In this document: piece by piece, positions 1 through 64,000 of the stretch | Position numbering within the stretch: position 1 is the stretch's first letter | Layout of the letters: each line of letters starts with the position of its first letter | DNA from: Lepidurus packardi | Lineage: Eukaryota > Arthropoda > Branchiopoda > Notostraca > Triopsidae | DNA: 64,000 nt | Reading direction: 5' to 3' | Assembly (NCBI GenBank): GCA_023053545.1 | Contig: JAKZAN010000001.1 | Span: forward strand, 1,508,565-1,572,564 | The notes under the pieces: generated by a model | What the model was told of the DNA's origin: nothing | Database searches by the model: none | The model's input: only the letters and a program-made list of their open reading frames with translations | Program-made: the position numbers and the translations under genes

Positions 1-166
1 GTTATGGTTTTACGAAAGGCTGGCGTAAACGAGTAAGAAGTTTCTTACTCGTTTACATAGTACATATAAACATAGTACATAGTAAACGTTTCTTACTCGT
101 TTACATAGTACACGAGTAAGAAATAGACAGCTAATTGCCGGCCATTTTTTTCGTTAAATGCACTGC
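1..166. mobile_element. Truncated copy of a short TTAA-type inverted-repeat element
   Basis: This stretch repeats, with few differences, the internal part of the element at 268-554: the start at TTATGGTTTTACGAAA, the cGAGTAAGAA/TTCTTACTCG inverted motifs, and the AGCTAATTGCCGGCCATTTT segment. Homology ends near 166, before the terminal inverted repeat, and the left end lies outside the window. It has no coding capacity. It is called a truncated copy by comparison with 268-554 and with the intact copy at 48647-49121. Confidence 0.6.
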
Positions 167-267
167 TTTGTCTGAATAAGATTAATCATTTTCCACCTAA
201 ATTGCCTTTAAATTACCTACAGTTTTGCAGAAGAACTTTGGAGCATACAGAAAAATATTCATTTTAT

Positions 268-554
268 GGCTCTCGTATACCTTAGCTTATTGATGCGAAA
301 CTGTCACAGATGGCGCTGATGTTTGTTATGGTTTTACGAAAGCCTGGCGTAAACGAGTAAGACATAGTAAGAAGTTTCTTACTCATTTACATAGTACATA
401 GTACACGTTTCTTACTCGTTTACATTGTACACGAGTAAGAAATAGACAGCTAATTGCCGGCCATTTTTTTCGTTAAATGCACTGCTTTTCTCAACAAATT
501 GTTCCGAATTTCCCCATACTAACCGCCTATACCGAGCTAAGGTATACGGGAGCC
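268..554. mobile_element. Non-autonomous inverted-repeat element (piggyBac-like MITE), 287 bp
   Basis: The left end reads GGCTCTCGTATACCTTAGCT and the right end is its inverse, AGCTAAGGTATACGGGAGCC, with one mismatch. The same terminal repeat bounds the copy at 48647-49121. The flanking bases here (TTAT on the left, TGAA on the right) are not a clean TTAA, so the target duplication has decayed or was altered. The interior contains short self-complementary TTCTTACTCG blocks. There is no transposase ORF, so this is a miniature non-autonomous element. Confidence 0.7.
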
Positions 555-789
555 TGAATCCACGAAATTTCTTGAATCCACTTTGAACTTTCTTTATTCT
601 ATTTTTATTATTTACTTTTCTCTTTATTATTACCAGAAAAGAAATTTAGCTTTTTAGAACTTGGCTTGATGATATCACTGGATTTTTTTTTCTTTCAAAT
701 ACCAGGGATTTGTTTCCGTGCCGCACTACTTTTAAAATTGGTGACTAATTGTTTTGTCTTGTGCTAATGGAGAGTGCCTGTACTTTTAG

Positions 790-3700
790 TGCAGGTACTG
801 TATGAATGGTATTGTGCGGTCTGCATCTTCTCCTGTCGCCCGCAAATCTGTTAAGCGTAAACTCAAACTGGTGAGTTGGGCGTGGACTCTTGATGTGTGC
901 CGATTTCGCTTCTCTCAGTTCCAAATGCTTCGACCTAGCTTTGTCCAATTTCGCTTAGACTTTTTTACACTTTCTGTAGTGCCCTTTCCGTATGCGGATT
1001 GCAATATTTTTGTATAATTTTGTAGTGTTATTATTATTATCATTTTTGCAAGCGTTATTTTTAAGATTATTTTCTTTGTAACAGTACTCATTACTCCTTT
1101 TGTTGCTTTTAGAGAGACGAAAGCGAATCATTGTCCCCGTTGAGACGCCGGGATACCGATGTGGGCAATCAAGGTTCACCCGTTCGTTCGCTGAACGCTG
1201 CCACAGCATTATTGGCGCGATCGTACAGCTTGGATCAGACTGTCGGACATAGTGCCGAAGTATTGCCTTCTCTTTGTACTGCCCCACCCGCATCCACCCC
1301 CGCTATTACTGTCAAGAGCAGCATTGCCTTGGCCCCGCCTCCTTCCTCCCTTGCCCTTGGTGGTGCTACTGCTTCTTGTGAGGCTAGTGCTAGCCTCCTT
1401 GTCGTTCCTGACCAGTCCTGTACCGGCTTAGCTTCTTCTTCTTCTTGGTCCCATGCGACGTCTGTGCCCGCACAGACACAGCAGGCCACGCCTACTAATG
1501 CCCTAAATACCGACGCTGAAAGCGTAGCTCCAATCCAGCCCGTTAAGGTAACCGAAAGGAGCATATAAAGTACTAATTGAGTGACGCCACTTTCTTGAAA
1601 GAACGTAAATTCTTTCAAAGCTTCTAACTTCATTGTTCAGTGTTCATCTTGGACTGTTTTTTTATTTGGATAATTCTGTTTATTAAAATTGGTACTTTTT
1701 GTAAAAAGGTTCGACGCATTTCACGCTTCTTGGTGAAAACGGTTTCCGAGCCTGTCGTAGACCAGTCTGAAATTCCTGGCACAGCAAGAATAGACACGCC
1801 GTCCGGCAATGTATTATCGATTCCAGCCGACAGCGTAGCTGCTGCCGTATCTGCGCCTTCCCAGCTAAGGACCCAGCAGCCACTTATGGATCACGTGCCT
1901 CTTCAGCAGTCTCATTCAGCGCCTCAACAGCAACCTTTAGAATCATCTCTGAATACCACGCATGCGCAGATTCAGTATCAGCACCAGCAAACTTCCCCCG
2001 CGCCATTTTCTAGCCAGACAAGTACCCAGCAAATGTCTTTGGCTCCTCAACAGCAACCTTTAGAGTCGTCTCTGAATACCACGCATGCGCAGATTCAGTA
2101 TCAGCACCAGCAAACTTCCCCCGCGCCATTTTCTAGCCAGACAACTACCCAGCAAATGGCTCCTCAACAGCTTCCGAGTCACCTAGCAGCCGTACAACCG
2201 TTTCCAGTATCGCAACAGCAATACTCGAGTCAAGTGACTGCTCAGCAGCCTCCTATTGCCTCACCACAGCAATTTCTGAATCAGATGACTCCCCAGCAAA
2301 CGCCTGCAAATCATCAGCCACCAACTTACGCGAGCCAAGTTGCGCAAAATCCTCCTGCTGTGCCGCAACAGCCGGTTTTAAGTCACGTGACTTCTCAGCA
2401 GCCGTACCCGACTCAGCCTGTTGCAGCATCTCAGCAGCATTTCCAGACTCAACAACCCCCTGCTCCTTGTCAGCAGCAACAAGAGGCAACGGTTAATAAC
2501 GCGTATGCGCAACAATATCAGCCTGCACAGCATGTTCTAAATCATTTGGCTGCTCAGCAACCCAATTTAGCAGTTGCGCCTCAACAGCCAAGTCAAGCGA
2601 GTCATTTGACTGCTCAGCAACTCTCTAGCGTACCTCAGCAACAAAATCCGAGTCCAGCACCAATATCCGCGCCACAAACTTCTTTAGCGCCTTTACAGCA
2701 ATATCAGAGCCAAGGAGCTACTCAGCAGACTCATTCGGCTCCTCAACAGCAATTCCAGAACCAAGGAGCGGCGCAGCAGGTGAATCCGGCGCCCCTGTTG
2801 CAACAGCAAGCGTTCTTGGATCCTGGAGTCATTCATCAGCTGCCGCAACTTGTTCCTCAGCAGCCCATGTTGGACAATGCAATGATTCATGCGCAGATGC
2901 TTCCTCCACAGGGCTCCCAGCACCAACCAGTTATGGAGCCCAATCACGTCAAATTACATCCCCAGCCTCCACAACAGGTGTTCGACCAAAATATGAGCAC
3001 AGCGACAGCAAATCTGGCTCCACAGATTCAGCACGTCGTGGAACAAGGAGGAGCCACCTTGCTGTTGCCCAAACCGGGGGATATGCAGCAAACTGTTAAT
3101 CCAGTCGCATATAACGTACCGCAGCAACAACCAATGGTACAATATACCCCCGTTCCCGTAGTTCCGGTTCATTTCCAACCAGCCCCCGAGTACCTACAGC
3201 AACAGCAACCGATTGTACAGGCTCCGCCTCATCCCGCTCCGGAATATCTCTCCCAACAGGCTGTTTTACATGCACCTCAGGTTTTAGCCAAGGAATTTCT
3301 GTCCCAGCCGCTTTTGCAGCCAGTACAGGCACCAGTTCCCGAATATCTGGCCCAGCAACCAGCTTTTCAAGCTATGCAGCAGCCAACTCCAACCCATCAA
3401 CCGCAACAGGCAGTTTTGCAGCCCTTAACGACAGAATATCTGCCTCTTCAACCGTTTGGACAGCCCACACAAGCACCTCCAGCTGAATATTTAGCCCAAC
3501 AGCCAACTATGCAGACGGGCCAGCCACCCATACAGGAATACTTGGCACCAAACAACGACTTTCTGTCCCACCAGCAAGTTTTACAGCCCCCACAGCCGAT
3601 TCTACAGTCTGTACCGCCGGCGCAGACTGTTCTGCCAGTGTTACAGACGACAGTAACGGAATATCTACCGCAACAGCCTATTTTGCTGCCAGATCATCTC

Positions 3701-6385
3701 GTCAGACCTGCCTGTGCTGATGTTCAAGCTGTAGCTCCTCCTGTATCGGAATATGTGGCTTCTTCTATGCCAGTACCAGCAGAAACTGCAGCAGTACCTT
3801 GTCTTGTTTGTACTCCGTTAGAAATACAGAACCCGGTACCTGCGACGGCGCGGCCAGTACTCCAGCCTCTCGGCTTGAATCTCAATATTGCTGCAGCTGC
3901 CAGCCACCAGCAGCTACAGATTCAGCAACAACATCAAACTAATTGGGCGAAGACGAACCTTGGGCACGAAGGGAGCAATCAGACTCTTAATACTGGAGTA
4001 CTGGATCCTTCGACGCCTCAAAACACGCCAGAAAATACCGTCGTGGGCACGGCAACTTGTGACGCTGCTGCCAGTGCATCAATGACTACCCAACCCGGTC
4101 CACCCTCGCAACCCCCTACCCCTCAAACTGCCCCAACAATGGATGTCTATCTGCAAGACTTGCAAAATAAGTTGGCATTTCTGTCCATGCAAGGACCACA
4201 GCCCACTCAGGTAAGTTTTTTTTTACTCTTTTCATGGTTTACTTTGAACTTTTTTTTTAACATTTTTCTGAATTTTTTTGAACGTTTACTTTTTATGGTT
4301 TAGAACTTTGTTTACATAATGCTGGCGTTGAAATTGTATAGGTTGTACCTGGGCCAGCAGAAGCTGCGACAGGACCTGCAAATGCACCTCCACCTGTCAC
4401 TAAACAGGAAGAAACTTCCCATGAAGTCGAAAAAGAAGACAAACCTCGTCGTGTTTTACCGCCTACCATGGATTTCCACGATTTGGAACAAGTAAGTTAG
4501 TTTTCTTAGTCATCCGCAAGTTTCACCCATTAGGAGGCAATTTTTCACACGATTTTTTTTCCTTTTAGAAATTCTTAAAACAACACATGTGTGCTATGAT
4601 ACGTTTATAAGATTCTAAATAGATAATATTGTAATGTGGGTATTACGACTTATTGAATGAAATTTTTGTCTTCATCGATTGTCTAGGTAAATTTTACGCT
4701 CTAAAGACGAATTTCTTATGCTATAACTAAAGAAAATAGACCTTATTAGCATTCACAGACAATAAGGGTCATTTCTTTACTTTAAAGCATAGGAAATTAG
4801 ACCTTATTAGCATTCACAGACAATAAGGGTCATTGCTTTATTTTAAAGCATAGGAAATTAGACCTTATTGACACCCAAAAACCTTAAGGATGATTTTGTG
4901 TTCAAATTTTCTTACTTCCAAATCCTTATAGTTTTAAAGTTATTCGTTAAATTTTGTAGTGTTAAAGTGCTTAAGTTAATCTTGCATTTGTTCAATTTTT
5001 TTTTACAGGAATTATGCAAACTCCATTCGCAAGGCTCAACGAAGCCTAAGGAAGCTGTGACGTCACAAATTGTAATTATTTATTCATTTTTCTGCAAAAT
5101 GTCCCGCTATGATCCTTAATTATTCCCTTGCTTACTTACGCTCAACTAGCAATGATAAAGATAGCTTTGACTTTTAAGAATGTGAATGGAAGTTTGATTG
5201 CGTCTTTTGTTTGGACAGAATTCAGCGAATTTGCTGCCCCTCATGTCATTCACGCCGATTCCAGTGGATCAGGCATTGACCAGTCCGGATGTGTCCCCCG
5301 TGAAACTCCAAGAACCACCCAAGTTTCCGGAGCCTGCCTCTCTTCCTGAAGAACCTGCGGTATTAGCTGAGAAGGATTGTTCGAGCACGACTGCCCCCAA
5401 ACCGCCGCCAGTTAGGAAAATCTCGCGGTTTAGTGTTAGCGTGGTCACAGAGTCTGAATCTCGACCCCAAAGCGCAGGCGAAGACCCTGAATGGCAGTCC
5501 TTGATCGCCCGCCATCGCCAAGAGAAGGAAGAAATGGAGAAACGCCACCAGGAGGAAATCCAAGGCTTTTACGTCCGAAAACGAGCGACTTCCCTCAATG
5601 AAACCGCTGCCGCACCCGTTACATCAACCGCCAAAACCACTTCCACGGCGACGTTACCGCAACTAGAGAAAACCAAGTCGCTAGATCAGCCGAGTCCTAG
5701 GAAACCCACTGCCATTGTGGTCAAACAGCCCGAGAAAGTCGGATCTAGCGAAGATTCTGCCAGCCAAACCGTGTCTGCTTCCAACTCCGCCCCCAATACG
5801 CCTACGCGCCAAAGTAAAACGTTTACGGAGGATTTACTGCGCCTCGTCCAAGACTTGGGGGCGGGGCTTGGCTGTCGCAACAAGAGCGCGTCACCAAAAG
5901 AGGTGAATGATAAACCAACGTTGAATCAGTTGCGCCTCAACTTCAACTCGTCGTCCCTGGCGGCACAACAAAATAGTCTTTCGTTGAACCAAGCCTCCGG
6001 CTCGGCTTTCAAACGTGTCCAGCCCGTCTTGCTCAATGCGCTTTTCCCGCCAACTAACACTACAGCCCCGCCCACTTCCGGACCAGTCTCCATGTCCGCA
6101 TTTACCACTCCTATAAACAGCACGCTGCTTAACCAGCATCACACCATGCAACATTTCACTCTGCAACCTGCTCCTGCCAGGGGAATTTGTACGCCGGGCT
6201 CCAGCCCGCCCAGTCGCGCTGCAGTAGCGGTGGGAAGCCCCATAGCTCCCACGCTTCCATGCGGCGTCTTACCACGTGGATACAACATTCCATCAGCTCT
6301 TCCCCAGCCACTTGGAATTAATTCCCCGTCAGGCAGTCCGGTCCGTTCCCCGCCGTTTTATAGATCCGATTCTCCTGCTCATTAA
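790..6385 (+). CDS. WNK: Probable WNK serine/threonine kinase, C-terminal exons (partial gene)
   Basis: Six exons can be joined without breaking frame, all at phase 0: 790-870 (tentative), 1113-1547, 1709-4210, 4342-4491, 5009-5071 and 5219-6385 (stop). The kinase domain is not in the window, so the gene must begin upstream. The call rests on two RFxV motifs, RFLV at the start of exon 1709-4210 and RFSV near codon 70 of the last exon; RFxV is how WNK kinases bind SPAK/OSR1. A charged helical stretch (ARHRQEKEEMEKRHQEEIQ) follows the second motif, as in WNK C-terminal coiled coils. WNKs regulate ion transport and cell volume. The rest is low-complexity Ser/Pro/Gln sequence that does not identify a family. 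Another large scaffold carrying RFxV motifs cannot be excluded. Confidence 0.6.
1709..4210 (+). CDS. WNK: Gln/Pro-rich exon of the probable WNK gene (834 codons)
   Basis: Acceptor AAAAAG at 1708 is poor in pyrimidines, but it is the one that keeps the frame open. The donor is CAG|GTAAGT at 4210/4211. The exon opens with VRRISRFLVKTVSE, containing an RFxV motif. It continues as a Gln-, Pro- and Ala-rich region typical of disordered regulatory segments. Inside is a 123-bp in-frame tandem duplication (from about 1922, repeated from 2045), and between about 3186 and 3760 a series of EYLxQQP-like repeats. It ends with a compact segment around YLQDLQNKLAFLSMQG that looks structured. Reading through the donor reaches a stop about 90 bp further on. 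Confidence 0.65.
4735..4866. repeat. Two tandem copies of a ~66-bp unit in a WNK intron
   Basis: The segment running from GACCTTATTAGCATTCACAG through AAAGCATAGGAAATTA occurs twice back to back with two or three differences, and a third partial start (GACCTTATTGAC) follows. It lies in the intron between exons 4342-4491 and 5009-5071. No function is apparent. Confidence 0.75.
5219..6385 (+). CDS. WNK: Terminal coding exon of the probable WNK gene (388 aa)
   Basis: The acceptor is TTTGGACAG|AATTC. The frame reads NSANLLPLMSFTPIPVDQ, then RKISRFSVSVVTE (RFxV motif), then a charged helix with alternating Glu/Arg/His. After that comes a Ser/Thr/Pro-rich tail ending SDSPAH and TAA. The tail contains many short Ser-Pro motifs (SPSGSP, PPSRAA) that could be phosphorylated. 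Codon use is more GC-rich than the surrounding introns, which supports true coding. The preceding exon 5009-5071 (ELCKLHSQG...) joins at phase 0. Confidence 0.65.
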   Translation, partial: NSANLLPLMSFTPIPVDQALTSPDVSPVKLQEPPKFPEPASLPEEPAVLAEKDCSSTTAPKPPPVRKISRFSVSVVTESESRPQSAGEDPEWQSLIARHRQEKEEMEKRHQEEIQGFYVRKRATSLNETAAAPVTSTAKTTSTATLPQLEKTKSLDQPSPRKPTAIVVKQPEKVGSSEDSASQTVSASNSAPNTPTRQSKTFTEDLLRLVQDLGAGLGCRNKSASPKEVNDKPTLNQLRLNFNSSSLAAQQNSLSLNQASGSAFKRVQPVLLNALFPPTNTTAPPTSGPVSMSAFTTPINSTLLNQHHTMQHFTLQPAPARGICTPGSSPPSRAAVAVGSPIAPTLPCGVLPRGYNIPSALPQPLGINSPSGSPVRSPPFYRSDSPAH

Positions 6386-7561
6386 GCTGTTTGTGTAGTT
6401 AGAACAGTAAAAAAAAACGAAAAACACGGTATCTTTTTTTATACATAAGAGTTTTCCAGTCCGCCAAATTGTCTTTTCCGCCATTTTGAAAAAGAACATC
6501 GCGCCATCTAGCCGAACATGCTGACTGTTTTTCGAGACTTTTGAAACGACGCCATTTTTTTCTAAGATGGCGGAAAATGATAATCGGTGGAACTTAGCGC
6601 CAGCACAGAAAGCGTGGAAAACAAGAATGTTTCAAGTTGCAAATGGAAAGCTTGTGTTTGTTTTGCTTTCCGTAACTTTGATTTGCGTGAAGCTTTGGAT
6701 GCCGGGATAGAAAGATTCTAAAAATTTTATGCTCATTAAGTTTAAGTTGTAAAAAATTGCTTGAAAAAGGGTTTAGCTTAGGAAGGACACAAACAATGTC
6801 AAGATGTGTTATGTATAGGATTTAGTTTGATTTAGGGGGAATGGAACCAAGATATGTCACTGTGATAATGGGGTGAATGTGCCTCCTGGTCTATTTTGCC
6901 TCCCTCCCTGCCCGCTAATAAGTTTTGTCGTATTCTGTCGATTTCTTTTGGACGGTAGAATCTTCTGAAGCCCTTGAAAAAACTATCATCTCTTTTTCTT
7001 TTCATGTTTAGCTATGTTTATTATTATTTTTTTCATAAGCTAGTCTTTTGAGAAAAGAGCTTCCAGTTTCTGTTTCGTGCTCTGTGCCTTCAGAGCGCAA
7101 TGACTGGGTTTTTTTTTAGTGAAAGTTTGTATTTTTTTGGCCGTATAATTACTTGATTTTGCAACATGAAGCGATTCCGTTCGGGGTGCTATTCACCTTT
7201 GATATAATTAGTCTTGGTATGCGTTCCGTGTACTGGTAAATCTACATAGGGGGGATTGCTAGCTAGGGAAATGAAAGTTGAGTGAAAGTTGTAAGGTTTG
7301 TGTGTGCTAGTCATCAAGACTTTTTTGCTAGAATGCTGTACGTATAAAAAAGAGAGAAAAGGCTGCCATTTTTACAAGCACATTGTATTGTAATAACCAG
7401 AATAGGTCCATTATTCCCCCCCGCAAGTTTTTGCAAAGTTTTCCTAATGTAAGGGCAACAGGGAGGTTGTTTTTTTTTCAAGTTTGAAGCGAGTTGTCAT
7501 TACATTGCTAAATGAATACCATAATTACTGGCGTTGGGACTTAATTTCCCTTCATTTACTT
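6386..7561. other. Convergent intergenic region, 3' UTRs of WNK and Topors
   Basis: These 1176 bases lie between two convergent stop codons and contain no supported ORF. They are T-rich on the plus strand and presumably hold both 3' untranslated regions. A CTCF-like motif lies at 6499-6515. I could not pick a clear polyadenylation signal for either gene. Confidence 0.6.
6499..6515 (-). promoter_or_regulatory. CTCF-like motif
   Basis: On the minus strand this reads GGCTAGATGGCGCG, close to the CTCF core CCNCTAGATGGCGC that is shared by insects and vertebrates. It sits just past the WNK stop codon. A motif match alone is weak evidence of binding. Confidence 0.3.
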
Positions 7562-9657
7562 TCAACGAAAGCGCTTAGCATCATCTTTGTGTTGCTTGCC
7601 TTTGGACTTGATTGCATAAGTATCACGATGAGACGAGGATGAAGTACTGCTAGTACTGGGCTCGGTCAAGTCCCAATACCGCGGCAAGGTAATCATCTTC
7701 TTAACTGAGCGTGGTTTTGTTTCAGCCTCTTCAGAAGACGAAGACGAGCCTTCGGGCATATGCCTGCGCTTCTTGGGTACTGGCGACCTGGACGGTGCTT
7801 TCCGACTCTTACTGAGTTTTGAAGATTTCTCTTTGACTTCTTTACTCTTAACCTTCTCCACTTTCTCGCTCTTCTTATCTACCGGTCGCTCGGAGGGGGG
7901 AGTAAACTTGGGTCGCCAGGCTTTGCCTCGATGGTCGGATGCTTCTGGTGAAGTACTCCTAGGCTTTAAAGGCTTCTTGCCCCTTTTACCTCTTCGCTCT
8001 TCGGATAGTTCTCGGGGTTGGTCCTTCTGTTTGCTTCTGCAACGTGAACGCATCGAAGAGGAAGAAGAAATGGAGGACGAAGCTTCGGTAACGCGGGAAG
8101 TGGATGCTGAAGGCACGGATTGAGGCTCGTTCGTGGCAGAGGATGTAGACGGCCAGGCTTCGGAACGAAACGGAGTTTCGCCGCTGAAAGCCTCGTCGGA
8201 ATCCGATAACGTGACCAGTTCCGGGGTTCGCTGCCGTTTCGACTTGAAAATATCAATAACTTCGATATCCTCCGAGTCCGCATCCGAGTCCAGCGCAGGT
8301 GTGCTCCTCCGCGAGGGTGAAAACCTTTGAAGACCGCTAGGACCAGGTTGTGGCGACTGTGTCGTGACTTTGGCAATGCGAGGGGTGAAACCGGCGCCAG
8401 CGCTACTCGTTTCTGGGATTTGTGTAACGTCCCGGTTCGGACACGGAGGAGAATGGTGGTCATTTAAGAACCTGAGTATATTCGAAAAATCCATCTCGGC
8501 AATGGTGGGTTCGCGATGTGGGTTGAAACTAGGGTTCATGGTACGAAAAAGTCGCGAGCGCATGTCAGGACCGGTGGGAGGTGTATGGCGACCCATAAAG
8601 ACAATATCGCTGTCCTCGGAATCCGAAGTATCGTTTAAATGTACTTCTGGTTGCCGGGGCGGATTCTCAAATGCAGGGAGCGTGCCATGCGGGCCATAGT
8701 CCACTTCAGTGTCGTAGCCGATCATGTCTAGGGGTGAGCGTGCGAAATTATAGAACTCATGGACGAAATGGTCAGTATAATGGCCTAAGTAAGGCCGTAC
8801 CGCTGCAGCAAATTGTGGACTGGTCATCGAATAGTTGGTGATGAGATCCATGACGGTCTGCAATACATGGCTCACGTCCCAGGTACGGCGACGTCGAGGT
8901 TGCCTGCCAATCAAGGCATTGAGCTCGCGGTTGAGCCAAGGTATGAGGCGATGGGTGACGGCTGGGTTTTCGCGGTAGAAACCAGGATCGGTCTCGCGGT
9001 ACCGGCCGGTAATATCGGCCAGTGGACGGGCCCAGATGTCGTCCTCATAAATGCTGCGGCGAAATTCGCTAGTGGCGGTGCGACGTCGAGGCTGTCTGTA
9101 AGGGTAGCTGGGAATGATGTTGGCGTCCACTGCTCGGCGAAATGCTAGTTCGCGTCTTCGTTCAGGGGTTAACGTGGAACGGTACCGGAAACGACTGAGT
9201 AAATCGGCGTTAGGTACTTCCGGAACGTTGCGGACATGGTACTCGTCAAATTCCTGCAATGACCGGACGTTGTGGATGATTGACTTGAATTTTTGCTTAC
9301 ATAACGGACATTCTGCCTTTACCTATGAGAAATACCATTAAACGCGTGACGGTGAGCTTGATTATATGTGTTTTTATTTTATTGTAGGCGTACTTTAGAC
9401 CATTCCAGAAGGCAGGCGAAACAAAATTGATGTAGGCAACTGTTGGTGTAGGATTTGTTTTCTAATTTGCCTAAACAAATGGCACAACATGCTTCTCCTG
9501 AGCTTCCATTGGAATTTGTAGAAGTTGTGGAAGTCGTACGTCTGCGTAGCTTGACAGCAGAAGAAGGCGAGCTTGATGGTTCTTGTATTTTTAAGTCGGG
9601 TGAACGAATTTCGGAGCTTGCCGTTGTAGGAGATGCCACATTTGTAGCCTCTGCCAT
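7562..9657 (-). CDS. Topors: Topors, RING-finger E3 ubiquitin/SUMO ligase
   Basis: Two exons on the minus strand: 9657-9394 (88 codons, from ATG) and 9322-7562 (586 codons and stop), joined at phase 0 (donor AAA|GTACGC, acceptor CTCATAG|GTAAAG), giving 674 aa. A C3HC4 RING lies at residues 58-96: C58, C61, C74, H76, C79, C82, C93, C96, with the Topors-typical CLHQFCFACLLEWSK and AECPLCKQKF. It is followed by the FRYRSTLT segment and a domain around HRLIPWLNRELNALIG and FVHEFYNFARSP, both characteristic of Topors. The C-terminal half is an RS/SR- and KR-rich, acidic-patch tail suiting a nuclear protein with SUMO-interaction motifs. Topors is an E3 for ubiquitin and SUMO, located in nuclear bodies and, in flies, linked to insulator complexes. 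It appears complete and intact; it converges on WNK and diverges from the secreted-protein gene. Confidence 0.93.
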
Positions 9658-10596
9658 TCTTCAATGTTTGGGCTCTACTGTTTGGTAAAAAAAAAAAGAT
9701 GAGAAGACTATAATTAGAAGATTGACGTTAAGCATACAGTAGTTTAAGCTCTGTACTCTACTTGCAGGCTGCACTATCTTTGACGATTTTAAAGAGGTAT
9801 AACACAAGACTTTCAGTTGTGGGATGCTGCATTTATGCAAGAGTTTATAAACAGTCTTCTAAGAAAGCAGTGCAATATTTTGTCGCGTTGTGCTGCCATC
9901 TAGTGTTCTACCATCTCAACCTTAAATAGAAGAGATTTTGTACGTCGATCCTGGAAGCGGGGACTATTTTTGACACATCTCGATTTTGAATCCCTAAGGG
10001 CGCTAAACGAGACGTATGACTCGGGGTGTTTTAAGAATGGTTCCGTCTAATTTTCAGTCCTACCAGTTAGGGCGACTTGCGCAAACGCACCCGAATATCC
10101 TTAATTTACATACTCAGTGCTGTGCTGTTAAGGATTTGTGTCAGTCATTACGGTAGTCTCTAGTGCGTTAAGCTTTTGTATTAACTCGATGAAAATTGAG
10201 AGCTATAGTAATGCGTGTATTTTCTTTTTATATGTGGGGTCATTGGAGTTGAAGCCCTGCAAGGTATCGCCCTCTAAGTTGAAGAAATCCTAGCAATGAC
10301 TTGATTACAAAGAAAAACAAATTCGCGTTTCGTAGTTTTTTTCCCCCACTAAAATGGCTTCGTCAGCCAGAGTTCCATTTTTGTGATCTGGCTATGGAAA
10401 TGGGTAAGTATCCTTTCTTAATCAGCCCATTAAATACGTAGATCCTTGCTTTGACATTGTATACATTTCGAGTATACATTTCCGAGTCCAATAATCGATC
10501 GTGGTTCTCTTCACTCTTGCTAGGAAGTAGCTAAGCACAGACCAAGTGCTACCGAGTGTTACCGCATTTACAGTGCTTGGGCTCGCAGCTTCTAAC
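9658..10596. promoter_or_regulatory. Divergent 5' region between Topors and a small secreted-protein gene
   Basis: Both neighbouring genes start here and read outward, so these 939 bases must hold two promoters or one shared promoter. A CTCF-like motif (minus strand, ACTAGATGGCAGC) is at 9891-9907. I found no convincing TATA box. No ORF in the region has coding character. Confidence 0.5.
9891..9907 (-). promoter_or_regulatory. CTCF-like motif in divergent promoter region
   Basis: The minus strand reads ACACTAGATGGCAGC, a near-consensus CTCF core. It lies midway between the Topors and secreted-protein starts. Binding is inferred only from the motif. Confidence 0.35.
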
Positions 10597-11138
10597 ATGA
10601 AGTGTTCTCTGACATTGCTGTCGGTTTGGGGCATCTTTATTCTTATCCATGCAGAGCAAAACGACTCAAAGAGCAATCGAAATGCCAAAGATGAAGTGTT
10701 GCCGGCTGCAGGTCAGCCTGAACATGGGTTTATCCTATTCGAATTCCCTGAATACCGTTACAAAGATACTCCAAAGAACGTAAAACCCATTTTTATTGCA
10801 GTTGGTCGCCAAATCCTTTTAAACGCTTAACAACTTTTCTCCTAAATCCAGGAAAAGTTTTATTACGAGTACGAAGCCGCATGTAAGCAAACGCCATACT
10901 GTCTCCAGCGAACTGGTATTGATCGCATCAGCTGTGTCCGCGAATGTATTTCCCCTTCTTGCTACATGGAACTGTACCATCATGACCCGGTACAGTATTT
11001 AATCGTTTTATTTCTTCCTTTTTGAGCCTGTAATGAACAGATTTATCGTTGTTCTAGTTAGAGGAGGGGGAAATTGACATTCGCTTAACGTCCTTCAAAG
11101 GCTGTTTTATACGCCGGGGGATCAGGCATCGCAGCTAA
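10597..11138 (+). CDS. Small secreted six-cysteine protein, unnamed
   Basis: Three exons splice in frame at phase 0: 10597-10779, 10852-10989 and 11058-11138, giving 133 aa. Donors are AAC|GTAAAA and CCG|GTACAG; acceptors are ATCCAG|GAA and TTCTAG|TTA. The start at 10597 (MKCSLTLLSVWGIFILIHA) gives a clean signal peptide cleaved near residue 19; an in-frame ATG 51 bases upstream (10546) would bury it. The mature part has an Asn/Ser-rich linker, then six cysteines within residues 70-124 in contexts PYCLQRTGIDRISCVRECIS and SCYMELY, then DPLEEGEIDIR and SFKGCF. Even cysteine number after a signal peptide implies disulfides and secretion. The dense conserved-looking motifs suggest a conserved metazoan family of unknown function, but I cannot name it. 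It is head-to-head with Topors. Confidence 0.8.
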
Positions 11139-14100
11139 ACAAGATTCCCCCTGTAGCTTAAATTCTTCGAGAAGAAATAGTGTTGGGAGGACACGCACGC
11201 ACCTGAGCCTCTCCCAAAAGTTCTCAGTTACCTGCCCCGAAAAAAAAAACTTTGCGTGCTAAGAAAGCTTCCCAGTTCCATTTTTACAATCCCGAGTTTT
11301 TTGTTACACCAATTTCTGTGGAGACCATTATCAATTTCCTTTTGCTGCTGCCTTAGCACGAGACTGCTGTATCACTATCACCTTCCCAGAATGCAAATTT
11401 TGCACCTTTTGCTCCCCAGCTCTCACCATTCTTATCCATTTTTTTTTTCTTTTTTTATTCCAACACCGTAACTAAATAAATGACAATATCTAACGACCTC
11501 GTCACCTTGTCCTTGTCAGTTGTCAGGCTTCCCACCTGTACGTACCAGGATTCCGGCCTCTTACCCCCTAAAAAATGTAAAAAAAAAATCACGAGATGTT
11601 TTTTTTCTAAAAAAAAAATCAGCTGAAATTGTTCAGGCAAAAATAAGCTTCATTTCCTTACAACTTATTAGCATGTTTTAATGATAGTTATGGAGACAAG
11701 ACAAAGTACCATCTCAGAGAGTTTTGGGTCTCCCAAGTTAGAGGGTTTTGTGCTTTTACCTTTTCCTCTTTTACTCAGGTCTCCGTTGGCAAAGTGGGTC
11801 GATGGTCCATCTCCTTCACGTCACGCATCCTGTTTTGCGTTGTGGGTCGGGGGTAATTACGGCACCATTACTATGCATTCCTCTACCTCTTGAGCCCTGG
11901 GACTTTTTCCAGTTCCAAAGTTCCCAAAACTTCCAGTCCAACCAGCTCTTATACTCTACACACACACAATACGAGGCTTTTTCGTGCTTGTGTCTTACCA
12001 AAAGCTCGGAGCGTTTTTCTTTTAGGCGGCTGTTGGGGTCACCCTGGCGCCGCTTGTTGCCAGTGTCAATGTCAGCACATACACGATTATACCGATTTGC
12101 ATAAGATCCCCCTCTTCAATTAAATGCCTACAGGCTCTTTTGGGGCGCACTCCGCCCTGACATATTTGTCTGTCGACGGGTTTTGAATGAAACAACAATG
12201 CAAACTGTCTGCCTGGCCCCCTTTTCAACATGTTATGTGTGCATGTCCGTAGTTTTTATGAGGAATCCAGGAGCAAAAGAAACAGAAACTCTTGTTTCGT
12301 CCGAAACTTTCAAGCAAAGTAGTAGCAACATCAAGCACAACCATAGTTGCAAAGGGATTCCAAGATACGACCATTGTTTTCGCCCATTTTGTGGGTCCCG
12401 GAGAAATAAAAAATAGACATGTATAAAGGGAATAAGAAGGAAAAGGAAGAAAAGGAACCCCCTGTGAGCTGTTGTTGAACTTATGGGCATTTTTTCGTGG
12501 GGGGTCCAGTCCGTCCTCAACTCCTTCAGACTAGGAAATTGCATTATCAAAAGGTAGCAAGCAGCTATTATACCCCAAAGCTTGCCTTTTTTGTTCAAAG
12601 AGTTACTCACTTTCGTCTCCGGTATATATCACTTGCAACCGTTACCGGCCCCTTGCCACCTGTATCCTTCCCCAACAAGGCTTTTGTTGTATGCCAAAAA
12701 AAAATAGACTAATAAAAACAAAAGTTCCACGTCAAAGAACAAGAAATACTCAGTAATAAGACTGTGGAGCTTCCTTTTAGGTAAAACGGACAAAAAAGGC
12801 ATTACATAAGTTTGTGTCTAAAGGTGATTCAAATTTAATGTCATTGTTTTTTCACCAACAAAATACACTTGTTCAAAGTTTAACAAAATGACACTAGTTG
12901 AACTTCATGACGTCAGAACAGTGGCGTGTGTGTGTTTTCGACTTGAAATTTGTTAACCGGTATTAATGTTTGAAATCAAGTTTAATGTTTTTCTTATTGC
13001 TTTATCTGTCAAGGAATCACTTCTTTAACAAGAAAGCTAGACGGAGAGTTAACGGAATGAAGACAGAGTACTCCTTTAATTGGCATACCTATTAAAGCGT
13101 TCGAATAATTAATTATAGAAACCAGTTTGGAAGTCCACTCACGTTATTGTTTCCTTGATTACACATGAGATAAAAAAAAATTATGCGCGTGTTTCAGTTG
13201 GTGTATATTAAAACAGTAATTCTAGAAGTATGCTTAGAAAAAACGCTGGTTACATACGGTCTGAATCTGTTGCAACATCTATCAATTCACTAATTATTCT
13301 AATTATACATTTTAATTCAAAGCTGATGTTGAAATATTGGTTTGCATTAACATGTAGATCAATCTCCAACTACCAAACACACTTATCATTCGACACAATT
13401 ATCCATCTTTTCTGAAGTTGTAATTATATAATAATAACTCGGAATGACATGATGTGAAAACACCCAACAACATTCGATTCGTTTGAAGTAATCCAACCAG
13501 ATTATAGTTTACAAATCCAATGTAATGATTCTGAAGTATTGGCATCTGTGTGTTCCCCAGTGTTAAAGAAATCAATGAAGACACGCTTCCAATGTTATAT
13601 CATAGAATTATTTTTCCTGGTACTTATTCCTATTTTCCTTTTTTTTTTTGTTATAAAAATAGGCAAAATATTCTCTTCGCTGGCTTCATAGTATCATCTC
13701 GATTTGCGTTACACACCATAGAACCTCAGAGCAATCGCAGAGTTTCCGTATATCCCTATATTGCAACCCTTAGCGCTACTGAGCCCGCGTTGCTTTGCTC
13801 CACTGAACCGAAGGTTCCTTAGATGACGTCACTGGCGCTGATGGCAGCATTGGAATCAAAATAGTGGCGTCGCATCGCTGTCTTCGGATGTAAATACCTC
13901 AAGCAAACACAACTCCTTATAAAGAATCAAGGAAATACCTCCTCGTAGAAGTTACTACGCCTTAATCTGTTTTCCTTGTTTTGGGATTCCACGTGATGAA
14001 AGTTTACATGTGAAAGTTTACATTTAAACCGTTAAACTGCGTGTAAGCTGCACCGGCCAGGTATTTGTAAAGAAGCTATTAGTAATGTTCTTATTTTTTT

Positions 14101-15847
14101 TCTTAATTTCTTATAAAGAAAAGGGTATACAAGACACGATGGGAAATATTGGCATTCTAAAAGGAGAAAAGAATCCTTCTTCCCTGCGCTGACATCGATC
14201 GGCGCAACCCAACAGCGTTTTGTGTCTTCGTCTTGGACGCTCTCGCTTTTTGGTGGGGACCAAAGAAGTTTCGGCGACCTGAGCCACAGCGTATGTAGTG
14301 CTGGACATCATGAAACACTGCTTCTCTTCCCTCTCGTCTTTTACCACGGGTAATTATTTCACGTTTTTGTGAGTGCGCGCGGAAAATAATAAAAAGGGAA
14401 AAAGGTCACGACGTTTTAGGTTTTTAACTACGGTGCGAAAGTTGGCTAACGTTTGTGTAAGTTGACGTGCAACTGTCAAAGGCGATTGAAGGGGCTTGTT
14501 TTATGTGAGGCTTGATTAGACGGCGGATCTGGTGGTAATCTGTTTTAAATGTCCAAAACGCAGAGAAACACAAAGGGAGGTCTTGTCAGGTAGGAACACT
14601 TTACGACTCCCCAACCGTTGTTATAACAGCGGCAGTCAGTCCTAAACGCAACTTGGGTTCCTTCTTCTTTTTCTTACCCAAACCTAGGAGAGAGAGAGAT
14701 ATGTGTATTGTATTATATGTTATATATGTGTGTACACTTGACTTGAGACTACAAAATGGTTCCCTTTTATTTTTATGTTTTTTTTTTCCCTCTTTTAATT
14801 CTTTCACTCTTTAATCTTGTCACTTTTGTATTTTACTCTTTAGTCGTCTACTCCTTCCAGTTGGTTTTGGGGAACTTATAGATTCCGTTTTTTCTCCTTT
14901 TTTTTGGTAATAAGTAAGATACCCTTGAAAAGTCTTACTATACCAAACCTTTCGGCTTTCGTTAGGTATGTTCCACCTTTTTGGCATGGTCCGTAACGAA
15001 AAGGGCATAAAACATAAAACGCGTTCCGTCTGTTTTCATGACTCCATCATCCGAGCAAGGATGAATGGGACTTTTAGCCTTTATTAGGTGTGTAATAAGG
15101 TACTGGACGAAAAGGTTTTTTTTTTGCCGCTTGATGTCTAATGAGCCGAAAGCAATTTTTTTGCTGGGAAAATTTCACATTTTTATCCCTTATCCCCCCC
15201 CCCCCCCACCCATTTTTTTCTGGCTTGTCACCTTTACCGCTGTCCCCAAGCACCTATACTAATTTCCTTTTTTATTTCTTGCAAAGAAAAGACACCTAAG
15301 ACGGTTGCCGCTAATGTATTTCTTTCACTATAACTCTGTCTTGGACCTTTTGAAAAGGGGGTTGAGTTTCTCAGTCGATAAAAAGCAGCACAAAATAGAC
15401 TAGTCACACGTTCATAAAAATATGTAAAAAAAAATAGATTCTCAAGGGAAAGTATAGTCTAGTAAAGCTCAAATGACTGTTTTTTGGGCTCAAATGACGT
15501 TTTATCATTTTCATTTTATTGTAACCTTTACTATCCAGTTCGCTATGATGACACGTAGGAAAGAGTTCGCAGTCATCAGTGTTAATGTAGAGAATTCTTT
15601 TTAGCTTAGCGTTGGTTGTTGCGGAAAGGAGCAACAATCAATTATTCATGAGCATCCGGCAGTAATCTATTTCCCCAAATCTGAAAGAAAATTTACATAT
15701 GCAGAATCTCGTACATTTGCTTAATGCATTGTCGTTCTGATAACAGTTAAAGTGGAATGAGACTAAATAGTACAAATATTATATAATATAATAGTACGAA
15801 ATTTATAGTACGAATAAAAGTACTCCAACCTACGGAAGAAAAAGTTC
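11139..15847. other. Non-coding intergenic DNA
   Basis: I see no supported gene here. The ORFs present are short, AT-rich or made of homopolymer translations, and none has splice sites or family resemblance that convinces. Features of note are long T and C runs (for example a C run near 15196-15208) and a GAGAGAGAGATATGTGTATTG-type purine/pyrimidine microsatellite near 14690-14735. The region may hold the 3' UTR of the secreted-protein gene and the upstream promoter of the gene starting at 19291. Confidence 0.5.
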
Positions 15848-15851
15848 TTAA

Positions 15852-16186
15852 GGCTGTAAGATAACTTTGGTTTTAGTTTGGTTATCTGACCTTTGAAGTT
15901 TTCAAAATTTTCAAAATTTCAAACCTTTCAAATCTCAAATGTTTTCGAGAAATCTTGTTCCGAAAGTTTGACGACTTGATTTTGAGACATTGTGCTTCTA
16001 CAGCAAACTGTGGTGACAAATTGTACTTTTCAGCAGCCAAATAAGCGTAGAAACTGTGCCGGCAATTAGCTGTCTATTTCTTTTTCTTACTTGCTTACAC
16101 AAGGCTTTCGCAAAACACAAAACAATAATACACATCAGTGCCATCTGTTAGTCTTTCCCATCAACAAGCTCAGTTATACTGGAGCC
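15852..16186. mobile_element. Diverged copy of the TTAA-type inverted-repeat element, ~335 bp
   Basis: TTAA flanks both ends (15848-15851 and 16187-16190). The left end reads GGCTGTAAGATAACTTTGG and the right end is the inverse of GGCTCCAGTATAACTGAGCT, so the termini are imperfect inverted repeats. The interior is the reverse complement of parts of the copies at 268-554 and 48647-49121: shared pieces include CGAGAAATCTTGTTCCGAAA, GCCGGCAATTAGCTGTC and CATCAGTGCCATCTGTTAG. There is no coding capacity. Confidence 0.65.
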
Positions 16187-16190
16187 TTAA

Positions 16191-16827
16191 TCTTGGCTTC
16201 TACAGCAAACTGTGGTGACAAATTGTACTTTTCAGCAGCAAAAACAAGCGTAGAAACTTCACCGGCAATTAGCTGTCTATTTCTTTTTCTTACTTGCTTA
16301 CACAAGGCTTTCGCCAAACCAACACGTTCTCCGGATTTAGTTACATACGTACGTAAAGTGTCAAACATGACACTAGTGTGTCATCGGCCAACAATGAATT
16401 CTTCTTTTTTCAGCTAGTGGAGTGAAAGAAAATTCAAATTTTAGCGACTCTCATCAACGAAAATTGATGAGAATCGTGAAGCTAACCTAATCTAACCTAA
16501 CTTAATAACCTAAGCTAACCTAACTTAATAACCTTAGCTAACCTAACCTAATCAAACCTAAACTAACCTAATCAAACCTAAACTAACCTAACCTATCCTA
16601 ACTTAACCTAACCTAAACTAATGTATTTACAATCGAACTACCATTTTTGAATTCGAGTGACACCCGTTTGTCATTCGTTTTCTGAGAACGTTTTGAAACC
16701 ATAATACACACTAGTGTCATTTTGATCTCGGATTTCCGAAACTGGAGAACCTGTTGCGCCAAACAATAACATACATCAGTGCCATCTATTAGTCTTTCCC
16801 ATCAACAAGCTCAGTTATACTGGAGCC
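16191..16827. mobile_element. Nested or duplicated copy of the same element carrying a telomere-like block
   Basis: The first ~130 bases repeat 15990-16120 (TTCTACAGCAAACTGTGGTG through ACACAAGGCTTTCGC). The last ~80 bases repeat the right end of the neighbouring copy (CATCAGTGCCATCTATTAG ... ATACTGGAGCC). Between them lies unrelated sequence including the (CCTAA)n block. No proper left terminus follows the TTAA at 16187, so it may be a tandem duplication or an insertion into a second copy. The right flank is TTAT rather than TTAA. Confidence 0.5.
16484..16622 (-). repeat. Degenerate interstitial telomere-like (TTAGG)n repeat
   Basis: About 140 bases are built from CCTAA, CTTAA and CTAAG pentamers, with AACCTAACCTAA and AATAACCTAAGCTAACCTAA typical. 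Read on the minus strand it is (TTAGG)n, the ancestral arthropod telomeric unit. The degeneracy shows it is old and not an active telomere. It is embedded in the mobile-element copy at 16191-16827. Confidence 0.75.
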
Positions 16828-19290
16828 TTATTCCTGTTTTATACAATTGCGATATATCAATTTCAGTAACCTGGATGCGCGTTGATGATAGAGAATTTTC
16901 TTTTCTGAAATTCTTTCAGATCTTCAAGCCAAAAAAGGTCAAATTTGCGACTGTTGGTAATGACGAAACAGTTTTAACTCTCACGTTCTTGAACAGATAC
17001 GTCATATTAGTAATTGGGACTTCTTGAAGTAATATCAAGCTATAATTTCCATCTAAAAACCGTTACAGGCTTCTCTATTTTTGAGTTATTTTTTTTTTTT
17101 TTGTAAATCACTCCTTACCTCCTACTTACCTCTCCTGTGTTAAAACGCCCATACTGTCCCAATGTAGCAGCGTTGGAAAACCATTATCTTTTTTTTCTAA
17201 TTACTCAAAACATAGATTGTAAGTTAACCTCCTCTTGTTACCTACTTTGGTAATGTCTGCAGACATAGCTCAAGTAAAGGTTGGGGAACGGGGGGTAATT
17301 TATGAAGGATGAGCTTATTATAAAGCATGTGTGACGTCTCTGACCTCCAAATCGTCTAAGGAAACGAGCTTGGTACCCCCAAAAAAAGAATCAAGAACAA
17401 AAGAAGACGTTTTTGGGGGGGTTTGGAGGGGGGAGGTAGTAGGTCTTCTCTCTTCATCTCTCGCTATTGCGTACGTTGTGATTTATTTCCTCCGCGTGTA
17501 GGCCAACAAAAATAGGGCAAAGTTTTCTCTGCTTTATAAGGTTGTGGTGAAGCGTTCATTGTGACGTATCCAAGAAAAAAAAAATGGTTCGCTTGAAGTT
17601 TAAGCCCCACCCCCCCTTTATGGTTATTGACTCATTTTTTTTTGCCAACCGTGTTTTATTTTTGGGCATAGGGGAATTAGTGCACATTAATGAGTTGTGG
17701 CACTTGGCAGGTCGTTGGTCGAATTGAATGCCAAAGAGTTTTCCGAGGTTGGTTTGCCTTGATTTGCATAGGAGAGTAATGGAGAAGAGGGGGTCCATTA
17801 GGCGTGGCATGCGTAAATAGCTTCAACTGCCTGGCATATGGCCAATCGAGTTGCCTTTTTTATTTTATTTTTTTGTACCTGCGGCTCACCAAACGTTTCT
17901 AAACTTTTTTTTTTCATTTTACAGTACAACCAAAAAAAAAAAAAAAATTCATAATTTCCGCCTCGGGTAGAGTTCCCGATAATCTCCGTACCAGTTTGCA
18001 GATAAAACAGCCATAAGCAACCACTCTTAAAGGCTGTCCATCAAAACCCAATTAAAAGAACGTGGCAAGTATGACATTTTGCTGGCATAACACGTTACGA
18101 CCCCTTTTTTTACCCATATTCATTCTTATTTTTATCCAGGGGCGTTTTTTGGTACGTATTGGACTCTGCACAGTTCCAGCTGTTTCTTTCTCTGTACATG
18201 GCATGTGTATCCCCTTAATTAGATCCTTGATCTCTCTAGGCAATCAAAGACCCAAAAAAGTAGGACGTGTAGTAATATATTTCTTTTTTTATTATATTTT
18301 TTTTTACTATTATCATGTTCTTTCTCTGTTTTTTCTTGTCTTTTTTTATGTAGGATTTGGAATTCTTGTCTTTTTTGATGTAGGATTTGGAATCCAGCGA
18401 ATCCATCCGGAGGGACTGAAAGGTGTTCAAGAATGTCTGCATTTTTATCCCAGAATGGAAGATAAAGGATAGAGTTCCAGCCGGAGGAATTTCTCTTAAG
18501 AGAAGCTGCCATGTAGTCCGTGTAATATCAGCATCGTCAGCTGTGTATCAGTTACCTGCAGCACGGACTAGACTTCTTCTTTTTTCCCCCATCGTTGGTG
18601 TGTCTCTCTTTTTTTGCCATAAGCCCAGCCTTAGCAAGTTTGGAAGCAGCACTCAGGCCTTTCCTTTGGGTACCCTTGTATTACCAGTCATTCCGTGCCT
18701 AGAGAAGGATCAGGACTGGCCGAACAGTGAACCCACATCATCATCACGCATTTCTTATGGAATTCCTCACGATTCTTGCATACAAGTAAAGGCAGGTAAA
18801 GTAAACTTTTGAACAATCCCAAATAATCGAGATTAATAGCATGTACTAATCATCTTTCTTTTTTTTTTCTTTTTCCATACCTTAGAAAGTGGCATAATGC
18901 TTTGGGTGGATCTTTGGTGCGGTGTCAGTGAACGTTTGAACAAGGAGATATAATTGCTAACCGCTTTTATTGTATTTCACATTCAAGGGTTTTGGCGAAT
19001 CATGCGAATGTGAGAGCCGTGAACAACGGGACTTCCATTTAGGCTGACATTAGCTCGCCAAGTGTGTACCAGTGATATCCCCTGTTGGGAAGCAAGAAAG
19101 GGGAACCGAAAAAAAAAGAAAAACATCAAATTTGGGATCGCATTGTTGGTGCTTTGTGGCTGTGGGCGAGCTTTTCCCAGTCTTGTTCGCCCGTTTAAGT
19201 GCAAGCTTTTTTGGGGCGAATTGCATTATTGCAATTTCATTGCCCCACCTCCTCGCCGTCCCCCCCATCCCCCCAAAAGACTGCGCGGAA
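16828..19290. other. Non-coding DNA upstream of the unnamed gene's first exon
   Basis: No supported coding region is present. The stretch contains T-runs, C-runs and a short direct duplication of TTGTCTTTTT(T/G)ATGTAGGAT at about 18336-18392. The last few hundred bases, which become GC-richer towards 19290 (CCGTCCCCCCCATCC), may be the promoter and 5' UTR of the gene that starts at 19291. Confidence 0.45.
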
Positions 19291-22200
19291 ATGGACAATC
19301 TACTGGAACGTTTGCGAAGAGATATGGTAAGTCGGCGACTATTGTCGAGATCGTTTTTGTGCTCTTTTTGGGTGTCCATTCCGGGAAGCGAAAGTTTTTT
19401 TTTTTTTTTTTTTTCTTTTTCGCTTGTCTGCGGGAGGTGGAAAAAGAACTAAAGGGCACCGGTTTACTGCTCTAGTTATAAGATTGGGAAAGACTGATAC
19501 CCACTTCCCCAAATTCCTGAAATTATTGGGGTTGTAAATTTCGTTAAAGGGTTAAGCACCTTTCCATTTTTTTTTAACATTTTTTTTCGTAAGAAGAACT
19601 GGAGGATTAGTCGATTTTTTCATGGATTAGGCAAGTACAAGAGAAACGGGAAAGCTACTGGTAATGTGCAATTGTTTGAATGCTAATGTATCAAAGTGTT
19701 TGAGATTCCCAGACAGTGGGAGATGCTGGCTTACGGGGGGAGGGAGGAATAAGAAAAAAAAGCTAGTGTCTTAAGCATGGCAATTTTTTGCTATGAATTT
19801 TGATTATGGATGGGTAGGAAGAATTGTAAGGTCTAACACTCGGTTGGGAGCAAGGTTGGTAATGACAGCTTACGTCCAAGCTCTTGATTCATGAGCTCAT
19901 CAAGTCGGTCGCTGGTGCTTGGCTAATCAGTAACATTGAAGAGAAAAGGGCCCACAAGCTACAATGCCAAGGAACCGTGCCATAGGTAAAAGGGATCAAA
20001 AGACCTTTGGCTTATTTACGTTGGATAGATGCTATTGAATGCTTAAGGGGCTCCCAAATGTCCAAAACTAACTAAAGAATTTCGGATCTTTGTGACCTTG
20101 TTTGATCTATTACGCGCCTCAATTCGTGTACATTATCATTATGTTATAGAACGCGGTCACCTTATTTCGTAAATACTAGTTAATTTTATAAATAAAACCA
20201 TTTTTTTTTTATTTTTAACCTACTGAATATAAGAACGATATATACTATATATACAGTGTAATGTTCAATACTTCAAATTCTGTTCAATAGCTCCTGCTTC
20301 AAATTCTACGAGGTCTATCTTCATTCTACATGTCAATCTTCATGAATCATGTGAAATTCCATATGCGAATCTAATGGTCTAATATTAATATGGAAATATT
20401 CAATTAATGAAATAGGAATATAATATCTATCTATAATATAATATCTATAATGTAATGTCTATCTTCATTCTAAATGTCAATCTTCATGAATCGTGTGAAA
20501 TTCCATATGCGAATCTAATGGTCTAATATTAATATGGAAATATTCAATTAATGAAATAGGAATATAATATCTATCTATAATATAATGTCTATCTTCATTC
20601 TAAATGTCAATCTTCATGAATCATGTGAAATTCCATATGCGAATCTAATGGTCTAATATTAATATTGAAATATTCAGTTAATGAAATAGGAATATAATAT
20701 CTATCTATAATATAGTGTCTATGTTCATTCTAAATGTCAATCTTCATGAATCATGTGAAATTCCATATGCGAATCTAATGGTCTAATATTAATATTGAAA
20801 TATTCAATTAATGAAATAGGAATATAATATCTATCTATAATATAGTGTCTATCTTCATTCTAAATGTCAATCTTCATGAATCATGTGAAATTCCATATGC
20901 GAATCTAATGGTCTAATATTAATATTGAAATATTCAGTTAATGAAATAGGAATATAATATCTATCTATAATATAGTGTCTATCTTCATTCTAAATGTCAA
21001 TCTTCATGAATCATGTGAAATTCCATATGCGAATCTAATGGTCTAAATAGGTCTAATATTAATATTGAAATATTCAGTTAATGAAATAGGAATATAATAT
21101 CTGTCTATAATATAATGTCTATCTTCATTCTAAATGTCACTTCATGAATCATGTGAAATTCCATATGTGAATTTAATGGTTTAATATTAATATTGAAATA
21201 TTCAATTAATGAAATAGGAATATAATATCTATCTATAATATAATGTCTATCTTCATTCTAAATGTCAATCTTCATGAATCATGTGAAATTCCATATGCGA
21301 ATCTAATGGTCTAATATTAATATGGAAATATTCAATTAATGAAATAGGAATATAATATCACATCAATTATCAATCTTTAGACACGTAGTATTTCTAATGA
21401 TTTATAACCTACATTTTATTACTTAATAAATATAGCCTATAAATTGCACTATTATTTAAGCTACAGATGTAGGGTACTTCTAAAGGCCATGTGTACAACG
21501 TAGGTAATTGATCATAGGGAATGCGAGTGACGTTCAGTATTTAATTCACATTTTATAATTTGGGGTTGGGTCTTTTTGGCGCAGTTTATCTTCGTATAGG
21601 GGCGAATTAAATGAGCGGATGTCTTGAAATGTCTCGGGGGACTCGACTGGAAAGACATGGAAGTTTCTTATTGTGAAAGGCAGGTTCTGTACTTTGGGGC
21701 TAAGGATATATAAATGACGTTGTAAAGCACGATGCATGGCCCATGATTTGGCTCTTTGGACACTATTATTTGAGACATAAAAACACAGTGAAGGGAGGCC
21801 AAGTTGAGAAAAGGGTATTAGCGAGCTAAAATAGAACACCAAAAAAAGAATAAGACTGCTTAGGAACGAAAAAGTAAAAAAAAAAAAATAGAGATTTTTT
21901 CAGAGGAGAGATGCTGCATAGTCCAGTCTAATTTTTTTCGTGTCTTGAAAATTTTATTTCTTTTCGTAGGACATGCGACACAAATCTCCACAAGGCTAAT
22001 AGCCATCGTAAAAGTGGTCACTCTTATATGGCTTCTATATTGTTGTAGAATAGAGTAGGTGCAAATGTATAAAAAGAAGAAGGCATCGCAACTGACTGCT
22101 CTGCTAGCTCTGCTGGCTGTTCTTCAAGTATGGCCTTCTCTCAGACTTTTAATTCCCCACGACTTATAAGGCCTGATTTCTTCTCTTGGAAATTTGCAAG

Positions 22201-25200
22201 TCTGAAGTTCAAGTTCCTCCTGGTTAGAATTCAGGGTAGTTTTCTGAGCTTCAAAGGTTGTTCATGTTGCTTATTCTGTAGTTAAAGCAGAACTCCGAGG
22301 CGTATGGATCCCGTGACACACATCTGGAATATCTAGTAGGCATTAGGTTCCGTGGATTTGGAGGATGTGGTACCAAAAGCTGTTGTACCCACACGAAATA
22401 TTGATTACAGGGCATGAGCAGAACTCTTGTAGTTGAGAAAACTCTGTTGCAAACTCTGTTGTAGCCTTAGAAATGTTTCGAAAGTTTCGAAAGAGAAGAA
22501 TTCTTATAAATTGGGTGCTATAAGTGCCAGCAATTCTAAAACGCGTTGCAGCACACCTTTCGATGAGAAAATGTGAATATTTTGGAAGACTGATGAACAA
22601 GTGAAACTTTGGCTTAGATTAAAACAGTTTTAATTTCGTTCTAGCAATTCTTTAGCATAGCAATTCTAAAGCGCGTTGCAGCACACCTTTCGACGAGAAA
22701 ATGTGAATACTTTCGAGTCTTAGACGGAAGACTGATGAACAAGTGAAACTTTGGCTTAGATTAAAACAGTTTTAATTTCGTTCTAGCAATTCTTTAGAAT
22801 AGCAATTCTAAAACGCGTTGCAGCACACCTTTCGATGAGAAAATGTGAATATTTCCGAGTCTTAGACGGAAGACTGATGAACAAGTGAAACTTTGGCTTA
22901 GATTAAAACAGTTTTAATTTCGTACTAGCAATTCTTTAGCATAGCAATTCTAAAACGCGTTGCAGCACACCTTTCGACGAGAAAATGTGAATATTTTCGA
23001 GTCTTAGACGGAAGACTGATGAACAAGTGAAACTTTGGCTTAGATTAAAACAGTTTTAATTTCGTACTAGCAATTCTTTAGCATAGCAATTCTAAAACGC
23101 GTTGCAGCACACCTTTCGATGAGAAAATGTGAATATTTCCGAGTCTTAGACGGAAGACTGATGAACAAGTGAAACTTTGGCTTAGATTAAAACAGTTTTA
23201 ATTTCGTTCTAGCAATTCTTTAGCATAGCAATTCTAAAACGCGTTGCAGCACACCTTTCGATGAGAAAATGTGAATATTTTCGAGTCTTAGACGGAAGAC
23301 TGATGAACAAGTGAAACTTTGGCTTAGATTAAAACAGTTTTAATTTCGTTTCGCTAGAGGCAGCATAACGTCGTGTTCCTAAAAGACCACTTCGATTCAT
23401 CTTTGTGTCGGTTTGCCTTTGTCCTGAGATGAACATTCAATCACAACATTGGCTTGGCACGCATTACTGAATGAAAATTGGATGGCTTGAGACATGAAAC
23501 TTCACGAAAACGTTCGGATTCATTGTGCTGCAATGGACGTGGAATTGGGTTAAAGGAGCATGCATAACATTGAAATGGGTTACAAGTTAATTGCGTCTCT
23601 CTGTGATAGCACTTAAAGGTGCGCAAACATTGCTTTGGTCTTCGGTACAGCTTTTGTAGGGAAGGAGGACAAGGGCAGGCTTAAGCTTTTAGGGTCCTTC
23701 GCCGGCGAACTTTTGTGTTTTTGTGCTGCGGCAATTGGGCGAAGGACTGCCTGGGACCGAAAATGAAGTATCGGATTTCGCAGTTAGACCAACTTAATGG
23801 GTTCACGTGTATAATGAATTATCTTGGCCTACTTCCAGATTGTTTGTCTTTGTTTTGTTTTTTTTTTAATTAAGAATATTTTGTGGGTGTAAATACCTTG
23901 GTAAATACGTTACTAAAAACGGGTTTCTGGGAAAAGAAAAGTCGCGTTTTGCGGTACAGTTAAGAATGTGTTGGGGGAAGTTGTGAGTAGTACCCACAGC
24001 GAGTTTTTCGAACCACAATGACTGTTTTGAAGGGTTAGCTTCAATTAGCCTTTTGGTAATTATGCCGGAGGCTATTTGGCATTGGCATTGGCAGTGGAAT
24101 GTGAGAATGCCAGCAAACCGGCGCCAAGTTTCTTCATCTTGATTTTTGCGCCTAGAGGCTGGCTTTGCTAACATTCGTTGTTGCTAGCGTGCTCCTTTTC
24201 CTATTTGTGCCATGATCTACCCTAATAAAACGCACAACAATGAATTATTTCATTGCAGCAATTGAAAAATCTCATTCTTGCGTGTCAACTTATTCTCGCT
24301 CAGCCCCAAGGCGCTTGAACTTGAAGCAAACTAAACTTGATCCGCTGTGAGAAGGATAACCCAACACCTCAACAAATATTTCAATAAAAACACTGACTCG
24401 GTACGTTTTTCGTGACTGTGAACTGAAATATTTAGAAACTGATATTTCTGTAAAACTTCAAACTAGATTTGGCACTTTTGGTCTGTATTTTCTTTCAAAG
24501 AGATGGAATGACGTCATTGCTGGAAAGTAGTTTCACATCAACGGTTAGTTGTATAGTTAGAGCGTTAGTTTGTTTTCTGTTTGGGTGGCAATAGCTTTCG
24601 GTTTATCGTGGTTCCGCCAATAAACCTTGGAACAATGAAACAATTCATCCGTGCCACTAGGAAAGTTTCATTGTTTCATTTCGTCGACACATTTCGTCCA
24701 CACATCCCTGCCATGGATTCTTTTACGGAGGTATAACGCAATAAACTTCTTAGAACGTATGCGAATAGGCCCTGAGCTTTAGAATGAAGGAATTTAGACT
24801 ATTTTTTCCTATGTATGTAAGACAATAATACATTTGAATGCGTCGTGGGATCTTCCTACCTCAAACTGCTGGAGTTTTGTCCTAATATTCAAAGTCCCCC
24901 CACCAAAAAAATAAAATAAAAATGGAAGATAATTCGTCGTGGCATTTTTCATGTTTATCTAAATTTTCCGCGGGAGGAGATAAATAACTCAATAAAGTCT
25001 AGCGCGTAGATCTTGGAGATAAGATCTAAATAGTGTAAGGCGTAAGGCTATGTGCTGTTGTTTTCTTTTATGTTTGAATGGTAGGATCTCTAATCGCTGA
25101 TAAGGTTTTAGTAGTGATATAGATGGGTTACGGTATAGATTTAATGTATATATACACTCCATCCACATGCGTCTAGGCAGGATAGCGATTTTGGAGTTGG

Positions 25201-28200
25201 TTGGAGAGAAGATATTTATATATCGGTATGGGTGCGTGATTGTGTCCCGCTGATCCGGCAGCTTCAATCCTCATAAGACACAGCAGGCGGCCACAACGGG
25301 ATGCCTTTCAGAGGAGTGGCTGGGATAGGAGCCACGTTGAGCCAAATGAGGAAGAAAGAGAAGAGAGCCCAGTTCCTTTTTAACACAGCGAAGGAGAAGA
25401 AGAAGAAAAGAGGTACCAGGTGTTGGGTAGTGGACATGAATCATTCGCACTGTACTCCATAAAACGCACCTATAGAGCTCGGGTAATCATAAGGAGTAAA
25501 ATTTACGTCGTCACTCCATGTCTATCCACACGCGGCTCGGACAGTATAAAACTCGAACGAACTCACCCGACTTGTCCAAGGAAAATTGGTCTCTCGCGTG
25601 CATTTTTTCTTTAGTCCAAACGTACATCTTCAACGTTTCTTTTGTTCTTCATACGTTCAACGCATTCTTTTGGTGTCCAGTGGCATTTTGTTTTGGGTCG
25701 TAGCTTGTCCTGTGCGACTTAATCTTGGCAATCAGTGAGCTTGTATGCCAGCAGCTTTAAGATGTAATAAGAGGATGTGGCTGGAGACATTGTCCGAAGT
25801 GTCCGTTGTCACTGTGATGTACACGCTTAAAGAGGACCATGTGAGGAACACAATCCAGCATCGTTTGCATATTGCATGACTAGGAAATCAGCGTGATGGC
25901 ATGCTTACCTTTTAAGAGCCCGTTTTGGTTCAAGAAAAAAACATGGGTCAAGAGAGAAAAGCAAGGACTTTCGGGGTTTGGGGAGTTTCTAGAGGCCAAA
26001 GATGCTTTCCGGCGTGGCATAAATATCGAAAGAGAGTTAGCTTTCGAGTTCATGCGGTCCACGGAGCAGCAGTAATAGATTACACTATTACCATCCTCTC
26101 TCGTCTAGCAGGAGAAAATACGATCCTGGGTAGAATAGATACAATTTTGGAGGTGGCGCAGAAATCGGTATTTATATACGCAGAGGAATAGAAGCGAAAG
26201 CCCAAAGGTGCATGGCATGCTTTATGGTGAGGTCCGTTCTTGATTTGTGGAAGTGGTGATAAGTCTCGGTTGTGTTCGTGTAAGGGCCGTTATGCTAATG
26301 AGTAATTACAAGTATGGGAGGCTTGGAAAGAGGAGATGGGAGGGATTCCTGGGCGCACGTTTCATAGAGGTCAACATTTTTAAAATAAGGAGTGAGTGTC
26401 TTCAATGCGGGGGTATTTTGGTTGATCTTTTCGTTTTAATATTCCTTTCAAAATTTGGGGAGAAACGGAATTTTGTATTTTTGTATTTTGTTTTTTTTAT
26501 TTTTTATTTTGTATTGCTTATTGTTAGTATTTCCGGGTAAGAGTGTGGAGGCTCTGGTGCCTTTTTCGTTAACCTCGTATAGTTTCTTGAGAAGAAGAAT
26601 AGGTTGAGAAGATGTCGTCGAAATTCCATGGCCTTGCGAAGTGGATTAAGAATGGGATATTGAGGGCGTGGTTTGCCCGAGTGCGCCAGTATGGAAATAA
26701 GGTGTTTTGGTGTGATAAGCATCACATGTTTCGGAAGTACTGGCCTGGGAGGGGTTTTTGACCTTAAAGGTAAAAGTTTTAGGAGAGTCTAAAAAAAAAG
26801 GTTGCTCGCTTGCTCTTTTTAGCGTTGGATTCCAAGTTCAGTGGGTTGGGGCATACCGCTGCTAGCAAATAAATTATTACATTACAGGCTTGGAAGAAAA
26901 AAAAAGTCTCATATGTCAAGATCTTTCGTTATCGTTCTCTCTGTTTCATGGGTGCAGTTCTCTGGCAAGTCCATATAAATTAACATAGGTAAATTGCACT
27001 CAAATGAAGAAATCGAGAGATTCTTCGTTCATCGTGACTGAAAGCCATCATGCTTCAATGAATACTCATAGAAGAATGCGTGTTGGACTTGTGTGATTTC
27101 ACTCTGATTTCGGCCTTCCACTCAAGCAACAAGAAATAAGGTAAACGGCCTAATAGCGCATTCTGATGGGAACCTGGTGCGACACTTTTTGGCACTCAGT
27201 GCCAACTCAGTGCCTCTAATTCTCGCTCGCATTTGCCCGTTTTTTCTCTGTATTTCAGTAAATCATTGTTGGTTGTAACCACGGTTCCAACCAGCAGTGG
27301 AATATGTCACTGTTGCAACAATGAAATCCTGAAATACAGAAATGAACTTACACATTTAGTACATTAAATTTCTCTGACTCATTGGTAATTCTCGATCGCA
27401 TTTGCCCGTTTTTTCTCTTTATTTCAGTAAATCATTGTTGGTTGTAAGCACGGTTCCAACCAGTAGTGAAATATGTCACTGTTGCAACAATGAAATGCTA
27501 TGTGACCATGAATCTGTGGCACTCAGTGCCAACTCAGTCCCTATAATTCTCGATCGCATTTGCCGGTTTTTTCTCTTTATTTCAGTAAATCGTTGTTGGT
27601 TGCAACCACGGTTCCAAACAGCAGTGAAATATTTCACTGCTGCAACAATGAAATCCTGAAATACAGAAGTGAACTTACACATTCAGTACATTAAATTTCA
27701 CTGACTCATTGATAATTCTCGATCGCATTTGCCGGGTTTTTCTCTTTATTGCAGTAAATCGTTGTTGGGTTGTAAGCACGGTTCCAACCAGCAGTGGAAT
27801 ATGTCACTGTTGCAACAATGAAACCCTGAAATACAGAAATGAACTGACACATTTAGTACATTAAATTTCTCTGACTCATTGGTAATTCTCGATCGCATTT
27901 GCCCGTTTTTTCTCTTTATTCCAGTAAATCGTTGTTGGGTTGTAACCACGGTTCCAACCAGCAGTGGAATATGTCACTGTTGCAACAATGAAATCCTGAA
28001 ATACAGAAATGAACTGACACATTTAGTACATTAAATTTCTCTGACTCATTGGTAATTCTCGATCGCATTTGCCCGTTTTTTCTCTTTATTTCAGTAAATC
28101 ATTGTTGGTTGTAACCACGGTTCCAACAGCAGTGAAATATTTCACTGTTGCAACAATGAAACCCTGAAATACGGAAACGAACTGACAGATTCAGTACCTT

Positions 28201-31200
28201 AAATTTCACTGACTCATTGGTGCCAAAGTTAGTATAGCTAAGAAACTAAGAACTTATAGCGAGGTTAATTAATCAAAGACTCTACAATACAAACAAAAAA
28301 ATAGCCAGAAAAGCTCCCTTTAGAATGCTGTAGCGATACAGTTCCTTTAGGCAGCGCATAAAAAGCTACTGTGCAGCATTCTTAGTTAGGAAATGTTTCC
28401 GAGAAAGTAGTGGCACAAAAAAGTCTAAGAGCAATGTATTACATTACTACATAAAGGCAACTAAAAAAACTCATTTCCAGTATTTTTGACACTGAAAATT
28501 TCCCAGAACGGGTCACAATTTATAGACGAGTGCAACTCCTCCTCCCCGTTTTCTATTTCGTATTTTGGTTGATGTCATTGTACATCGTCTGTATAACCTA
28601 ATTTACAAATTATGCTAATTCCTTATCATGTCGTTCCTAAGATGAAAGCAACCCGCTTGTCGCTACTTGTTTACCGCTTCAACCGGAAAGACACTTATTT
28701 GGATACAAGTCCTTTCTAGATGACTGCATACGGGACGAGCTTGTCTACTTTTTCTCTCTACTTTTTGGCCAATGTCAAATTCCCCGCAAGTGTCATCTCG
28801 AAACCAAGTTTTTTGGCATCTCTTCGCCTCTTCTGGGTGAAACAATCCGGCTATTGATCCGCTTTACCACTGCATATAGGGGCATGGAAATGAATGCTTG
28901 CCAATACCTCTTTCTTTCTGCGAATTAACCTGCCCCTTATAAGGCAAAGTGGGAGTTCTTTTTTTAAGCAAATCTATATGCTGTTAACATTCTTAAACGT
29001 GCATTTGACCATAAAATAAAGCCGAAATATCGACTGTCTTACGTTAAAAGAGTTCCTTGAAGTTTAAGACTTAAAGTCCCTTGACTGATAAGCTTCAAAG
29101 TGACGGATGAGGAAGCTTGTTATTCGAGCAAGACGCTTGTACAGTCTGAAATTTGCATCGCTCAGCTCCCGGGCTTAGTAACCTTGCCACTTAATGTAAG
29201 GATTAATTCTAACGATTCCCAATCATGAGGGTCATGTTTTTTGGTGCTCAGGACTTGCTGGCTACTTAAGCTTGTCTAAAGCTCCGAGAGCTGAAGCGTA
29301 GTGAACCACGCTCAAGTGTAAGTCATTTGCATAAGGTATTATAGGGTGGGTTGAATGTGGCGCGCGAGTTTCGTTCCAAAAAAAAAGAAAAAGGGGGAGC
29401 AGCTCGTTCTAATATTGTGTGGGTCGCGCTTGAGCTTTTGGGCACGTGTTTCTATGCCAGGTGCTGTTGGTATCAGCGTTGGTGATGGTTAAGGAGCACA
29501 ATGACAGCGATTTTCTTGATGGCTGCTAATGATAGGCCTCGGGAAGGTGGGGATGGGGAAGGACGTTGGCCACTTGATATGCTTTTGGGGGCCTTTTAGG
29601 CTAGCTTTTAGGTCCGTTAACCGTAAATGGGTAATAGTTCTAGCTTTATGGTGCCTACACGACATGTTCTGGTCGATCGTGTGGTAATTTGCGCGTGCAC
29701 AAGGTATGTTTTTTTCTGTCACTTTGATTGTGTTTTTTGGGGGCTTACCCAATGATAAGCTTTCTCCGTGAGTGAGATGAAGTAAATCACGCGCATTAAA
29801 ACTTATTCCTCAGGAGGAAGACTTAAATCCTAAGGAGGAAGTCTTACGACAGATTGATGGAGGTATACGAAAGTCTATTAGGTATGATTGGGTCATAAAA
29901 ATGAGGAAATTTGGGGAATAACAGGCATAAAAGCTGGACATTGGCCGAGTCGTTTTGGTGTTGCCAAAACGATGTACGTTTCTGATTATCTCTGAAGGAG
30001 CATATGTTGAAAAAAAAAAAAAGAATACTGTCTGACGATATGGGCCCTGGGCGGCATGTTGCAGTGTTGTTTGGGTTTTCTTTTCCTGATGAAAAACTTC
30101 GGGCCCCAGAGCCAAAAAGCACGACGTGTTATTAACCCATATTTTAATATTCCTGCATGCATAGTTATGCTTTGTTGTTAGACTGTGGCTATTTTTTTAG
30201 CCATGGCATTGACTTCAACTTTGAAAACTTGACGAACACGCAGCACAACACAACAACCAAAAAAGAACATAGCTTTTAACGACAAACAAAAAACTGGCCA
30301 TGCTTGCAGCATGCAAAAGCTTTGAGTAATTCCAAGCATGCGGAAGACCCATTTATGCTTGCAGAATAGGAATACGTGTGTTTTTTGTACCCTACTTAAT
30401 TGCAATTACGGGTTCCAAGAATGAAATGTGGACTCAACCGTAGAAATGTTGGAGTTTTACCCCGAGGCAAGATCCCTTACTTAATTTTTGTAGATTTTTT
30501 AAGACCAGAAGAACGTCTTCTGGTTTAGGGGAAGTTTTTCTTAAGCTGTGTCTTGTTTTTGTATTGTGTTGTCCCAGACTTTCTTTAGGTTGTTTACCTT
30601 TGAAAATTCCGAGATATTCCTACGGTATCACGTGTCTCCTTTATATGTACCCCGTTAGAAACTTGGAGAAATTCTTGTTCTTGTCTGTACTGGCGTTTAG
30701 GAAGTGGAAGAAATGCTTTTCGTGACTGTATCGTTTTAGACCCACTATTGTATCCACTAGTCAGCAAGCCTAATTGCTCTTAATTCAGAATTTTCAGAAT
30801 TTCCAGAATTTCCAGACGCATTTCTTGACAAAGGTCTGAGCCAGAACTCGAGAGAATTTGGAGGTTCTGTCGATATTTGAGCGACAAGTTGCTTATGCAC
30901 TATAAAGTTGCTTATGCACTATAAAGATCCCTTTGCAATGTATGATAATAAATCACTATGATGAAGTATTTTGTCATTATTTTTATCTTATAAACTGTTA
31001 TTGGAATGCTCATGCAATTGGATGTACCTTTGCTTGGGAACTTTCCGAGTGAAAGAAAAACCATAATTCCTGGAGATACATTTATTGGGGTGTTTTTGTT
31101 CCACTCTCACCTTTTCTAAACATCATTATAATTATATGGGTTTCCGTTACATTGTTTCGTTTATGATAGCTGACGTGTATGCGGGGTTTTCCAACACAAC

Positions 31201-33345
31201 TTGCCTTCTTATGATCATTCCCAATTCCATCGGAGGTTGTTGCCTTTTCTTAGACGAGGATATACCCAGGTTTTGTTAGCATTTGAGCGAAAACTTGGAT
31301 GGCTCCAAGATGTGGAGCGCAAGCGCATCTCTGGCCTTCTTCTGAACCGCGAATGGAAGTCAACGGGCTGGTTGGGGCTGCCGAGTGTGAAAAAGGCAAT
31401 CAATTAGCTATTAAACGAGGGTTCATAAGTGGGAGAAAAATTGAACGTTTGGCAGTTAAAGGCCCATTTCGTTTTAACAGACCGGGTCAAAGGTGTTGTA
31501 CTTCCATCAAGAAAAGAAGCCTTTCCACACCCCATATCACGCGTTCCGATCATTTTTTCCTTCTTTTATGACTGAAAGGAACTCAAGAAAGGCAAAGGAA
31601 AAAATAGTTAGCTTCCCTTTTCATTAACCGCGCCCCTCAATCCATTCGTTAATACTTTTCTGCGTGTCCATTTAGTTGGGTCCCGATTTAGGGATAAAAG
31701 CATCCAAACTTTCCAATAACTCCGCTCTTCTCACGCTTAAAACTTGGGTTTGCGCACCGAAAGAGAGAAATATCGCGAGACACTTGAAACGTGATTTAAT
31801 TAGAGGGTAAGAAACTCTCTTTTGGGGGCTAAATAGACTTCACACCCCTTAATGATCCCCGTAATTACTAAATTGTTCTTTCATTCTCATCCCGTAAGTC
31901 AAATGCACTGTTTCCCACGCGGAATTCGCATTCCTTTCGGGGGGGGAAAAATGGCACATTTTTTGTTTCGCACTGGAACTAATGTTTGAATTAGACCTAT
32001 AAATTCAAACCTTTTTTTGGTTTTATTTCTTAGGTTGACGTACTGTACTTTCAGAAATAGCCTTTTAGTGGAGTAACAAAACCAAGGAGGGACGTGTAAA
32101 TTGGCCGTTATTTTTTTTTTTTATTCATTTCTTAGGGGAACGCCAGTTAGGAAGGCAAAAAGAACGTTAGAAAAATTGAGAATAGAGTAAACTCGGTATT
32201 TATTTTTTTTTTCCGAGGCGAAGGAAGCCGCTTTTATGAGAGCTGGAAATTGGCGCAAAGGATATAATAAGAGCAAGTTGGTTTTCCTCCTTCCCTACTG
32301 TTTTTGATGATGCTATTAACCACGGGAGTGAACGTCCATAAAGCTACTGATTACGCACACATAGACTAGCTAATGTTCTCTATGTAGAGAGCCCGAGAAA
32401 AGAGAGATCGTCAACGTCTGAGAAACCCAAAAAGACAATGGAAAGGGAGAGAACCTGGTAAAGAAGGTAATTATTCCGCACTGCAGGGTCGTTCTTATAT
32501 AATATGGAGACGTACTGTGGTTTTTGTGCCCGCTAGAGATCGAAAAAAGTGAAAAATGGTGTACGACTTAATTGGCTGGCTTTTGGAGCTTTAGACGTGA
32601 TTAAAAATGGAACAAGTTCTGCGAAGAGGAGTTAGGCAATTAATTGTGAGCCACGCTATAAAAATGTACTTGACTGTCACTTGTCTTGGGTCTTGACACC
32701 CAAGTGATCACTAGCAATGGCTTATAAACATGTGTTGAGATGAAGGCTGCAGATATATGCGGTCGCCAAATTTTCCGATCCAAAACCTTCTTTTGCCCTT
32801 GCACATGTCAACAGTGCAAAAGTAATAGCCTAAAAGGGGGGTTAGATTTGAAGGAAAAGTTTTTTTTTTTTTTTTTTTTTTTTGCTTATAAACATGTGTT
32901 GAGACGAAGGCTGCAGATATATGCGGTCGCCAAATTTTCAGATCCAAAACCTTCTTTTGCCCTTGCACATGTCAACAGTCCAAAAGTAATAGCCTAAAAG
33001 GGTGGTTAGATTTGAAGGAAAAGTTTTTTTTTTTTTTTTTTTTTTTTTTTGCTTATAAACATGTGTTGAGACGAAGGCTGCAGATATATGCGGTCGCCAA
33101 ATTTTCAGATCCAAAACCTTCTTTTGCCCTTGCACATGTCAACAGTGCAAAAGTAATAGCCTAAAAAGGGGGTAGATTTGAAGGAAAATTTTTTTTTTTT
33201 TTTTTTTGCTTATAAACATGTGTTGAGACGAAGGCTGCAGATATATACGGTCGCCAAATTTTCAGATCCAAAACCTTCTTTTGCCCTTGCACATGTCAAC
33301 AGTCCAAAAGTAATAGCCTAAAAGGGGGGTTAGATTTGAAGGAAA

Positions 33346-33379
<34 letters not shown>

Positions 33380-36300
33380 TATAAACATGTGTTGAGACGG
33401 AGGCTGCAGATATATGCGGTCGCCAAATTTTCAGATCCAAAACCTTCTTTAGCCCTTGCACATGTCAACAGTGCAAAAGTAATAGCCTAAAAGGGGGGTT
33501 AGATTTGAAGGAAAAGTTTTTTTTTTTTTTTTTTTTTTTGCAGAACAGCCAGGTGTGCTTAAAATCTGGGACTTGGCAGGTATCGAAATGCGAAGATGGA
33601 TTGTTGATATGTTTAGCCCGTTTCCACCTGTGGGGACCCAATGGTTCAACAATGTAGACCCATGAAACCCCCCAAGTTTCTGAGAAGTGGGTTTCTGAAT
33701 TCCAAATTTGCGCTGGGTATTGACAATGTCAGTTTTTAGGTTTGTAGCCTGTAGGTCTTTTAGGTTTGTAGCCTTTCTATCAAGTCCTGGGGTCTTTTGT
33801 TTATGGAGTTTCGACTGCTGGATTCCTAATGAAGTCGTAAGTAGTTCGTTGTTCGTTGCCGTTTTGCGCGTTTGGGGGCAGTTGCGTAGCCAATTTTCCT
33901 GTTGTTTTGCGTGCGCGCAAAAGACCACAAAAGAAAAGGGAACGGAGAGTAAGAGCCAGGTGCTCGGACAGAGGAGAGGAAGGGATTTTCCTTTTGGGGA
34001 TTCGGATTCCTTCTGTCCTTAAGCTGTAACGGCGCGGGCAAAAACCTGAGAGTAATCCGTGAAGATGGACCATTGCGAACTATTGTCACCTTCGCTTTAA
34101 CTGCTTGGCGGTACAAATGGAAGAAAAGGCTGTTGTTGTTGGGACTGGCTGTATGGATCAAAAGTCTTGCCAACTTGTCGTGGTAATATGGGTCTGCCCC
34201 CTTTTACCCTGCACCATGGTCACAAAAGGTGTACCTTTTACCCAGGCTGGCTTTATTCCGATCTTATAATTCATTGTTATGCTCGGTGCTCCTAAGATTC
34301 AGTGTTGTGCTCGGTGGACTTGTAAATTCATTGTTGAGGTCGTGAAGCTTTTACCCAGCGTTCGAAAATTGGCCAGGACTTGGAGAACAATTTCGCCTTA
34401 CTCTGGGATCTAACGACGTGTGCCCAGGATTGTGAAGATTGGACCTTCACATCCATAGAAACCCCCCACGCCTCCACCCTTAGGATGAAAGGGGGTGGGG
34501 TAGGCTTGATGGGCAACAACTCCCACTAATTTTTGTATGCCTTCAGCTCGCTTTTGCTACATTTTCATAGATGTACCCTTTTACTTTTGGCATTTCAAAT
34601 TCTCAGTTGGGTATTTACTCGCGCGAAGGGGATATGGTGAAAATTTGAGGGGAGAAGACCCCAGAAAGGGAGGTCAGGACAAGCCAGGGCACGCCAAGAC
34701 TCGGCCAAAACGCCCCTAATGTGCACGTTTGGTTTCGATCTATAGTCCTTTTCCTTTTTAGCCAGGTTTCGAAAGTAAAATTCTTAATGCATTATGAATT
34801 ATATTAAAAGAAAAACCCCATTCCAAGGCAAAACCTTTCCTTCTTTTGTCTGCTGACCGTTTGGTTGGGCTAGGTTAGGCCTTTTCCACTTTCTTTGAAT
34901 GCTTTTTCAACTTTTATCCTTTTATTACTTGGGTATAGTCTCTATAGAAATAAACGCCAAAAAAAGGGAGAAAAAACTCTCGTTCTTTAAATCGTTTTAA
35001 AAAAGAACTTTTTTTTTAATGAGCCTCTCAGCATCTTCTTGACTCGCCTCCACTCCGGTAGCAGTTATGACAAAAGAAACGAGACAACAAGGGGATAGAT
35101 AATAGTTTAACTTCTTTTCCTTGAGTCAATTTTTTGTTCAAAGTCCCCCCCATACACACAAAAAGAGAGTTCTAAAGAAAACGAAGGGGAAGAGTAGCAG
35201 GAGGCGAAGAAGGAGGAGAAGATGAGAGGAGAGAAGAGGCTTAAAAACGGCCATGGTCGCGGTTTTTAGTTGGCTTGTTTGTTGCCCCAGCTGGGAAAAT
35301 AAGGTGTCCATCCCTGTTCTTGCTCTGGGTTCGTAAGATACGTTTCCATTCCACACCTCTATGCCTCTATACTTTTACCAAGAGCAAGGCCATCGACCAG
35401 AAAGGTAGCTTTTGGCTTTAACCAAATGCCACAGTCCCGGCTAAAAGGAAGTTCGGGATTCAGTTGCTCTCCGAAGGACCACGAAGGCGGAGGGGATTGG
35501 ATTCTATCGCAACTGTTCCTTGATCCAACCGTTTCGCGTGCGTTAACTGAACTCGGTGCGGTGTTTCATTCTTCTGGAGTTTGCGTTCAATTCAAGCTGT
35601 GCCTCAACATGGATTACGTCGTAGAGTGAACCATTTGTAAAAGGAAATAATTCCAAAGGAGCTTAATTCCGGGTTCATTAGGTATGCAATTAGGGAGATC
35701 CCAAAGGCATAATTGGTGCATTCCGGTTGGGGGGGCTAATAGCGGAAGTCGGGGGGGGAGGAGGGGGTATTAGACATAAGGCAGTATATAGAAGCTGAGA
35801 AGGAGACGCTCTCCTGAATGTTCAAATTTGTAAGGGATTTTGGGTCCAGTATTTTTTGGTGTTTATGGCTCAAACGTGTTGGGCCGACAGAAGAGCCAGA
35901 TTTGGAGGAAAGAAACCATTTTTATTAGGAAGGTGCCCCCAATGGGCTTGCTTTGGGTTTCTCTCTCTCTCTTTCTTTCTTTCTTTTCATCCTGGCTGGT
36001 TTTTCACACCTTGCCTGAGCTTGATCTATGCATTGGGGATTATTGTTCCCAATTACCATGCCGATGTAGCGATAAGGATCGTTAGGGAAGAGATAACACG
36101 TTCTTATTTTGTATTTGGAATGTTAAAGCGAAGGCAGGAACAAACAACAAACAACAACTGCAACCCAAAAAGATTAAGCGAGGTTGAAAAAGAACAAAAA
36201 ATGGTAATGTGTGAAGGTATCAAACGTGTCGGAACCTTGCAGTTATAATCAAAATTGGCATCCCCTGAAAACTGTTTTACCTTTTTTTTATTATTATTTA

Positions 36301-39300
36301 CTGCGGTGTTCTCCCATTTCGTATCATATTCATCTGGGCTCTGACACAGCAAAAAAAGGCGTTATGGAGCAAGCACACACACACACACACATATTTAGCC
36401 AAGCCAGAAGCTTATTCAATTGTTAAGCCCCATTTAGCCATAGTGCTATGCATCATGCTTTTGAATGCAAATACGACATGTTGGCGAGAGCTTCCCCTTT
36501 TCAGCCTCAGCATGACATTAGAAACTCTTCATCATTATTATTTTTTTTTCTTTTTTAACTTGCATCTTTATTTTCTTTTATTTCTATTTATGTTGCTGTT
36601 TGATCTTGGTTGTACAGTTTTGGAAGAGTACGGCTACCAAAACAGGCATGCACACCTAAGCTTTTTTTTAAAAAAAAATAAAACAGAGAGGGGAAAAGAA
36701 AAAGACATGAGAATCTCGTTCCTGTGCGTTGACAACGCGTCTTATTGTTCCGAACCGGAGTTGAGAGAATAAAGAACAACAGTTTGCACTTAAAAGAAAA
36801 ACGGGATTTTGGGAGCGGGAATACTTGAATTGGTGAGGAGCGAGAAAAAAAAATTTGAGCATAAAAACTTGAGGTTTTTCCCAACTTGGTATTTCCGTGA
36901 AGAAGCAACTAGCAGTGCCATGTTGACTTATGACTTTTTTTTGTCCCGTTTTTTTGTTGCCATTTTAATATTTATTTGCTTTTGTTTGGAAATTCCAGGC
37001 GGAGTTATCGGTACAAGGTGACGATTTCACGCGCCAGATTTGGCGCATGTATGGCACGTTTGAGCAAATGCTGGCTCATCACGACCAAACGACCGGTCGC
37101 ATGACTTTGAACCTGTTCCCCGAAATGAGGATGAACTACACGGAGACTTTACCGGCGTTCCAGGCCTGGTCGCACAATGCTGAAAGCCATTCCGCCCCAG
37201 GTGTGAACGCGAGTTACAGCGGATTGGGTTCATCCGAAGAGTATTTGGACGACGATCTGGGTTTGGATCTCACAGTTCGACCCAGAATGCAGTCCATGTC
37301 CGGCAATCCGTTGTTGGAAACGATCAGTGCGATAGAAGATTCGAGTGAATCGGACGAGTGCGAGTACTTGCACGTATTACCGAGCACCCACGTGGCTGCG
37401 ACCGGAAATGGAAGCATTCCAGGCTCCGCTGCGCACCATCAGCAAGCCGTGACGACGCGCTCAGCGGAATTTTTGTTAACGAGCAGTGCACATATCAGTC
37501 TGCAGGGCGACAAGGACTTTTTCGGTTACGCGGGCTCGAATTCCATTGATTCGGGGTACAAGAGCTCGTGTCCTACCCCGGACTTGTCGGATTACCACCC
37601 AGCTGGCCATGACGGTAAACGCGGGTCCATTGCCAGCGTGGCTTCCTCAGCGTCCTTGAATTACGCTAGCCAACAACCCGCCACTAAGCTGAGAATCGCG
37701 ATGGGAACGCGAGTTATGGCGACCGCGCCCGTTTTCCCCAGCAATCACCGGCAGCCCCCAACCACGGGACCACAGCTTAGTTCGCCAGTGGGACTACCTG
37801 ATCCCAACTCGTTGGATCACTTGCTGTCGCTGCGCCAGTCCCTCATGTCGGCGATTGAGCGCTACGAATCAGCGGTGCAACGACGAGCAGTATCGACAGC
37901 CCATGTCGCCGTGCCCGAGTTGGACGCATCGGCTGTTCATCACCACCATAACCTGCGACCACAACCTGAGGCGTGTCCGCGGTCTAGTCGCCATCGGTCA
38001 CGGAGCCCGTCCCATTACCGTCCGCGGAGTCAAAGTGCGTCGTCCTCCACGTCGAGTACTAACCAGAAACGGAGCAGTCCAGCCCTGCACCGCAAACAGA
38101 ATCGACAGAATCGACCTGGATCACCGCTAGTGGGAGGAGAAGGCACTGAAACCAGGGATTCGCCCTCCAGGCGGGTTTCTAAAGCCGCTTTGGCGCTTTC
38201 GAACCACAGTCCTCCGGTATTGCCTACCCGGACCTATGGACTCCAGCAACCACATCAACAACAACCAGTGTTGCCGCAACGAGCGCCCCGGATTAGCGAC
38301 GAGGGCATAGCCGCGTTGTTATCGGTGGCTGCCTCCAAATTACAAGCCACTCATGCAAATCAAGAGAGATCGGGCAGCTTCAGCCGTCAGCAACCAGCGG
38401 GCCAGGCCAGTTACGAGGATCAACTTGAAAAACAAGCCACTCGGGATGAAAAAGGAGCTGCCTGGACGGGGAATAACAAGATGAAGATGGAACAAGGAGA
38501 GGACGAGGCTGCAACGTTCATGCTGGAAGGGGAAATCGACGCGTTACTTTACGGACGAACAGGACATCGATATGCGGCTGGGGGATCGGCCAAAGTCTCT
38601 TCCGTCTCCCAACTTAAAGGTAAAAGATTAGGGCTTTTTAATGGTTATTCGACCTCGCAGAGGTACGTGAACGCATGGCTGGTAGTTTATCCTTGTAAAT
38701 GTCAAACATGTCTCGGAAGCTTATGGATACAGGCTTAATCTCTGGCTAGTTTTAAGGAATTTCGGCTTTACCATGTTTGATAGTAAGGATTTATTTTTCT
38801 AAAACTTAGCATTTAAATTGCATTTTAATTAAGAATTTAGAAAATATGTACAATTTTAAAAGTGTGCATAAAAGGGTTTAAAAGTGTGCATAAAAGATAT
38901 AGTCTGTAAATCTCTTCTTGATTACTTTTAAATGTATATATTCTGTAGCATACATCAAAATAAAACGTAATTAGGAAGAAATTAAGTTCACAAGTAAAAA
39001 ATACGTTATAAAAATAAGTTATAAAAGTTATATAAGTTATAATAAGTTAAAAATAAGTTATAATAAGTTAAAAATAAGTTATAATAAGTTATAAATAAGT
39101 TATAAAAGTACGTAAGTTTAGGACAGGGGTTTTCATATCAATAGAACTTAAATACTAAGAAAATGAAAGAGTAGGCAATAAAAAATGTCAGTATTTATAT
39201 TGTCCTCAACTCCATGTAAATCTTCGTGTTTCGAAGGACAGTACTAGACTTTTGCCGTAAATTGTATACTTTATTTAGTACCCACGTTAATGTCACAGTC

Positions 39301-41893
39301 TTGAGGTGAACATTCAGGTAATAAAACGCAGACATGAAACTACAATCCTTTGTATTGCAAATTGCATTTAACGGAGCATTTACGTACTAATAGCAAGGAA
39401 AATATTTTTAAAATATTGTTTTATGTATTCATATTGGAAAATATTGTTTATATATTTATATTATTTATTTATTTATATTTATTATTTATATTTATATATA
39501 TTTTAAATATTGTTTTATATTTTAATATGGGAAAATATTGTTTTATATTGTTCTGTATTTTATTATTAATTTATAGTATTCAAGTATATTAATCTATTAA
39601 TAACCTTGTCTAAATTTTAATTATTAATTATTATTTAGTATTAAAGCCGGAAAACTTTGGCCTGAAACAACTTTTTTGCGGTAGTCGTTAGATGTTTTGG
39701 AAAGGCATTGAAAAAATATGAAAAAGTTCTTAAATGGCTTGCTATTTCCTAGAACAATAGCAAGCCACGTAGGACAAGCTAACTTATGGGACATGTGCTG
39801 CTGCATCTGCTTTGTTTTTTGCTCTTTTCTCGTAGCCCAAGAGCTCTCTCATTCTCCCAGTAAAGATTAAAAGGAAAACAAAAAACGGAAAAAAAATGAG
39901 GAGGAAGATGGGCTTCCAAATTCGTTGATGACCGGTTGGCGGCCCTGTACGTTGTTGGATAGCGTATATATACCTTGATTGAGTATATGGTGTACACACA
40001 ACGCGTCGAAGTTGATGAATGTTCACCATGTTGAACACAGCGGGGAAACTTTCTGGGTCGTTTGCATTGCATTTTGATTTTGCTGGGGAACTAGCTAAAA
40101 AAAAATAAATAATAAAAAATTCCTTAAGAAATAAAGAAAGAGAAAGAGTTGGCAATCCCGGGTGTATAGTGCACCGCGGCAAACTAAGAAGACTGAGAAG
40201 GAGACCTGTTGGTTGGCCCATTGTGCGTTAGCCTTTTTTGTGTATATGGAGCCCAGCATAGAGCTAGAGAGCTTAACATTGGAAAAGGACTGGGTAATGA
40301 GATCGTTGAACCATGTATTCCGTGACCACTTACAAGTAACTTGGGCTACCAAGATAATACGTTCATTTCTTTGTTCCCTGGTACAACGACAAAAAAAGGG
40401 TATTTTTTGTCTGGGTACTGTTGTCCATTTTTTTCCAAACGTCCATTTTTTGCCTACTTAGATAGGCATTTTAGGGGCTAAGGAAAAGCGTAGCATATAC
40501 TACTTTATAAGAGCCAGGCAAGAAAAAAAAAATTTTAAGTGAGGAAAGTTATCCATTCCCCACAGCTTCGTTGTACATATATATAGATATACTTGGTTAG
40601 CCTGCAGGGATCATCTGCAACCCAACCTACCTGGCAACTGGAAGGTATTTCTCCTCCATCTCCTCTGGAAACTTTTTAAAAAATACTTTAAAAAAAATTA
40701 TTACAAAAAGTAGAATAAGAAATGAGGTACGAGTCTAGAGTTATGCGTTATTGACATCCATAAGCGATATATTATGTATTTCTTTAAGCTCTCGATTTTT
40801 TGCTCTAATTTATGGCACGTTTTACGTTCCCACGGTTTGTGGTTCTCCTATTAATAGTTCTTTTCTCTTCTCCTTTTTTTTGGATTTAGAACAAGTGCAG
40901 AAAATGGCTCAGCAGGCATCGGCCTTAACGGATCAGCCCGAAGACGTGCGGTGCAGATTTTCGCGGGTGGCCCGTTGTATGCTCGACATAATCGAAGATT
41001 TGCATAAGCAGAGTTTGGACGAACGAGCCGCAGAAGGCCACCAGAGATGTGGGGCTAATGTAGCCGATAACACGAGCAGCAAACCAGCCGCAGCCTCGGC
41101 GCTATTGTTGGGTAATAGTGCCGGTCAGCGTGGCAGTTTATCGAGACAGCCACCGCCAACATCCGGTCCGAGTTGTGGTGCTAGTGGTAGCAAATTAAAC
41201 GTTCAAGCCCAACAGCAGCAACAGGTGCTCTTGCGGTCAGATTCCGCGTGCCCAACCAACCCCAGCAAACGAGTTACCGAGGAACAACGGGCTGATTATG
41301 GGGGCAGCAGTAATGCACCTTGCGGAAGTAGAGGCGAAGCAACGCTTTTGGCAGGAGCAGATTATCATGTTTATGAAGAAATCCTCTACGATTGGACGAC
41401 GACCAGCAGCCATCATTATTCCACGTCTCAACCCGCAACTACCCAACCACATCATTCGACTCCCAACGAGGACGTCTCCCAGCAACCCCCGCCGCTACCC
41501 TCACGACCCGCCATGTTAGCCAAACCGAAGTTTGATTTGGACAAGTTCCTCATCCGAACGTATCCGAACCCGCATGACCGCCCCGCGAAGGAAGAATGCT
41601 ATACGGGGAAGAAGATTACTTCACAGCCGTCTTTGTCTGCCACGCAGGGCAGCAGGAGTTTATGGGACCAATTAATGGGAACGAAACTTATGCATGGCTG
41701 CGGAACGGGGAGTAAAATGAGTAACTTGAGCCGGCCGCCAACCTCCAAACCAAAGGGCAATGTCTATACCATGTTTCATGACCGGGAACGCAAACCAGCA
41801 ACCGGTAACATCGAACACGAACCGGATAAAGAACTGCCCAAGGAGGTTATTGAAGATGAATATGGCTTCCGGATCGTGACCCATTTGGTTTAA
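19291..41893 (+). CDS. Large protein of unknown function, three exons with a 17.7-kb intron
   Basis: Exons 19291-19326, 36999-38619 and 40890-41893 splice in frame to 886 aa. Exon 1 is only 12 codons (MDNLLERLRRDM) before a strong donor ATG|GTAAGT; its ATG has G at -3 and G at +4. It joins at phase 0 to TTCCAG|GCGGAG (AELSVQGDDFTRQIWRMYG), making one amphipathic helix, which supports the join. Exon 2 ends at phase 1 (LK-G|GTAAAA) and meets GGATTTAG|AACAAGTG, giving SQLKEQVQKMAQQASALTDQ, a second helical region that runs to MLDIIEDLHKQ. The rest is Ser/Pro/Gln-rich with SIDSGYKSSCPTPDLSD, a Pro-rich QQPPPLPSRPAM (SH3-ligand-like) and ends EDEYGFRIVTHLV. Adaptor or scaffold character is inferred; the family is not recognised. 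Membership of exon 1 is an inference. Confidence 0.7.
20313..21359. repeat. Tandem array, ~130-bp unit, about eight copies
   Basis: The landmark CATGAATCATGTGAAATTCC recurs at about 20341, 20485, 20615, 20745, 20875, 21005, 21143 and 21273, giving periods of 144, 130, 130, 130, 130, 138 and 130. Units are very AT-rich and nearly identical in the middle of the array, as expected from recent unequal exchange. The one 138-bp period carries a small internal duplication (GGTCTAAATAGGTCTAATA). There is no ORF. Confidence 0.95.
22529..23350. repeat. Tandem array, ~142-bp unit, six copies
   Basis: The landmark GCGTTGCAGCACACC recurs at about 22543, 22673, 22815, 22957, 23099 and 23241. The first spacing is 130 because of a 12-base deletion; the rest are exactly 142. 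Copies differ at only a few positions, such as CGATGAG/CGACGAG and CGTTCTAG/CGTACTAG. The unit has no similarity to the 130-bp array. Confidence 0.95.
27190..28221. repeat. Tandem array, ~170-bp unit, six copies
   Basis: The landmark TCTCGATCGCATTTGCC (or its variant) recurs at about 27221, 27391, 27549, 27718, 27888 and 28058, spacing 158-170. Units share ATTGTTGGTTGTAACCACGG and TGTTGCAACAATGAAATCC. One unit carries GGCACTCAGTGCCAACTC, a short palindrome. Small ORFs over this region are by-products of the repeat. Confidence 0.93.
32720..33540. repeat. Tandem array, ~157-167-bp unit each ending in a poly-T tract, five copies
   Basis: The landmark GCTTATAAACATGTGTTGAG recurs at about 32720, 32884, 33051, 33208 and 33367. 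Every unit ends in a long poly-T tract of variable length (roughly 17-30 bases) directly before the next unit, so period differences are mostly tract length. Read on the minus strand each unit begins with poly-A. ORFs with poly-Lys or poly-Phe over this region are artefacts. Confidence 0.93.
36999..38619 (+). CDS. Second (large) exon of the unnamed gene
   Basis: The 1621-base exon has clean borders (TTCCAG|GCGGAG and AAAG|GTAAAA). It is markedly more GC-rich than its flanks, and the minus strand is interrupted, which supports coding on the plus strand. It encodes an N-terminal helical segment (RMYGTFEQMLAHHDQ), an acidic stretch (SSEEYLDDDLGLDL, EDSSESDECEYLH), a Ser-rich region with potential phosphorylation sites (SIDSGYKSSCPTP, GSIASVASSASL), then Arg/Ser-rich (RHRSRSPSHYRPRSQS) and Gln/Pro-rich sequence. 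Confidence 0.88.
38990..39115. repeat. AT-rich ATAAGTTATAA-type short tandem repeats
   Basis: Imperfect repeats of ATAAGTTA(TA)A and ATAAGTTAAAA fill this stretch, in the intron between exons 36999-38619 and 40890-41893. It is low-complexity sequence without other features. Confidence 0.8.
40890..41893 (+). CDS. Terminal exon of the unnamed gene
   Basis: The acceptor TTTTTTTTGGATTTAG|AAC continues the frame of the previous exon (phase 1). It begins with a helical segment (QVQKMAQQASALTDQPEDV then RFSRVARCMLDIIEDLHKQ), followed by low-complexity Ser/Gln/Pro sequence, a YHVYEEILYDW patch, QQPPPLPSRPAM, and KFDLDKFLIRTYPNPHDRP. It ends EDEYGFRIVTHLV, TAA. A GTGACC after FRI could act as a donor, so a longer isoform with another C-terminus is conceivable. 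Confidence 0.85.
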
Positions 41894-44570
41894 TTTCCAT
41901 AGTGCCCAATGCCCCCTCTCCAAGATCGTTCCAAAACCCCAATGGAGAGGATTTTTATTTTATTATACCAAAGAGAAAAGAATGTTAAAAAGGTTTGAAA
42001 GCAGGAGATATTCCACCGTTTCAATGTCGGGGGTAAACCTGTGGAGAATCATCTTCTTCGAAATATCTTTTAGCCAGGAACAGTTATGAAGATTTTTCGT
42101 CCGTCTTATACGTTATATAAAAGAGCCCGGGATTTGTTTCCTAGCTTCTGATCTGTAATTATGAACGTCATTCAAATTGCAGGGTACGTCTTTTATGACT
42201 GGCTGCCATCGTCATTACTTGGATAATCAGCGGTGGTAAAGAAACGGTTTTAGGTGTCATTCCAAAGCGTCCCCCCATTTTTCGTTGTATAGACCACGTA
42301 TGGCTTATTCCCATGCTCTGAGATGGACAGTTTAATCTTTTTACAGCCCTGGTAGGAAAAAGAAAAAAGTGGTTGGACTGGCTCGGATAAGGTTTTATTT
42401 TGTAAAGCAAACTGGAAAGTTAATATCTCATCGTGTTTTATTGCATGTTTGGTAAATTAACATCCAGCGAAGGTCCGTTGGACACTTTTCTTATAAAGAT
42501 GAAGTTGTCTCAGAAGAGCTTGGCTTTTTCTTTTATTTTTGTGGGTCTTAGGTTGACACAGGATATGCAAAGCTTGATGAAGCGAAAGTGTGCATCGAAC
42601 CGTAATTAAACTCTTGACATAGAAGACAGGGACATTGAATGCATTTACTGTACATAGGCAAATATCGTTATGTAAAAAATGTTGAGTGGAAATTTTCATT
42701 TGCTGCAAGATAAGAGCGTGTAAGATTGTCATACATGATGCAAATTATGTTAAACGAGAAGCCTGTTAAATTTTGATTTTTGCACGTGCCACGAGATTGA
42801 CGTGGAAAAAGCAATTGTGGCGCACGGCTCTTGTTGCCAGTATTTTACATCTACATGTGTACCCGAACTTAAAAAAAAAAAACACGATCCGTAATGGAAA
42901 AATCTCTGTAGTTTCATTTTATATTAATTATAAGGTTAACGCGTTCTTTTTTTATGAAGCGTTGCCTGTAGGTATCGTCGAGAATACGGAATTCTACAAG
43001 TTGTATAAATGCCATCATCGAAAGGTATAAATACCGTCAATTACCTGTAGTTAATAACGATAATAGCGATAAAACCTGTTTAACTCTGCAAAAAAAATCT
43101 TACCAAACATTTTATTACTTATAGCTCCTTGACTATCTAAACCAATCGTCAGTCAATGCTTCTTCGAACTTGAGTAATAAAATAAGTGAACGATCCCATG
43201 GATTCATAATGTGGTAAAACCACAGGCCATTTGAAATACGCGCGTTTTTAAGTTTGGAAAGCGAGTTCGTTAAATGTAGGAACAAAGCTAACACATTATT
43301 ATACTTTTTTAATAGCGGAGCTTTGAAAAAAATTATGTGTAATTAATCCCTTGAACTCTTGATTCTCTTAATTAATCTCTTGACTATCGAATGGCAACGC
43401 TGCGTATTTTCAAAAAATAACTGGGATTAAAAGGCACGCAGATTGTTGGTTCATTTCGATTTCTATTAAGACTGGGCGTGTCCATTTCTTTCAAATTGAC
43501 TTCACAAGTTTTAACTTCCTAGTAGTCAACAACATACATTTAACAAGCTAGGCTTTGTTCACTCATGACCCAATACTGTAAAAGACTGAAATCTATACAA
43601 AATTGATACTGATAAGCGCCGTAAGTGTCGCGGATAATAAAATCTGACCGACAGGTTTCAATCCTGTACAGGTTGAGAAATGAAGAGAAGTGCGTAAGCC
43701 GCTTCGGACTTTTTTGGTACCAAAACTGCTGCACGAAGCCATCTAGTGAACATAGCGGTCATAATCTGGTTATCATCCGAAGGCATGATTATCATCAGAT
43801 CTGTTTTTGTTGACAAGAACATATTTGATTTCCAAAAGCGCCCATTCAGGTTTGCAAATTTCAAGTACAGACTCGGTCTTCTTGTCTTTAAAAGATCTAA
43901 CTAGAATTGCGTTTCGTAGGACGAGGTTGAAACGTCAATGTTCAAAACCCTGATGTGACGAATGAGATGAGCCAATGACACTGGACATATGGATTATATG
44001 TCTCAGATAATTGGGTATTGACTCCACATGCTCTGACAATACAACGTCACTGATGTACGGTATTAGTTTGCTTCATTATAAATATTTAATAATATTTTGT
44101 AGTTGATATGATCAATACGTAACCTACATCTTCAGAAACTTAATATGGACCGTGACCTATTAGTATGCTTCTTACGACTGATAAGGACTGTGTTGATCCT
44201 TTTTTTGAGGATAAACGGAAATTCGAGCCAAGGTGGATATGGATAAACTCTTTTTCTAGCCAAAAAGTAAAGAGTTCTTGAGAAGAATGTGTTTCCTTGG
44301 GGGAAACCCTATCACGTTCGTGAATAGTCCCTTGGTAGCTACTGACCATGCAAAGTTTATACATGTTAAAACACGGTAAAACTTTTTATCAATTGCAGTA
44401 GAAACGTGAGTCAAAAAGTTGAAATGAGCGGACTGTGTAGTCGGAACCATAATGAAGCAGCACTTAGTTTGCTACTTTTGGTATAAGCAAGGTATGGCTG
44501 TGCAGCTTTTCCGCATAGTCAGAGTAATATACAATTTCAACAAAATTAGTAATAATTCCCTGTTCCTTAG
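41894..44570. other. Non-coding intergenic DNA
   Basis: I see no supported gene or repeat family in these 2.7 kb. It includes the presumed 3' UTR of the unnamed gene. A CTCF-like motif lies at 43735-43750. Confidence 0.5.
43735..43750 (-). promoter_or_regulatory. CTCF-like motif
   Basis: The minus strand reads TTCACTAGATGGCTTC, matching the ACTAGATGGC core of CTCF sites but not the 3' part. Weak support. Confidence 0.25.
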
Positions 44571-46911
44571 TGAGCCGACCTAAGGCCCCACCACGAACCA
44601 CGGTGGCAACTACACTACCTTCAATAACAGAACCACTTCGAGAACGTAAGTCACCGAATGGAATGTTCAGATCCCTTGATTTTTTTTTTCCAAATTTAGT
44701 CGAATTTCTGACAACTTTTCTTTACAATAATTCTTTTTTTTTTTTAACTAAAATGATGAATCTAAGAATGTAACGTTAACGAAGTTATGGACTTAAGGGC
44801 TCTAGACTAGAATTCTCTATTAAAATTATAGCACCCCCCAAGTTTTGAAAACTGAGCCATGAAAATAAACCTAATTTTTACAACTTTTACCTTTTTAGTG
44901 ACAATCGAGGAGAAGATCGACCTTATCACCAAAAACGTGACTGATCTTTCCTCCTTGAATGAGGATTTCCAGATGACAATTGGCTCCAACTTTAACTGGG
45001 AGGATCTCCTAAGCCCCGCCCCTTTGGGTATCGGCATTTTAGGCGATCTGATCCAGCATGTCCGATTTCCCGTTGAACGAAGTAGTCGCCGAGGTACATG
45101 ATGTACAAGTACATGATGTAGCCAGTTTAGTCCAAATTAGCAACGGTGACTACCACGCCTTCAGCAAAGCCAGTACGAATATGGACTAAATTCTTCTCTA
45201 CGCGCTTACTGTCCACAGCTACATGAAAGACGCCACGGACCCTGCTAACGAAGAAACCAAGCTTATCACCAAATTCTTGCTCATCCCCCTGAAGCGCATC
45301 CAAGAATCGGCCGAAAAGAGATTGACGCTGTCTTTGGAAGTGGTCCAGGCATTCGATCACGTTATGAATCTCACTGGCGAAGTTCTGACGGCCGTCACAG
45401 CCACCAAAGGCTTGAAAGAGGTCCAGCTGGACGATGTGAGAAGAAATTGAATTGAGATTGAAATGAAATTGTTTTCTCTCGTAAAGAGTTTTCTACATAA
45501 AGAAAAGAAATTGCTTGACATTGTGGTCAACAATACGGCTACCATGTTGGAAGACATGAAAAAAAGAAAAGAATCGACTAGAGACATCTGTTGAGGAATC
45601 GCCGAACGATATCCTGAAAGCGATACGCGAAATGCCTTCGGGCTCGGATACAATTGGCATGGATATAGTTGAAGGATTGAGAGATATTGTTACTTTCCAG
45701 TTTGAACCTGCACATAACGGGAGGATTAGGAACCTCTGGCCCTTACGGAAGCACCTCCGATAACACCGCAAAGACCGTCAATCTCGAAGACGAATGCTTA
45801 AGTAACAACCACAAAATGTCTTGCACGTATTGGGAATTGCTGACCATCTGTAGAATTTGCAATCAGAAATTTCACGTCGACTGACCCAACGCAAAAAACA
45901 CAATTCAACGCCAAGAAAGATTTAAATATACTCTACAACATTGCAGAGAAAGCGGTAGGTTGCGGAAAGCTGGAAAGCTTGTGTGAAGCCGGGGACAGAT
46001 TCTGGAGAATCTGCAAGAATTACTCAAATCCAATGCATAGTTTAATGAAATAGATGCAGGTACTGAGAAGATCCAGGATTTGCTTACACAAGCGGAAGCT
46101 TTGAAAAATAAAGTCCAAGCCATTGATGTACCCTCTTCCAGCCTACCAAGTCCTTCGTGGTCCCACTTTGCTAAAACCGAAGCGACAAGATCATCGCATA
46201 AGTAGGTAATCAAGTTGACATGGCGCAAGAACGTTTTAGGATTAATCGTGAAAGCGCTGACAAAGCGAGAGATCGTATGGTTAAAATCAACAAGGAGTAT
46301 ATCGATGCACTGATGAGGATGCATGGAATACGAGCTTCAGCGAGATGAAGAAGCGGTCAAACTCTTGCAACTAGGGTTAGCTAATTTGGCGAAATTGAAG
46401 GAGCACTGGTCAAAGTTGGTCCGCTACTTCAAATCTGTCTGGAATATCGTAGAAGTGGTCATGAGTAGGAGTTTAGTCGACTTCCAAAGCTACATCAACG
46501 AAACCAGCACGGATTTGGATTTGCTGACAGCAGATTTCACATTGGAGATGATCTACGAATCGGCAGTGAAAGCTAGTCAGGCGTCGTGTTTCGTGCATAG
46601 TATGGCGGACACTGGTACCAAAGTTTCTAGCAAGTACATAATGCCAAATATTGCAAAACTGGACCAGCTGATTGCCTTTGTCTGCTAACACGAGCATTGA
46701 CGAGAAACGTAACGAACTGCTGGAATCCTGTACGCGCGATTCGGAAGAGATTGTTAATTTAATTATGCAGGACAAAAATGGACTGATTGGTCGGATTGAA
46801 AGACGAATGCAAAATATTCGGGACCACTACGCTTTCCTATTCAATCCAAAGGAATTAGGACAGCTTCAGTCTGAAAATTACATATTGGAAGAATCTCCTT
46901 CGATTGCTTGA
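44571..46911 (+). pseudogene. Multi-exon pseudogene of a large P-loop/coiled-coil family gene
   Basis: Protein-like sequence extends along the plus strand in changing frames. Exons 44571-44645, 44899-45093 and 45131 onward splice with matching phases (LRE-L-TIEEKIDLITKN; RRG-V-QISNGDYHAFS). Then come an in-frame TAA at 45187-45189, a stop after DDVRRN (about 45450), frameshifts near 45590, 46320 and 46675, and further stops near 45880-46025. A decayed Cys/His segment (CTYWELLTICRICNQKFH) and a C-terminal region (LKEHWSKLVRYFKSVWNIVE; MIYESAVKASQASCFVHSM; VSSKYIMPNIAKLDQLI) resemble large uncharacterised proteins that I remember as multicopy in fish and aquatic invertebrates, often with an N-terminal GTPase-like domain. 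That N-terminal part is not seen here. Retained introns argue against a retrocopy. Assembly errors are an alternative to true decay, but so many lesions make this unlikely. Confidence 0.75.
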
Positions 46912-47438
46912 TGCTTTTGCTTGCTGTATGATCGCTGCAAGGTTGTGGCATGCCACTATGCGGCGTATTACAAAAGGGTATGGAAAGATTCATTTGTATT
47001 GCGGGGTTTGGTTATTAGAATAATTTAAGGACCAGATATTACTTATTAGGAGGGAGATTCTCCTCATTTAACGTTGAAACTAACCCTTAAAGAATCATGC
47101 AAAATCATCCTTCAAATAAACTTGTGAATGTCGAAAAGTGCTCGTATTATTGTTAAAAATAAATTCAAACTTTGTCGAACTGTCAAATAGATGGCGCGCT
47201 GCCAAACGCTTGGGAATTCTGGAATAAATAATAAAGATGAACGTTGTTATTAGGAAAGGAAAGTTGTTTGTGTTCGTCCTCTTCTGGTTCCCTGCCGAAA
47301 CAACAATTTAAAATTGTATTCATAACATGCAATATTTTCAAACAAAAGTCTTTTTCGTTCAAGGATAATTAATTGTATACGAGTACGACATAGCGAGCAA
47401 CAAGCAGGCATATATAAATTTCGCATGTTGGTAACTCG
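46912..47438. other. Intergenic, between the pseudogene and the Hox3 stop codon
   Basis: This presumably holds the Hox3 3' UTR (minus strand). A motif at 47186-47200 (plus strand, AATAGATGGCGCGC) resembles the CTCF core. No ORF is supported. Confidence 0.45.
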
Positions 47439-50400
47439 CTAGAGTGTAGTAAGTTTGGCAGCTTCTTCAGTACTGTCAGGGCTGATATGATATGCTTCTT
47501 CTGAATCGTGCATAGCATTCTGACGTATATTGCTCGCATAATACACGCATGGCTTTCGCGGATGATGCGGTGTCGTCACGGGTGCTCCTGTAGCACCATA
47601 GGCGTTCTTGTTGATATCGTATGCCGATGAATGATGGGCCACGCCCTGTACTTGCTGCTCACCAGCATGGCTATAGTACGGCGTATTGCCGTCGTACTGA
47701 CTATGATATGCAAAAGCACCAGCATAACTACTCCCAGGGCTGACAGCGATATGCTGGTTATTGTACAGCAGGTTAGTATGTGCATTACTGCGCTGAATTA
47801 TGCCTACGCCATACGGATCTTCAGTGAGCTCCTTCTTTTGAGTAAATGCAGTGTGATTCGTCCTATAAGGAAAGGATTGTGGATGTCCCAACATTCCAAG
47901 TGAAGCTGACGCTGCCGCCGAGCACTCAACCAAAGAACCATTAGGCAATCCTGATGAGCTGTTGGCGTGATTTACGTTTACGGCGGAAGTTGAGGTGGTG
48001 TTTGGGGAAGTTCCTGAATGCTGTCCGTCCCCCGAATGACAGGCCGTTTCTTGAATACTGGTCGGTGTACGGACCAGCGGAGGCGACGGTGACAAGGAGC
48101 TGGAAGTTACAGCCGAGCAAGATGAAGGCGAACTCGGCGATTTCTCACATAATACACCGCCACTGCCAATCCCCGGTTTGCTCTTCGTTTCCTTTTTGTA
48201 TTTCATACGCCGGTTCTGGAACCAAATTTTGATCTGACGTTCCGTTAAGCTTAATACCGCAGCCATTTCCAGTCTCCGGGGTCGACACAGATAACGATTG
48301 AAGTGAAATTCCTTTTCCAATTCCACCAACTGAGCGCTTGTATACGCAGTACGGGCACGTTTTGCTGGTTGTTCTAAAACCAAGAAATAACCCATTAGAA
48401 TCCAGATTGTTTTCAAACTGAAATTATTCCGTTTATTATTCATTGTATTCCTTTTTCATTTTATTCATTATTTTTTTCATTTTTCCGTTTATTATTCCTT
48501 TTTCGTTTATTATTCCATTCAACATTAATCAGCTAACAAAGCTAAAGTGAAAAAGTATCCGTTATCTCCCTCGGCAGGATTAAATCTTTTAATGAATTAT
48601 GAATACCTGACAATTTTTCCCAGCGAATAAACAACTACTTTCTTAAGGCTCCCGTATACCTTAGCTTATTGATGGGAAAGAGTCACAGATGGCACTGATG
48701 TTTGTTATTGTTATGCGAAAGCCTTGCGTAAGAAAGTACGAGAAGAAATATATAATTAATTGCCGGCAAAAATAAAAAAAACGTCCCAAATCAAGTCATC
48801 AAACTTTCGGAACAATATTTCTCGAAAAGGATTGTCAAACAAAAACAAACAAACAAAAACAGAAGTTTTCTTTGATTAGCAGCTCGTGCACAATCAAAGG
48901 ACAGGTTTTTAGGTAACGTATTTCTCATAGTTGCAAATTTCATTTTCATATTTCTAATTTATTACTCATTTTAAAAATGCTGCATTGATTGTGCCCTACC
49001 TGTTAGCAAGCTCAAGATTACTGTCAAAGAATTTTTTCATAAAGTTCACCGGTTTTCTCAAAAAGTTGTTCCGAAATTCCCCAGCCTAACCGCCTATACC
49101 GAGCTAAGGTATACGGGAGCCTTAAATGCTTACATGTTTAACGAATTTTCTAGGAAGCATCATCCTTCGAAGTAGTGACCTTTCCTCACCCAGAAAAAGA
49201 CAAAATGCATTCTTTAGTTGGAAAGGGAAAAAACGCGGCTCGCCAAAGTCGAGCGGTGGCCCAGTCTCGAGGGATTGCACGAGTCCTACCGACCACAAGC
49301 GGCACAGAAAAGAGAAGACGAGAAAAGATATGCCAACCTGTCGCCATTTTGCCCCCCCATGACTTTTGCTGGGACTCGTCTTAAAGTGCTTTGCGCAAAA
49401 TTCCAACCCTTTTGTAAGAGAAAACTCTACGAAATCCTCCTCTCCTCCGGTTCGATTCATTTAATACATTAAATGTATACTGTGTTTAACTCAAGCCTAA
49501 ATACATTGCCAGATGTGATTAACAGAAGATTCGCTTGCTCCCATTTACGCATTCAAGCATGTCCAAATCAAGCTTCAACCCTTTCTCACCACCCCTCATC
49601 CATTTGACTTTCTTTCTAACTTCTTTTGCAGACCCTGACACATGCAATTTGCCCCGCTAACCAGCAGCGCTTCTGTCTATCCTGCACACCCATTCCCCGT
49701 TACAGAAGCTTTAAAGTCCCTTCAGAAATAAGTTTGTAAGCGTTTGTAAAATTCAAATAAAAAATTCAAAAAATTCAAATAAAAAGCGTTGTAAAATTCA
49801 ATGCATAACACAAAGTTAACTATAGTGAACGGGTGTCCTTCAGAAATAAGTTTGTAAGCGTTTGTAAAATTCAAATAAAAAATTCAAATAAAAAAGCGTT
49901 TGTAAAATTCAATGCATAACACAAAGTTAACTATAGTTAACGGGTGTCCATGGACTGAAAAATATATTCGTATGGCAAAGCTACGACACGAACGCGCGTT
50001 ATGTTTCTTCTTAAATCGTGTTTCATGAGAGATATTACTGTTCAAATAGAGCTATGTCTAGAAATCTTACCTGGACTATCAGAGAGGCCAATGTTTATTA
50101 AGGTCGGCGATAACTGCGCAGGTATAGGCACTGTTGACTGAGCGACATTGGTTGTTCCTGTTGATCTATAATTGCCTGATCCAATTTGCTGTTGTTGTGG
50201 AGTCACGGATGGCGTAGGTGACACGTATTGTTGTGTTGCTTTAGAGCTGCTTGATTTGCAAGGTAATGAAGATCTCATCCAGGGGTAAACTTCTTTAGAA
50301 TTGCCATAATAACTGCTCTCCTCGGCTCCATGTTGTTGTTGTTGTTGTGAGTAGGAATACTGGGGATTATTATGCTGGAGCGATTGTTGTGGCAATTGGC

Positions 50401-50767
50401 TCAATCCTGATGGCGAGTTCGGATTTGGTCGTATCGGGAGTTGAGCTGCGTTAAAATCGCTAGTCGGGTACGTTTGTTGAGCACAAGGCAAACGATATTG
50501 CTGCTCGTAGTCCGTTTCAGCGTAGTAACTGTTCCCGATCTCGGGACTCTCGTAACCGTGTTGGCCGTAAATTGCGGGATTTTGGGTCTGATGAGGGTAG
50601 TATCCGTGATTATGCGGGTAATAGGCTGGCACTGAGTCAGCGGCGTGCTGCTGGAGCCCTTGTTGTTGCGTCTGATGCACTTGGAACATGGTAGCTTTGT
50701 GATTGTGATGTTGGGGGGTCAAGTCGTGGTGCCCCGGATTGACCTCGGTATGGAAAGAATCTGACAT
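47439..50767 (-). CDS. Hox3: Hox3 homeodomain transcription factor
   Basis: Two exons on the minus strand: 50767-50071 and 48373-47439, spliced at CCAG|GTAAGA and GGTTTTAG|AACAAC (phase 1), giving 543 aa. The chosen ATG (MSDSFHTEV) has the context GCGGCCATGT; the frame stays open upstream, but with low-complexity codons unlike a Hox N-terminus. Exon 1 is Gln/His/Tyr-rich and carries the hexapeptide YPWM at residues 161-164 (plus 50276-50287), which contacts Extradenticle/PBC. The homeodomain spans about residues 236-295: [18 protein letters not shown], then [14 protein letters not shown], then [18 protein letters not shown], with Q50 and N51. This is Hox3-type, unlike proboscipedia, which has RRLRTAYTNTQ and RMKHKR. 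The C-terminal tail is Ser- and Tyr-rich. It acts in the nucleus in axial patterning; in insects the orthologue became zen/bicoid. It appears intact. Confidence 0.93.
48647..49121. mobile_element. Intact TTAA-flanked inverted-repeat element (piggyBac-like MITE), 475 bp
   Basis: The ends are perfect 20-bp inverted repeats: GGCTCCCGTATACCTTAGCT at 48647-48666 and its inverse at 49102-49121. TTAA stands directly on both sides (48643-48646 and 49122-49125), the target-site duplication of the piggyBac superfamily. There is no transposase ORF, so it must have been mobilised in trans. Related copies in this window are at 268-554, 15852-16186 and 16191-16827. It lies inside the Hox3 intron. Confidence 0.85.
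49717..49950. repeat. Direct duplication of a ~120-bp AT-rich segment in the Hox3 intron
   Basis: The segment beginning CCTTCAGAAATAAGTTTGTA and ending AACTATAGTGAACGGGTGTCC (about 49717-49838) is repeated nearly exactly at about 49837-49950. Differences are in the number of AAATAAAAAATTC motifs and one G/T change in the TAGT(G/T)AACGGG part. Confidence 0.85.
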
Positions 50768-52819
50768 GGCCGCGATGGATGAGGAAGGGTGTGTTTGCTT
50801 CTTTTTTGGTTCCACGAAGGAAAATCGACGACTACAAAGAATAAGGAATATCAGCGAAAAAGTAAAAACTCGTGGGGTTCTTTTTTGGGGGGGTCCTCCT
50901 CTCCAAAAAAGAATCAAAAACCGCAAAGAAACTGAAAACGAAACATACTGACGCACTCTTGAGGGCGGGTTCCTGCCTAATTAGCGGTAAAATTACCTAG
51001 AAAAAGACGCCAAGTGCCCAAGCGCAAGGGGGTATTTTGGCCCAGGCAAGGAATCTGCCGAAGATATCCGTACACTTCTCAAGGGACTCGGCGGAAGATT
51101 TCTGTCGGGCTACTTTTTTGAATCTTAATCCTTCGCAAAGCAAGGTCCAGGATTTCTTGGGTTTTCGGGCGTCTAAAAAGTCGGATCGAGACTGGAGGCA
51201 CCGAAAGGATCGGCGTTTGGTCTGATCTGTAAGCCAAATCTGGGAGCAACAAAAAAAAGACAGAAAAAATGGTCAAAAGATCCGCACTAACACAGGCAAA
51301 ACATTGGACAGGAATTTGACTGTCTCGCAAAACGAATGAAGGAAAATGGGCCAGATTGAGTCATTTGAATGGCAAGTACATCGTTGCTTTTACGGGGGAG
51401 GATCAGTTGGTTTTAAGAAACCTTTTATCGCTCCCGGGGTTAGAGTACAAGTTGCCGTGATGAGCATCGAGTCTTCGACACTTGTCACGCACATTGCTGC
51501 CTGCTTATTTACAATCCCCACAACCATTATTAAACGTCGCCTTTTTCCAAACTTGGGCAAGACGCGACTTAACCGTCATAAACGAAGGCAAGGAGGTGGA
51601 ACTTTCTGGGCGCCAACGAAAATAATGCCCATAAGAGAAAACGTCGCTGCCAATGTATCAGTTAAGCTAAACTGTTAAGAAACTCAGTTTCCAGATTCAC
51701 GGTCCGGAGCAGACACAGCGGAAGACGCTCATTATGATACACACAGCCGATTCCGACCGAAATGACTTACTGCACGCCACAGCCAATAATTCCAATGATT
51801 TCGACCTTGTCATGCAACAAAACCCCCCCAAACCGAGACTTTTACCTCCATCCCATCTCCCAGCAAGAAAGCCGATTACAAAGGCCCTAAACTTTTTATT
51901 TTTTATTATTTTTGGGGCTGAGAAGTCCTCCAATGTCCTACCTAATTGATGGATAAGGCTTCAAACTGATATAGGAAATTGTATCAAATTGCCCCTGAAC
52001 GGGTTAAAATTTGCGAATTTTTAAGCTAGTACCAGGGGTTTTCCCAAGGGTGTTGACATTTTGACAAGTTTTCATTCTACACCTCGTGCCCTAGTAGCAA
52101 TTGTCGGGGTATCTACACTACACGGAAGGAAAGGAAGGGAGGAAAGGGTGGTTTTGAAATAGAAACCCTTTGATCCCGACCACTTTGCTCAATCGGGGTT
52201 CGCAGACCTCATTGTCTTGGGTGGCTTGCTACTGCATGATGAACGAGCCTTCAGCGTCACAGATACGCACTTTTAGGTCGCTTTTAGATCTCTACCTACT
52301 ACTTTGCCTTTTCCATCAATTGCAGCCGTTTAGCCCCTCTATTTCAACCTAAGAATCCTTCTTGCGACACATCGTTGTCGAATGGATAAAGTACGTTTAC
52401 TAGTATGATTAACAAAAAAACTTACCATTTTTACTTCCGTTTTTACAGCCAACAGAAGGCAGAGGAGGTCTAAGAGACCAGAAACGTAAAGGTGAATGTT
52501 GGTTTCGAATGACTAATTGTAAGCAGGAGTATAAAGGGTACGGTAGGTTTTCTATCATGTGTGAGCTAGCGGCTCTCACATTCACCAAACGGACACATCC
52601 CATCCACAATTTGAAGGTCCAGAAAAGTCAGAAGCTGAAAACGATCCCAGATGTTTTAATGCTGCCAACTTTGCAGGTACTTCAGTGAGATAAAAAGGGG
52701 AGAAAAGTCGCAAAAGAGCTTGCTAAGTTTGCTATAAAAACGTCCGCTTGTCAACAAGGATTATCTTGGCGCGGCGTAACTCCAACGTTAGAAAACTTAT
52801 TTATTGGCGAGACTGACTG

Positions 52820-52836
52820 CAGGCGCCATCTAGCGG
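52820..52836 (-). promoter_or_regulatory. CTCF-like motif upstream of Hox3
   Basis: The minus strand reads CACCGCTAGATGGCGCCTG, the best match in the window to the CTCF core CCGCTAGATGGCGC. It lies about 2 kb upstream of the Hox3 start codon, a location where insulators have been described in Hox clusters. Binding is not shown by sequence alone. Confidence 0.4.
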
Positions 52837-55800
52837 TGTAATTAGCAATGTTTTGGGTCACGCCCAAAATAATAAAAATACCAGATGCAAATCATTGCAA
52901 TGTGACCCAACAGTCATTAATAGAAACCATGTACTCAGCATCTCTCAGCTTCTTTTCACTTTTGGCCACCTAAATTCTAAAGTTACAAGGACATATAGCA
53001 AGAACCTAGAGCCTGAACTTAATTGTTGACGCCTGGCGGGTTAATTTGGCGAGTTTAAACTTCCAAGAATGGCAGCAATGTCAGAACGGACAGGAAATGC
53101 CAGCTTTGAAAAAACAAAAAGGGGAAATTCTGCCTCTGGATTGAATTCATGGGGAGTTCTTGGGTTGGGTTTGTAATGAGGCAAGATGGTAGGGATTGAT
53201 AAATGATCCTGGCCCAGACTCAACTCTTGCAACGTAAAAGCGCTGGGGCTGTCCAATCCAAGGTTGGGAAACCCCTTCCCTTTCCCTTATACACAATACA
53301 CATATAACCCACATAACATCTCGCAAAGACGCAAAAGTTCCATACCCAGCCAGGTTGCATTATGAGCCAGTTCGCATCCAGCAATTAAGCCAATCATCTC
53401 CACGGACTCCCAGCGTGCATTCAAGTCACCGACGACCGCCTTTACACACGTTATAGTGTGCCGATTGTTTGCGATGAGGGAACTCGAAGACAAAAGGAAA
53501 AGTAACTCTCGGGGTCTTAGCATAGTTCTACTTTAGATTAGTTGGTCGTTAGTGTCAACGTGGAAAGCAAGTCTTAGCTTCTGCCATGATAAACGACGTT
53601 CTTCCAGGACAGCCTGGAATTCTCCCCCTTTTCTTTTCCGTTTCTTTTGCGTTAGGCGTTTTCGGGGTTTTTCGATCATTGCCACACGTGCCAGTTACAT
53701 ATATGTATATTTATATAAAAATAACACGCTCCCTAGAAGCACTCCCAACTCTCCAAGTAAGCCTAATAGTAGTCGAACACGAACTAATCAGAGTGACTCA
53801 GCACGAAATCTTTGCAAACTAATTCTAAATCTCAATTTTTCACATTAGAATGGTCGTATAATGGTATAATTCTTACCTTTTCAACTCCCAGAGCTGAAAG
53901 CGTAAGAGTCAAGATCTGTCAAAGCATAGAGAGCGAGTTATTTTGGTTTTGAAGGTACAAGATAAGACCATAACTTAAATATCATGAGACAATGACAGAA
54001 AAACTCGGTGAAATTATGTGACTTGCCAAGAGAAATTATATTGGTGTAATGCCAGGCATAGCAAAAGCAATAGCCTCGGCGTATAGCCTGTCAAGGGAGA
54101 GCAGGCGGAAACTTGGCAGACAAAATTAATGATCTGTTTGGGACAGGGTTTTCGGGGGGCGAGGGTGGCTCAAATTCTGCCCAGTGTTAACCCTGCTGCA
54201 TGCAAAGCTTTCGCACAATTGCAACAATGGATAACGCCTGGAACCCAACGTAGTTTCTTCCCAAACGTTTTCAAAGGCCAAACGATAAAAACAAAAACGA
54301 TAAAAAAAGGTTTGACGATAAACACAAATAACATGTTTGAAACCATTTATATCAATTTTCTTACCAGGCTGGGTTACAAGAACTCCCAGAAAAACGGGCC
54401 TTAAACATATAGGTACGTTTCGAGAGCCCACCAAACCTGAGTAAATTCGTCCTTTCTCGTGTAACCAGAAAAAGCCTAATCTAGGTCATTAATCTTACGC
54501 TTCGTAATTGGCCCCAGCCCCAAACAAGCGTCGTCCACATTCTTCAACCTCACGACGCTCGTTCCTTAACCGCAAATGGCATACGTATTCCATATCCCTC
54601 CCAAGATTTTAGAGAATACCCAAAGATTGTCCTCGCAGAATACAAGTTACATTTCTTTTCATTAGTTTTTTCCAAACCTCCGTCTTGTCTCCTAGTTATT
54701 ATCTATATTATATATCCATAAAAAAAAAATCCCGCAGAGAAAAACCCTCCAGGCCCTTTTAGCTTGTGATGGGAATAAAGTCAGACTTAGCAGGGCCAAG
54801 GCAAGGCGGGCGGCGATGCTCCTGTCGGCTTTAAGATTAATGATCTTCTATATAGCACCACTCCCTAAGCCACCCCCCCGCCCGTCTTCTCCCCGGGACT
54901 AATACCACCCCCTCCTCCCCACCTTATTCCATCACCAACACCCCTAGACACAAACATACACGTATATGCCTCGATTGTGAGGAACTCGGCCTATTTTTTT
55001 TTCCAAATTAAAATACAAAACACCTCAGGCTTTCTACCCAGCATTTCTATCAACAGTCGAAAGACTCGGAAGCGAGCTAATCAATAATTCAGATAATTTC
55101 CCCTTATACCCATTATAAATGTAGCTTGTTATAATCCTGGCTAAGAAACGCAGGATTCGTCTCGTTAAAACCCTCTGCATGTCTTTCCAGCTGAAACAAA
55201 AAAGCCAAACAGGATTCCTGCAGAAACCGCTTTCCAAGTTTTACATACTTTCGTTGTACAACTTAAATACCCCCCTTTCCTTTCCTTTAAGCGAACGAAT
55301 GGTTTTTCCCATATGTGTAAGTATACGTGTGTTGGTGTTGTGTGGTTCGAGTCTCTCGGTGCGCCAACGGGAAACTTGGAAGACTTGGAAGATTTGGAAG
55401 CCAATTTTTTAAACTAGTAAATAGCTAAAAGAGCTTTTTGGCCCTCCATTGGGACCCATAGCTAATTGGAGCTTCTGCATTACATCTGTGTCTGTGTCTC
55501 TCTTACTTGGCTTGGCCGTATTTTCCCAAACGACTTTATATGCCTTGTGGGCAGCATAGAGCTTCTTACACAATGAGCCAAAAAGAGTTTGCTTTTAAGA
55601 GTCACGCCGAGCCATTTTTGCATTGTTACCAGTTTTTGGCATTGCGGTGTCTCGCATGCTGGCAAAAGAGGACGCGAAACAACTCTTGAGGGGAGAGAGC
55701 TTTTTGGTAAAGTGAGCGTCTAGTAACTGTGTGAGTACTTTTCGGGATGCTTGGTTTTCTTCAAGGTGAAAAAGCCATGGCATAAAAGGGACCCCCATTT

Positions 55801-56254
55801 TACCTGGAAGTACACAGGTAAAAGCTTCATGCGAGTACCCTGGAGGGCGTTTTTACCTCCCGAAAGGTATGCATGCATGCTTGCATTATATGTGACGAGC
55901 TGGGATGGGGGATAAATACCCGGAAAAAAGAATGCCTTAAAAGAAAAGCCAGGGAAAAGATAACAAAATCTAGAGAGAGAAAGAGAGAAACCGCCGCCAT
56001 AAGCATCGCTTGGGAAGAAGCTGCCGATACCTTTAACGAAAAACCTTTTTTCCCTTTTAGTTCCCCTCGCGGGCTCCTTGGCAAGGTGCACAACACAAAC
56101 CGCTTATTATTTTCTCATTTGGACGCTGTACACGACGCACCTTTTCGTCCGCCGCAATCAGAATAATTTTCCCAGCGAAGACAACGTTTCCCTTCAAATT
56201 TTCCCCGTCTCCTATCGTGTCTCGTTCTTTTTACTTCTGTCCGAATATCTACCT

Positions 56255-56294
56255 ATATATCAATCTATCTATATAGATAGATAGATAGATAGAT
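56255..56294. repeat. (TAGA)n / (TCTA)n microsatellite with inverted halves
   Basis: CAATCTATCTATATAGATAG is followed by further AGATAGAT repeats, so a (TCTA)n run meets a (TAGA)n run and could fold on itself. No function is inferred. Confidence 0.85.
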
Positions 56295-57782
56295 CCATGT
56301 TATGCTAGACTGTTCTACCGTCGTTCGCCTGCTCGCCTATATAGACTCGCACTTTTTTCGAACGTTCTTCTGTACAAGTCCTTCGCTGGCAAAGTAAGAC
56401 TTGTTTCTCAGAGTTTGCTTTTCTAGCTCACCGTTCTGGGCTTTAAAAGACGCCATTTTGCATAGGTGAATCACAGAAGGTGAACGTGTTAGTAGAAACC
56501 GCTGTGCATGGGAAGCTGGCTGATGGTTGTCAAAAGGTCGCTCACGAAGACGACCTGCTGGGGGACGCATGCAATCTCGGGTAAGACAGACATAAGATTA
56601 ACCAGTTCCTTTTTTTTTGTTGTGTGGCTTCTTTTTAGAACATGTGATGCCCTTTCCTTTTTGTTGGGCTCTCCACATTGTACACAAGTCCTGAGTGTTA
56701 AAGAGCCCTGTAGGCATGGGTAAAAACACACACCGAGTCATGAAATTTTTTTTTTGTTTAAAAAAAAAGAAAGACAGAAAGTGGGATTGGCAAGTTCTCT
56801 TGTATAAGCTCGGTACAAGCCCCGTTTCCTTTAAGCATTGTTAAGGTGTGCTCTGCAGGTAGATCCTAGCTGCCACCCTCATTATCGTCATGAGGACCAC
56901 CATCATCATCAACAGTTATAAAGACCAGGAGAGACAATCTAAGAGACCGGGAGCGAAGAAAACCAGTGTGCTGAGGATATTGCGGCGTTGTATATATGTA
57001 TATATAGCTAGCTATCCTATACACGTATCCCGGGTTTTGGCTGCTGCAGGCCATTGTTGTTGGCCAAGGATACTTAAGTCCGGGCACCGAAAAACGTGAA
57101 GCACATAAAAGAGCCGGAGAAGTGAGTGTGCAGTGCGGCCGTGCTGCATGCAGGTAATTTCCAGGTATTGTAACGTCAAGCACCTGCAACTGCAACCCAA
57201 GTGCCATTGAGCATCCAGCTGGGAAACACGTTGGTGGTGTGCGCGGTGTCTCTCTTTGGATCCGAAGATTGTCTATTAACTGATCCTATTTATGGTTCGG
57301 TATATTTACAGGTAAATCATCTTTCAAATCGATTACTTTAATTTCAAATCGATTACTTTACCTTTGAAAAGCTATCCTTTGAAAGTCGCGATGCTTCCAT
57401 TTAATTATCGGTTTGAAAATTTCGGATGGCATTATTGTTTGTTTTTTTTCTTAGGAGGGGATGTTTCCTGGTGTGGCAGATTAGTTCGAAAACCTGGTTT
57501 GCGAAGTCAACATCCAATGGATCATTAATACAGAAGGGGTTTCGGTGCAGAAGGAAGAACTCTTTTCTCTCCCACGCATCTCTGGTAATACTTAAGTGTG
57601 CGGCACAGCGAGGGCAGCAGTTTCTAACATAGCTGGAGACCTAATTGGCAATTTCGCACTGGGATAACGGTTTTCCTTTGAAGGGCGTTGGAAGACACAA
57701 ACAAGCCTTAAGGAGTTTCCAAGTTAGTTGATAGATTTTCGGATGGAACTTTACTCTATGGGGGGAAACAATTGGCCGCTTC

Positions 57783-57856
57783 GTAATCTACCCTGTGGAT
57801 CCGGGCTTTTGTAGAATTTAGCCATCAGAAGCTCGTCTCTACAGGTATCTTACGGA
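57783..57856 (+). ncRNA. mir-993: mir-993 precursor microRNA hairpin
   Basis: The 5' arm at 57788-57810 starts CTACCCTGTGGATCCGGGC, a mir-10-family arm (TACCCTGT) with the CCGGGCTTTT end typical of miR-993-5p. The 3' arm at 57828-57850 starts GAAGCTCGTCTCTACAGG and, from memory, equals arthropod miR-993-3p over its whole length. The arms pair over about 20 positions with a bulged C in ACC(C)TGT, a two-base internal mismatch and a 17-base loop (57811-57827), as expected for a Drosha/Dicer substrate. mir-993 is an arthropod mir-10 paralogue located in the Hox cluster between Hox3 and Dfd, which fits a position 7 kb upstream of Hox3. Unusually, the mature arms read on the strand opposite to Hox3. 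Confidence 0.93.
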
Positions 57857-60800
57857 AACAATGCCGAATGCGACGAACATAGGTTTGCTTTCAAACCCCC
57901 CTAATTTGGTTATAGTTTTTTGTGTCGTTTTTTTCAGTTCAATTTTAAGATTCTCGAGAATGGGAAAACGCGATAGCTATGCCAAGTATTTTAATAGGTT
58001 TTTATGCCGCTTTGGGAGGGAATACATAAAAAAAAAAAAAAGTGCATTTGCATGTGTGTGCGAGTTTAGTTGCGGGTTCGGGGCTTGCAAAGGAAAACAG
58101 GTTTGGGAAATCCCACGTTCCCAAAGTGGCTGGGGCTCCCAAGCTCTTTTCGAAAGGCCCCAGACTCGGGAAGAAAAAGGGTTAAAAGTCCATGGCGAGT
58201 TCAATTTTAATAGGTTGACACATTATCAGGCGAAGGGAATTGATTGTAATCTGGATGATGATGCCAAATAAAACGAGTTCTGTCCTCTTTTGAACAGGAA
58301 ACTTGCAATGAAACAAGAAAACGAAAGGTGTATTCCATTTTTTCCTGGTTTCGAGTCATATTATTAATAATGGAACCCTGCCATGCAGAAAAAGATCATA
58401 ACTGAAAAAAATTCATAAACGGTTTTCGGTGAAGGTCCTGTTTTTTTTTAATTTTATTTTTTTTAAAGAAGAAGAAAAAAAGAAAACTTGCAGTGGCAGG
58501 TGGGATCACGATCCTTCACGTTCAACTACAGGCTTTTCTCATTCATTACTCCAGTTCACACATTAATGACATCTACTCCGCCGTCCCTCATTATTTCCCA
58601 CTGGGGAATTTGCGCCGTGAAACCGAAACAGTAGCCCGTGAATGTAAATCAGTGTTCCAATCTTATATGCCCTAACTTGGAGTTGCCGTTTCCCTTTGCA
58701 TTTCTCTTTCCTTTTTTTTTTTTTGCAGACCCTTGTCAGATCGCAGGGGACGTTTCAATAGTATGGTATTAGCTTACTTAATAATACACAGTGTTGTCTT
58801 AATCGTCGTGCGTGATGATTTAAATCGAAACCATAAATCACTTGTTTTGTACCACAAGTGCACTTTCAATCCCCAAAAAGGTAAGTCGCCGGTATACTTT
58901 GGGCTCACCAAAACTTACATAAGTTATCTATAACTTATATAATCTATTTGGTCCATTTCAAATGCATTTAGTTGCTTTCAAAAAAATTTTGTTGCTTTCA
59001 AAATGATGAAGCAGGACAAGATTGATATTAAAGCATAATAATAATAATAAGTCAAATGAAAAACATATTTGAATCCTTTTTTCCTCCTCATATCATTGCG
59101 GTTTTCGCCACTCACTTTTAATAAACTTGTAATAAACTTTTAATAAACATAACGACAAACAAACCTAGTATTAAATGTACACTTACATACATATAGATTA
59201 CTTAATAATGTCCTAGATTCCAAACGGATTTCAAAACTTAGGCCAAGATAACGCATTATGAACCAATGATGAGTCTCCTGACAATCTTACGAGTCGCTAA
59301 TTAATTACAGAAAAATTATAGATATTTTAAGGTAGCCTTTGTCAACGAAGTCATTCTGAACTGTTTGACCTGAGCTTAGACCATATTGGTTATAGCTGGT
59401 ACTGTATATTTATGACGCAAGGTAGACAAATAAGTAGACGAATAAGTGATTCCGTTAAGTTTGTGCTGGAAAGTTCTCATGCGCTGAAGACAACATTTCA
59501 CGACTACAAAAATCTCTTAAAATTTGTCGTTTCCATTTTTGGGCCAAAGTTTGCCTATTAGTTCTCAGTTTTCCTGGAAAATCCGTATGCAGTATACTGC
59601 ATGAAAGCAAATAAAGGAATCTTCAAACGAACGGGAAACTTCCTCATAAAAACGACATGACATCAAACACAGCTAGATTAGAATGAAATAGAATTCGGCC
59701 TAGATTAAAAAGATCATAGCTCCTATCCTAGATACGCAAATCGCATTATGAATAACTTAAAAGCACCGAATTTCTGTAATTTGAGTGGCTTGAAAACTTG
59801 AGTTGGTTTGGAAATGATTCCCCACTCCCGTTTTGAATCTAAGAAAACTTCCTAATTCTAATTCTCAAATGCCTAATTCTAATTCTCAAAATTCTCAAAC
59901 TCCTAATTCTTCTTTCACCTAATTATAATTCTTCTAATTCTCCTAATTCTTCTTGCCCTAATTCGTTTTCGACAACATAAACTCAACAGCCGTCGACTTC
60001 CAACATGTATCAAACAGACTTATTCCTTTTTTAGTGCTTTAACACACAGCTCAACCACTCTAGCGGAAGAAAGATGCAAAAGAACCAAGAACCCGTTCAT
60101 CTATAGGAAGATTCCAGACAAAAAGATCCACCAATATGCTTAAAGCTTCATTTGGCCTGATTCTCTTCTCTTCAATCCATAGAGATCATAGGGCTGGGTC
60201 GCGCCGTCATGTGCCTGACGGATTATCTCGGTCGGCGTGATGGAGTGGGCAGCTTACATTGGTGGCTCCTCGACACTCGACACTAGGCTCTACCCCAAAG
60301 GAACGTTCATCTCGGCTAGATACCACCATCTCTCCCCTTCTCGCCCTTCTTTCCCTCACGCATCACCACCCCTACTCATTGCAACTGTCACTACTTTTGA
60401 CGGATCACAACCATAATCTGACAGCTAGCATCAGAAATGAAATGCTTGGCTTACATTGGCTGAAATTTCCTTCCTATCTCTATTCTCCATATTCTCCGCT
60501 CATTCCGATTACTCTCCTTAGTATCCCCCCGAGACATTTGTAAAGTTGACCGTTCACAAAACGCTAGACAATAACTAACAATCACACACAGGATAAATAC
60601 AGTGAACCACATGTAAACCACATGAAATATTGCCTAATGGAAATCTAAAACTTAATTCCCAGGGCGGAAGTGGAGGTAATCAATGCCATCAGTAACCAAG
60701 ACTGCTGTAACAGAAATGGTAGGAAACGAGCACTCTAACTTTCCCAATGACACTAATATTACCTGGTGGTACATAAAATCCTTCCTTGGCGAGATTTCTC

Positions 60801-63597
60801 TTTTTGTTCCGTGAGTTTTAACTCCACATTGGCACTGGGATACGGAAGGTAGAGGGAGTTAGAGGAAAACTGGAAACTAGAGGAACTTGAAAACTTGGGC
60901 GACAGAAATTGTCTTGGGATTGACTTGGTAGCGCATGTGATGTCTCTATAAGTCTGTCGAGCTGCCTGGGCCTCTCGTCAGTCAAAACTCATCTCGTGAG
61001 TTTGACTTTGGGAAAAAGATGCTGGTTTGCTCTCGCACACAAGTCCAAGTTGGACGCCTTTTTCATCAGGGTGCCAAAAAGTCGCGACCGAAGACGTCTT
61101 ACTTGATGAGTTGGGGTGGTGGGTGTCATCCCACCCCCCCTTTCCTCCCTCTCGTTGGTGTAGGGCTAGGTTTTTGTTGGTCTTTGGGTTGTGTAATGCG
61201 GTCATGTTGCTGCTCATCTTGTGTCTTGTTTCTCACACAACCAGGAGTCGCAGACTTTGCCCTGCTTTGGCCCCCAAAGTTTTGCAGCCAAAAAGCATCT
61301 TCTTCCTCGTCAAAAAGGCAAAAAGACTCCAAGTCAAAAGCAGCCAAAGGAACCTTGTCCTTTGTCACCTCCCCATGCTAGCCAAACCATCCCAAGAACG
61401 TCCATTGACAAGTGAGAAATGAATGTGTCACGCTACCAGAAAAACCTGCACACAAACATATGTGTGTTTCTCATGTATCAATATTCCCATTCCCACCCCT
61501 GATTTCGAGACTTAATAACAAGTTCTTACATTTGAGTTACAATCAGTCTGCTTACATTAGAGGGATTTGGAACTTTTTCAGTTCATTTGAGGGATTTTTT
61601 GAAATTCTACGACCTTGAATTTCAATATTCTTCCGCCCGAAAAGAAAGAGCAAAAAAATACGGAAATAACCAAATTAAAAGAATAGTGTAGTCAAAAGAA
61701 ACAAAGCAAGAAGAAATAGTTCAAGCTCAGTAGCACTGGGTGTTACTTTTGGTAAGGGCCACAGGAGCGGCGTCGGCAGCGTCGGTATCATCCATCACTG
61801 TCGACGTCGCTTCACTGCTCGGATGACAGGTCCGAGTTTTTCTATAAGGGAGAGCCAGCAAGCTTTTTGCTATTGGCATGGCATGGTTTTCGATTATAGA
61901 AGCAGCAGCCAAACTGAAAAGCTTGGATTTTTTCTTGCCTTTTTTTCTTTCGAACTCTTGTTGCCGCTCCCCAAGGATTTAATTAGAAAATGTAGATCCA
62001 CTCGCAAAAGCACATATGAGGAAGTTTGACAAATCCCCTTTTCTTGAAAACCCGTTTCGATCATTCTAAATTCCACCGACAATATTGAAATACTGGAAGC
62101 TTTTGCCATTTGTAGTTGAGAAAATCAAAGCGAAATTGAAAGAAAATGAATGATGGGGCCCTTTGTCATGTTTGTAACAGGTGCAAAAGAATAAGGCATA
62201 GGGGTTGTCCTTGATCGGTAAACTAATCAGCTTTTCTTTGACAACCATGCGGGATGTTATAAGTACTTGTGTAACTGTTAGATGGCAAACACATCTTGTA
62301 TGGCATCTTGCTTGGAATCTTGTATGGCATTAGGATAATAAATAAGAATTGTAAATAAGAATTGTAAGTTAGAGGTACACTTAATCTTGGAGGTAATTCC
62401 CTATTGCAATTTCGTAATTATAAATAAATTACTCGTAACATTATAAATACATTCTGTAAACGGCGTTTCAAATCAGAAATTGTAAAATCACGGTGAAATT
62501 ACAGTGGACGACAATTGAGGTACATTTTGGAAAGTGCGAAACGTTGCCGAAGGATATGTACATTCTAGGTTTAGGTACTGGCAAGAGATATTGGTTAGGG
62601 TAGAAAGGGGGGAAGGACGACATAATAAAAAAATTAGGGCGATTGTTATATGGGGTATTCGGCTTTGATAAATTCACAAGATTACCGGGACAAGCTTTAT
62701 CCATTTTGGCCGGGGAAATGATAAAGACTTGGAACCAGGTTTTGGTTCCTGTCTGTTTCGGTCTTTTCAAGTCCTGGTGTGCACAAATCTGCAAAATGCG
62801 AAGGCCTTGTGTACGATTTCAGAGGAGAGTATAGACCATCATTTATCATTCTGCCTAGGCCTCAAGGAGCAGAAGCATCAGCAGCGAAAACCCCATTTTG
62901 AAAGGTTTATGGCTTTCCCCTGCTTCAAAAAGATGTTTAAAACAAAAACGGGGTGAAAATTTGCAACGAACGAAACATTTTACCATGCCCCGGAAAGGTC
63001 AGAGACCAAGAGAAAAGGTCACGGAAACTTTTCCACATTTTGAAAGGATTTTGCAAGCTGGAGCAGAGCTAAAACGGGCTACAATTTTGCGCACGTCATC
63101 GAAAGTAAGAAGTAACCATGTCGCCATCCTGTACAATCCATATCCAAGTATCCGAGCAATGTTAGGGTACAAAGGCAAAAGTGATTAGATCAAACATACT
63201 TCAGTTTGCATTCTCTCTATAGCGTTTTAGAATAAAATTGGCCCTACCTTTTGGTCCAGAAAACCATCGAAAATTCCCTCGCGCCATGACAGATGCCGTT
63301 CTAATTAATTTTTCCATAGTTCTCAATTATGTTGACTATAACCACACATTCTCAAACGTCCTAGTCAATAGATTGTAGTATCAAACAAAACTCCAGCGTA
63401 TAAAGAGAATAATACTCATCTTAGGTCTTATTTATCATGCAATACGGTAGTCAAACCAAGAGTCATGTAACCACGAATTGAGTGTTGGCTTCAAACTACC
63501 GCTGCAAGGCGGCGCCACGTGACTAGTACAACGCACTAATCATAAGTTGAACGTCTGTTCTGACAAATGTGTTAATGTTGATCGTTTCTTGTCACAG
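57857..63597. other. Non-coding intergenic DNA
   Basis: No protein gene is supported in these 5.7 kb. Low-complexity parts include an ATA run at 59036-59050, CTAATTCTAATTCTC-type repeats at about 59854-59960, and T/A runs near 58440-58480. A weak CTCF-like motif (GTTAGATGGCAAAC) is at 62276-62290. Confidence 0.45.
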
Positions 63598-63663
63598 GGA
63601 AACTTTTATCAGCACCCGTGCCTGGGTTTTATTGAAGTTGACACACTGCCTAGAATAAAACGG
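63598..63663 (+). CDS. Candidate isolated internal exon, 22 codons
   Basis: TTTCTTGTCACAG|GGAAAC and AAACGG|GTAAGA form well-shaped splice sites around 66 bases that are open in one frame only (GNFYQHPCLGFIEVDTLPR then IKR) at phase 0 on both sides. No partner exon was found in the window and the peptide is not recognised. Chance occurrence of such a pair in 64 kb is quite possible. Confidence 0.2.
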
Positions 63664-64000
63664 GTAAGATCTCAAATTTATAATCGAAAGCACCATCCAT
63701 TCTATTTCCATCGGATTCAGAAGCTATAACCCCATGAAACGGCCGAGAGGGAAAGCGAGCAATAGCGTTAGTGTTCGAAGAGGCTTAATTCAATGCAAGT
63801 TTTTCTTTTGTCTTACTTTTCCTCCCTGGCTAGGCCTGCTCGGGGTGAATCTCCCCGAGGTCCAAGAGAACTAAAAGCTCCCGTGGCCACCATGGCGGGG
63901 TTCGGGTTTTGCTCCGTATAGTTTGAGAAGACGACGTTAAGAAAGAGAAGAAAACGAAACGTTGGGGGGACACTCTGTGATTAATGATGTTGGGAGAGAT

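Follow-up and report, generated by a model that had tools for sequence, protein, structure and literature searches.

The window, the whole 64-kb stretch of DNA analysed here (C1:1508565-1572564), contains Hox3 on its minus strand and a microRNA hairpin on its plus strand. The features on which the analysis rests are as follows, in window coordinates.

47439..48455, minus strand: Hox3 homeobox-containing 3' exon (PF00046, E 2e-22), given as a stop-to-stop frame
48192-48362, minus strand: Hox3 homeobox (C1:1556756-1556926; PF00046, homeodomain read)
50042..50980, minus strand: Hox3 5' exon region, an open stop-to-stop frame assigned by motif and position
57782..57855, plus strand: mir-993 precursor hairpin (RF00104, 50.7 bits; fold z -5.0; single match in genomic DNA)
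57789..57811, plus strand: predicted 5p mature arm TACCCTGTGGATCCGGGCTTTTG, from sequence and pairing map
57828..57850, plus strand: predicted 3p mature arm GAAGCTCGTCTCTACAGGTATCT, miR-993-type, from sequence and pairing map, resembling the aae-miR-993 quoted in PMC2797818

The true start of the Hox3 3' exon lies near a splice acceptor, placed by eye, just upstream of the homeobox. The 5' exon region (50042..50980) has no Pfam match, and the likely exon-1 ATG lies near 50767, in frame with a 10-residue motif. The hairpin is thus ~7.0 kb upstream of Hox3, in agreement with the 7 kb given in the first-pass annotation.

The hairpin at 57782-57855 is real and carries recognisable mature arms on the plus strand, because the Rfam match, the fold, the single genomic match and the pairing map all say so; it had previously been placed one base off, at 57783-57856. 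It is the sole gathering-level match in the window among 4227 Rfam families, scoring 50.7 bits against RF00104, the mir-10 model (gathering cut-off 47.5 bits; E 1.3e-9 in the window and 5.2e-10 in the whole-genome search), and it matches model positions 1-74 of 74 end to end, which places it in the mir-10 superfamily. Folding of 57770-57870 (101 nt) on both strands, as proposed earlier, gave -36.3 kcal/mol for the plus strand (z -4.99, 0 of 200 shuffles as good) and -31.8 kcal/mol for the minus strand (z -3.40, 1 of 200 shuffles as good), with the recognisable arms on the plus strand. A search of the genome (108.6 Mb, 344 contigs) with the hairpin DNA returned one match, the hairpin itself. 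In the pairing map, the 3' end of the predicted 5p arm overhangs the start of the 3p arm by 2 nt, and the 3' end of the predicted 3p arm overhangs by 3 nt as written, or by 2 nt if ended one base earlier. With arm ends that are predicted, the duplex is therefore of the microRNA type (~2-nt 3' overhangs), with 2 nt at one end and 2 or 3 nt at the other.

The window hairpin is the arthropod Hox-cluster microRNA mir-993, as the first-pass annotation had proposed, because its 3' arm is of the miR-993 type, distinct from mir-10, and because it lies between Hox3 and Dfd (Hox3 at C1 1556756, hairpin at 1566346, Dfd at 1577783). The arm GAAGCTCGTCTCTACAGGTATCT, which we take to be identical to fly miR-993-3p, is unlike the 3' arms of the mir-10, mir-100 and mir-125-like hairpins of the same genome. 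Aligned by eye with the aae-miR-993 sequence in PMC2797818, it shows 2 substitutions and 2 extra bases and otherwise agrees. The microRNA is named Mir-10-P4 in PMC12220506, and the locus is a conserved, known microRNA in one further genome. Genome-wide, three mir-10-family loci exceed the RF00104 cut-off (59 of 8103 candidates scored); they are given below with two neighbouring hairpins.

C1, window 57782-57855, plus strand: mir-993, above the cut-off
C1:1584374-1584446, minus strand: mir-10 (Mir-10-P1), above the cut-off, arm TACCCTGTAGATCCGAATTTGT, between Dfd and Scr
C5:9990286-9990363, minus strand: mir-100, above the cut-off, adjoining let-7, named by arms and neighbours
C5:9990106-9990183: let-7
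C5:9985249-9985315, minus strand: mir-125-like hairpin, 27.8 bits, below the cut-off, with a mir-125-like 5p arm

By its arms and neighbours, the C5 locus above the cut-off is mir-100 of the mir-100/let-7/mir-125 cluster. The mir-100, let-7 and mir-125-like hairpins lie on one strand (C5:9985249-9990363, minus), with ~4.8 kb from let-7 to the mir-125-like hairpin. The other mir-10-family candidates below the cut-off, among the 59 of 8103 scored, are two antisense echoes and one match on C2 (22.2 bits). In other DNA collections, miR-993 and miR-10 words had no match among viral contigs, and 20 bases of miR-993-3p had one match among genome contigs, in a Chloroflexi bin; the latter was set aside, as searching both strands of 257 billion bases would give ~0.5 matches by chance alone.

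The PF00046 search of the genome places eight Hox homeoboxes, from Hox3 to Abd-B, in their expected order on a single contig (C1), all on the minus strand. Hox names were assigned from homeodomain sequences; the search gave 101 genome matches, of which the best 30 of 101 were made into loci, with homeodomains printed for 27 of these 30. Beyond Hox3, the Hox loci and the further Hox microRNA are as follows.

C1 1577783, minus strand: Dfd homeobox
C1 1593870, minus strand: Scr homeobox
C1 1608427, minus strand: ftz homeobox
C1 1631597, minus strand: Antp homeobox
C1 1654579, minus strand: Ubx homeobox
C1 1709103, minus strand: abd-A homeobox
C1:1738753, plus strand for the iab-4 5p arm: mir-iab-4/iab-8
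C1 1837847, minus strand: Abd-B homeobox
C4:12600857, minus strand: lab-type homeodomain (PF00046)
C4:12623569, minus strand: pb-type homeodomain (PF00046)

The order on C1 is therefore Hox3, mir-993 (plus), Dfd, mir-10 (minus), Scr, ftz, Antp, Ubx, abd-A, iab-4 5p (plus) and Abd-B. The opposite orientation of mir-993 and Hox3 described earlier stands, with mir-993 on the plus strand and Hox3 and seven further Hox genes on the minus strand. The accompanying premise that Hox-cluster microRNAs usually follow the Hox strand holds in this genome for mir-10 and fails for mir-iab-4. Of the three Hox microRNA loci, one is thus on the Hox strand, while mir-iab-4 as well as mir-993 has an arm antisense to Hox genes. 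Since iab-4/iab-8 is transcribed from both strands according to PMC4862073 and PMC3290615, an antisense Hox microRNA alone is no mark of rearrangement.

In this assembly the Hox cluster is divided over two contigs: lab and pb are on C4 and Hox3 to Abd-B on C1, so the break falls between pb and Hox3. Of the two genes whose strands the first-pass annotation asked for, Dfd is on the minus strand, co-oriented with Hox3, and pb is on the minus strand of the other contig. There is no N in the 30 kb across lab and pb or in the next 10 kb, and no PF00046 match in the 47 kb downstream of Hox3 (window 1-47438), where an intron-split homeobox could escape the search. Splits or gaps have been published between lab and pb in Bombyx, Antp and Ubx in Drosophila, and pb and Dfd in Tetranychus (PMC4862073), and between Scr and miR-10 in Diaphorina (PMC9933525). 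In the present genome, mir-993 keeps its Hox-cluster place even where the assembled cluster breaks just beyond Hox3.

The window also holds other open frames. Pfam was run on 10 of the 110 listed frames, eight of them in the 47 kb downstream of Hox3, and one of these eight matched, with a RING-type zinc finger. This frame (window 7562-9660, minus strand; PF00097, E 5.1e-8) is followed by a long Ser/Arg-rich frame with no Pfam match, and the two together resemble a ubiquitin/SUMO ligase of the TOPORS type. Just downstream of Hox3, at window 44807-46826, long open frames overlap on both strands, and the plus-strand frame at 46317-46688 looks protein-coding and has no Pfam match.

The strand of mir-993 opposite the Hox genes is a correct observation and is probably the ordinary arrangement rather than a recent rearrangement, which is the weakest point of our interpretation. 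In arthropods, Hox clusters generally keep their gene order and orientation, the position of mir-993 is kept, and no convincing breakpoint repeat was found, and for these reasons we lean towards an ordinary strand. According to published accounts, the typical arthropod location of mir-993 is between Hox3 and Dfd (PMC4862073, PMC12220506), and Hox genes share one orientation with very few exceptions (PMC4862073). The passages of these two papers that give the position of mir-993 state no strand relative to the Hox genes, and the relevant passages of PMC7523956, PMC8062507, PMC5535294, PMC11331182, PMC3394115, PMC9933525, PMC7210998, PMC11603191, PMC3141673, PMC2838851 and PMC6828783 contain nothing on it. 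Mosquito strands in PMC2797818 are given on separate contigs without Hox genes; the Figure S4 legend of PMC3290615 describes hairpins drawn by strand on the likely ancestral arthropod cluster; both strands of Hox clusters are the subject of a review (PMC8293171), and a genome paper exists for Artemia (PMC11492255). A small inversion in this lineage may instead have flipped a segment containing mir-993, not Hox3, from the Hox strand to the opposite one, as the paralogue mir-10 sits on the Hox strand here and the cluster appears rearranged in the assembly, lab and pb being located on a different contig. However, the five inverted-repeat pairs in 51000-64000 yield no convincing breakpoints: repeats flanking the hairpin are A/T-rich only, including the pair that spans it (56746-56772 with 58452-58478, 81% complementary). 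This result counts only weakly against a flip, since no repeats of this kind would remain after an old inversion, and we regard the flip as unlikely. The local inversion of Hox3 suggested in the first-pass annotation draws on nothing except the opposite strands of Hox3 and mir-993, and it is contradicted by the strand and expected order that Hox3 has in common with the seven Hox genes that follow it along C1; because of this co-orientation, Hox3 is not inverted, and we give such an inversion practically no probability. An assembly error that placed a short segment inverted is hardly credible either, as the 64 kb contain no N and no sign supporting an error was found. If the strand of mir-993 did prove unusual, the locus would offer a natural experiment on whether a Hox microRNA has to be transcribed in the same direction as its neighbours.

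A further reading is transcription of the locus from both strands in the manner of iab-4/iab-8, with mir-993 from the plus strand and a second microRNA from the minus strand. Sense and antisense folds of stretches of 87-98 nt were compared for five hairpins of this genome.

mir-993: sense -33.3, antisense -32.0 kcal/mol, gap 1.3
mir-10: sense -40.3, antisense -28.5 kcal/mol, gap 11.8
mir-100: sense -34.5, antisense -28.9 kcal/mol, gap 5.6
mir-125-like: sense -38.1, antisense -36.1 kcal/mol, gap 2.0
let-7: sense -37.3, antisense -27.4 kcal/mol, gap 9.9

The antisense of mir-993 (94-nt fold) is nearly as stable as the sense, and no other hairpin of the five has so small a gap; iab-4, a hairpin of a known bidirectional type, also folds well on both strands (-36.5 and -38.9), and the large gaps of the mir-10 and let-7 controls weigh slightly in favour of two-strand use. 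However, a narrow gap is seen in the mir-125-like control as well, which means that stable folds on both strands do not prove two-strand use, and the mir-993 antisense is absent from the mir-10-family matches with E up to 1 (59 of 8103 scored), among which the antisense strands of mir-10 and mir-100 are listed. We consider a two-strand mir-993 distinctly improbable. A similarly low probability attaches to the broader proposal that mir-993 adds a second locus to the two-strand Hox microRNAs, or that it was flipped together with the break that separates lab and pb from Hox3, with a plus-strand transcript now running from near the Hox3 promoter towards Dfd.

This arthropod mir-993, at the site between Hox3 and Dfd where arthropods keep it, likely forms its own transcription unit opposite the Hox genes, on its normal strand. 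We infer its transcription, processing, arm choice and repression along known microRNA lines. As a separate unit on the strand opposite the Hox genes, the hairpin would be carried by a plus-strand Pol II primary transcript, from which Drosha and Dicer would release the 5p arm (seed ACCCUGU or UACCCUG, according to which base the arm starts with) and the 3p arm (seed AAGCUCG), and one or both arms may load into Argonaute and cause post-transcriptional mRNA repression. Both arms are read in a tick, where miR-993* is the more abundant (13,722 vs 689 in larvae; PMC3141673), and an arm skew is reported in Bombyx (PMC2838851). Reads of mir-993 were obtained from each of the three stages of Daphnia magna that were sequenced (PMC6828783), and its presence in the fly central nervous system is reported as data not shown (PMC3290615).

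Hox genes as putative targets of miR-993 find no support in a seed scan, as 7-mer sites for miR-993-5p (two starts) and 3p are absent from 10,670 nt downstream of the eight Hox genes, counting ~1.2-1.4 kb per gene from its first in-frame stop, which may miss UTR parts and later exons. This absence carries little weight because the scanned regions contain ~42% of all possible 7-mers. The same scan gave no site for miR-10-5p (both starts), one for miR-10-3p (abd-A), one for the mir-993 antisense 3p arm (Antp) and none for the antisense 5p arm.

The sequence of the 5' arm contains GGATCC, as noted in the first pass, and mir-10 of the same genome has AGATCC, that is, TGTGGATCC in mir-993 against TGTAGATCC in mir-10. 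The reported closeness to mir-10 is therefore correct, although minor, at one base apart. The changed base is hairpin position 16 and pairs G-U with a U of the 3p arm, where an A would give A-U; because the pair is kept as G-U, an unchanged 3p arm is compatible with the difference in the 5' arm.

Compared with known systems, the locus shares with arthropod mir-993 (Mir-10-P4) the position between Hox3 and Dfd, the miR-993-type 3p arm and a 5p arm with ACCCTGT. The hairpin presumably has CCGGGCTTTTG in common with fly mir-993, whose 5p arm has AGTTCC in place of the GGATCC found here, a difference of two bases if this fly sequence is right. The mir-10 of the same genome belongs to the same Rfam family, and its 5p arm shares TACCCTGT and GATCCG with mir-993; however, it has a different 3p arm and lies on the Hox strand between Dfd and Scr, whereas mir-993 is on the opposite strand. 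Like mir-993, mir-iab-4/iab-8 belongs to the Hox cluster and has an arm on the strand opposite the Hox genes, but its sequence is unrelated, and the bidirectional transcription described for it in the papers is putative at most for mir-993.
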